Source: an uncultured Myxococcales bacterium (GTDB taxonomy: Bacteria > Myxococcota_A > Polyangia > Polyangiales > Polyangiaceae). Taken from it: a stretch of DNA of 39,885 nt. Below are positions 1 to 39,885 of the stretch, piece after piece. Position 1 is the stretch's first letter. The number at the start of each line of letters is the position of its first letter. The stretch is from NCBI GenBank assembly GCA_937902985.1, contig CALFNG010000315.1, positions 1-39,885 on the forward strand, in the 5' to 3' direction. Made by a program: the position numbers and the translations under genes. The notes under the pieces were generated by a model, which worked only from the letters and a program-made list of their open reading frames with translations, searched no databases and was not told where the DNA came from.

Positions 1-429
1 CTTCTGCTTCGATCCCATCGTGTGGCGCGCAGCGCGGGTCGCCTTGGCCTTTGCGGCCGCGGCGAGTTTCTCCTCGGGGGTCGCGACGTGCTGTGCGCGC
101 GCCGTGAGCCCGAAGTCCGCGAGCGTGTCCAGGTGACCGGCGAAGGCCACGAGGAGCCCCTGCTTCACGCCCGAGACGAACGTCTTGGTCGCGTCGCGCG
201 TCGCCTCGTCCGTCCTGATCGCCGTCTGCCAGGTTGCCCTGGTCGACAGCGCCGCTCTGGCCGTGTCGATGCGTGTTTGCAGAGTCGCCACGATGTCCTG
301 CGCCGTCATCAACGTGGCGCCGATCACCATGCTGGGGATCGCCGCCGCGTGCTTGTTGAAGCCGTCAATCAGTGTCTGTTCGGATGTCGTCAGGTCGATT
401 CGATTCTTCTTCGGTGTATTGATTCCCAT
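1..429 (-). CDS. Hypothetical protein, 3' end outside window
   Basis: An open minus-strand frame starts at ATG 427-429 and runs off the left edge without a stop (143 codons visible). It begins MGINTPKKNRIDLTTSEQ and is rich in Ala, Thr and charged residues. It is mostly helical in appearance, with no signal peptide or clear membrane segment. The last visible part is a Lys/Ala-rich stretch (AAAAKAKATRAAR), as in basic tails of DNA- or RNA-associated proteins, but I do not recognise a domain. A plausible purine-rich ribosome site (AAGGACAGG) lies a little upstream of the ATG. Plus-strand frames over the same stretch look like shadows. The frame is convincing because it stays open, has a clean start and a protein-like composition; its function is unknown. 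Confidence 0.7.
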   Translation of the reverse strand, partial: MGINTPKKNRIDLTTSEQTLIDGFNKHAAAIPSMVIGATLMTAQDIVATLQTRIDTARAALSTRATWQTAIRTDEATRDATKTFVSGVKQGLLVAFAGHLDTLADFGLTARAQHVATPEEKLAAAAKAKATRAARHTMGSKQK

Positions 430-599
430 GGCGGGTACCTGTCCTTGCGTGCTTGCTCTGTCCGTGAACGAGCCGCCGCCGCGCTGCATCATGCCGCGCG
501 TCGACGTCTCACCCCCTAAGCCCGTCGAGGAGGTCGATCTGGCGAAAAATCGGTAGGACAACGTAGGCAAGACCGTCGATTGCCGCAAAAAACCGGTTC

Positions 600-1110
600 T
601 TTCGCGCGCCGCGCGATGTTCACGCGCGCGATGACGACCCGGCGCGCGAGCCCTGACCGGCCATCGCGCGCGTGATGGGCGGGCAGAGCGCCAGGCATTC
701 CCTCTCGGCGAGCGAGCCACGGTCGACCATCGCGCCGAGTCGCCCCCTCCGGCGCGCCAGGCCTCGATCCTCGACGCGTGCGCCACGGCAACCCGGCGCG
801 AGCGGGACGACCGCTCGTCGCGCGAGCGATGGCGTCCCCTCATTCGCGCGATCCCTTCGGGCGACTGGCGCGCCGTCTGCCCTGGCCGGGCCCGATCATC
901 GATGAGGGCGCGCGTGCGCGCCGGCCATCACGCGCGCGCTCTTCGCCCGGAGCGGCCGCGACGGACGCTCATGGCGCCAGTCATGGCCGCCCGGCGCCCC
1001 GGTGATCCCCGATCGGCGCGCGGACGACGCCCGTTCATCGCGCGCGCGATGAACGCCCAGCGCGCGAGCACCGCCCGAGCGGAGCGCCAGAGAAATACGT
1101 CCGGCGTTCG
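600..1110. repeat. Cluster of degenerate GCGCGC-centred inverted repeats
   Basis: Repeated variants of CATC-GCGCGC-GATG are visible, for example near 619-636, 659-682, 811-836, 894-930 and 1032-1055. They are degenerate and irregularly spaced, so this is neither a simple tandem repeat nor a CRISPR array. Alternating CG runs such as 1040-1048 could also favour Z-DNA. The function is unknown. Confidence 0.5.
1032..1055. repeat. 24-bp perfect palindrome
   Basis: The two 12-base halves are exact reverse complements: CGTTCATCGCGC followed by its complement. It is the most perfect member of the surrounding palindrome cluster. It could be a protein-binding site or a cruciform-forming element; the sequence does not decide. 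Confidence 0.75.
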
Positions 1111-1239
1111 CGTGCGGGTCGTCCAGCACTCGCGTGCAGGACTCCGAGCACGCGCGCTCCGACCGTCAGGGGCGCTCGGGCGTGGCTCGTCACATGACGA
1201 TCCCCATGATATCGGGCGGATGATAGGCTCGCCTGCGCC

Positions 1240-1860
1240 ATGTTCGACCCGACGGCGCCGTCTTCGATACTGGCACTGGCCGAGCTCAAACAGCCCATTG
1301 TCATGGGTCTACTCCGCGCCCTCGCCCTCTTCAGGACCAGGAACCAGGCGGACGCCAAGGACCTCCTCGCAAACAGCATCGTACGGGTGTTCGACCCGGC
1401 CGACATGCCGTGGAAGCCGGAGGTCCGCCCGTTCATCAGGCACATGCGCTTCGTGATGAGGCGGGTCTGGTACCGGGAGCTCCGCAAGAAGAGCACCGAG
1501 AATGAAGTCTACGACGGCAGTTTCGCGCAGGAGAAGACGGCTAGCGACGACGCGAGCACGCACGACGAGGTCGCTCGCAAACGCGCTCTCGTGACCTGGC
1601 GGCTGCTCGGCGACCGCGTGCTCGCTCGACTCGGGAGCGACCTCGATGCCATTCGACTCTATGCCCTCGCGAAGGAGCGAGACCTCGACCCCGCCGAAGA
1701 GGCGGCGGTGCTCAGCTTGACGGTCTCCCAGATCGCCGCCGCGCGGAAGCGACTCCGCTATCACGGGGAGATCGTGCTCCGGGAGTGGACGGACAGTGAA
1801 GCGCGCCGGATGCGGAGTCTCCGCGACGAGGCTACGAAGAACGAAGGCGAGACCCCGTGA
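1240..1860 (+). CDS. ECF-like RNA polymerase sigma factor, divergent
   Basis: 206 aa. The arrangement resembles a region-2-like N-terminal helix set (residues ~15-85, with LLRALALFRTRNQADAKDLL and a Trp/Arg-rich stretch MRFVMRRVWYREL) and a region-4-like C-terminal helix-turn-helix (about 145-178, ending in QIAAARKRLRYH). Divergent sigma-like proteins of this kind are common in Myxococcota, usually paired with a membrane regulator. That is the case here: the next gene overlaps by four bases (GTGA) and encodes a single-pass membrane protein. No strong ribosome site precedes the ATG. The call rests on architecture and gene pairing, because the classic motifs are weak. A non-sigma DNA-binding protein is the alternative. 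Confidence 0.6.
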   Translation: MFDPTAPSSILALAELKQPIVMGLLRALALFRTRNQADAKDLLANSIVRVFDPADMPWKPEVRPFIRHMRFVMRRVWYRELRKKSTENEVYDGSFAQEKTASDDASTHDEVARKRALVTWRLLGDRVLARLGSDLDAIRLYALAKERDLDPAEEAAVLSLTVSQIAAARKRLRYHGEIVLREWTDSEARRMRSLRDEATKNEGETP

Positions 1861-2483
1861 GCGAGCAAGGCAAGAACGACTCCGCTCGCGGATGGCTGTA
1901 CATCCAGAAGCTCATCGAAGAGGCGGACGACGAGCGTGTCGCGAAGCTGAGCGACGACGAGCTTCGGGCCGAGCTCGAGACGGCGGGCGCGATGCCCGCC
2001 GGCGAGTGGGACCCCGACGAGCTGGTCGCCATGGCGGCGGCCCGTGCCGCTCAGCAAGAGGCGGCGCCGGAGGGTTCGGTTGCAAAAGAGGCGAACGAGA
2101 CGACCGCCTCGGTGGTGACTGCCGCGCCAGCGCCAGCGCCCGCCGCGCCGAAGTTCGCGCCGGTCGTTCCGATCCGGCGCCGATGGGTGCCCCTCGCGCT
2201 CGCTGCGGCGGCCGGTTTCGTGCTCGTCATGTTCATCAAGATGGCGATACCACCGCCCCCCGTAGCTTCTGTGCCCAGCGATCGGGACATCGCGGAGGGC
2301 CACCGGAACGCCGCCGAGGAGGTCTGCGCGGCGAAGATGTGGGCGCGGTGCAAGGCCGGGCTGGACGAGGCGGCGAAGCTGGACCCGAAGGGGGAGAGCG
2401 AGCCGAGAGTGCAGAAGATGCGGGGGGAGGTTGCGGCGGGAATGGCGGGGGATGACGGGAGCGCGCCAAAACCCGGGCCGTAG
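1857..2483 (+). CDS. Anti-sigma-like single-pass membrane protein
   Basis: 208 aa from a GTG that overlaps the stop of the sigma-like gene, indicating translational coupling. The N-terminal ~100 residues are acidic and probably cytoplasmic (DDELRAELETAG, WDPDELVAMAAARAA), followed by an Ala/Pro linker. A basic stop-transfer (IRRRW) and one membrane segment at about 109-130 come next. The external part has two Cys (EVCAAKMWARC) and a short helical repeat reminiscent of a TPR unit. This layout is typical of myxobacterial proteins encoded directly after ECF sigma genes and supposed to hold the sigma factor at the membrane. No zinc-finger anti-sigma HxxxCxxC motif is present, so the anti-sigma role is inferred from position and topology. 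Confidence 0.55.
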   Translation: MSEQGKNDSARGWLYIQKLIEEADDERVAKLSDDELRAELETAGAMPAGEWDPDELVAMAAARAAQQEAAPEGSVAKEANETTASVVTAAPAPAPAAPKFAPVVPIRRRWVPLALAAAAGFVLVMFIKMAIPPPPVASVPSDRDIAEGHRNAAEEVCAAKMWARCKAGLDEAAKLDPKGESEPRVQKMRGEVAAGMAGDDGSAPKPGP

Positions 2484-2521
2484 GCAAGCTCGCGGGCACG
2501 CGCCGGCGCGGGGAGGGAAGT

Positions 2522-2555
2522 AGGGCCCGCGGCCCTCCGAGTTATCCGCACTCGG
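2522..2555 (+). terminator. Two adjacent hairpins between the sigma pair and arsM
   Basis: AGGGCC-CGC-GGCCCT (2522-2536) is followed directly by CCGAGT-N7-ACTCGG (2537-2555). Both stems are perfect. There is no T-tract, so this may be a weak terminator, an attenuator for arsM or an operator. Confidence 0.4.
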
Positions 2556-2606
2556 AACGCTGCGTCCTTTCTCTGCAAGCCCCGTCTTCAAGGACGGAGG
2601 TTCACG

Positions 2607-3431
2607 ATGACGACAGAACACGCCCAGGACACCGTTCGCGCGGCCGTCCGCCATACTTACGCCAAGGCTGCCGAGGGACGTGCAGTCCCCGGCTGTTGCG
2701 GCCCGAACCCGAGCGCCAGCCTGCAGCTCGGCTACACGCCCGAAGACCTGGCGGCTGTACCCGAGGGCGCCAACCTCGGCCTTGGCTGCGGCAACCCCCA
2801 GGCCATCGCAGCGCTCCGGCCGGGCGAGACCGTACTCGACCTCGGCAGCGGCGGAGGTTTCGACTGCTTCCTGGCGGCCAGGCAGGTTGGGCCGACCGGT
2901 CGTATCCTGGGTGTGGACATGACTCCGGCCATGATCACCAAGGCGCGAGCCAATGCAGAGCGCATCGGCGCCGCGAACGTCGAGTTCCGGCTCGGCGAGA
3001 TTGAGCACCTTCCGGTCGCCGACGCGAGCGTCGACGTCATCCTTTCCAATTGCGTCATCAACCTGTCCCCGGACAAAGGGTCGGTCTTCCGGGAGGCCTT
3101 TCGTGTCCTTCGCGCGGGCGGACGCCTGGCGGTCTCCGACATCGTGGCCCTCGCTCCGATCCCGGCTGAACTGCGGGGGCGCCTCGAGGCGTACACCGGA
3201 TGCGTGGCCGGAGCCGCGACGATCGACGAGGTGACCGGCATGCTTCGCGAGTCGGGCTTCGGCGACGTAGTGGTCTCGCCACGGCCGGACGTGAGCGCCT
3301 GCATCGCTGAATGGATGCCCGGCACCGGCGCCGAGAAGTACGTCGCCTCGGCGACCCTCGAAGCACGCAAGCCGGGCGGAGAGCGCACCTGCTGCGGGCC
3401 CGCCTGCTGCGCGACGGAAGCGAGCCCATGA
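2607..3431 (+). CDS. arsM: Arsenite S-adenosylmethionine methyltransferase
   Basis: 274 aa. Methylates As(III) using SAM, a cytosolic route to methylated, partly volatile arsenicals. The SAM-binding fold is clear: motif I LDLGSGGGFDC (~77-87), the acidic GVDMT loop (~102-106) and the post-motif helix. Family-specific cysteines are present: C30/C31, C61 in GCGNP, C149 in SNCVINLSPDK and C199 in YTGCVAGA. The last two match the As(III)-binding pair known in ArsM enzymes (C174 and C224 of the algal protein). A Cys-pair tail (ERTCCGPACC) follows. A good ribosome site (GGAGG, 7 nt spacing) precedes the ATG. The stop overlaps the start of the next sigma gene (ATGA), so the two form an operon. The main ars operon lies about 7 kb away on the other strand. 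Confidence 0.95.
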   Translation: MTTEHAQDTVRAAVRHTYAKAAEGRAVPGCCGPNPSASLQLGYTPEDLAAVPEGANLGLGCGNPQAIAALRPGETVLDLGSGGGFDCFLAARQVGPTGRILGVDMTPAMITKARANAERIGAANVEFRLGEIEHLPVADASVDVILSNCVINLSPDKGSVFREAFRVLRAGGRLAVSDIVALAPIPAELRGRLEAYTGCVAGAATIDEVTGMLRESGFGDVVVSPRPDVSACIAEWMPGTGAEKYVASATLEARKPGGERTCCGPACCATEASP

Positions 3432-4066
3432 TCGACGCGGGCATGCGCTGCGCGTATCGCGAACTCGAGGCGCGCCTGCGGCCCTTCGTCGCGCGGCGCG
3501 TGTCCGCCACTTCCGAAGTCGACGACGTGATGCAGGACGTCTTCTTGCGGATGCAGCGCAGCCTCGCGAGCTTGCGCGACGACGAGCGCTTCGGGCCCTA
3601 GGTCTATCAGGTCGCCCGGAGCGCGATCGCCGAGCATCGGCGTGAACGGATCCGGTACCCGCTTGCGACCACGGAACCCGTCGAGGCCACAGCGGAGCCG
3701 GCTGCGGCGGAGGACGACCGCGCGGTGGAGCGCCTGGTCGCCACCTACGTGGCGCCGTTCATCGCGATGCTTCCGACTCCCTACCGCGAAGCGCTGACCC
3801 TGACGGAGCTCGAAGGCATCACCCAGAAGGAAGCCGCCGAGATGATGGGCGTGTCCTTCTCCGGGATGAAATCGCGCGTCCAGCGTGGGCGCGAAAAGCT
3901 CCGGGCCCTCCTCGAGAATTGCTGCGAGATTGCGCTCGACGCGCGCGGGCGCCTGATCGCGTGCGAGCCGCGACCGCACGGAAAACAGCCGGCCAACTGC
4001 TGCTGCGAGCCCGAGGGTCCCTCTCGCGAAGCGAAACCACGGAGCCCCGAGCGTTTCGACGTCTGA
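3428..4066 (+). pseudogene. SigZ-like ECF sigma factor with in-frame amber stop
   Basis: One continuous reading frame of 213 codons is interrupted only by TAG at 3599-3601. The N-terminal part holds sigma region 2 (VDDVMQDVFLRMQRSLASLRD). After the TAG, in the same frame, come VYQVARSAIAEHRRERI (end of region 2), then region 4 (LPTPYREALTLTELEGITQ, KEAAEMMGVSFSGMKSRVQ). A Cys-rich tail follows (NCC, ACE, NCCC). In this family the stop position is normally Trp in a (W)(V/L)YQ(V/I)AR motif, so a single TGG to TAG change explains it. The start overlaps the arsM stop. C-terminal cysteines suggest metal or metalloid sensing, as in CorE-type ECF factors of Myxococcus, by analogy only. A GTG at 3725 could restart translation of a region-4 fragment. 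A sequencing error or stop readthrough is possible. Confidence 0.8.
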
Positions 4067-4068
4067 AA

Positions 4069-4090
4069 GCCATCGTCGCGATGCTTTGAC
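4069..4090 (+). terminator. Imperfect hairpin just after the sigma frame
   Basis: AAAG-CATCG pairs with CGATG-CTTT with one bulged base around a TCG loop, immediately downstream of the stop at 4064-4066. There is no long T-tract. It is a possible end of the arsM-sigma transcript. Confidence 0.35.
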
Positions 4091-4156
4091 GCCGAGCGAT
4101 CGGTCCCAATATTTTCTCTCGATGTTCGCACAATCGCCGCCTTTCGTGGCGACCGA

Positions 4157-4206
4157 CGGCGGGAGCTCCCGCCGCCCGTGGTGAATGACCCGGTTCCGTG
4201 GTCATT
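4157..4206. promoter_or_regulatory. Palindrome and hairpin upstream of the response regulator
   Basis: An 18-bp perfect palindrome lies at 4157-4174 (CGGCGGGAG and its complement). It is followed by AATGACC-N9-GGTCATT at 4184-4206. Together they fill much of the gap between the sigma pseudogene and the regulator gene. They are candidates for operator sites, possibly for autoregulation, since OmpR/PhoB regulators bind repeated half-sites. Confidence 0.45.
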
Positions 4207-4261
4207 GACGTGTGCGCGTCCTGTCACCGAATTGCCATAGAACACGATTACGTACACGAAA

Positions 4262-4945
4262 GTGGCGAACGTCCTCCTCATAGATTCCGACGAAGCGGCG
4301 ATCGCCTCACTTCTTCCCGCGCTCGTCGAAGCCGGGCACGCCGTCCGCGTCACGCGAACGGGCGCTGGAGGGCTAGTCGGCGCTCGGGCCCAGCGGCCCG
4401 ACCTGGTCGTACTCGAGGCCCTCTTGCCGGACATCTCCGGGACGGAGGTCTGCCGTTCCCTGAAGAGCGACGACGCGACAAGCGAGGCCTTTGTGATCTT
4501 CGTCAGCTCGAAGAACGCGGATGGCGACCGCGTTGCCGCGCTCGAGCTCGGAGCGGACGATTACGTGGCGAAGCCGTTCAGCGTTCGAGAGATCGTCCTT
4601 CGTGTCGATGCGGTCTTGCGCCGCCTATCGAGGGTGTCGGCAGCGCAACCCGCTGCAGGGATCTCGATCGACCGTGGCGCGCACCGCGTGCTCGTCCATG
4701 GCCGCGACGTGAACCTCACCTCGCTCGAACTCCGGCTGCTTTGCGCGCTTTTCGACGGGGGCGCGCGCGTGCAGTCGCGCGAGTCGCTCTTGCGCGACGT
4801 CTGGGGCAACCAGCGAGAGGTCACGACGCGCACCGTCGACACGCACGTGAAGCGGCTGCGCAAGAAGCTCGGGGTAGCGGCGACGTGCATCCGCAGCGTG
4901 CGCGGGGTCGGTTACGGCTTCGATGCCCCACGCCAAGAGGCCTGA
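4262..4945 (+). CDS. OmpR/PhoB-family response regulator with Glu at the phospho-site
   Basis: 227 aa from GTG. The receiver domain spans residues 1-118 and the winged-helix DNA-binding domain about 130-222 (TSLELRLLCALFDGG, TVDTHVKRLRKKLG, RSVRGVGYGF). Other receiver landmarks are normal: Ser in VSSK and Lys in VAKPFS. The phospho-acceptor is Glu52 (LVVLEALLPDISG), where canonical members have Asp. The acidic pocket is also altered (LLIDSDE). Glu can mimic phospho-Asp in some regulators, so it may be constitutively active or phosphorylation-independent. No histidine kinase lies next to it. No good ribosome site precedes the GTG, so the start is the least certain part. The following gene is convergent. 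Confidence 0.85.
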   Translation: MANVLLIDSDEAAIASLLPALVEAGHAVRVTRTGAGGLVGARAQRPDLVVLEALLPDISGTEVCRSLKSDDATSEAFVIFVSSKNADGDRVAALELGADDYVAKPFSVREIVLRVDAVLRRLSRVSAAQPAAGISIDRGAHRVLVHGRDVNLTSLELRLLCALFDGGARVQSRESLLRDVWGNQREVTTRTVDTHVKRLRKKLGVAATCIRSVRGVGYGFDAPRQEA

Positions 4946-4990
4946 CGGCTGCACCGGACCACGCAGCTCGTTCGCACCTGGCCGCGGCCC

Positions 4991-5887
4991 TCAGACGCCG
5001 CCCTGTCCCGCCGGCACGAAGCGGCGCTGGCGCATCCATTTGGTCAAGACCCACTTCTCGCCGCGATGCACCGCGTTGCTCCCGTGCACGGTCCGAGAAT
5101 CCACCTGCCCCAGGTGGTTGCAATACTCGAAGTAGACCGCGCTTCCCGGCTGCGGCGCGATGCTCCACCCTGCCGAGGGGAACACCGTTTCCCCGCCTTC
5201 TTCAACGTCGTTGAGGTAGGCGATGAGCGTGCTGACGCGCTGTCCGCTACGGGCGATCGACGCCTGGTTCGCAGGGCTCGATGGCTGAAGAAAGTCGAAG
5301 TGCGGGGTGTTGATCGCTCCTGTCGGGTAGAAGAGCACCTGGAAGCCCTCGCCGTTCTCGACGGGGAGATTCATCACCTCCGAGATGCGGCGGTCGAGGC
5401 GGGCGATGAGGGTGTCTTCGCCGAGCCGGAAGAACATCCCGAAGCTCGTGCGGTGCGCCGCGACGAGGTCGCGCCCTGTCCCGGGATCCATCACGGTGGA
5501 AGGCGTGAGCCGAGGCCTCGCCCGCTCGATGAGCGACGCGCATTCCGCCGGGCTCAAGATGTCGCGCAGGAGCGCGAGGACCGGCCTCTCGGCGCGCGCT
5601 GCGACGCGAACGACGCCATCGGACGTCTCGATCCGCGACCCCGGCCGGAGAATCGGCGTCTCGTAGATGTAGTCGGCGGTCCGTTCGTCGACCGTGACGG
5701 ATTCGACGGGCACCGGTTGACCCGCGCGTCGCGCGTCGAGGAACGCATCGACGATCGCGCGGGCGACCGGCCGCTCCATCCGTTGCTCGACCATCGTCTC
5801 GATCAGCGCGCCCGGCAGCGACCCGCGGTCCAGTTGGTCGACCAACCAGGCGCTCAGGTCCGGCGAGAAGCGAACGACGAAGCTCAC
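4991..5887 (-). CDS. Prolyl 4-hydroxylase-like 2OG-Fe(II) oxygenase
   Basis: 298 aa from a GTG overlapping the stop of the upstream lipoprotein gene (GTGA). The frame is open further upstream but there it overlaps the lipoprotein gene. The C-terminal half (~100-290) is a P4Hc domain. It has the iron ligands HFD (H196, D198) and H268 (TVHGSNAV), the 2-oxoglutarate lysine K278 in GEKWVLTKW, and the family signature GGETVFP (231-237). It should hydroxylate a protein or peptide side chain using O2 and 2-oxoglutarate. The N-terminal ~95 residues form a separate unrecognised domain. There is no signal peptide, so it is probably cytosolic even though the other three proteins of the operon are exported. 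The substrate is unknown. Confidence 0.85.
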   Translation of the reverse strand: MSFVVRFSPDLSAWLVDQLDRGSLPGALIETMVEQRMERPVARAIVDAFLDARRAGQPVPVESVTVDERTADYIYETPILRPGSRIETSDGVVRVAARAERPVLALLRDILSPAECASLIERARPRLTPSTVMDPGTGRDLVAAHRTSFGMFFRLGEDTLIARLDRRISEVMNLPVENGEGFQVLFYPTGAINTPHFDFLQPSSPANQASIARSGQRVSTLIAYLNDVEEGGETVFPSAGWSIAPQPGSAVYFEYCNHLGQVDSRTVHGSNAVHRGEKWVLTKWMRQRRFVPAGQGGV

Positions 5888-6588
5888 GGGTTGCCCGGCG
5901 CCGAGGGTCGCGGCGCGTTGTTGACGACGCGAACGTCTCCCGGCAGGAGCTCGGCGGCGACCCAGCCGCCGGGCGCGAGCACGAACGACTCCTTCAGCGT
6001 CGCGGATCCCGCCCCCTTCACGACCCGTGCGACGGCCGGGAGCACCCGCTGGACCTCGGGATCGCTCGTCCACGGGTCGGCCGCGACGTCGTAGGTATAC
6101 GAGACGACCGCGTGGGGCGGAGCGTCCGGGGCCGCGGGCTGGGAGATCTCCCACCCCGTGACCCTCGCCAGAGAGAGCTTCACGACGCAAAAGTCGCTCG
6201 CGGCGATCTTCTCGCCGGCGGCGTTCACGCCGACCTCGTGACTGCGATAGTCGAGCAAGCCCGCCTCGGTGAGCGCGTAGCGTCTGACCTCGACCGGGAC
6301 GGTCCCGTCCTCGGTACTCACATCCACCGTGGCGTCGCTCGAGCGCACGAGACCGAGCCGTTCGAGGACCGGCATCTGGGCGGCGTCACGCGTCCCCATG
6401 GCTACGTCGCGCGGCGTGACGTCGATGGGCCACACCGGCTTGGCCAGGCAAAGATCGCCCCGCCTCTCGAGATAGGCGCGCATCCCTTCCTCGAAGCTGG
6501 CGCGCGTCGGCTCGCTCTTCTTTCCGCAGGCCACCAGGGCGCCCAGGAGCAAGAGAGACAGGACGCGGCTCCGCATCTGGCAGGTCAT
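5884..6588 (-). CDS. Lipoprotein of unknown function
   Basis: 234 aa. It has a lipoprotein signal with lipobox LVACGKK near residue 21, so it is probably membrane-anchored on the outside of the inner membrane or at the outer membrane. The mature part starts with an EGMRAYLERRGDLCLAK segment and contains a region resembling a degenerate winged helix (ALTEAGLLDYR). I recognise no named family. A good ribosome site (AAGGAG, 8 nt) supports the ATG at 6588 over the later Met at residue 6. It lies 12 bp after the di-heme peroxidase gene and overlaps the oxygenase gene by four bases, so it is in the same operon. Confidence 0.8.
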   Translation of the reverse strand: MTCQMRSRVLSLLLLGALVACGKKSEPTRASFEEGMRAYLERRGDLCLAKPVWPIDVTPRDVAMGTRDAAQMPVLERLGLVRSSDATVDVSTEDGTVPVEVRRYALTEAGLLDYRSHEVGVNAAGEKIAASDFCVVKLSLARVTGWEISQPAAPDAPPHAVVSYTYDVAADPWTSDPEVQRVLPAVARVVKGAGSATLKESFVLAPGGWVAAELLPGDVRVVNNAPRPSAPGNP

Positions 6589-6600
6589 AGCGCGGCTCCT

Positions 6601-8088
6601 TCAGTTCACGCACGCGCCAGACGTGGGCGGCGTGGCGGGCGGCTGATAGTCGTCGCTGAGGGTTCCAAGGAAGCAGATGAGATCCGCGACGTCCTGATCG
6701 GTCATCGGAGGCGCCGAGCCCGCGGCCCGCCCGTCGAGCGGGAGCTGAGGGTCGATGTTGGTCAGATAGGCCGCCGGCAAGTCGTCGAACTTCTGCACGG
6801 TCCCCCCGACGTACTGCGTGGTAACGAGCCCGTAGGTCGGGAAGCCCGGATCGGTCGTGGCCTTCGGGGTGCCACCGATCGTCGGGTACCAGAGCTCGGG
6901 CGCCGTATCCCGCGTGTTGTAGAACCGGATCGCCTGCTCGAGCGAGTGGATGACGCCGTTGTGGAAGAACGCGGTGCGGGTGGCGACGTTGCGCAGGGTC
7001 GGAGTCTTGAACATCCCGCAGAATGCGTCGGGGGCGCCGGCATCCGCGGGCAAGTGATCGGTCCGCGTGGGCCCGCAGACGCCCATGTCAATGAACGTCG
7101 GGTCGGCATTCGCAGGAATCGCGGCGTTACGCGGAAGACTGATCGCCTCGAACGAGAAGTCGGTGAAGAGGGCCGAACTGCCGTTGAGCCCAGCGCCCTG
7201 GTAGTGACAGGCCGCGCAGTTGCCTGTGCTCGGATCGACGAAGACCTTGAACCCGCGCGTCTCGGCCGCCGTCAATGAGCCGCCTATCTTGTTGCCGGCG
7301 TAGAGGTCGAACTTGCTGCTGAACGGGTGAAAGCTCACATCGTCATCTTGGAACGCTTGCAGCGCGGCGGCCGCATCGTTGAACGCTGCATCTGCGTCGT
7401 TGAAGGCGTCGGCCCCGAACGCTTGCTGGAACAACGACGCGTAGGAGCCGGCCTTGATCTTCGCGACGACGTCGGCCGGACTGGCGTTGGCCATCTCGAA
7501 AGACGAGAGAAGCGGAATCTTGGCTTGATCGGCAAGGGTCGCCGCGCGACCGTCCCAGGTGTATCCACCGCCGGGGCCGGGGACGCTGACGCCGTCGGGG
7601 TTGTCGAGCAGGTCTGCGTACGGAGGCGTGAACTCCTTGTACCGCAACGACGGGACGGCGCGCGTGCCCGCCTGATCGCCCTGGACGCCGCCGAGTTGAA
7701 CGGCGAGGCCGTTCGGCGGCCCGTAGGCGTGGGCTGGATCGTGGCAGGTCGAGCACGACATGGCTCCCGACGCCGACAAGGTCGCGTCGAAGAAGAGATC
7801 CCGGCCGACCTGCGCGGCCAGACTCAACGCACGCGCCTGGGAGCCCACGTCCTGTGGAGCTGCGTCGCGGGCGGGAGCCGTTCCCGGTGCATCCGCAGGC
7901 GGCGGCACGGACGCATCCTGCGGCGACGCGTCGGACGCGTCCGACAGCAGCGTGCCGGACGTGTCGCGCGGCCCCCCTGTTTCGGCCGCCCCCGCGTCTT
8001 GCGCAAGGCCCCGCGTCGCGACGGGATCGGAACCGCCACAGCCGAGCAGCGTCGCCCCCACGACGATGAGCCGGCATGAGTCGCGCAT
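6601..8088 (-). CDS. Di-heme cytochrome c peroxidase / MauG-family lipoprotein
   Basis: 495 aa with a lipobox (LLGCGGS, C17) and an Asp/Ala/Pro-rich linker up to ~85. The catalytic region begins with GRDLFFDATLSASGAMSCS and contains two c-type heme sites, C112-S-T-C-H116 and C291-A-A-C-H295. It also has the family features YTWDGRA (176-182) and PTLRNVATRTAFFHNG (~365-380). The family reduces H2O2 with electrons from a donor cytochrome, or catalyses long-range oxidation as in MauG; which applies here cannot be told. It should act in the periplasm or at the outer membrane. It is the second gene of the four-gene minus-strand operon, 44 bp after the phosphoesterase. Confidence 0.93.
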   Translation of the reverse strand: MRDSCRLIVVGATLLGCGGSDPVATRGLAQDAGAAETGGPRDTSGTLLSDASDASPQDASVPPPADAPGTAPARDAAPQDVGSQARALSLAAQVGRDLFFDATLSASGAMSCSTCHDPAHAYGPPNGLAVQLGGVQGDQAGTRAVPSLRYKEFTPPYADLLDNPDGVSVPGPGGGYTWDGRAATLADQAKIPLLSSFEMANASPADVVAKIKAGSYASLFQQAFGADAFNDADAAFNDAAAALQAFQDDDVSFHPFSSKFDLYAGNKIGGSLTAAETRGFKVFVDPSTGNCAACHYQGAGLNGSSALFTDFSFEAISLPRNAAIPANADPTFIDMGVCGPTRTDHLPADAGAPDAFCGMFKTPTLRNVATRTAFFHNGVIHSLEQAIRFYNTRDTAPELWYPTIGGTPKATTDPGFPTYGLVTTQYVGGTVQKFDDLPAAYLTNIDPQLPLDGRAAGSAPPMTDQDVADLICFLGTLSDDYQPPATPPTSGACVN

Positions 8089-8132
8089 GGCCGTGCGTTG
8101 GCCTCCAGCTACCCTGGCGCCGCCGGGGCCCT

Positions 8133-10562
8133 TTACTTCGTCGCCCAGACGTTCGTCTGCTTGGCGTCGGGCCCGGTCTGGGGCGTCCGGCTGTCGTCCG
8201 CCGTCTGCTTCGCGGCGTACGAGGCAGGGATGACGAACGCGTGGTTCATCGGCCGCACGGCGTCGTAGTGGGTATCAGCGCTGGCCGCGAACTCCGGCAG
8301 GTTGAGGATGTTTTGCGCGATGAACTTCTCCGTGTATTTGGCCCGGTTCGCGTACGACGCGTCGTTCGCCGGGTCCGCGAGCATGAACATGTCCTCGAGC
8401 GTTCGCACGAACGAGAAGTGGCTGTAGGAGTCGCTGTCGACGATGCCCTTGGGCGCGGCCGCCTGGTTGGTCAGAATGCCGAAGACGCTCATCCCGTGCC
8501 CCTGGTTGCCCTGGGTGTAGTTGGCGTTCGAGTTGTCGACCGACCAGGTGCTGCCCGATTGCACGAGCGGGTTCGACGTCGCGGACTTGCTCGCCTTCCA
8601 GCCGCAGCACGAGTTGAAGCCGCTGGTCGCGTTGCCCTCGTCGAACATGAGGACGATGGCGATCTTCTCTTGCGGATTCTTCCAGAGATTGGACGCCTGG
8701 ATCTTCTTGACCAAGGCGTCGACGTAGTTGTCGCCGCGCGTGATGATCGCGCCACCGGTCGCGACGGGGACGTTGTTCGCGACGCTGCCACAATCGCTCG
8801 CGGCCGTCGGCCCCGCGCCCGCGTCCGAGCTCAAGGTCCCGTTCACTGTGATCCCGTGCATGTCGTCGCACTGATCCGGCATCACGAAGTTCAGTTCCCC
8901 GACATCGCCCGACGCCAGGTCGGTTCCGAGCTGGTCGTAGTCGTAGCCGGCCGGGATCGTGTATTTGGTCGTGTTCTTCAGTGCGCTGTCCCACTGCCCG
9001 CCCCCCAGCGTGCGGTTGCTGTACTTGAACTCGGGCGCGCTGCGAACGTTCTGGTAGGCCATTCCGGGGTGGTGCTTCGTCTTGTAGAGGCTCGCCGGCA
9101 GAGGAACAACGAGGCCGGGGTTTCCGATCGTCGCTGCGTTCCCGCCGACCGTGCCGGGCGCGTAGACGTGGTCCGGCGCCGTGACCGCCGGGTCGGCGAC
9201 GCTGTCGGTCCGGAAGTCTTGACCCGGGTTCATCGACTCGCTGTACGTGCGCCAGCTCATGCCCGATGCAGTGATGGCGTTGAAGAGGTTCTTCTTACCG
9301 ACGATGTTATGATTCGTCCCAACAGCCTGCGTGCAGGTCGCCGCGAACGGCGAGCTCGCGAGCCCGGGTTGCGTGTTGTCCGGAACCGGAGTGTCTTGCA
9401 CGGCGTTCGCGCCCATTGCATCGCAGTTCCACTGGCTGTCGTCGGCGATCCCGAAGTCGTCGCCACCGCCGAGGGCGGTGTAGTTCGGCTCGCTCGGGTT
9501 GCCCGTGGCATAGTAGCTGATCGCCTGGTTGCCCGCGGCGAGGTACGCGTTGATCTTCGGCGCGAAGGCCGAGTTGAGGATCGCCTGCGTCGACTTGTTT
9601 TCGAGCATGACGATGAAGATGTGATCGTAACGAGGGATCGCCTCGACGTTGAACGCCGCCTGCTCTGCCTGAAGGAACGTGATCGCGTGGCGCGTTTCCG
9701 TGGTCGTTGCCGTCCCCGCCGTGACCCCGGAGAGGCCCGTCAGCTCGGGGTCGCCGCCCGGCACCGCGAGCGCGTCGGGGTAGAGGTCGCCGCGATCCAG
9801 CTTGGTGATTGCGTAGGCGAAGCGACCGGTGAGGATGTTCGCTTCGCGCAGAAGCGCGCGCTGGGTCATGCCCGTCAGGGCATTGAAGTCGGAAAGCACC
9901 TGGTCCGGGCCGACCTGGACTGTCCCCGCAGTGACGCGCGTGGCCAGGTTCGGCTTCTCCGCGGCGTAACCAGTGCCGTTCGCCTCGGTCAGGCGGACCA
10001 CTTCGGTCGAGAGAGCGCTGAGGACGACGGCGCCGCTCTGCTCCGTCACTTGCTCGACCGACGCGCGAAACACGTTGCGGGAAGGATTGGTGGCGTTGCT
10101 CGCCGTGTTGGTAGCGCTCGTCCCGATGTCGGCGATGAGAGCCGCGGGCGCCGGCAGGGCCAGGCTGAACTTGCCCATGGCGTCGGTCGTGGTCTGCGTT
10201 TCGCCCGTGTCGCACTTGCCGTTTCCGTTGGCGTCGACGCAAACCGTGGCGCCCTTGTAGTACCCGGGCGCGATCGTGGGCTCGGTGGCGCTGCCCGGGA
10301 CGAACGCGACGCTCGCGACGACGCCTTTGACCGTGGTGGGCTGCGAGCCGGCATCGCCGCTGTCGCTGGCCATCATCCCGCCGTCGACGTTGCCGCTCGC
10401 GTCGGTAGGCGTCGTGCCATCGCCTTCACTCGATGGAGCGTCGGTCCCGGGGCTTCCGTCGGGACCATTGTTCGTGGCCCCGTTGTCGTCACCGCTGCAG
10501 TGCGTGAACGCTGCGATGAGGCCCAGAAGCACCGGTACGGACTTCAGTCTATTCAGATTCAT
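8133..10562 (-). CDS. Secreted phosphoesterase (phospholipase C / acid phosphatase family)
   Basis: 809 aa from the ATG at 10562, chosen because CAGGAG lies about 9 nt upstream; the longer frame adds an Arg-rich leader. It has a signal peptide with a non-canonical lipobox (AFTHC, C22) and a Ser/Asp/Gly linker. A carboxypeptidase-regulatory/SdrD-B-like module follows at ~80-150, with an Asp/Asn loop (DANGNGKCD) of calcium-binding type. The phosphoesterase domain runs from ~311 to the end and opens with the metal-site motif YDHIFIVMLENKS. GNPSEPNYTALGGGDD (substrate/metal region) and IVLMFDEG follow. The family hydrolyses phosphate mono- or diesters outside the cell. It is the first gene of the operon with peroxidase, lipoprotein and oxygenase. 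Confidence 0.88.
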   Translation of the reverse strand: MNLNRLKSVPVLLGLIAAFTHCSGDDNGATNNGPDGSPGTDAPSSEGDGTTPTDASGNVDGGMMASDSGDAGSQPTTVKGVVASVAFVPGSATEPTIAPGYYKGATVCVDANGNGKCDTGETQTTTDAMGKFSLALPAPAALIADIGTSATNTASNATNPSRNVFRASVEQVTEQSGAVVLSALSTEVVRLTEANGTGYAAEKPNLATRVTAGTVQVGPDQVLSDFNALTGMTQRALLREANILTGRFAYAITKLDRGDLYPDALAVPGGDPELTGLSGVTAGTATTTETRHAITFLQAEQAAFNVEAIPRYDHIFIVMLENKSTQAILNSAFAPKINAYLAAGNQAISYYATGNPSEPNYTALGGGDDFGIADDSQWNCDAMGANAVQDTPVPDNTQPGLASSPFAATCTQAVGTNHNIVGKKNLFNAITASGMSWRTYSESMNPGQDFRTDSVADPAVTAPDHVYAPGTVGGNAATIGNPGLVVPLPASLYKTKHHPGMAYQNVRSAPEFKYSNRTLGGGQWDSALKNTTKYTIPAGYDYDQLGTDLASGDVGELNFVMPDQCDDMHGITVNGTLSSDAGAGPTAASDCGSVANNVPVATGGAIITRGDNYVDALVKKIQASNLWKNPQEKIAIVLMFDEGNATSGFNSCCGWKASKSATSNPLVQSGSTWSVDNSNANYTQGNQGHGMSVFGILTNQAAAPKGIVDSDSYSHFSFVRTLEDMFMLADPANDASYANRAKYTEKFIAQNILNLPEFAASADTHYDAVRPMNHAFVIPASYAAKQTADDSRTPQTGPDAKQTNVWATK

Positions 10563-10662
10563 CGGGTCTCGACTCCTGCGGCTGCGCCGCGCTCTCCACG
10601 CCGCGGCGGACCAGACCACGCCGAGGTTCGCTCCAATCCACGCTCGTGTGACAAACGTGCAT

Positions 10663-10680
10663 CGCTACGCCTTCGTAGCG
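10663..10680. promoter_or_regulatory. Perfect 7-bp hairpin between arsC and the phosphoesterase gene
   Basis: CGCTACG-CCTT-CGTAGCG lies in the 162 bp between the last ars gene and the phosphoesterase start. No T-tract follows on the minus strand. It may end the ars transcript or regulate the next operon. The rest of 10563-10724 must carry that operon's promoter, but no clear boxes are visible. Confidence 0.4.
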
Positions 10681-10724
10681 CCTATTTCATCGCGCAAACG
10701 CGGGCGCCGGTGCAGCCGCCAGCG

Positions 10725-11162
10725 TCACATCTTCTCGTCGACGATGATGAGGAAACGCACTCGCTGCGAGAGGCCAGCGAAGATCTCCTTGAAGGCCCGC
10801 GTGCGTGCCGTCGCGTCGAGGATCTGCGCAGGATCGGGGAAGGTCCAGTGCATCATCTCCGCGAAGGCGAACGTCGGGCACCGTTCGCGGGCGCGGTCGC
10901 AGAGCGTGATGACGTAGTCGAACGAAGCGCCGGCGAAGGTGGCCACGTCTTTCGGCCTTAGGCCGTCGACCGGCACGTTGTTGCCTCGGAGCGTCTCGAT
11001 GGCGTCGGGATGCACGTGCTCGCGGGGTATCGTGCCCGCGCTGACGACTTCGAACCGATCGGCGGCGATGTGACGCAAGAGGGCCTCGGCCATCTGGCTA
11101 CGCGCAGAGTTGCCGCTGCACAAGAACAGCACCCGTTTCAAACGCTTTTCCGAGGTGCTCAT
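10725..11162 (-). CDS. arsC: Arsenate reductase, thioredoxin-coupled type
   Basis: 145 aa with the low-molecular-weight phosphatase fold. The P-loop is C15-SGNSA-R21. The resolving pair C89-x6-C96 (TLCDRARERC) has the same spacing as C82/C89 of staphylococcal pI258 ArsC. The acid loop is HWTFPDPA. The enzyme reduces As(V) to As(III) by a Cys relay recycled by thioredoxin. A strong ribosome site (AGGAG, 7 nt) precedes the ATG. It is the last gene of the ars operon, 31 bp after a second, different arsC. Having both types gives two reductant routes. Confidence 0.92.
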   Translation of the reverse strand: MSTSEKRLKRVLFLCSGNSARSQMAEALLRHIAADRFEVVSAGTIPREHVHPDAIETLRGNNVPVDGLRPKDVATFAGASFDYVITLCDRARERCPTFAFAEMMHWTFPDPAQILDATARTRAFKEIFAGLSQRVRFLIIVDEKM

Positions 11163-11193
11163 GTCAGGCTCCTGGCGCGGCGAGAATCGAAGC

Positions 11194-11598
11194 TCAGGCC
11201 TTTGACCAACCCTCGTCGCGAAGGAGCTCGCTGACGCGCCCGCGCACCTCGTCGCGAATCTCGCGCACTCGCTCGATCGGCTTGCCCTTGGGATCGTCGA
11301 GGGGCCAGTCCATGCGCCGGAGGCCCGGGACGACCGGGCACGCTTCTCCGCATCCCATCGTGATTAGAATGGATGCGGTCGCCGCCAGTTCGTCGGTCAG
11401 CTTCCGCGGTGTGATCCCTTCGACCTCGACCCCGACTTCGCGCATCGCGTTGACGACCTCGGGGTGGACGCGCGTCCCGGGGTCAGTACCGGCGGAAATC
11501 GCGCTCGCCTTGTCGCGATCGGCGAGGGCGTTGAACCAAGCCGCGGCCATCTGGGAACGACCGGCGTTGTGAATGCACGCGAATAGAACCTTCTTCAT
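11194..11598 (-). CDS. arsC: Arsenate reductase of the MGCGxxCP subfamily
   Basis: 134 aa. P-loop C8-IHNAG-R14, then TMGCGEACP (C83, C87) and WPLDDPKGKP. The C-x3-C pair and this flanking sequence match the subfamily that includes actinobacterial arsenate-mycothiol transferases and many ArsC partners of AqpS, as distinct from the pI258 type next door. It reduces arsenate in the cytosol; the electron donor in this organism is unknown. A good ribosome site (GAGGAGGAG) precedes the ATG. It sits directly after a decayed FAD oxidoreductase and before the second arsC. Confidence 0.9.
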   Translation of the reverse strand: MKKVLFACIHNAGRSQMAAAWFNALADRDKASAISAGTDPGTRVHPEVVNAMREVGVEVEGITPRKLTDELAATASILITMGCGEACPVVPGLRRMDWPLDDPKGKPIERVREIRDEVRGRVSELLRDEGWSKA

Positions 11599-11639
11599 GA
11601 CTCTCCTCCTCAGAGGCTGCGCCTGCGCGCACCCACTCC

Positions 11640-11843
11640 ATGCAGCTCGTTTGAACCGGATCCCATGGGCTGCTGAGGGGCGGCGTGTAGCTGAGGTCGA
11701 GGTGTTCGACGGCGTCGACCGTCATGCCATGGAAAGCGGTCGGCGACGACGAGACGGACGCCCCAGCTCGCGTCCACCTCGCGCGCGCGCAGGGCGGCGC
11801 TGATGCCCGCGTCACTGCCTCCAATGATGAGCAACGTCTTCAT
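11640..11843 (-). pseudogene. FAD-dependent oxidoreductase reduced to its two ends
   Basis: The ATG at 11843 opens a normal Rossmann FAD-binding start, MKTLLIIGGSDAGISAALRA, continuing to VVADRFP. Near 11730-11737 the frame shifts and the sequence becomes FHGMTVDAVEHLDLSYTPP then LSSPWDPVQ. That is the C-terminal signature of NADH oxidase/CoA-disulfide-reductase-type flavoproteins, which are usually about 450-550 aa. About 400 codons between the ends are missing. The C-terminal frame has no stop of its own before the arsC start. Intact versions of this gene are common between aqpS and arsC in other bacteria, so this looks like a recent internal deletion in a working operon. Its end point is approximate. 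Confidence 0.8.
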
Positions 11844-11863
11844 GGGTTCCCACTTTGCGAGGG

Positions 11864-12604
11864 CTACGTGGGCTCTTCGCCGTTGCCTGGGTCGCTCGCG
11901 GCGGGGTCGCGGTCCATCACCCGAGACGCAAAGTCTGGCAGCGTCGGGACGAGCCATCGAAAGAGCCCCGTCGCGGCGGCCGCGCCGAGGAGCTGCGCGA
12001 CGATGAAGCCCGGCGCATCGATGGGGCGGATCCCGGCAAACGTGTCGCTCGCCGCCCGAGCCAGCGTCACGGCGGGGTTGGCGAACGACGTCGACGACGT
12101 GAACCAGTACGCCGCCGTGATGTACGCGCCGACGGCAAAAGGAACGACCGTAGGCCTCCGGCGAACGCATCCCCAGATCACGGCGAGGAGCCCGAACGTG
12201 GCGACGAACTCGCTGACGAGCTGCGACACGCCTGACCGCTCGTGCTGCGAGGCGAAAAAAAGCGCGGGCTCTTTGAACATGATGTGCGCGACCGCCACGC
12301 CCGCGAAGGCCCCGGTGAGCTGCGCCCCGAAGTACACCGGGACGTCCCGCCACGCGAGCCCACCCTGGCTCGCGTCGGCGAGCGTCACGGCCGGGTTGAA
12401 ATGGGCGCCGCTCACCGGCCCGAACGTCAGAATCAACGCGACGAGACCCGCGCCGGTCGCGACCGTGTTCGCGAGCAGCGCAATGGCCACGTTTCCGCCG
12501 GCGAGCCGCTCGCCCATGATGCCGGAACCGACCACGGTCGCCAGCAAGAGAGCGGTACCGACGAATTCGGCGGCCGCTCGTCTCGGGAGCGTCGGCGTCG
12601 TCAT
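11864..12604 (-). CDS. aqpS: MIP-family aquaporin/aquaglyceroporin, arsenic-linked
   Basis: 246 aa with about six membrane segments and both pore motifs, HFNPAVTL and FANPAVTLARA. The last segment is followed by a charged tail (MDRDPAASD). The ATG overlaps the arsA stop (ATGA), with GGAGG about 8 nt upstream inside arsA, indicating coupled translation. Arsenic-linked MIP channels such as Sinorhizobium AqpS let As(OH)3 made by ArsC flow out down its gradient. Placement within arsRDA-aqpS-arsC makes that role likely here. The frame is open upstream through arsA but that is a shadow. The symbol is assigned by context and family resemblance. Confidence 0.9.
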   Translation of the reverse strand: MTTPTLPRRAAAEFVGTALLLATVVGSGIMGERLAGGNVAIALLANTVATGAGLVALILTFGPVSGAHFNPAVTLADASQGGLAWRDVPVYFGAQLTGAFAGVAVAHIMFKEPALFFASQHERSGVSQLVSEFVATFGLLAVIWGCVRRRPTVVPFAVGAYITAAYWFTSSTSFANPAVTLARAASDTFAGIRPIDAPGFIVAQLLGAAAATGLFRWLVPTLPDFASRVMDRDPAASDPGNGEEPT

Positions 12605-14355
12605 GGCCGTGCCTCCATCGCTGAGGCCGCGAGCCGCACGCCTGGTTGCCCGAGTCCCGCGTTCCAGGGCACGAGGACGACCCGCGAGCTCAGCTCGGAC
12701 ACTTCGCGGATGTATCGGATCTCGTTCGCGCGACGTTGACGCAAGACGGGATCCGAAACGGAAAGGGGCGAAAAGCTCTGATTGATGACCCAGGCGAAGG
12801 GTCGAATCTCGGCGCGCTCGAGATCGCGTTGCAGGGCCGCCGCTTCGTGAACGGGCGTGGCTTCCGGCAGCGTGACCAGCAGGATCCGCGTGAACTCCGG
12901 GTCCCGGAGACGTGGCAAGAGACGCCGCACCTCTTCGGGCGCGTTGCCCGCGGTACGCAGGACTTCGCGGTGGTACGCCTCCGCCGCGTCGAGCAGGAGG
13001 AGCGTATGCCCGGTGGGAGCGGTGTCGATGATGACGAAGCCGTGCTCCGCTTCGTCCACGACGCGCGCGAATGCGCGAAAGACCGCCACTTCTTCGGTGC
13101 AAGGCGATCGGAGGTCCTCCTCGAGGAGCGCGCGGCCGGCCTCGTCGAGGGACGCGCCAGCGGTGCGCATGGCATCTTGTACGTAGGCCCGCGTCTCGGC
13201 CTCCGGGTCGATCCGGCTCACGCGAAGGTTGGGCAACGGATCGCCAAGGGCCTCGGCGACGTGAGCGGCCGGGTCGGTCGTCGTGAGGGTCACGGCATGC
13301 CCGCGGTTCGCGAGGGCCACGGCGATCCCAACGGCGACGCTCGTCTTGCCCACGCCCCCTTTGCCCATGGTCATGATGACGCCATGGCCGGCGGCCGTGA
13401 GCTCCGGAAGCAGTGCGGCCAGGTTCGGCAGCGAGGGAACCGTGACGTCTTCGACGATCGCTCCGCGGGGTCTGTCTCCACCAAACAGCGCCCGAAGGGC
13501 CTGAAGGCCCACGAGCCCGAACGGTAAGAGAACGAGCTCGGTCCTCGAAAGGGATGCGAGCCCTGTGGGCATCGCGGCGAGAGCCTTGCGGCCGCGCTCG
13601 TCGAGGGCGATCGCAAACGGGTCACGAGGATCGGATGCTTTGAACAGGCCGTTCAGGACGAGCTCTTGTCGACGGACGCCGAGGGACGCGAGCTCGGCTC
13701 GCGTGCGCTCGGCCTCTCGAAGGGCAGACCCCTCCGCGCGGCTCACGAGCACCAGCGCCGTGCGATCGGCGTCCACGAGCGCTCGTCGCGACGCGTCGTA
13801 GATCGCCTGCTGGGACTTGAGGCCGGCGAGAGGTCCGAGGCACGACGTGCCCCCCGCGTTGGCCTCCAAGAAGTGCGTCCACGCTGCGGGCAACTCGAGG
13901 AGCCGCAGCGTGTGGCCCGTTGGCGCCGTGTCGAAGACGACGTGGTCGAAGTCGGCCGTCACCGCGGCATCCCCGAGGAGCTTCGAAAACTCGTCGAACG
14001 CGGCGATCTCGACGGTGCACGCTCCGGAGAGTTGCTCCTCGATGCTTCGAACCGCGGCGTCGGGCAGCACGCCGCGGTAAGGGCCGACGAGACGCTCGCG
14101 GTACGCCCGCGCCGCGGCCTCCGGGTCGATGTTCATGGCGAAGAGACCCGCCGCGCCGTCGACCGGCGTCGGCGCCAAGCTCAACGCGGTCCCGAGGACC
14201 TCGTCGAGGTTGGAGGCCGGGTCGGTGCTGACGAGCAGCACGCGCCGACCGCGCTCGGCAAGGGCAAGGGCGGTCGCGCAGGCGACGGACGTCTTTCCGA
14301 CGCCCCCCTTGCCGGTGAAAAAGAGGTGACGCGGAGCGCGATCGACGAGGTTCAC
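12601..14355 (-). CDS. arsA: Arsenical pump-driving ATPase ArsA
   Basis: 584 aa from a GTG (E. coli ArsA is 583). Two homologous halves each have a deviant Walker A GKGGVGKTS (15-23 and 331-339) and a signal-transduction motif DTAPTGHTLxLL (142-153 and 444-455). The metalloid-binding cysteines are all present: C113 (SGACTVEIAAF), C172 (TSCLGPL) and C419 (RSPCTEEVAVF), matching C113/C172/C422. Longer upstream frames overlap arsD and give an Arg-rich leader, so GTG 14355 is preferred. The start is 7 bp after arsD. ArsA normally binds the membrane carrier ArsB (or Acr3) and energises As(III) export; neither gene is in this window. Confidence 0.95.
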   Translation of the reverse strand: MNLVDRAPRHLFFTGKGGVGKTSVACATALALAERGRRVLLVSTDPASNLDEVLGTALSLAPTPVDGAAGLFAMNIDPEAAARAYRERLVGPYRGVLPDAAVRSIEEQLSGACTVEIAAFDEFSKLLGDAAVTADFDHVVFDTAPTGHTLRLLELPAAWTHFLEANAGGTSCLGPLAGLKSQQAIYDASRRALVDADRTALVLVSRAEGSALREAERTRAELASLGVRRQELVLNGLFKASDPRDPFAIALDERGRKALAAMPTGLASLSRTELVLLPFGLVGLQALRALFGGDRPRGAIVEDVTVPSLPNLAALLPELTAAGHGVIMTMGKGGVGKTSVAVGIAVALANRGHAVTLTTTDPAAHVAEALGDPLPNLRVSRIDPEAETRAYVQDAMRTAGASLDEAGRALLEEDLRSPCTEEVAVFRAFARVVDEAEHGFVIIDTAPTGHTLLLLDAAEAYHREVLRTAGNAPEEVRRLLPRLRDPEFTRILLVTLPEATPVHEAAALQRDLERAEIRPFAWVINQSFSPLSVSDPVLRQRRANEIRYIREVSELSSRVVLVPWNAGLGQPGVRLAASAMEARP

Positions 14356-14362
14356 GAGCCGC

Positions 14363-14758
14363 TCAGCAGCAGCCCGAGCCGCTCTTGCTCGCGGTCTTGG
14401 TGCTCGGACCGCAACACCCAGCCGCGGCCGCTGGCGCCGCTTCGAGCTTGCGAACGAGCACCCCGGCCAACGCCGCCAGCGTCTCACGAGACGGATACGC
14501 ACCCTCGACGGCAATCCGTTCATCGACCATCACGAGAGGCAGGCAATCGTTGCCCTTCGCCGTGAGCGCGTCCTTCACCGCCGAGGTGCCGGCAAACGCG
14601 CCCGGCTGCTGCGAAAGGTTGTATCGCTCGACCTGAATGCCCTGCCTCTTGAGCCAGTCGAGGTCGGCGGTGAAGCGGGCGAGCTCGGGATCGACGGAGG
14701 GACCGCAGACGCCGGTGGAGCAGCACATGGGCGGATCGAAGACGCGAACGGTGGGCAT
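14363..14758 (-). CDS. arsD: Arsenic metallochaperone ArsD
   Basis: 131 aa. The N-terminal As(III) site C12-C13-C18 (PPMCCSTGVCGPS) is exactly placed as in E. coli ArsD. The thioredoxin-like core follows (ELARFTADLDWLKRQGI, NDCLPLVMVD). Two further Cys pairs near the C-terminus (GCCGPS and a terminal GCC) are also seen in the R773 protein. It hands As(III) to ArsA and can act as a weak second repressor. It lies between arsR and arsA with short gaps. The Shine-Dalgarno is weak (GAAAGAAAG). Confidence 0.95.
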   Translation of the reverse strand: MPTVRVFDPPMCCSTGVCGPSVDPELARFTADLDWLKRQGIQVERYNLSQQPGAFAGTSAVKDALTAKGNDCLPLVMVDERIAVEGAYPSRETLAALAGVLVRKLEAAPAAAAGCCGPSTKTASKSGSGCC

Positions 14759-14800
14759 CGTGACTTTCTTTCGAAGTGATGGTGAAAAGGCGGGGCTGCG

Positions 14801-15109
14801 TCAGCAGCACTTGGCCTTGCCGCGCTTGCAGCAGTCTTCCCAGACATAGTCCGTGAGTGCGCGGATCGAGGGGAACTCGGGCGTGTAGAAGTGGAAGGTG
14901 CCTTCGCTGCGGCTCTTGAGCAGACCGGCGTCGATGAGGCGCTTCAGGTGGTGGCTCAGCGTCGACGCGGGAAGGTCGACGTGCTCCTGGATCCCACCCG
15001 CGGCCGTCCCTTCGGCACCCCCCTGAACGACGAACCGCAGGATGGAAAGTCGGATCGGGTGGCCGAGCGCGCTGAGCTGCTCGGCATGTCGTTCGAGCTT
15101 CGCGGGCAC
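14801..15109 (-). CDS. arsR: ArsR/SmtB-family arsenic-responsive repressor
   Basis: 102 aa. The winged helix-turn-helix has recognition helix LPASTLSHHLKRLIDAGLL and wing SEGTFHFYTP. There is no ELCVCD motif in helix 3. Instead the inducer cysteines sit at the very end: C93-C94 and C101-C102 (EDCCKRGKAKCC). This resembles the C-terminal As(III) site of Acidithiobacillus ferrooxidans ArsR (C95/C96/C102). The GTG start is forced by an in-frame TAG just upstream. It is first in the operon, so it should autoregulate arsRDA-aqpS-arsC. Candidate operator repeats lie immediately upstream. Confidence 0.93.
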   Translation of the reverse strand: MPAKLERHAEQLSALGHPIRLSILRFVVQGGAEGTAAGGIQEHVDLPASTLSHHLKRLIDAGLLKSRSEGTFHFYTPEFPSIRALTDYVWEDCCKRGKAKCC

Positions 15110-15126
15110 GGCTTGGTTCTAACAAA

Positions 15127-15168
15127 TTCGAACCTCGGCGCAAGCGCCTTCTTCGAAAGGATTCGAAG
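15127..15168 (-). promoter_or_regulatory. Candidate ArsR operator/promoter
   Basis: TTCGAA occurs three times (15127-15132, 15152-15157, 15162-15167). The latter two are halves of a perfect inverted repeat CTTCGAA-AGGA-TTCGAAG (15151-15168). A small GGCGC-AA-GCGCC hairpin lies between (15138-15149). The block begins 18 bp upstream of the arsR GTG, where a repressor would occlude the promoter. No confident -35/-10 pair can be named. Confidence 0.55.
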
Positions 15169-15403
15169 CGCTGGAAACTCGCAACGTACAGTTCATCTGC
15201 CCTTACGCAGATTGTTTCCTGACACGACGACGCTTGCGACGTGAATCCATCGACCGGCGTGGTCCTCGTCGCGGCAGCGTTGACGACGGCCTGCGTTCCC
15301 GATGACTCGATTCGAGCTGGAATGCCGATGATCGAACTGCTGGCCACGGCCTCGGTCGCTGGCCCTCGCTAAGGTGCGGCGGCAGCCGAGGCCGCTCGCA
15401 GGG

Positions 15404-15425
15404 AATGACGCACGCTTGCGTCATT
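15404..15425. repeat. Perfect 9-bp inverted repeat with 4-nt loop
   Basis: AATGACGCA-CGCT-TGCGTCATT. It is a strong hairpin without a T-tract. It shares the ends AATGAC...GTCATT and nearly the same spacing with the element at 4184-4206 upstream of the response regulator. Confidence 0.6.
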
Positions 15426-15665
15426 CGTGCGAACACTCGGCAACGAGACTGCGCGGAATACCGCTCGAGGGTGTGCCCCGTGTCATCCTGATTCTGCAGG
15501 CAAGTCCACTGGCGGAGGCCCCTCATGAAAGATCAATCGAAGCGAATCCGGTCGAATCGGGAGCCCGCGCAGGAGCCGTGTCCTTCGTCCGGAGACTCCG
15601 CGAAGGGGCGCATCACCCGCCGCGGTTCGACGGTCATCGCCGAGGATCGTCCGGTGCGCCGCGGC

Positions 15666-16772
15666 TCAAGCGACTCGTCGCACCAGCCGGGCTGACGCCG
15701 CTTCGGCCATCGTGACGACCGGCGCGACCGGCTCGATCGGCGCGAGGCGCGCACTGGGCCCGCGCATGGCTGCCAGCAAGACGTAGCCGACGCCGATCCA
15801 TACGATCTCTTTCCCGCGCTTGACGAGAACGAACGCCGCGCTCGTCTGGGCGGGCAAGCCCATCGCCTGGAGAAGGAGCGCGTAGCCGGCGTCCTGAACA
15901 CCGAGGCCCGCAGGGGCGACGTTCGCGACCGAACGAACGAGCGAGATGCCGACTTCGACGGCCATCGCGAAACCCAGGTCGAGCGGTCCGCCGACCAGCC
16001 GGACGAGCAAGCAGGTCTCGACGGCCTCGAACAGCCAGGCGCCGAGAAACGACGCGGTCGCCAGCCAGGTCGCTGCGCGGGCGGCGCCGATGCGACTGAG
16101 GTGACCGTCGACCTTGGCAGCGCCGCTGCGCGAGCGCGCGACCCACGCGCGGGCAGCCGCCCAGGGGACCCTGCCGATGGCCGCGTACAGGCGCTCGAAA
16201 GAAGGCCTCCCGCGAAACTGGGTACCAAGGCCAAGCGAGAGGCCGAGCGGCGCGAGCGCTGACGCAGCGACCCCCCACGGGAGCCAGCCGTTTCCGAACA
16301 CGTGCGCGGAGACGGCGGCGAGCAATCCGGCACCGCACGAGGCGCCGAGCACGATGTACGTCGCGTGCGCGCGCATCACGAGCCACTTTCGAGCCACGGC
16401 GAGCACGGCGCCCTCGCCGAGGGGAACGCCGCACCGCGAGTCGAGGAGCGCGGCCGTCGCCGAGTCGGCAACGACGAAGCCGGCGGGCGCCGTCAGGTGC
16501 AGAGCCTCGGTCCCGATGCGGATCGGTAGCAAGCGCGCCAGCGGCACCGATCGCCCGAGGGTCCCGAGGAGGATCCGCATTCCCGTCGCGTCGAGCGTCG
16601 TCGTCACCACGAAGGGCAAGAGCGCGAGCGGCGCCCACGGGCCCGCCGCTTCGACCGCCCGGAGAGTGGCCCGCGGGTCGACGCCGGCGAGCGCGTGCCG
16701 GAGGAGCAGGACGGCGAGAACGACGACGCCCGCCGCGCAGGCCGCTCGAACCGCAGGGACGCGCTTTCGCAC
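15666..16772 (-). CDS. Lysylphosphatidylglycerol synthase TM-region / flippase-like membrane protein
   Basis: 368 aa from GTG with about seven or eight hydrophobic segments. Family-type features are PIRIGTEALHLTAPAGFVVADS near residue 85-105 and VEVGISLVRSVANVAPAGLGVQDAGY near 265-295. The second is the conserved PGGLGxxE-like stretch of UPF0104/LPG_synthase_TM proteins (AglD/MprF transmembrane half). Members flip or modify lipids or glycolipids; there is no soluble synthase domain, so the substrate is unknown. The ribosome site is weak and the start could be slightly different. It stands alone: the cytochrome gene is 97 bp upstream and the ars operon lies downstream. Confidence 0.8.
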   Translation of the reverse strand: MRKRVPAVRAACAAGVVVLAVLLLRHALAGVDPRATLRAVEAAGPWAPLALLPFVVTTTLDATGMRILLGTLGRSVPLARLLPIRIGTEALHLTAPAGFVVADSATAALLDSRCGVPLGEGAVLAVARKWLVMRAHATYIVLGASCGAGLLAAVSAHVFGNGWLPWGVAASALAPLGLSLGLGTQFRGRPSFERLYAAIGRVPWAAARAWVARSRSGAAKVDGHLSRIGAARAATWLATASFLGAWLFEAVETCLLVRLVGGPLDLGFAMAVEVGISLVRSVANVAPAGLGVQDAGYALLLQAMGLPAQTSAAFVLVKRGKEIVWIGVGYVLLAAMRGPSARLAPIEPVAPVVTMAEAASARLVRRVA

Positions 16773-16869
16773 GAACCCGACGATCGGTCACGACGATGGC
16801 GTCTCGGCGACAGCGCCGCGAGCGCCGCGTGAATTCATGCCCGCCGGACGGGGCCGTTGGCTCTGGACC

Positions 16870-17370
16870 TCACTCGCCGGGCGGAGCGCAGACGACGAGC
16901 CAGTCGTCGAGCGTCGTGAACTGATCCGCAGTCAGCTGCGGCGCGTTGCCGTAGGGCATGTGCGGCGAGCCGTCGGGCTGAATCAGGTAGTGCATCTCCT
17001 GGTACTTCGGGATCGTCCCGCCGTAGAGGCTGTGCACGTCCTGGTACGACAGGAGCGGAAACGGCGCGTTGTTGAGGGGCGGCATCTGGTGGCAAGTTTG
17101 GCACCGGGCGCTCATCACGGCGAGGACATCGGCCGGAATGGTCCCGCTGGCCGGGCTCGTGCCGCAGCCGGCGAAGGGGGCTCCGTCGGTCGGGTCGGAC
17201 GCGTCGATGGCGATCGACGCGTCGGCCGCGGCGGCGGCGTCTTCGGTCGCGCCCCCGGGCATGTAGGCCGGCGACGCGGGGGACCCGCCGCCGCACGCGC
17301 CCGCGAACCCGAGCCCAACGAGAAAGACGAGAACGACCAACAGCGACGTGGCCGGACTCGTGGACGCCAT
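16870..17370 (-). CDS. Small c-type cytochrome lipoprotein
   Basis: 166 aa. Signal peptide with lipobox FAGAC (C26), a low-complexity Ala/Asp linker, then one heme c site C90-Q-T-C-H94. A likely axial Met lies in HMPYGN (M138), followed by LTADQFTTLDDWL, typical of the last helix of class I cytochrome-like domains. It probably carries electrons or senses redox state outside the inner membrane. The same frame is open through the upstream PPK2 gene but that is a shadow. ATG 17370 lies 11 bp after the PPK2 stop. Confidence 0.8.
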   Translation of the reverse strand: MASTSPATSLLVVLVFLVGLGFAGACGGGSPASPAYMPGGATEDAAAAADASIAIDASDPTDGAPFAGCGTSPASGTIPADVLAVMSARCQTCHQMPPLNNAPFPLLSYQDVHSLYGGTIPKYQEMHYLIQPDGSPHMPYGNAPQLTADQFTTLDDWLVVCAPPGE

Positions 17371-17381
17371 CGGCCGGGATA

Positions 17382-18890
17382 CTAGCCACCTTTGCTGCGT
17401 TTGCCGCGCTTTCGCATCGCCCCCTCGATGGAATCGACGAGCGTCTCGAGGATCCGCACGCGCGCCCACTTCTTGTCGTTCGCTTCGATCAAGTGCCAGG
17501 GCGCGACCGCAGTGCTCGTCCGGTCGACGACGTCGCAGACCGCCCGCTCGTACGCGCTCCACTTCTTGCGGTTGCGCCAGTCTTCGGCGGTGATCTTGAA
17601 CCGCTTGAACGGCGTCTTCTCGCGCGCCTCGAAGCGGGCGAGCTGCTCTTCTTTGCTGATCGCGAGCCAGAACTTCACGACCACGACGCCCCAGCGCGCG
17701 AGCGCGTCTTCGAAGTCGACGATCTCGCGGTACGCGCGCATCCAGTCGGGCTCCGCAGCGAGCCCCTCGACCCGCTCGACGAGAACCCGTCCGTACCAGC
17801 TGCGATCGAAGAGCGCCATGTGCCCCCTTGGCGGTACGCTGCGCCAGAACCGCCATAGATACGGCCGGGCGCGCTCTTCCTCCCTGGGCGCCGCGATCGG
17901 GACCACGTCGTAGAGGCGCGCGTCGAGCGCCCGGGTGACGCGACGAATGGCGCCGCCCTTGCCGGCGGCGTCGTTTCCTTCGACGACCGCGATCACCCCG
18001 ATACGACGGAACGCCTTCTCGCGGGAGAGAGCGTTCAGGCGGCCCTGCAAGCGAGGGAGCTTCTTGGCGTACTCCGCCTCGGTCAGCGCCTTCGAGAGGT
18101 CGAGCTCTTCGATCACGTTGCGCCGATCGAGCGGCGGCGGCGGCGGCGGAGCGGCCCGGACGGGTACAGCGCGACGGCCGGCCTGGAGCCGGGCGTTCAT
18201 CGCATCGCGCAAGGCGCCTCCGACGGTCAGGTTGCGAAAGCGATCGTCGGTGGCGTCGACCACGACCCACGGAGCCTCGGCGCTGTTCGTCTCGCGAAGC
18301 GCACGCTCGCTGGCGGCAATCATGGCGTCGTAGCGCTCGTGGCTCTTCCAGTCGTCTTTCGTCACGCGCCAGGCCGTGGCCCGGTTGGCCGCCAGGTTAT
18401 CGAAGCGCCGGTTCTGGGCCTTCTTCGTGAGGTGCAACCAGAGCTTGACGACGAGAGCCCCCTCGTCCACCAGCATGCGCTCGAACCTCGAGACCTCGGC
18501 GAGCTGGCGGGCGAACTCGGCGCCTCCGATGCGGTCGAACACACGGTCGGCGATGGGCTGGCCGTACCAGCCTCCGAAGAAGATACCCATCTTCCCCTTC
18601 GGGGGGAGCTCGTACCAGAAGCGCCACATCGGCGGTCGGCCGCGCTCTCCGTCCGCCGGCGCGTCGCTCGCGTGCACGCGGATGTGGCGAGGATCCATCC
18701 ACTCGAGCAGCAAATTCACCACCTCGCCCCTCCCGCTGCCGTCCTCGCCCCCGACAACGACCACGACAGGGAACTCGGCCTTGGCCTGCACCTTGAGTTG
18801 CGCCTCGAGAAGCGCGTAGCGAAGAGCTGACAGCCGGCGATCGTACAAGCGCTTTGCGACTTTGTGTCCCAGCTCGGCGGATTCGAACAT
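17382..18890 (-). CDS. Tandem-domain PPK2 polyphosphate phosphotransferase (Pap type)
   Basis: 502 aa with two PPK2 domains (about 1-235 and 260-495). In the second, the P-loop EGNDAAGKGGAI (304-315) and the lid/Walker B region FDRSWYGRVLVERVEG (361-376) are intact. In the first, the P-loop is GGEDGSGRGEVV (Gly-Arg instead of Gly-Lys) and DRSWYGR is replaced by FGGWYGQ, so it is probably non-catalytic. Fused PPK2 proteins are known to phosphorylate AMP to ADP with polyphosphate, using the C-terminal domain. A Pro-rich linker (PPPPPP, ~248-253) joins the domains. It lies 9 bp from the antiporter gene upstream, likely one transcript. Confidence 0.92.
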   Translation of the reverse strand: MFESAELGHKVAKRLYDRRLSALRYALLEAQLKVQAKAEFPVVVVVGGEDGSGRGEVVNLLLEWMDPRHIRVHASDAPADGERGRPPMWRFWYELPPKGKMGIFFGGWYGQPIADRVFDRIGGAEFARQLAEVSRFERMLVDEGALVVKLWLHLTKKAQNRRFDNLAANRATAWRVTKDDWKSHERYDAMIAASERALRETNSAEAPWVVVDATDDRFRNLTVGGALRDAMNARLQAGRRAVPVRAAPPPPPPLDRRNVIEELDLSKALTEAEYAKKLPRLQGRLNALSREKAFRRIGVIAVVEGNDAAGKGGAIRRVTRALDARLYDVVPIAAPREEERARPYLWRFWRSVPPRGHMALFDRSWYGRVLVERVEGLAAEPDWMRAYREIVDFEDALARWGVVVVKFWLAISKEEQLARFEAREKTPFKRFKITAEDWRNRKKWSAYERAVCDVVDRTSTAVAPWHLIEANDKKWARVRILETLVDSIEGAMRKRGKRSKGG

Positions 18891-18899
18891 TCGGTCTCC

Positions 18900-20627
18900 T
18901 CAGATATCGGCCAGGCTGGTGCGGCTTCGTCGCATCGGCTCTTCGCGCGGGCGAGTGGCGCCGAGGAAGGCGATCACCTCCGCCTGCGAGTTGGCCTCGA
19001 GCAACCGCTCTCGCGCGGTAGGATCAAGGAGCGTCCGCGCGATCTCGGCGAGGATGCGCACTTCCTTTTCGTGAGCCCGCGGTGGCATGAGGAGCAGGAT
19101 CACGATGCGGGCGTCGTCCGCATCCGGCGCGTTGAAATCGATCCCGGCCCGCGCGAACCCCATCGCCAGGAGCGGCCGCGAGAGCCCCGCGATGACCGCG
19201 TGCGGCACGGCCACTTCATCTCCCAGGCCGGTCGACGCGACGGCCTCGCGGTCGAGGACCGCCCGGGTTACGCGCGGCGCGAGGTTGCCGAGCTGCCCGC
19301 TCAGCGATGCCACGAGCTTCTCGATGGCCTCCCGGGCGCTCGACGCGTCGAGCTCGGGGATCCACGCGCCGCAGCCGAGGAGCGACGCGAGCGTCTCGTC
19401 GTCGGCGCCGCGAAGCATCCACTTCATCGTGGGGCCGCTGACCAGCGACGTGGCGAGGGCCATGACGACGAGCGCGACGAACACCTGTTCGCGCAGGAGC
19501 CCGGCCTCGAGGGCGAGCAACGCGAGGATGATCTCCATGGCGCCTCGCGCGTTGAGCCCGAAGCCCACGGCCGCCGCCGGTCGCCAGCGCATGCCTCCCG
19601 CGCGCGACCCGAGCGTGCAGCCGATGACCTTCGCTCCGGTTGCCACGAGGAAGACCACGACGCACAGGCGAAGATCGAACGACTTGACGAAATCGGCCCG
19701 TAGGCCGAGCGACGCGAAGAACACGGGCGCGAAGATGTTGGTCACGAAGTCGTGGACGATGAGCCGCGTCCGCTCCTTCAGGTGCGGCGTGTCGCCGATG
19801 ACCACCCCGACGATGAAGCCTCCGAAGACGGCATGGACGCCGATCCACTGGGTGAAGCTCGCGCCGAAGAGCGACAGGAGCACGATGAGCGACAGCACGC
19901 GGCGCGGCCCGCTGTGGTGGTCGGCCTGGAGGTGCGCGACCAGACGGCCGAGCAGGGGCCTCGCGATAAGCAGCGATACGACCACGAAGCCGACAGTCAG
20001 CGCGACCGAACGCGCGACGGAGCCCAGGTTGAGCGCGCCGCCCTGCATTGGCCCGAGGAGGACCGAAAACGCCAGCCAGCCGACGAGGTCGTCGATCATC
20101 GCCGCGGCCATGACCAGCAGGCCCACATCGGTCTTGAAGAGGCCGAGATCGAGCAGCGTCTTGGCGATGACGGGGAGCGCCGAGATCGACAGCGCGACGC
20201 CCATGAAGAGCGCGAAGAGCAGGCGCTTGTCGGGTTGCATCAGGTCCGAGTCGGGGAGCAGGACCCCGAGCAACACCCCCCCGGCCAGCGGCATGACGAT
20301 GCCCATCAAGCTCGTGAGCAGCGCGCTCCGGCCGCGGCGCCGCACGATCCCGAGGTTCACCTCGAGGCCGGCCACCGTCAGGAGCAGCACGACGCCGACG
20401 TTCGTGTAGCCGGCGACCATGTTCGACGGCACGCCCCCCGGGAAGAGGCCGTGCTGCGCCGAGGGTGACAGGCGCCCGAGGACCGTCGGCCCGAGCAGGA
20501 TACCTGCCGCGAGCTCGCCGAAGACGAGCGGAAACCCGAGACGACGCGCACCCTCGCCGAGGAGCCTCGCGACGCTAAGGAGCACCGCGAGAGACAGCAG
20601 GAACACCAGGACGTCGTGTTCGCGCAT
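18900..20627 (-). CDS. CPA2-type cation/proton antiporter fused to a PTS EIIA-like domain
   Basis: 575 aa. Residues ~1-395 form a 12-13-segment Na+/H+ exchanger domain (FGELAAGILLGPTVLG, MAAAMIDDLVGWLAF with the ion-site Asp pair, NARGAMEIILALLALEAG). Residues ~425-555 resemble a fructose/mannitol-type PTS EIIA domain with His476 in DEVAVPHAVI and the KEVRILAEIARTL helix. The His could be phosphorylated or the domain could sense nitrogen-PTS state; no PTS genes lie nearby. GGAGG lies very close to the ATG (short spacing). It is first in a probable transcript with PPK2 and the cytochrome lipoprotein. Confidence 0.9.
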   Translation of the reverse strand: MREHDVLVFLLSLAVLLSVARLLGEGARRLGFPLVFGELAAGILLGPTVLGRLSPSAQHGLFPGGVPSNMVAGYTNVGVVLLLTVAGLEVNLGIVRRRGRSALLTSLMGIVMPLAGGVLLGVLLPDSDLMQPDKRLLFALFMGVALSISALPVIAKTLLDLGLFKTDVGLLVMAAAMIDDLVGWLAFSVLLGPMQGGALNLGSVARSVALTVGFVVVSLLIARPLLGRLVAHLQADHHSGPRRVLSLIVLLSLFGASFTQWIGVHAVFGGFIVGVVIGDTPHLKERTRLIVHDFVTNIFAPVFFASLGLRADFVKSFDLRLCVVVFLVATGAKVIGCTLGSRAGGMRWRPAAAVGFGLNARGAMEIILALLALEAGLLREQVFVALVVMALATSLVSGPTMKWMLRGADDETLASLLGCGAWIPELDASSAREAIEKLVASLSGQLGNLAPRVTRAVLDREAVASTGLGDEVAVPHAVIAGLSRPLLAMGFARAGIDFNAPDADDARIVILLLMPPRAHEKEVRILAEIARTLLDPTARERLLEANSQAEVIAFLGATRPREEPMRRSRTSLADI

Positions 20628-20923
20628 GACCTCCAGAGTACGCGAGCACCGTGACCTCGGTCGACCGCCGGGCGCTACTCCTCGGTTTCAGCCTCGCCGT
20701 CGAAGACGCGGAGACGCGAAGGTCGGGGGGTTCTCGGTCCCGAGCGTCAGCCGGCCGTAGCGGCGGGGTAATGAACCATTAAATCCTTCGAGTCTTCGTG
20801 TCTTTTGCGGTCTCTCGCCCACGGTCAACGGCCGCTCCACGGACATCGCGCTGGCCTGCGGCGGTTGAATCTCGCGTCGAGGTCTTTACATCGACCCCCG
20901 GGGCGCGCGAGCATCGCGGCCCC
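20628..20923. other. Divergent intergenic region
   Basis: About 300 bp between the divergent antiporter and HEAT-protein genes. It contains a minus-strand purine-rich stretch (AAAGACACGAAGACTCGAAG, ~20782-20803) of a type seen in intergenic DNA of many bacteria. It must contain promoters for both directions, but no clear boxes are visible. An upstream extension of the HEAT-protein frame covers part of it and looks untranslated. Confidence 0.5.
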
Positions 20924-21859
20924 ATGCGAGCGTCCCCTCTGGCGGCCGCGCTCGGAGCCGCGGTCGCCGTTGCCTTCGTTCTTGCGCTACCCTTCTCCGT
21001 TCGTGCGCAACAGCCCGCGTCTACCGCGCCCAGAACGCCAACCGCGGCCACCCCACCCGCGCCACCGAAAGCTCCAAAAGGCGAATACGCCGCGCCCGCG
21101 GCTGTCCCCTTGGCGCCGGATGCCATCAAGCGATTGAAGAGCGGCGATCTGGGGCAGATCAAGGGCGCGCTCGACGACATACGCGTCTCGGGCCGCGCCG
21201 GCGCGGCCGCAGTGCCGGCGATCGTCGAGCTGCTCAAACAAGGGCTCCCGCCGACGATGACGCAGTCGGCCATCGAGACCCTCGGAGAAACGTCGAGCGA
21301 GGGCGCGAGCGAAGTGCTCGGGTGGTACGCGCATCATCGCAACGTCGCGCTCCGGCGCGCGGCCATCGAGGCGCTCGGCAAGACGCGAGGCCCGATCGCG
21401 ATCAAGACGCTGAGGGCCTCGCTGTCCGATCCCGACGAGAACGTCCGCGGCCTCTCGGCCACGGCACTCGGCGAGCTCAAGGCCAAGGAAGCCGTGGGCG
21501 ATCTCTTCGTGGCGCTCGATCACAAGGTCGAAGAAGCGGCGGCCTCGATCGGGGAGCTCTGTGACCCGGCCGAGTGCGTGCGGCTCGCCGGCAAGCTCGG
21601 GAGCGTCCCGTTCGACGTCATGACCGGGGGGCTCGATCAGGTGCTGCTCCGCCCGCCGAAGGACGTCGACGACGAGACGAAGATCAAGATCGTGGGGCGC
21701 GTTCGCGAGCTCGGCACAGCCGAGACGAACGCGTTCCTCAAGGACGTCCAGACGAAGTGGCCGCCGAAGTCGGCGCCGCGCGTGAAGCAAGCGATTGACC
21801 AGGCCGTGATCGCCACCAGCGGCTCGCCCGGCTCGTCGGCACCGGAGGGCTCGCCGTGA
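20924..21859 (+). CDS. Exported HEAT-repeat protein
   Basis: 311 aa from the Met at 20924, which opens a good signal peptide (MRASPLAAALGAA, cleavage after VRAQ). The longer frame would bury it behind 42 unlikely residues. After a Pro/Ala linker, residues ~70-300 are HEAT/Armadillo-like helical pairs: AAVPAIVELLKQG, RRAAIEALGKTRGPIAIKTL, DENVRGLSATALGELKAKEAV. Such repeats usually make a binding scaffold. The stop overlaps the GTG of the next gene, so it is co-translated with the beta-propeller lipoprotein and probably works with it outside the inner membrane. Confidence 0.8.
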   Translation: MRASPLAAALGAAVAVAFVLALPFSVRAQQPASTAPRTPTAATPPAPPKAPKGEYAAPAAVPLAPDAIKRLKSGDLGQIKGALDDIRVSGRAGAAAVPAIVELLKQGLPPTMTQSAIETLGETSSEGASEVLGWYAHHRNVALRRAAIEALGKTRGPIAIKTLRASLSDPDENVRGLSATALGELKAKEAVGDLFVALDHKVEEAAASIGELCDPAECVRLAGKLGSVPFDVMTGGLDQVLLRPPKDVDDETKIKIVGRVRELGTAETNAFLKDVQTKWPPKSAPRVKQAIDQAVIATSGSPGSSAPEGSP

Positions 21860-23718
21860 CCTCGAGAACGAACGCACCAAACGCGCCCGGGCGCGGGCTC
21901 CGCGCCACGACGACCGTCGCGCTGGTGGCCTTGACCGCCGCCGTGGCGTGCGGCGGCGGGCAGACGCGACTCAATCTGTTCTCCACCGACTGGACCGACG
22001 ACAACGGGACGTCGATCGACCGCGTCTGGCAGCGCATCGGCTCGAAGCCGGTTCCCCCGGCTGTCGATTTCGTCGTCGGAGTCGCCGGCCGCGACGACAA
22101 GATGATCGGCCTCGACCTGGCGAGCGGCTCGAAGTGGACGTTCCAGCACCCGCTCGATGCCCGGCCGGTCATCGCCGGCAGCGTGGTCGTTGCCTCCGGC
22201 GGCGGCGAAGTCTTCGCGCTCGAAGCGGCGACCGGGAAGGTCATCTGGCGGCGGCCGACGGGTGGGCTCGCGCTGCTCGGCGCGGGCGACGACGGCTCGG
22301 TCACCGTCGCTACCTTCCGGAGGGCGGGCGACACGGGAAGCGTACTCCTCGCCGTAACGCACGACGGGCAGATCGTCCGGCAGATCGAGACGAAGAAGGC
22401 GCTCGGCGCGCCCGCGGTCGTGGCCGGCATGGCGTTCGTCCCCTGGGCGGGGCAGTACGTGTCGGTCATCGACCTCGACAACGGCGACGAGACCGCGCGC
22501 GTGACCTTGCGCCAGGAGACGAGCCGCGCGTGGACCGAGAGCGGCGCGCTCTGGTTCGGCGGGATCGGCTTCGTGCGGTTCGACGAGCGGATCCGCGAGG
22601 CCTCGAAGGGCAAGGCGTCGACGGTGTCGGTGCCCCCCCGCGAGCTGCCGGGGATGCCCAAGCTGATCCCGGCCGGCACCGAGGCACTCCCGGCGTCGGC
22701 GAACGCCGAAGACAAGACGCGCGAGTACGCCAAGCCCGAGTCGGGCGACGCCATGGCCTCGCTGGCCGACGGCCGCTGGTACGGCACGTACTTCCGGCTC
22801 GCCATGGGCTTCGATGCGGAGCACGCCCGCCTGGCCTGGGTCCATCTGCACCGCGCCAATTACATCGGAGGCGCGGCAGCCGCCGGCGGCCTCGTGCTCT
22901 GCGACGACCAGGGGCACGTGACGGAGCTCGACGCGGCGCACGGAGCGACGCTCTCCGAGGCCAACCTCGGCGAGCCACTGCTGGCGTGCGTGGTCAACAT
23001 CGACGGAGAGCGCGCGAACGGGACGCCCACCGACGCGAAGTCCCTCGCGGCGCAGCTCGAAGAGGCCGTGCGCGCCGACGACCCGCAGCTCGTCATCGCG
23101 CAGAAGCTGCTCCTGCGCGAGCTCGCGACGGTCGACGACGACTCCGCGACGAAGGCGCTCGTCGACGCCGCGAGCGATCCGCGGACGAGCCCGGACCTCC
23201 TCGTCGACGCGCGAACCGCGCTGGCGAACCGGCGCAACGGCGCCGTGTTCATGGAAGCCGCGCTCGCGCGCCACTACGACTTCTTGAAAGACGTCCTCCG
23301 CACGCCGCCCGTCGGGCCCATCGCGCAGGCGCTCGGCGCGATGAAAGAGAAGAACGCCGCGCCTCTCCTCGCCGCGCACCTGCTCGACCCCGCCGACACC
23401 GAAGACGACGTCAAGCAGGCCGCCGCGGCCCTCGCCGTGCTCGCGGGCCCGGGCGAGCTCCCGGCGCTCCGCGAGTTCTTCGGGATGTACCGCGCCACCG
23501 GAGACGACGACGACATGGCCTCGGCCGTCGTCAGCGTCGGGCAGGCCATGGCCACCATCGCCTCCCCGGCAGACAAATCCGCCCGAGCGCAGGTCGAAGC
23601 CGCCGCCACCGACCCCAACACCGTCGCCTACGCCCGCGACCGCCTGGGCGCGCTGCTGAGCGCCCAACCCGTCGCCCCCGACCCGGCCCCCGCGCGCCCC
23701 AAGAACAAGAAGAAGTGA
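21856..23718 (+). CDS. PQQ-like beta-propeller lipoprotein with C-terminal HEAT-like region
   Basis: 620 aa from GTG (GTGA overlap). The lipobox AAVACGGG lies near residue 32. From ~70 to ~400 there are repeated propeller blades with the BamB/PQQ type turn: VFALEAATGKVIWRRP (~118-133), VSVIDLDNGDETARV, HVTELDAAHGATLSE. From ~415 to ~605 the sequence turns to helical repeats (AQKLLLRELATVDDDSATKALV, AAALAVLAGPGELPALREFF), matching the HEAT partner encoded upstream. It ends in a Lys-rich tail. It is probably a surface or periplasmic scaffold, possibly in envelope assembly as for BamB; that role is inference only. It converges with the next gene. Confidence 0.8.
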   Translation: MTSRTNAPNAPGRGLRATTTVALVALTAAVACGGGQTRLNLFSTDWTDDNGTSIDRVWQRIGSKPVPPAVDFVVGVAGRDDKMIGLDLASGSKWTFQHPLDARPVIAGSVVVASGGGEVFALEAATGKVIWRRPTGGLALLGAGDDGSVTVATFRRAGDTGSVLLAVTHDGQIVRQIETKKALGAPAVVAGMAFVPWAGQYVSVIDLDNGDETARVTLRQETSRAWTESGALWFGGIGFVRFDERIREASKGKASTVSVPPRELPGMPKLIPAGTEALPASANAEDKTREYAKPESGDAMASLADGRWYGTYFRLAMGFDAEHARLAWVHLHRANYIGGAAAAGGLVLCDDQGHVTELDAAHGATLSEANLGEPLLACVVNIDGERANGTPTDAKSLAAQLEEAVRADDPQLVIAQKLLLRELATVDDDSATKALVDAASDPRTSPDLLVDARTALANRRNGAVFMEAALARHYDFLKDVLRTPPVGPIAQALGAMKEKNAAPLLAAHLLDPADTEDDVKQAAAALAVLAGPGELPALREFFGMYRATGDDDDMASAVVSVGQAMATIASPADKSARAQVEAAATDPNTVAYARDRLGALLSAQPVAPDPAPARPKNKKK

Positions 23719-23748
23719 GATTGAACAGGAAGGCGGGAAGACGGTCGC

Positions 23749-23874
23749 TCAGACGAAGGCGCTGAAGCCGGTGACGGTGCGGCCGACGATGAGGCTGTTG
23801 ATCTGCTTGGTGCCTTCGTAGGAGTAGAGGGCTTCCGAGTCGGCCACGAAGCGGGCGACGTCGTCAACTCTCAC
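23749..23874 (-). pseudogene. C-terminal tail of an acyl-CoA dehydrogenase
   Basis: The 41 codons from a GTG overlapping the YkgJ-protein stop read [20 protein letters not shown] then [21 protein letters not shown]. The YEGT...IN(S/T)LIVGRA(I/V)TGFSAFV ending is the C-terminus of acyl-CoA dehydrogenases of the glutaryl-CoA dehydrogenase type, normally ~390 aa. Nothing of the FAD/acyl-CoA domains remains upstream, where the intact YkgJ-type gene begins. The start is therefore an accident of fusion or could allow coupled translation of a mini-protein. Confidence 0.75.
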
Positions 23875-24500
23875 GGGATCGCGCCGTCGAGGATGCCCAG
23901 CTCTTCTTCGCGGGACGAGAGGCAGCACTCGCTGCCCGCCGGGAACGTGCTGCAGGCGTCGGGGCGGATCGGGTAGATGCCGCACTTGTTGTCGTCGTGC
24001 AGGTGCTTGCAGTTCCTGTCACGGCGCAAGACGAGGACCACCGATCCGTTGTCGCGACGGGCGTACGGGGGGCGCGCGAGCTCGCTCCGGCCGGCCTGGG
24101 CGAACCGCTCGAGGTCCTGGGGTTCGAGCTCGACGCGATTGGCCCGGCAACACGCCCCGCACTCGAGGCAGTCGAGGTCGATCGCGCGCGTGGGCCCCTC
24201 GTGGATCGAGTCGCGAGCCGCTCGGTCGCGGACGATGGTGTAGCAGTCGTGGGGAACGACCAGCATGCCGAGCCCCGCGAACGTCCCGGTCTCGGGGAGC
24301 AGGTATTCGGATTTGCCGAGGTCGAGCACGGACCACCAGCCGAGATCGTGCTCGTCGCCCACCCTGGGCTTCGGGAAGACGAGGCGCGCCTTTCGGGAGG
24401 CGATCCAGACCACGGCGTGACCGCCCGCCCGGACCCACGCGGAGGCTCGCTTCACGTGGGGTCGAGTAAAGCTCCGGACCACGGGGCGAACGATGCGCAT
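23871..24500 (-). CDS. YkgJ-family cysteine-cluster protein
   Basis: 209 aa. The C-terminal half has the Cys pattern of the family: DCLECGACC (C-x2-C-x2-CC), then [17 protein letters not shown] and GSECC. These are presumed to bind zinc or an Fe-S cluster. The N-terminal ~100 residues (basic start, then [17 protein letters not shown] and [10 protein letters not shown]) are extra and unrecognised. ATG 24500 is chosen because AGGGGAG lies 4 nt upstream; the longer frame overlaps the divergent gene. The biochemical role of the family is not established. Confidence 0.8.
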
Positions 24501-24507
24501 CGACTCC

Positions 24508-24531
24508 CCTCGGCTTATACACTCGTCGTCC
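24508..24531 (+). promoter_or_regulatory. Possible -10 element for the quinone oxidoreductase gene
   Basis: TTATAC at 24515-24520 is an AT-rich hexamer close to the sigma-70 -10 consensus, 12 bp before the ATG at 24532. The two divergent genes are only 31 bp apart, so promoters must overlap. The short leader suggests near-leaderless transcription. Confidence 0.35.
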
Positions 24532-25515
24532 ATGCGCGCCATCGTCATTGCAAGGCCGGGCGGTCCCGAAGTTCTCGAGCTCCGCGACGTACCTGCTCCG
24601 GAGCCCTCGCGCGGCGAGGTGCGCGTGCGGGTGCGAGCGACCGCCGTCAATCGAGCCGACCTCCTCCAGCGAATGGGCGTGTATCCGGCGCCGCCGGGAT
24701 CGCCTGCCGACATCCCGGGGCTCGAGATCGCGGGCGAGGTCGACGCGGTCGATGACGGCGCGACCGAGTTCGGGGTTGGCGATCGCGTCTTCGGCGTCGT
24801 CGGCGGGGGCGGCTACGCCGAGTACCTCACGGTGCACGCGCGCACGCTGGCGCCGATGCCGCCGGGAATGTCGTTCGACGCCGCCGCCGCGGTTCCGGAG
24901 GCGTTCGTCACGGCGTGGGACGCCATGGTCGACCAGGCGCGCCTCACCGCCGGCGAGACGGTCCTCGTGCACGCCGTGGGTAGCGGGGTCGGTACCGCCG
25001 CGATCCAGATCGCGAGGGCGATTGGAGCGCGTTCGATCGGCACGGCCCGCACCGCCGACAAGCTCGAACGAGCTCGCGCCCTCGGCCTCGACGAAGGCAT
25101 CCTCGCCGGAGACGCCAAGTTCGCCGACGAAGTGCGCAAACGGACCGGCGGTCGTGGGATCGACGTCGTCGTCGAGCTCGTCGGCGGCGCCTACGTCGCG
25201 CAAGACGTCGCGTGCATCGCGACGAAGGGGCGCATCGTGGTGGTCGGAATGATGGCGGGTCCGCAGTGCGATCTCGACCTCGGGGCGCTTATGCGCAAGC
25301 GCGCCGAGATCCGCGGCACGATGCTGCGCTCGCGCCCACTCGAGGAGAAGATCCTCGCGGCCCGCGCCCTCGAGCGTCACCTCGTGCCGCTGTTCGCGAG
25401 GGGCACGTTGAAGCCAATCGTCGCGAAGGTGCTGCCGCTGGCGGAAGCAGGCGAGGCGCACCGCCTCATGCAGCGCAACGAGACGTTCGGGAAGATCGTG
25501 CTCGAGGTCGGCTGA
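24532..25515 (+). CDS. NAD(P)H:quinone oxidoreductase, zeta-crystallin/PIG3-like MDR family
   Basis: 327 aa from the Met at 24532 (MRAIVIARPGGPEVLELRDV is the standard family start; an extra upstream Met is unlikely). GroES-like domain ~1-125 (VRATAVNRADLLQRMGVYP, GLEIAGEVDAV, GYAEYLTV). Rossmann domain ~130-260 with AVGSGVGTAAIQIARAIGA. No catalytic-zinc Cys/His set, so it is the zinc-free quinone reductase branch. It should reduce quinones with NADPH in the cytosol. The ribosome site is weak. It is divergent from the YkgJ-type gene. Confidence 0.92.
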   Translation: MRAIVIARPGGPEVLELRDVPAPEPSRGEVRVRVRATAVNRADLLQRMGVYPAPPGSPADIPGLEIAGEVDAVDDGATEFGVGDRVFGVVGGGGYAEYLTVHARTLAPMPPGMSFDAAAAVPEAFVTAWDAMVDQARLTAGETVLVHAVGSGVGTAAIQIARAIGARSIGTARTADKLERARALGLDEGILAGDAKFADEVRKRTGGRGIDVVVELVGGAYVAQDVACIATKGRIVVVGMMAGPQCDLDLGALMRKRAEIRGTMLRSRPLEEKILAARALERHLVPLFARGTLKPIVAKVLPLAEAGEAHRLMQRNETFGKIVLEVG

Positions 25516-25623
25516 AGAGCCTGGCTCTCGTATTCGCGCATCCCGTCACCGGTACGTGGGCGCCCCCCCGCAGCGTCCGATGCCGACTCGACGCCGCTTC
25601 ATCGGGGGGGCATGCTTTGCGGC

Positions 25624-26132
25624 ATGGCAACCGCTCACGAGCAGCCGAGCGCCCGGCCCAGGGACCCGCGCGGAGTACGAACGCCTCGTGCATCGCGGCG
25701 CGCTCGACGACGCGCGCGTCGAGTTGCTGTACGGTCGGCTGGTTTCGATGAGCCCCCAGGGCGGACCGCATTCCTACAGCGTCAGTCAGCTCATGACGCT
25801 GCTGGTACGAGCGCTAGGCGAGCGGGCTCGAGTGCGGGTGCAGGCACCGTTTGCAGCGCCCGACGATTCCGAGCCGGAGCCCGATGTCGCGTGGTCGCCC
25901 CCGGCGACTACCTCGATGGGCATCCCGAAGGCACCTATTGATGGGCTCGTGATCGCGCAGGAGATCGTCCTTCGTCAGCTACCGCGAAGGCCTCGTCGAG
26001 GTCGTTCGCCACGAGGCGGACGCCTCGTGGACGAGGCACGAGGCGCGCACGGGCACCGTGGCGGGAATCATGTCGCTCGGGTGCGAGCTCTCGCTGGACG
26101 ACGCGTACCGGGAGCCGCTCGCCGCAGGGTGA
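25624..26132 (+). pseudogene. Uma2-family (DUF820) nuclease-like gene, multiply broken
   Basis: Family segments appear in order but in three frames. MATAHEQPSARPRDP starts at 25624. AEYERLVHRGALDDARVELL and YGRLVSMSPQGG are in the next frame, up to PDDSEPEPDV. APGDYLDGHPEGTY is back in the first frame, ending at a stop near 25941. FVSYREGLVEVVRHEADAS up to LDDAYREPLAAG is in the third frame. The central catalytic block (normally VVEVA...DR..K...Y...G..EYW) is missing or unrecognisable apart from a trace (ARDRAGDR). At least three disruptions make it non-functional. Confidence 0.8.
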
Positions 26133-26228
26133 GATGGAAATCAGGCCCCGGCCGCGGGCTGCAAAGCCTGGGCCTGTCTTCCTTGCTCGCCCTGGGAATC
26201 CTGGACGAGAGCTGCATGGCGCGAACCC

Positions 26229-26257
26229 GCGGGGGCGCGGTGACTGGCCGCCCCCGC
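26229..26257 (-). terminator. Strong 9-bp GC hairpin after the Ser/Gly lipoprotein gene
   Basis: GCGGGGGCG-N11-CGCCCCCGC, perfect arms, 15 bp downstream of the minus-strand stop at 26272. No U-tract follows, which is common in very GC-rich genomes. It is a likely transcript end. Confidence 0.5.
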
Positions 26258-26271
26258 AGATCACGTCGCGA

Positions 26272-26799
26272 TCAACCGGGCGGCGCGTCGGCCGGTGCGT
26301 CGCCGCCACCCGAATCGGTCGGTGCAGCGTCACCACCGTCGCCGGCGTCACCCTTCTTAGTGCCGCCGTCGCCAGCCTGGCAGTCCATGCCCAGGCTTGC
26401 AGGCGGAGGTATCGTTGCACACACATCCCCGGACGGACACTCGGTGGCCGTAGCGCAGAGCTGGACAACGCCAATGGCGGTCGACGGGCACGGCCCGGTC
26501 TGGCAGGCAGTGCTCGGCGTCCTGCCATTGAGCGAGAGGCAACAGACCTTGCCTCCAGTGCACGTGGTCGAGTCCATGCACGTGATGCCGGCGCCCGCCT
26601 CGGCGCTGCCGCTGCTGCTGCCGCTGCCGCTGCTGCTGCTGCTGCTGCTCCCGCTGCTGCTGCCGCTGCTCGAACTGGTGCTTCCGTCGTCGCCTCCATC
26701 GGCAGGCGGAGTCGCGGGGGAACTCGAGCTGCTGCAAGCTACCGCCATCGCAACGGCGGCGGTGCCGGACACAGCCCACAAGATCATTGAATTCGTCAT
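26272..26799 (-). CDS. Ser/Gly-rich lipoprotein with a Cys-rich domain
   Basis: 175 aa from ATG 26799, preceded by GAGGAGG (about 10 nt); the longer frame adds 23 residues. Lipobox AVACSSS near residue 22. A low-complexity SSSSGSSSGS region (~43-70) is encoded by near-perfect GCT/GCC-type triplet repeats. A Cys-rich module follows (ITCMDSTTCTGGKVCC, TACQTGPC, LCATATECPSGDVC), resembling small disulfide-knot domains of myxobacterial surface lipoproteins. It ends in an Asp/Gly/Ala-rich tail. It is probably surface-exposed; function unknown. Confidence 0.75.
   Translation of the reverse strand: MTNSMILWAVSGTAAVAMAVACSSSSSPATPPADGGDDGSTSSSSGSSSGSSSSSSSGSGSSSGSAEAGAGITCMDSTTCTGGKVCCLSLNGRTPSTACQTGPCPSTAIGVVQLCATATECPSGDVCATIPPPASLGMDCQAGDGGTKKGDAGDGGDAAPTDSGGGDAPADAPPG
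26605..26672. repeat. GCTGCT/GCCGCT triplet microsatellite inside the lipoprotein gene
   Basis: Near-continuous trinucleotide repeats encode the Ser/Gly stretch on the minus strand. Triplet length changes would keep the frame, so linker length can vary without inactivation. Confidence 0.7.
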
Positions 26800-27235
26800 T
26801 TTAGAAACGACCTCCTCGGTCATGGCGCAGGCAAACTGCCCTCGTCCGGGGCGTTGCGGTTGTCTCATGTTTGTCTCGATTGTCCTGGCGCAGCGAAAAG
26901 GGCACAGTGCGGGAATACGGCGCGACCGCGGCGCATAGGAAGTGCATGCGGGTCTTCTTGGGCAAGGGGGCTACGCCCGATGGCCGAGGCAACGTAACGC
27001 CCATCCGACGCCCAACCGGTGTAGGCCCAAATGAAAATGTCGGGCTTGCACGTGCGGCTCGGACGTGACGCTCCCCGGTGCGCCTACTGCTTCACTGCGC
27101 CGCCGAGGCTTGGGTACGGCCGAATGAGCGAGGAGATCGCACGAACGAGCGAAGAGATCGAGTGAACGAGCATGAGGTGGCGGCGAATGAAGGGGGCGGG
27201 CACGGGCCGTTGAGCACGGCTGACAGAGTGACCTT
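26800..27235. other. Intergenic region with a short tandem repeat
   Basis: No convincing gene in about 435 bp. It holds the promoter region of the minus-strand lipoprotein at its left end, and a 21-bp imperfect tandem repeat at 27121-27183. Confidence 0.5.
27121..27183. repeat. Three imperfect 21-bp tandem units
   Basis: Units at 27121, 27142 and 27163 share the core CGAA(T/C)GAGCGA(G/A)GAGATCG. The third is diverged. They are within non-coding DNA; a plus-strand reading would give repeated NER(G/R)DR motifs but no credible gene. Confidence 0.65.
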
Positions 27236-27400
27236 CTATATGCCTCTCCTTGACTTCCGGAGTCGGGCCCTGATCTCGACGTAGGCTGCGTCGACCAGCC
27301 GGGCAAGAGCCACGGAATCGACCTCACGACCCGGCCGCAGCTTCACGTGGCGCCCGCGCTTGCCGGTTCCCTCCAGCAAGCGAGCCGGGTCCTTCTGGCG
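27236..27400 (-). pseudogene. C-terminal fragment of a DUF1801 protein
   Basis: Directly after the stop of the channel-like gene, and in the same frame, the minus strand reads DPARLLEGTGKRGRHVKLRP then GREVDSVALARLVDAAYVEI and RARLRKSRRGI before a TAG. This is the recognisable C-terminal part of DUF1801 (YdhG-like) proteins; the N-terminal ~90 residues are gone. It has no start codon or ribosome site of its own in a sensible place. Confidence 0.7.
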
Positions 27401-27934
27401 TCAGCCCTGCCCGCGCGACGCCCGGAGCTCGCCGAGGATGGCGTCGAGCTTGTCGACGATCGTCCTCTGGATCGCCAGCAGCTCCGGCGCCGCCGCGACA
27501 GGCTCGCCGGTCCCCGTCCCGCGAGCCTCGTCGAAGATCGCGCCCGACATCGCCGGCCCGAAGGTCATCACCGCCGACGCGATCGCCTTGCCGGCCTGCG
27601 TGACGGCGAAGACGTCGGCGTATCCGACCGACAAGCACGTCGAGATGAAGAGCAGCGCATCGACGTACGTCCTCACCTTCGGGTTCTTTCCCCGCTCGGC
27701 GAGGAAGAAGAGAAACGAACCGCCGACGACGGTGACGACGAGCGCGTCGAACGGGTTCGTCGTCACGCTCGTTTTGAGGGCGCGCTTCCACGACGCGTAC
27801 GAGGTCTCGCCGCTCGAGCCGTCGCCAGCCATCGCAAGCGACGCGAGCACGGCCAGCACGGCGGCCTCGTCGCCCCCCGACGCTGCGCTCGACGTGACAG
27901 TGGACGCGATGTTGGACGCGATGCCGTCGGTCAC
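27401..27934 (-). CDS. Two-TM potassium-channel-like protein with degenerate filter
   Basis: 177 aa. An Ala/Ser/Gly-rich N-terminal part (1-50), TM1 about 61-79 (PFDALVVTVVGGSFLFFLA), and a re-entrant pore helix about 88-101. A filter-like S102-V-G-Y-A-D107 follows, then FAVTQAGKAI and TM2 about 114-134, and a C-terminal helix (150-172, AIQRTIVDKLDAILGEL). The order TM - pore helix - (T)VGYGD - P(V)T..G - TM matches Ion_trans_2 potassium channels, but TVGYGD is SVGYAD. The gene begins 4 bp after the flotillin stop and is third in the NfeD-flotillin operon. The channel resemblance is seen directly; conduction and selectivity are not implied. It could be a non-conducting relative. Confidence 0.65.
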   Translation of the reverse strand: MTDGIASNIASTVTSSAASGGDEAAVLAVLASLAMAGDGSSGETSYASWKRALKTSVTTNPFDALVVTVVGGSFLFFLAERGKNPKVRTYVDALLFISTCLSVGYADVFAVTQAGKAIASAVMTFGPAMSGAIFDEARGTGTGEPVAAAPELLAIQRTIVDKLDAILGELRASRGQG

Positions 27935-27938
27935 GGCG

Positions 27939-29837
27939 TCACTCGCCCGCGCCGTGCGGTCCGTCGTGGCGCCTGACGTCGACCGCCGGGCCGGGCGCGG
28001 GAATCGGCGGCCTCAGCGTCGTCGGGCCTGTGCCGTTCGTGCCCTCTTCCTTCTTGAGGATGGCGCCGATCTCGGTCGTCAGCTCGTCGAGCGCGGATTG
28101 CGCCTTGTCGGTCAGCGCCTTGCTGTCGGTCTTGGCGAAGCTCATGAGCTCACGCAGCAGCGGGTACGCCGCGCCCGCTTCGAGGATCGACTTGAGCACC
28201 GGAGACATGACGCCCAGCATCGGCTGCCCCGCCCCGTTGCCGTTGCCGGCGAAGCCGCCGGTCTGGAGCACCTTGATCTCGCGGATCGCCTTGGCCGGCT
28301 CCATGAGCTCGCGCGCGACCTGCGGCATGTTCTCGATCGCCTTGAAGACGACGTCGCGCAGCACGAACTTGAGCGCGAGCGCGTTCTCGGCCTCGACCAT
28401 CTTTCGCCGCGCTTCGGCCTCGGCCGCGCCCTTCTGTGCGACGGCGTTGGCGAGCGTCACCATCGCCTCGGCCTCTTTGAGGGCCGACACGGCGTTCGCC
28501 TCGGCCGCGATCTTCTTCTTGCTCGCCTCGGCGTCGGCCGCAATGATCTGGATCGTCTTCTCGCGCTCGGCGCGAGCCGTGGTCTCTACGGTCGTGATCG
28601 ACTGCTTCGCCTGCTCTTCTTCGGCGAGCGCGATGGCCTTTGCCGCCTGGGCGCGCGCCTGCTGCTCCTCGCTCTGGGTGACGGCGATCTGCTTGTTGAT
28701 CCGCGCGACCTCGATCGCCTGCTCCTTGGCGATGAGCGCAGCGCCGACGACCTTCTCCTTTTCGATGGTCGCCGCCTCGAGGGCCTTCTGGCGATCGATC
28801 TCGGCAGCCTGGATGACCTTGTCCTTGTCGATCTCCGCCTGCTGCTGGCCCTTCTGGGCGGCGATGAGCGCCTCGCGCTCGGCGCGCTGCCTTCCCGCCT
28901 GGGCGACGGCGATCGCCTGCTCTTGCGCGATGCGCGCCGTCTCGACCGCCTTCTGCTTCTCGTAGCCCGCCAGGTCGCGCGACTGGTCCTGGATGAAGAC
29001 CGCCTTCGCCGTCTCGGCGGTCTGGATCGCGGCGTACTCGGAGACCTTTCGCGCCTGGTCGGCCTCGGCCTGCTTCTGCTGCTGCTCGAGCATGAGCTGC
29101 CGCATCCGGGCGTCGACGTTCTGCGACTGGATCTGCGTCTCTTTCTCCCGCTGGATCTGGTTGGTCTTCTCGCGGTTCGACTGCACGCTCTCGGTGATCG
29201 CGCGCAGCCCCTCGGCGTCGAACACGTCGTGCTCGTCGAGGTCCTTGACCGGCAACATCGACAGCGAGGTGACCGACACGTTCTCGAGCGTCAGGCCGTT
29301 CTTCTTGAGCTCCTCGGAGAGCGCCGACTGGATGTGCTCGGCGAACTCCTTGCGCTTGCCGTGGAGCGACATGAACGTCTGGTTCGCGGCGACCGACCGG
29401 AGCGCGTCGGTCAGCTTCCCCTCGATGAGATCGCCGATCGCGTGCTCGTCGAGGTTTCGCTCGCCGAACGAGCGCGCCGCGCCGAGCACGTCTTCGGCGA
29501 TCGGCTCGACCTTCACGTAGAGCTCGGTGGTCACGTTGGCCTTGATCTTGTCGCCTGTGACGAGCGCGTTCTTCCCCGAGCGCTCGACGTTGAGCTTCAC
29601 CGACCGCAGCGAGACCCGAAGCAGCTGGTGGATCACCGGGAAGACGAGCACGCCTCCTCCGATGACGACCTTGTTCCCGCCGGACCCCGTGCGCACCAGC
29701 GCCTCGTCGGCGCCGCAACGCCGGTAGCAGCGCGAGATCAACGTCATCATGGACACCATGAAGAGGACGAAGACCGCGATGCCGCCCACGACCACCACGA
29801 CACTCCCGTTTTCCAGTATCGACGCCATGAGTCCCAC
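27939..29837 (-). CDS. Flotillin / SPFH-domain membrane scaffold (YqiK-like)
   Basis: 632 aa. An N-terminal membrane segment (~10-32) is followed by an SPFH/PHB domain (~40-235: SRCYRRCGADEALVRTGSGG, LRRVSLRSVKLNVER-like core, TTELYVKVEPIAEDVLGAARSF-like stretch). A very long Ala/Glu/Lys/Gln coiled coil runs ~235-490 (many EKEK, AEAEA, QQQAEIDKDK units), then a Gly/Asn-rich tail. Flotillins oligomerise at membrane microdomains. The start is either GTG 29837 (AGGA very close) or ATG 29828 (12 nt spacing); the choice does not alter the domains. It sits 12 bp after the NfeD-like gene, the classic partnership. Confidence 0.93.
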   Translation of the reverse strand: MGLMASILENGSVVVVVGGIAVFVLFMVSMMTLISRCYRRCGADEALVRTGSGGNKVVIGGGVLVFPVIHQLLRVSLRSVKLNVERSGKNALVTGDKIKANVTTELYVKVEPIAEDVLGAARSFGERNLDEHAIGDLIEGKLTDALRSVAANQTFMSLHGKRKEFAEHIQSALSEELKKNGLTLENVSVTSLSMLPVKDLDEHDVFDAEGLRAITESVQSNREKTNQIQREKETQIQSQNVDARMRQLMLEQQQKQAEADQARKVSEYAAIQTAETAKAVFIQDQSRDLAGYEKQKAVETARIAQEQAIAVAQAGRQRAEREALIAAQKGQQQAEIDKDKVIQAAEIDRQKALEAATIEKEKVVGAALIAKEQAIEVARINKQIAVTQSEEQQARAQAAKAIALAEEEQAKQSITTVETTARAEREKTIQIIAADAEASKKKIAAEANAVSALKEAEAMVTLANAVAQKGAAEAEARRKMVEAENALALKFVLRDVVFKAIENMPQVARELMEPAKAIREIKVLQTGGFAGNGNGAGQPMLGVMSPVLKSILEAGAAYPLLRELMSFAKTDSKALTDKAQSALDELTTEIGAILKKEEGTNGTGPTTLRPPIPAPGPAVDVRRHDGPHGAGE

Positions 29838-29849
29838 GCATCCTTTCCG

Positions 29850-30635
29850 TCAGTTCACGCCTCGACGCGCCTCGACCTCGCCCCCTTCGTCGGCCTTGTC
29901 GGCCTTGTCGGCCTCGTCGACCTCGTCGGCGTCGTCGAGCGGGGCGACGAGGAGACCGCCCTTCTCGTCGTAGTCGACCACGACGACGCTCTGGCGCTCG
30001 GTCGGCGCCCCCTTCGATTCCTTCACCAGCTTGCACACGACCCGCAGATCGTGACCCGTCCTGTCGCGAATACGCACTTCGCCGAAGTCGTGATCGACCT
30101 TCGACGAGATGACGACGCCGATCTGGCCGACCAGCTGCGCGCGGCTCGTCGCTTCTTGCCCCTTCGACGACAGCACGGGACCGAGGACCTTGTTCAAGGT
30201 CGCCACCGCGATGCAGCCGAACGTGAGCGCCGCGGGCAGCGTCCAGAGCAGGGTCGAAGGCGGCGGGCCGCCGGGCCGGTCCATGAAGTAAAAATTCATC
30301 GCGAACCCGGCCGCGGCGAACGCGAGCGCGAACGCCTGCCAGAGGATGGAGAGCGGCAAGGTCCCGACGCCGAGAATGCCCGCGGCCACGGCGGCCAGGC
30401 CGCGCTCGTCCGAGGCGCCGTCGGCGTCGTGGTCCCCACCCCCATCCGCGTCGGCGTCAACGTCGTGGTCGACGTCGACGTCGTGATCGAGTTCGTGGTC
30501 CCCCTCGCCTCCGCCCGCGATCAAGCCTAGCACGCCGGTCGCCTGGAGGAGCGCGAACACCCCCACGACGCCGATCGCGACGGCAAACGGCGCGTTTGCC
30601 CAGCTGGTCAAGAACACAATGGCGGACACGAGCAC
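29850..30635 (-). CDS. NfeD/YqiJ-like membrane protein with OB-fold
   Basis: 261 aa. TM1 about 13-38, then an Asp/His-rich loop (46-77: repeated DVDHDVDADAD and GDHDADG), two further membrane segments about 80-150, and an OB-fold domain (~160-235: GQIGVVISSKVDHDFGEVRI, DLRVVCKLV). An acidic tail of repeated DE-AD-KAD follows. This architecture matches the YqiJ/YuaF class that is encoded with flotillin and thought to set up membrane microdomains. The His/Asp loop could bind divalent metals, which is speculative. First gene of the operon. Confidence 0.85.
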   Translation of the reverse strand: MLVSAIVFLTSWANAPFAVAIGVVGVFALLQATGVLGLIAGGGEGDHELDHDVDVDHDVDADADGGGDHDADGASDERGLAAVAAGILGVGTLPLSILWQAFALAFAAAGFAMNFYFMDRPGGPPPSTLLWTLPAALTFGCIAVATLNKVLGPVLSSKGQEATSRAQLVGQIGVVISSKVDHDFGEVRIRDRTGHDLRVVCKLVKESKGAPTERQSVVVVDYDEKGGLLVAPLDDADEVDEADKADKADEGGEVEARRGVN

Positions 30636-30745
30636 CTCGGGCCCAAACGTTCGGCCATAGAGATGGTATGGCCGCGAGCCAAAACATCAATACATGCGTG
30701 ACGCCGCGCGACGCCGCGTGACCGAGGGCTCGAGAGGGTCCGCGA

Positions 30746-31669
30746 TCAGTGATTGCGCGCGTGTTCGAGGCACAGCGCGCGCTGCTTGCCGCCGCACTTG
30801 TCGCAGGAGCACACGCGAATGTCGGTTCCGTCGGCCTCTTCGGCGCCGCAGATCGCGCAGACGCGGGTGCCGAACACGGGCATGTTGTCGCCCTGGTCGC
30901 GCCCCTGATCGTCGAAGCGATTCGGCCCCGGGCGAGCCGGCGGTCTGCCGTTCGTCGCGCCGTCTCGCTTTGCGGCCTTCGCGGCGCCGACGGTCACCCC
31001 GCCGCCCGGTGCGCCCCCACGCAAGCTCTCGAGGCGCGAGCGCTGGCGCGCCATGCTGCCGCGGTTGTTGAAGGCCGCGACCCAGTGGCCGGTGAAGAAG
31101 AGAAGGTAGTTCACGAGCGACGCGGCGATCGACCCCCGCGCACCCCACCCTCCGCTGTAGGCGGCGTAGGCGATCCCCAGGGCGGCGATGATCCCGAGCC
31201 ACTTCACCCGGATGGGGAGGATGAAGAAGAGCAAGATCTGTACGTTCGGGAAGATCGTCGCGAACGCGAGAAACAGCGACGAATCGAGCCAGAAGTTCGT
31301 GGCCGGGCCCGCAATCACCGCCGCGACGATCGTTCCGAGCGCGCCCAGCAGGTAATAGGCGTTGAACTTGAAGGGCCCCCAGTGCTGCTCGAGGCTCGAG
31401 CCCACCCACCACGTGAAGTAGAGGTTGATGAGCAGCCAGACCGGTGACGAGTTCGCCGAGGTGGCGGGCGGAATGAAGAGGAAGGTGACCAGCCGCCAGA
31501 CCTCCCCCCGGCGGACGGCGACGAGATCGAGCGTGAGCCGGCTCTGAAACTCGGGCTTCAGGAGGGTCAAGACGAAGACGATCGCCATCCCCCCGACGAT
31601 CAGTCCGATGAGGTTCGGGATGGCAAGGCGCCCGAAGCGGCGCTCCAGACGCGAGAGGATTCGTTCCAT
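30746..31669 (-). CDS. Derlin/rhomboid-like membrane protein with C-terminal zinc ribbon
   Basis: 307 aa with about six membrane segments in residues ~15-205. VWRLVTFLFIPP (~58-69) resembles the conserved WR motif of derlins and rhomboids. The rhomboid catalytic GxSG Ser and the partner His are not visible, so it is probably a protease-dead relative. A basic, Gly/Arg-rich linker (~205-265) leads to a Cys-rich ending: C271, C274, C287, C289, C292, C300 and H303 (CAICGAEEADG, CSCDKCGGK, CLEH), looking like a zinc-binding ribbon. It has its own promoter region, since 110 bp separate it from the NfeD-like gene. Confidence 0.75.
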   Translation of the reverse strand: MERILSRLERRFGRLAIPNLIGLIVGGMAIVFVLTLLKPEFQSRLTLDLVAVRRGEVWRLVTFLFIPPATSANSSPVWLLINLYFTWWVGSSLEQHWGPFKFNAYYLLGALGTIVAAVIAGPATNFWLDSSLFLAFATIFPNVQILLFFILPIRVKWLGIIAALGIAYAAYSGGWGARGSIAASLVNYLLFFTGHWVAAFNNRGSMARQRSRLESLRGGAPGGGVTVGAAKAAKRDGATNGRPPARPGPNRFDDQGRDQGDNMPVFGTRVCAICGAEEADGTDIRVCSCDKCGGKQRALCLEHARNH

Positions 31670-31806
31670 TCGCGGTGGAGGCGGTTAGCACGAGCGTGCC
31701 ATGTCAGTCGAGGGCACCACTTCTCGGGGCCTCCTCGACGCGGTCGGGCTCCACACCTCGTCCGAGCCCAGCACGGCCCGCTTCGGCCGTCGTTCGCGCC
31801 CTGGCT

Positions 31807-31996
31807 TCAGATGTCGACAGCGCGAATGAACGGCAAGTACCCCGCCCGCCAGAACTTCGCCTGCACGTACGCCTCGGCGCTTTCGCGCCTGATCTTGTCG
31901 TTCGCGCGACGCCGTCGTCGAACGCTTGCTGGATGACGCGCGCGGCGACCCGTTGCGACACCTGGCGCATCTCTTCGACGGGCAGCGTGCCAGGCA
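31807..31996 (-). pseudogene. C-terminal tail of a malic-enzyme-like gene, with frameshift
   Basis: The minus strand reads PGTLPVEEMRQVSQRVAARV then IQQAFDDGVAR. After one missing base at GCGCG near 31900 it continues NDKIRRESAEAYVQAKFWRA then GYLPFIRAVDI and TGA. The pattern (PPVEEM..VS..VA..V...A..DGVA, then Y(V/I)..(K/R)FW...YLPF) resembles the last ~65 residues of NAD-dependent malic enzymes. The rest of the gene is absent. The segment 31670-31806 next to it holds nothing recognisable. Confidence 0.55.
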
Positions 31997-32130
31997 TGGC
32001 ACCGGAGACGCGCTTTGAAGGAGCCGTGAGCCGCCGAACATGGCAATGTAGAGTTTCAACTGCCAACTTTCGTGGCCGTTCGTCGCGAATGACGACGACG
32101 CGTCAGTGGCCCATTCGCCGGGAGGAAAGC

Positions 32131-33111
32131 GTGGACGTCGCCGAGCCGCCGCGGATCGTGGTGGAAAGCCGTGCATCGTGCACCGACGCCGACAAGGCGG
32201 GGGAGCTGCTGCGCGCCGCCCTGGGAACGGCGCGAGCTCCTCGACCCGCGTGGACCGTCAAGATGAGCCTCGACCGGACGGTCAGCGTGAGCGTCAATGT
32301 GGGCGTCAATGTGAGCGTCAATGTGAGCGCCACACCGGCCGCGCCCGCTCCCTCATTGCGCGGCGAAGGCGAGATCATCGACGAGAAGGGCGTGCGCGTC
32401 GCCGACCGCATCCTGTCGGTGCCCGCCGGCGACTGCGGCGGGCTCGCGCGGGCGGTGGGCGTGTGGGCGTCGCTCGTGCTGGAGCAAGAGGCAACCCGCG
32501 GGCGCGCGCAGGCGCCGTCGCGGGCGCGTGATATCGCCGATTCGCAGTCGGTCGATTCGCTCTGGCCGGCGCCCGAACCCACCGAAAAGCCGCCGCCCGA
32601 GCGAGACTGGTACCTGCATCACGACGACTCGCGCGACCTGGAGCTGGGCTTGTCCGGCTTCGTCATGGCGGGCGCGGGCGCCGGCGCGATGGCCGGCGCC
32701 TCGCCGTACGCCATCGTCGAGGCCGGAAGCGGGGTCTTTCTCCGGCCGGCGCTCGCTTTCGCGGAGCCTCTGCCCGCGCTCAACGCTCCGCCGGTGCTGC
32801 AGGCCCTTTGGGTCGCGGCGCGGTTCGACACGTGCCTCCGCCTCCCGGGTCTCTACGCGCGTAACCAGGGGATGCAGCTCGATGTCTGCGGCGGGGCCGA
32901 CGTGGGAATGCTTGACGATGTGACCGATGACCGCACGCTTCCCTACGTCTCGCTGGGCCCCAGCGTCGACCTTCGAGGCGAGCTCGGGAGCCTGCTTTCG
33001 GCGACCATCCGGGGGGTTGCGGGGGTGAACGTCACGAGCCCGACGTCGAACGGGTTGCAACCGCTAGGGTCAGGCCGCCTCGAGCTGGCGTTCTCCTGGA
33101 AGGTTCAGTGA
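32131..33111 (+). CDS. Hypothetical protein of an ECF operon, beta-rich C-terminus
   Basis: 326 aa from GTG 32131, chosen because GGGAGGAAAGC gives an excellent ribosome site; an upstream ATG at 32089 lacks one. It starts DVAEPPRIVVESRASCTDAD. The N-terminal ~120 residues include a SVNV repeat and a Cys-bearing segment (PAGDCGGLARAVGVWASLVL). The C-terminal ~170 residues are Gly/Ala-rich with alternating hydrophobic strands (LELGLSGFVMAGAGAGAMAG, GRLELAFSWKV ending), as in outer-membrane or periplasmic beta proteins. No signal peptide is clear. The stop overlaps the sigma-factor ATG, so it is probably part of the same regulatory unit. Confidence 0.65.
   Translation: MDVAEPPRIVVESRASCTDADKAGELLRAALGTARAPRPAWTVKMSLDRTVSVSVNVGVNVSVNVSATPAAPAPSLRGEGEIIDEKGVRVADRILSVPAGDCGGLARAVGVWASLVLEQEATRGRAQAPSRARDIADSQSVDSLWPAPEPTEKPPPERDWYLHHDDSRDLELGLSGFVMAGAGAGAMAGASPYAIVEAGSGVFLRPALAFAEPLPALNAPPVLQALWVAARFDTCLRLPGLYARNQGMQLDVCGGADVGMLDDVTDDRTLPYVSLGPSVDLRGELGSLLSATIRGVAGVNVTSPTSNGLQPLGSGRLELAFSWKVQ
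32280..32332. repeat. 12-bp tandem repeat coding SVNV
   Basis: Copies of GTCAATGTG(A/G)GC in tandem inside the gene at 32131-33111 give an alternating Val/Ser/Asn strand. Copy-number change would be in frame. Confidence 0.7.
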
Positions 33112-33779
33112 TGGCCGGGCCCGGGTCCGGCCATTGGACTGCCGTGGCCAACCCGGCGCCCCTCACCGCGACGTCCGTACCGGTCGTGCCGGTGCCGCCG
33201 ACGCCGACGCCGTCGCGACCGTCGCTGCAAGCCGTCACGGTCGCCGCGCGGCTCGAGGCCGACACCCGCGCCGGCACCTTCCGCCAGATGTACCACGGGC
33301 ACGTCGACTTCGTCTGGCGCAACCTCCGGCGCCTCGGCGTCACGGAGGCCGACGTCGACGACCGCACGCAGGAAGTGTTCGTGGTCGCCCACCGTCGTTT
33401 CACCGAGTTCGTCGATCGAGGTCACGGGCCGCGAGCGTGGCTGTTCCAGATTGTCCTGCGCGTCGCGAGCGACGCCCGCCGGCACACACGGCGCCATCCC
33501 GAGGTGCCCGACGGCGGCCTCGCGATGGATCGCGCCAGCATCGAGCCGCAGCAGACCGAGGCGATCGCGCGGCGCGAGGCCATCTCGCGGCTCGACGCGG
33601 CCCTCGGGTCGATCGACCTGTCGCGGCGAGCGGTGCTCGTGCTCCACGAAATCGAAGAAATGACGGCGAGGGAGATCGCTTCGGTCCTCGGGATCCCACT
33701 CAACACTGTGTACTCGCGACTTCGCGTCGGTCGGCTCGAGCTCGAGCAGGTGCTCACGCGTCGGGGAGACGACCGATGA
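33111..33779 (+). CDS. ECF RNA polymerase sigma factor
   Basis: 222 aa from the ATG overlapping the previous stop (TGATG); a GTG one codon earlier is possible. After a Pro/Thr-rich leader (~1-45), sigma region 2 is at ~55-125 (MYHGHVDFVWRNLRRLG, VDDRTQEVFVVAHRR, RAWLFQIVLRVASDARR). Region 4 is at ~165-215 (IDLSRRAVLVLHEIEEM, REIASVLGIPLNTVYSRLRV). Typical of Myxococcota ECF factors. The stop overlaps the next start (ATGA), which encodes its presumed membrane regulator. Confidence 0.93.
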   Translation: MAGPGSGHWTAVANPAPLTATSVPVVPVPPTPTPSRPSLQAVTVAARLEADTRAGTFRQMYHGHVDFVWRNLRRLGVTEADVDDRTQEVFVVAHRRFTEFVDRGHGPRAWLFQIVLRVASDARRHTRRHPEVPDGGLAMDRASIEPQQTEAIARREAISRLDAALGSIDLSRRAVLVLHEIEEMTAREIASVLGIPLNTVYSRLRVGRLELEQVLTRRGDDR

Positions 33780-34528
33780 GCGACCTGCGGGCTCTGATCG
33801 AGGCGGCCAAGGCCGACGCACCCAGCGCCGCCGCGAAGGCGAAGGTCTGGGCAGGGGTGTCGAGCGCCGTCGGCGGGCCAGCGTCGATGTCGGGCGGCGG
33901 CGCGGCGGGGTCCGTCGGCGCGGTGAAGATGCTCATGCTGGGCACGTTGCTCGGCGGAGCGGTGACGGTCGGCATCGGCGCGGCGATGCTCGTCGTCGGC
34001 GGCGCTCGACCCGTCGAGGGCACGACCGGAGTCGCGGCACCTGCGCCTGCGACCGCGCCTCCTCCAGCCGAGCGACTGTCCTTGTCCGGGGCCTCGCCGG
34101 CAGCGTGCTCCACGGGCATCTTGGGCTCGACGGTGAACCCGTCGCCCGTGGCGATCGCGTCGCCCGTCATCGCGAGTCCTGCACCCGTCGTCGAGGCGCG
34201 CAGACCCGGCGCGGCGCGCTCTGCGTCGGCGCTGACCCAGACGGCGACCTCAGGTCTGCCTCCCCTCCCCCCGCGCACCGGGCAAGACGACGCTCTTGCC
34301 CGCGAAGCGTCGCTCCTCGCGAGCGCGCGCAACGCCCTCGCCCGGCACGACGCGCTGACCGCGCTCCAGATCGTGCGCGGCCTCTCGGCGCTCCCCACCC
34401 GCCAGCTCGTCCCCGAGGAGCTGGCCGTCGAAGCTCAGGCCCTGCGCGGCCTCGGCCTCGCCGACCAAGCCGAGGCGGTCGACGCGACCTTGCGCGCCCA
34501 GTTCCCCGACTCCGTCCTCGGTCGCTAA
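33776..34528 (+). CDS. Anti-sigma-like single-pass membrane protein
   Basis: 250 aa, ATG overlapping the sigma stop. A short cytoplasmic N-terminus (MSDLRALIEAAKADAPSAAA, then AKVWAGVSSAVG) is followed by one membrane segment (~50-75, MLMLGTLLGGAVTVGIGAAM). A long Pro/Ala-rich extracytoplasmic linker leads to a helical, TPR-like C-terminus (~165-245: LLASARNALARHDALTALQI, VEAQALRGLGLADQAEAVDA). The layout and coupling are standard for regulators of the preceding ECF factor, though no zinc anti-sigma motif is present. The role is inferred from context. Confidence 0.7.
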   Translation: MSDLRALIEAAKADAPSAAAKAKVWAGVSSAVGGPASMSGGGAAGSVGAVKMLMLGTLLGGAVTVGIGAAMLVVGGARPVEGTTGVAAPAPATAPPPAERLSLSGASPAACSTGILGSTVNPSPVAIASPVIASPAPVVEARRPGAARSASALTQTATSGLPPLPPRTGQDDALAREASLLASARNALARHDALTALQIVRGLSALPTRQLVPEELAVEAQALRGLGLADQAEAVDATLRAQFPDSVLGR

Positions 34529-34546
34529 CCGGTCCTGTTCAACTCT

Positions 34547-36496
34547 CTAATAGGGCGTGCCGCGGCCGCTGGCTTCGGCGATGGTTTGCAGGTCGCCGCA
34601 GGCGGCAGGGCCGAGGTCGTGGTGTTCGGCGGGGTCGGTCGCCAGGTCGAAGCAGCGCCAGGGGCCTCCTTCCTGATCGTTGGCGATGAGCTTGCGGGGG
34701 CCTCGCATCGCGCCCCAGTTTCGTTCGGCGCACGAGTAGATCTCCGAGCAGTTGGTGACGACCACGGCGCGGTCGCGAGGGGGTCCCCCTCGCAAGAGGC
34801 TCACGCCGGTCATTCGCGATCGCACGTTCCCGAGGGCCGGGTCGTCCCAGAGACCGAGCAGATCGAGGATCGTGGGCGCCACGTCGAGCATCGCCAGGGG
34901 CGTGTCGCGTAGCGCGCGAAGCTGCGCGGCTTCGCCGTCGGTGAGCGTGCCGGGCGGCGCGTCGATCCACATCGGAACGCGGAGCTCTTCGTCGTACCCA
35001 GTGAACGTATGGCCGATCCGCCCGCGCTCGCCAAACTGCTCGCCGTGATCGGACAGGAAGACGATGACCGTCTGCGCACCCTCGGGTCGCGCGCGCAGCG
35101 CCGCGATGAAGCGCGCAAGGATCCGGTCCTGGCGATGAACGGCGTCGCGGTAGCGGACCCGCGCCTGCCCGAAGGTGTCCATCGACCGCCAGTCGAGGTG
35201 GCTCGAGAACGGCAGATCGCGATCGTCGACGACGTACGGAAAGTGCGTGTTCGACAGCTGCGCGACCCCCAGGAACGGCCGCCGCAGGCGTGGCGCGTCG
35301 GAGAGGACGCGATCGAGCAAGGCCCCGTCGTCGGCGCCGGTCTCGTAAGTGGCGTACGGCGCGAGCTCCGTTCCGCTGACGAACGCCGCGAGCGGCAGCC
35401 CGTCGAGGAAGCGCCCGGTGTTGGCGAAGAGCAGGTTCTGTCCGGTCCAGAACGCGGCGTCGAGACCTGCCGCGTGAGCCACTTCGGGGAGCATGGGCGC
35501 AGAGAGCAGGCGCGCGCGAGGCTCGGCGGGAGAGAGCCCCGTCATCAACGCGGCGAGCGAAAGCGTGGTGGTCGAGTCGACCGATCGCATCGCGGTGAAC
35601 CCGAAGCGACCCCGCAGGAGCGCGTTGGTGAAGGGCGACTCGTCGCAAGCGTGGCCGTCCGGGCCGCCGTGACCCTCGTGGCCATCCTGGCCATCGTGAC
35701 TGATGACGCTGCATACGTCCGACGCGCGCACGGACTCGTCGAGCACGAGCAGCACGCTCCGGGATCGCGCAGGGCTCGCATGAAGCGCGGGCAACGGGTC
35801 GGGCGTGCGCCCCGCCGGCAGCCAGCGAAGCTCCACCATGATGTCTTCGTGCGACCGCTTCGACTTCACGAGCGAGGCGACCGCGTTCAGCCACAAGACG
35901 TCGGGCGTGGCGCCGCTGTCCCAGCCGGCGTCCGGCTTGCCGAGAGCCGCCGCGAGCGCCACGAGGAGCAGCCCGAGCGGGAGTGCCGCCGTCCCGGCAA
36001 GGCGACCCGGCGGCGCCGCGCGCTGGAGCCACGCGGCGACGCCGAGCGCCACGGCCGCCGGCGCGAGCAGGAGCGCGAACGTCCGCGCCCGATCGGCGAG
36101 GAGCTCCTGCGCGAGGCACGGCCACAGCGAACAACCCATCAGCGCCGTGCGCCAGTTGAGATACGCGCCATAGCGGTCCCAGGCTTCGAGCTGCGTGCCC
36201 ACCGCGAGGACCGCGAGAGCGGCGAGCGCGCCGCGCGCGACCCAGCGCGTGGGCGACGCGCGATGCGCCGCCGCGACGACGAGGGCCGCCCAGGCGACGG
36301 TCCCGGCCGCGGCCGACGCCACGTAGTCCACGACCGCGGCGGGCGTGAACGCCGTGAGGAGCGATCGCCGCAGCGCCAGGTCCGCGGCCACGACCGACAG
36401 GCCGGGCACGAGGGAGAGCCCCAGCGCGCGGGCGACCCCCGCGATGCGCGTCAGACGAGGATGACGGGCCGATCCCACAGAATGAGGACGGTACAC
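34547..36496 (-). CDS. Membrane-anchored sulfatase-family / phosphoethanolamine-transferase-like protein
   Basis: 649 aa. Four or five membrane segments in residues ~20-185, then an alkaline-phosphatase-fold catalytic domain (~250-630). The first metal-site Glu is in VLLVLDESVRASD, the presumed nucleophile Thr in VDSTTTLSLAALMTG, and the second metal site in VIVFLSDHGEQFGERG with GHTF following. These match the EptA/LtaS/arylsulfatase superfamily that transfers phospho-head groups to outer-membrane or envelope lipids and sugars. The substrate is unknown. The start is uncertain: ATG 36496 overlaps the cupin gene by 46 bp; a later GTG (e.g. 36478) is possible. It converges with the anti-sigma gene. 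Confidence 0.85.
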   Translation of the reverse strand: MYRPHSVGSARHPRLTRIAGVARALGLSLVPGLSVVAADLALRRSLLTAFTPAAVVDYVASAAAGTVAWAALVVAAAHRASPTRWVARGALAALAVLAVGTQLEAWDRYGAYLNWRTALMGCSLWPCLAQELLADRARTFALLLAPAAVALGVAAWLQRAAPPGRLAGTAALPLGLLLVALAAALGKPDAGWDSGATPDVLWLNAVASLVKSKRSHEDIMVELRWLPAGRTPDPLPALHASPARSRSVLLVLDESVRASDVCSVISHDGQDGHEGHGGPDGHACDESPFTNALLRGRFGFTAMRSVDSTTTLSLAALMTGLSPAEPRARLLSAPMLPEVAHAAGLDAAFWTGQNLLFANTGRFLDGLPLAAFVSGTELAPYATYETGADDGALLDRVLSDAPRLRRPFLGVAQLSNTHFPYVVDDRDLPFSSHLDWRSMDTFGQARVRYRDAVHRQDRILARFIAALRARPEGAQTVIVFLSDHGEQFGERGRIGHTFTGYDEELRVPMWIDAPPGTLTDGEAAQLRALRDTPLAMLDVAPTILDLLGLWDDPALGNVRSRMTGVSLLRGGPPRDRAVVVTNCSEIYSCAERNWGAMRGPRKLIANDQEGGPWRCFDLATDPAEHHDLGPAACGDLQTIAEASGRGTPY

Positions 36497-36807
36497 CCCT
36501 CGGGAGAGCGCACGCGATGGCGTGTCCCGGGCGGATTCACGACCATCGAGCCGGCCCGATAGACGCCCGAAGCGTCTTCTTGCGCGCCCTCGAGCACGAA
36601 GATGTGCTCGTACCCCTCGTGCTCGTGGAGCGGGACCTCGGCGTTCGGCGCGTAACGCAGCATCGCCGCGGCGCGCTCGACCTTCTCGTCGCCGTAGAGG
36701 CGGCAGATCTCGACGCCCTCGCGCCAGGGAACGAACTCTTTGCCCGCGGCGAGCGCCTCGAGGTCGAAGACGCGGCGGGGATCGTGGGTGCTCGGCATGC
36801 GACTCAT
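36451..36807 (-). CDS. Small cupin (ChrR-like metal-binding barrel)
   Basis: 118 aa. One cupin barrel with metal ligands in LHEHEGYEHIFVLEG and NPPGTRHRV, as in ChrR-type cupins and small dioxygenase-like proteins. No N-terminal zinc anti-sigma region. It could sense metal or redox state or be a small enzyme. It is the link between the aminomutase gene (7 bp upstream) and the overlapping sulfatase-family gene. The start could be ATG 36807 or the Met three codons later. Confidence 0.85.
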   Translation of the reverse strand: MSRMPSTHDPRRVFDLEALAAGKEFVPWREGVEICRLYGDEKVERAAAMLRYAPNAEVPLHEHEGYEHIFVLEGAQEDASGVYRAGSMVVNPPGTRHRVRSPEGCTVLILWDRPVILV

Positions 36808-36814
36808 GAAGTGT

Positions 36815-38203
36815 CTACCACGCGCGGGCGCGCGCCTTCGATAGCGCGTCGTCGATCATCACACGCTGCTCGACCGCGTCGCCCCACCGCCGCTGCTGGT
36901 GGGTGCTGAGCTGGTGCAGCGGGTCGAGGTAAATGAAGAGCTCCCCGGGTTTCACGCTCGGGGCGGCGTACACGCTGACCCCCGTGTCGCGATCGTAGTA
37001 CTCGTAGGAGTGCGCGTCGCGTTTGCCGCCGCCGCCGGGCGCGTCGACCACGAAGGTGGGCGTATTGAACCCCGCGGTCGAGCCCCGCACGTGCTTCTCG
37101 ATGTGAATCGCGGTGTCGACGCTCGTTCGCAGGTCTTCGACCCCGCGGACCATGTCGTGCACGTAGACGTAGTAGGCGTGCACGTTGAGGTGACCCAGGC
37201 GCTTCACCAGGAGCGTCATCGTCTCGACGCTGTCGTTCACGCCGCGAATCAAGACGCTCTGGTTACGTACGACGATCCCCCGCTCGAAGAGGCGGCCCAT
37301 CGCGGCCTCGGTGATGCCGGTGATCTCGTTGGGATTGTTGAAGTGGGTGTGAAGTACGACGTCTTTGTGGAGCTTCCGGCCCTTGTCGACGACCCGCGTC
37401 AGCGCGTCGAGCCACGCGTCGTCGGTCAGGATCTTCATCGGCATGACGGCCGGACCCTTGGTCGCGAAGCGCATCCGGCGCACGTTGGGGATCGCGAGCA
37501 ACGCTTCGCCGATCTCTTCGATGTGCTGCGCGCGGAGCTGATAAGCGTCGCCCCCGCTGATGACGATGTCCTCGAGCTCCGGGCGCGACGCGATGTAGTT
37601 GTACGCGCGACGCCAGCGGTCTTCGTTGGGGCGGAGGTGCACTTTCTCGACCTCGTCGGTGTCGAGGCCGATGGCATACGACCGCGTACAGAACCGGCAG
37701 TAGACCGGGCACGTGTCGAGCGGGAGAAAGAGCGCCTTGTCCGGGTACCGGTGCGTCAGCCCCGGAACGGGCGCGTCGGCCTGTTCGTGAAGCGAGTCGA
37801 GCCCGAGCTTGGGGTGGTCCGGCAAGAGCCGCGAGGCCAGCGGAAAGAACTGCGTGCGGAGCGGATCTTCGTAGGGTCGCTCCCAGTCGATGAGCCCCAC
37901 GATGTACGGGCTGACCCGCACGCTCATCGGCGCCTGCTTCATCCCACTCTCGAGGTCTTCGACGAACCCGGCGGGCACGAGCTCCTGGATCGTCTCGACC
38001 AGCTTCGAAACGCGCGTGATCGAGCTCCTGGCTTGCCAGCCGTGATCGAGGAACGTGGCCTCGTCGATCCCCCGGTACGCCGGGATCTTCTGCCACCAGA
38101 GGCCGCGCCGCAGGTCCTTGTGCGCCAGCGTCGACGCCTCGACGGGCGCCTTCTTCGGGACGATCGGCTCGCTGTCGTGGACGATCTTCAGAGGTTGGGG
38201 CAT
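36815..38203 (-). CDS. kamA: Lysine 2,3-aminomutase, radical SAM / PLP enzyme
   Basis: 462 aa. Radical-SAM cluster C165-x3-C169-x2-C172 (DTCPVYCRFCTRSY), ISGGDA near 216-220, and the PLP lysine K394 in VDAPGGGGK. The two Asp that recognise the lysine side chain appear retained: D324 in IRGVNDSVETM and D350 in YVHDMVRGVEDLR (matching D293/D330 of the clostridial enzyme). That argues against a glutamate 2,3-aminomutase. It converts L-lysine to beta-lysine, used for osmolytes (N-acetyl-beta-lysine), EF-P modification or lysine breakdown; no partner gene for any of these is nearby. Strong ribosome site (AAGGAGG). Confidence 0.9.
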   Translation of the reverse strand: MPQPLKIVHDSEPIVPKKAPVEASTLAHKDLRRGLWWQKIPAYRGIDEATFLDHGWQARSSITRVSKLVETIQELVPAGFVEDLESGMKQAPMSVRVSPYIVGLIDWERPYEDPLRTQFFPLASRLLPDHPKLGLDSLHEQADAPVPGLTHRYPDKALFLPLDTCPVYCRFCTRSYAIGLDTDEVEKVHLRPNEDRWRRAYNYIASRPELEDIVISGGDAYQLRAQHIEEIGEALLAIPNVRRMRFATKGPAVMPMKILTDDAWLDALTRVVDKGRKLHKDVVLHTHFNNPNEITGITEAAMGRLFERGIVVRNQSVLIRGVNDSVETMTLLVKRLGHLNVHAYYVYVHDMVRGVEDLRTSVDTAIHIEKHVRGSTAGFNTPTFVVDAPGGGGKRDAHSYEYYDRDTGVSVYAAPSVKPGELFIYLDPLHQLSTHQQRRWGDAVEQRVMIDDALSKARARAW

Positions 38204-38328
38204 GTGCCCTCCTTAAACCTTTCCCACGCAGCGACGCGCGCTGCAAGCAGGTCACCGGACGCGAGCAGCGTACGTTCGCTCACCTCGGCCACGTTCTTGG
38301 CCCTCACGTTCGTGACGAGCTTGACCCG

Positions 38329-39492
38329 CTAGCGGGCGCCGTATCGCGCCGCGGCACGCCGGAGTTCGCCCGCGATGTCGTCCGCGAGCTCGGGGGGCTC
38401 TACCACATGGACCGCGGCGCCGAAGCCCAGCACCCAGCAGCGGAAGCGCTCGAGGATTTCCGGCGATTCTGGGAGGGTCCACGACATCCGGACGCGACCG
38501 TCCGGCGCGAGGCCGACCTTCTGCGACGGATGCACGCGACGGGCGCGCACCCCTTCGGCCGCGCGGGGCTCGAACTCGACGAGGAGCTTCACCGACCGCG
38601 CGGCCCGCCCGACGCCGAAGTCGCCGTGCAGCCAGTCGGCGATGTCGAAGTCGGCGGGCAGATCGAAGCGCTCGGCGGGCGCGACGTCGAAGTCCGTCAT
38701 GCGATCGAACACGAAGGCGCGCGCCGTGTCGCGATCGACGTCGTGCGCCACACACACGATGGACCCGCCGTGAAGGACGAGGGCGTAGGGGTGCGACGTG
38801 ATGCGCGCTCCCTTGTCTCGTTGCTCTCGTTGCTCTCGTTGCTCACGTTGATCTCGCTGCTCGCGCGCCTCGCGACCGTCTTTCGCGTCGGCGCGCGGCT
38901 CGGCACCCGCGTCGCGGTAGCGGAAGCGAAGCACCGCGAGCTCGACGACGGCCTGGAAGAGGCGATCGACGTCTTCGCTGCGGTTCGCGTAAGCCCGCGG
39001 CGCGTGAGGCACGTAGGCGAAGCGGCCGTCGAGGGGAATCTCGGCGACGACGTCGCCGCGGGCCCCTGTGCGAGCGGCCGGCCGGTGCGCGACCTGCTGC
39101 ACCTGCCGGAGCGCCACGTCGATCTCGTCGAAGAGCGCGGAGCCCCGGATCGGCTCGAACACTCGCCTCGCCGCGAGCAACGCGTAGGCCTGGGTGCGGC
39201 GCAAGAGGACCGCGCGCCCGCGCTCGCTCGGCTTGATGCGCCAGAGGTGAGCACCGCCCGGGCGGACCTCGATCGACTCGAGCTCCGTGATGAGCGCCAG
39301 CTCGCTGAGGTACCGGCGTACGCCGCGCGTCGAGATGCGGAGCATCTGGGCGAGATCTTCGAGCGAGAGCCCGCCGGCATGCACCTCGAGCTTCTCGCGC
39401 AAGACGTCGAGCCGCCGGTGCTGCGTGAACTTTCCCGTCGGGCGGCCGACCTTCGGGACCTTCGGACGCGGGATCGGGCGATGGGTGGGCAT
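38329..39492 (-). CDS. WYL-domain helix-turn-helix transcriptional regulator
   Basis: 387 aa from the Met at 39492; the longer frame overlaps the cytochrome gene. A basic N-terminus (PKVPKVGRPTG) is followed by an HTH at ~28-72 (RLDVLREKLEVHAGGLSLED, RGVRRYLSELA). The WYL-like sensor region is at ~150-300 (LRFRYRDAGAE, then HPYALVLHGGSIVCVAHDVD). A C-terminal WCX-like extension has RVRMSWTLPESPEILERFRC near its end. Between the first WYL strand and the rest is an insertion of REQRDQREQREQREQRD (~210-227) encoded by a 9-bp repeat. WYL proteins bind nucleic-acid or nucleotide ligands and are often transcription factors. The ribosome site is weak. Confidence 0.85.
   Translation of the reverse strand: MPTHRPIPRPKVPKVGRPTGKFTQHRRLDVLREKLEVHAGGLSLEDLAQMLRISTRGVRRYLSELALITELESIEVRPGGAHLWRIKPSERGRAVLLRRTQAYALLAARRVFEPIRGSALFDEIDVALRQVQQVAHRPAARTGARGDVVAEIPLDGRFAYVPHAPRAYANRSEDVDRLFQAVVELAVLRFRYRDAGAEPRADAKDGREAREQRDQREQREQREQRDKGARITSHPYALVLHGGSIVCVAHDVDRDTARAFVFDRMTDFDVAPAERFDLPADFDIADWLHGDFGVGRAARSVKLLVEFEPRAAEGVRARRVHPSQKVGLAPDGRVRMSWTLPESPEILERFRCWVLGFGAAVHVVEPPELADDIAGELRRAAARYGAR
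38812..38865. repeat. 9-bp tandem repeat inside the WYL gene
   Basis: Repeats of TTGCTCTCG and variants on the plus strand encode the REQ/RDQ linker on the minus strand. It is hypervariable in appearance and frame-preserving. Confidence 0.75.
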
Positions 39493-39524
39493 CGGTGGCT
39501 CGTTCGCGTGGGGTCGTGCGCCGC

Positions 39525-39885
39525 TCAGATCGGACGGTCGCGCATCTCTTTCTTGTACTTGTCCTTGTACTGGTTGTGGCAACCGCGGCACGCCGCCTTG
39601 ACCCCGTCGAGACTCTGCGCGCGCGCCGCGCTCGCTCCGTCTTTCGAGATCGAGACCCAGTTGACGTATCCCGCCGGAGCGAAGGCGACGACCTTGTCGA
39701 GCGCCGTCGCGAGCGCATCGAAGTCTTCCGCGCTCATCGCGGTCGACGTGTTGGCCTTCATCCAGGCGTAGAGGGGACAGGGGGGGAGAGGCTTGTCGCC
39801 GCAGACCGGAGCGGCCTTCGCCGAAGCGGCGGGCTTCGCGGGCGAGTGCGCCGATGCGGACGCGGACGACGCGGGCGCAGAAGAC
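39525..39885 (-). CDS. c-type cytochrome-like protein, 5' end outside window
   Basis: Open minus-strand frame from the right edge to the TGA-type stop at 39525 (120 codons visible). It starts, as visible, in an Ala/Ser/Pro-rich linker (ASSASASAHSPAKPAASA), then VCGDKPLPPCPLYAWMKANT and a helical stretch. A heme c motif CRGCH in KAACRGCHNQYKDKYKKEMR lies near the end. One-heme cytochromes with the CxxCH near the C-terminus and a four-helix look resemble cytochrome c-prime-like proteins. The linker suggests an exported lipoprotein whose signal lies outside the window. A Met inside (39761) gives only a partial protein and is not the start. Confidence 0.8.
   Translation of the reverse strand, partial: SSAPASSASASAHSPAKPAASAKAAPVCGDKPLPPCPLYAWMKANTSTAMSAEDFDALATALDKVVAFAPAGYVNWVSISKDGASAARAQSLDGVKAACRGCHNQYKDKYKKEMRDRPI

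Follow-up and report, generated by a model that had tools for sequence, protein, structure and literature searches.

The question raised by this locus is how a PhoB-type response regulator could work once its usual phosphate-accepting residue has been replaced. The gene lies in the DNA of an uncultured Myxococcales bacterium, of which a whole stretch of 39,885 nucleotides was analyzed (the window), and its features are collected in Table 1. The original prediction described a regulator with Glu in place of the phospho-accepting Asp, which would be constitutively active or phosphorylation-independent.

Table 1. Features of the regulator gene and its upstream region, in window coordinates.
Feature	Position	Strand	Basis
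PhoB-type response regulator with pseudo-receiver, 227 aa, GTG start	4262..4945	+	intact ORF, AlphaFold2 model
Receiver domain, residues 4-115	4271..4606	+	Pfam PF00072 (Response_reg)
Ser9 codon, second acidic pocket residue	4286..4288	+	D in 178/180 relatives with a residue there
Glu52 codon GAG, phospho-accepting Asp position	4415..4417	+	D in 185/187 relatives with a residue there
Ser82 codon, Thr/Ser switch residue, kept	4505..4507	+	T/S in 186/187 relatives with a residue there
Lys104 codon, pocket lysine, kept	4571..4573	+	K in 187/187 relatives with a residue there
Winged-helix DNA-binding domain, residues 147-219	4700..4918	+	Pfam PF00486 (Trans_reg_C)
Inverted repeat GTGAATGACC-N9-GGTCATTGAC, possible second operator	4181..4209	.	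sequence; core once in own genome
Candidate Pho box CTGTCAC-CGAA-TTGCCAT, 11-nt direct repeat, 41 nt 5' of start codon	4221..4238	+	best window match, both strands

The replacement of the phospho-accepting Asp was confirmed by alignment with 188 relatives (window gene excluded), of which 185 have Asp at position 52, two have Glu and one has a gap. The alteration of the acidic pocket also held, as position 9 in the same relatives is Asp in 178, Ser in one, Thr in one and a gap in eight. Aligned in this way, the pocket consists of D8-S9 at the acidic pair, E52, S82, Y101 and K104, the Ser/Lys switch residues being intact as proposed and the Tyr retained as well. Altogether 22 positions that are more than 80% conserved in 99 canonical relatives differ in this protein, and those around the pocket include 9, 52, 53, 54, 83, 86, 87 and 93. 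Since the nearby conserved positions 53, 54, 83, 86, 87 and 93 have changed too, Glu52 is not a single odd base or an isolated base error; judging from the alignment, it belongs to a rebuilt pocket. The AlphaFold2 model (mean pLDDT 90, pTM 0.60) has a full (beta-alpha)5 receiver followed by a winged helix and places Glu52 where strand 3 ends, and the modeled receiver superposes on BeF3-activated PhoB (1ZES) with 1.2 A over 119 columns, a likeness from which an active state cannot be read.

A Pfam receiver (PF00072, 68.8 bits for a cut-off of 30.2) with a residue other than Asp at the phospho-accepting position is an aspartate-less receiver (ALR) or pseudo-receiver, and the protein looks like one more member of this already known class. 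Its architecture, a receiver plus a Trans_reg_C winged helix found by Pfam, in the predicted fold and by fold search, is that of the OmpR/PhoB family. A 2015 count quoted in PMC12548384 put ALRs at 4% of receivers. Glu is their commonest substitution (26%; PMC4395418), and apart from the Asp position it is the second residue of the DD pair that is changed most frequently (PMC12548384). CmrT of Clostridioides difficile, an OmpR-family ALR, has almost the same design, with D-x-D in place of DD (DGD there, DSD here) and E53, T80 and K102 corresponding to E52, S82 and K104; hydrogen bonds among these CmrT residues are described as mimicking the active receiver, and the change E53A alone had little effect (PMC12548384). 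The Glu change alone did not abolish activity in either ChxR or CmrT (PMC4395418, PMC12548384). In its authors' model, the cmrT gene is raised by the phosphorylatable partner CmrR (PMC12548384), which is close to the amount-controlled logic that we propose below. However, the cmrT gene shares an operon with those of CmrR and the CmrS kinase, whereas our regulator has neither kinase nor partner in the window and belongs to the PhoB family. ChxR of Chlamydia trachomatis is likewise an OmpR/PhoB-family protein with Glu for Asp and a phosphorylation-free function (PMC3960148, PMC4395418), but part of the secondary structure of its pocket region is missing (PMC4395418), while our model has the full fold. 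Although it is a NarL-family regulator, AtvR of Pseudomonas aeruginosa resembles our protein in the change of Asp to Glu, the loss of one DD residue and the conservation of the remaining pocket (PMC12548384). In one proteome AtvR became more abundant when phosphate was limiting (PMC9769906), as we predict for our protein. The canonical PhoB relatives of the order and the orphan PhoP4 of Myxococcus xanthus (PMC4415409) are similar in being PhoB-type and involved in the phosphate response, but Asp is kept in all 99 canonical relatives compared; PhoP4 is likened here by its description. Among the open-access papers listed, none named a Glu-type PhoB paralogue in Myxococcota. A 2025 review calls it a mystery how pseudo-receivers of bacteria are turned on and off (PMC12632262).

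The double loss (E52 and S9), together with the precedents of CmrT and ChxR, gives good support to the predicted phosphorylation independence. As the phosphate-receiving residue has been replaced by a look-alike Glu, the regulator probably works without the usual kinase, and putative constitutive activity is plausible. The surroundings also bore out the original prediction that no kinase lies nearby: within the window, none of 30 ORFs scanned with Pfam is a histidine kinase and no six-frame ORF of at least 80 aa has kinase motifs. Pst proteins, PhoU and a phosphate porin were likewise not recognized among the window ORFs.

Sequence comparison places the protein with the PhoB phosphate regulators of its order, as a diverged paralogue. 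Its best NCBIfam match is PhoB (TIGR02154), with 189.4 bits that fall below the cut-off of 296.2, as do the 219–252 bits of four canonical relatives; of the two hallmarks of the PhoB equivalog, the phosphorylatable Asp is Glu52 here and the nearby PhoR partner has no counterpart in the window. Matches were present in all 58 genomes searched (its own and 57 relatives). The best non-self identity among the matches listed for 108 family genomes was 56%, and nothing closer than 48% was kept among the 80 loci of a contig scan that may have left out own-genome records. No orthologue was found in the 108 family genomes, the contig scan or a search of the order. Finding Asp in orthologues had been proposed as a refutation, which does not strictly apply in this case, because no orthologue was found and the relatives that have Asp are PhoB paralogues of the canonical kind, none of those listed being more than 56% identical. 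The family member that groups with the window protein, with weak support (see below), also has Glu.

The canonical relatives adjoin PhoR-type kinases, Pst transport genes, PhoU and genes of the phosphate-selective porin or TonB type (partly named by eye, with Pfam domains assigned for ten neighbors), and a kinase-like ORF was present in 15 of the 22 long loci around canonical genes (L258, L268–L288; some of them short contigs). The window's own genome has three more close family members, all with Asp: one on contig C280 beside a HisKA/HATPase protein, one on C125 beside PhoU and PstS/PstC-type proteins, and one on C338. Two canonical PhoB-type regulators lie close together on one contig in four genomes (G034, G023, G015 and G067; loci L278, L282, L275 and L258). 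As a separate observation, the translations at the start of locus L265 (G000:C280) and at the end of L266 (G000:C338) resemble what we take to be well-known sequencing-adapter strings, and the window's own assembly may hold adapter contamination.

A candidate Pho box lies upstream of the gene. Instead of the Escherichia coli Pho box we used a motif learned from the relatives by unsupervised search upstream of 82 canonical genes, a set without near-copies, the window and two degenerate relatives described below, and also without loci L100–L179, genes scoring below 160 bits and upstream regions shorter than 120 nt. The motif was CGTCAC-N5-CGTCACA, an 11-nt direct repeat, which is how PHO boxes have been described (PMC4415409). 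The best score in the window on both strands, 14.5 bits, was found at position 4221 (the next best was 11.4), and by this motif match the gene is a predicted member of the Pho regulon. This score is equaled or exceeded by 62 of the 82 training genes and by 17 of 10,000 random 220-nt stretches (one strand), although the second half-site, TTGCCAT, is weak. Since 14 of 40 random 40-kb sequences contain some site of at least 14.4 bits, the argument rests on the position of the site and not on its being the best of the window. The spacing to the start codon is usual for canonical phoB genes: with a first version of the motif, derived from 101 upstream regions that included near-copies and the two degenerate relatives, 75 of the 101 reached 14.4 bits, at a median distance of 51 nt and with a quarter within 41 nt. 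That first motif also gave a partial match of 9.85 bits at 10643–10664 (minus strand), 5' of a PF04185 phosphoesterase gene (8133–10619), which was discarded as it fell outside the five best sites listed with the second motif.

The original prediction had placed the binding site in palindromes farther upstream. These do exist, a perfect one at 4158–4173 and another at 4181–4190/4200–4209 with 9 of 10 positions complementary (pairing by eye). Their role as the regulator's operator was unsupported, and the Pho-box direct repeat is the better candidate: the core of the inverted repeat, found once in the own genome and in 5 of the 57 relatives, does not represent an operator common to the family. 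As for the perfect GC palindrome at 4158, it could form the terminator stem of the upstream gene.

The reading that we favor, with somewhat better than even confidence, is that of a phosphorylation-independent PhoB paralogue whose amount, and not its phosphorylation, would be set by phosphate starvation via the Pho box. Starvation would lead to phosphorylation of canonical PhoB, encoded by the Asp-bearing copies elsewhere in the genome, and phosphorylated PhoB would switch on the regulator gene through its Pho box. The product would then fold as an active-like dimer, held by D8, E52, S82 and K104 with no need of phosphate or Mg2+, and would bind Pho-box-like direct repeats, probably its own included, to activate rather than repress. 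As the active-like dimer would form without phosphate, the output of the regulator would follow the amount of protein made. If this were true, these bacteria would carry out part of their phosphate response independently of PhoR. The replacement of phosphorylation by amount is directly testable here, because a Glu-type pseudo-receiver sits among 99 compared canonical relatives with a known kind of operator.

The DNA-binding domain had been predicted to be intact, which is nearly so: the recognition-helix residues are kept, and R190, H195, R198, R200 and R214, each 99/99 in the canonical relatives, are present. However, three others replace residues conserved in 86–100% of these proteins, namely C209 (Tyr, fraction 0.86), S212 (Thr in 99/99) and G219 (Arg, fraction 1.0). 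Thus, binding to Pho-box-like sites is predicted as likely but perhaps altered, and these wing residues may change the affinity for DNA. They also bear on a different outcome, in which the paralogue made during starvation would occupy Pho boxes or form mixed dimers with canonical PhoB and, being a poor activator, would damp the response. The Pho box 5' of the gene suits such a brake, the wing changes could weaken activation, and mixed dimers are possible since the residues of the alpha4-beta5-alpha5 face (R90, E95, D100, K104, E110 and R114) are kept. Against it, W181, G182 and V187, which presumably correspond to the loop by which E. coli PhoB contacts sigma, are kept as well, and we consider a damping role unlikely.

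Two other degenerate family members were found, and both lie in Pho loci of genomes from the same taxonomic order. The one in genome G032 has Glu at position 52 and DDG at the acidic pair; it shares its locus with a canonical PhoB-PhoR pair and Pst-type genes, is divergent from a porin-like gene without Pfam match and has a Pho box of 16.5 bits 44 nt upstream. The one in G049 has lost the DD pair and kept Asp52; it is located directly 5' of a Porin_O_P gene, which is followed by canonical PhoB, PhoR, a PstB-like protein (by eye) and PhoU, and its Pho box scores 17.8 bits at 40 nt (start taken as the GTG at 5463 of L264). Both proteins keep the family residue at positions 209, 212 and 219. The SH-aLRT values for window plus G032 and for all three together were 84 and 91 in a first tree and 60 and 90 in a second one, built without most of L100–L179, distant own-genome paralogues and three distant loci; a relative with a gap over the receiver (L117) was dropped from the trees. 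When near-copies and the pocket columns were removed, the values (bootstrap/SH-aLRT) were 76/28 and 75/76. The three proteins group weakly and on long branches, and a single clade of degenerate regulators, unstarred in the trees at these last values, is at most putative. A profile of the three detected no further clear degenerate member among the matches listed for 183 genomes of the order, a search that could have missed one among the lowest-scoring matches outside the list or among the listed ones, most of them unread at position 52. A regulator of the verrucomicrobial Chthoniobacter flavus (L103, 5935–6660) has D-S-D and Glu as well, perhaps by convergence. It has a long branch and lies near a porin-like gene on the opposite strand.

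The accumulation of changes could also mean that the gene is a functionless phoB duplicate shedding its conserved residues. The losses at 22 conserved positions affect both domains, no orthologue was found and the gene just upstream contains a stop codon. However, the ORF is intact and has kept a coding pattern (GC of 0.74/0.48/0.82 by codon position), S82, K104, Y101 and the recognition helix have been conserved, and the Pho box stands at its usual spacing, all of which makes decay, in our opinion, quite improbable.

The upstream gene with the stop codon encodes an ECF sigma factor (3428–4066, plus strand) and follows an arsM gene (2607–3431; NCBIfam arsenite methyltransferase, 337 bits for a cut-off of 263). 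Its in-frame TAG (3599–3601) occupies a position that is Trp in 19 of 20 related genes and Phe in one (loci of one gene counted once), and it represents a broken gene or an assembly error. Downstream there are two LMW-PTP-type (arsenate reductase-like) genes (10725–11598, minus strand) and an ArsA ATPase gene (12601–14523, minus strand). The regulator might then control these surrounding arsenic genes, arsenate being the phosphate analogue that would link them, and the arsM score and the downstream genes speak for it. We give this very little probability, as the motif 5' of the gene is a Pho box and, although the arsM-sigma pair recurs in relatives, none of nine such loci examined together with their flanks, which are very short in one case, has a relative of the regulator above the score cut-off. 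From these loci the neighborhood of the regulator looks local. The LMW-PTP-type and ArsA genes (10725–14523) are some kilobases from arsM, the window thus holding scattered arsenic genes.
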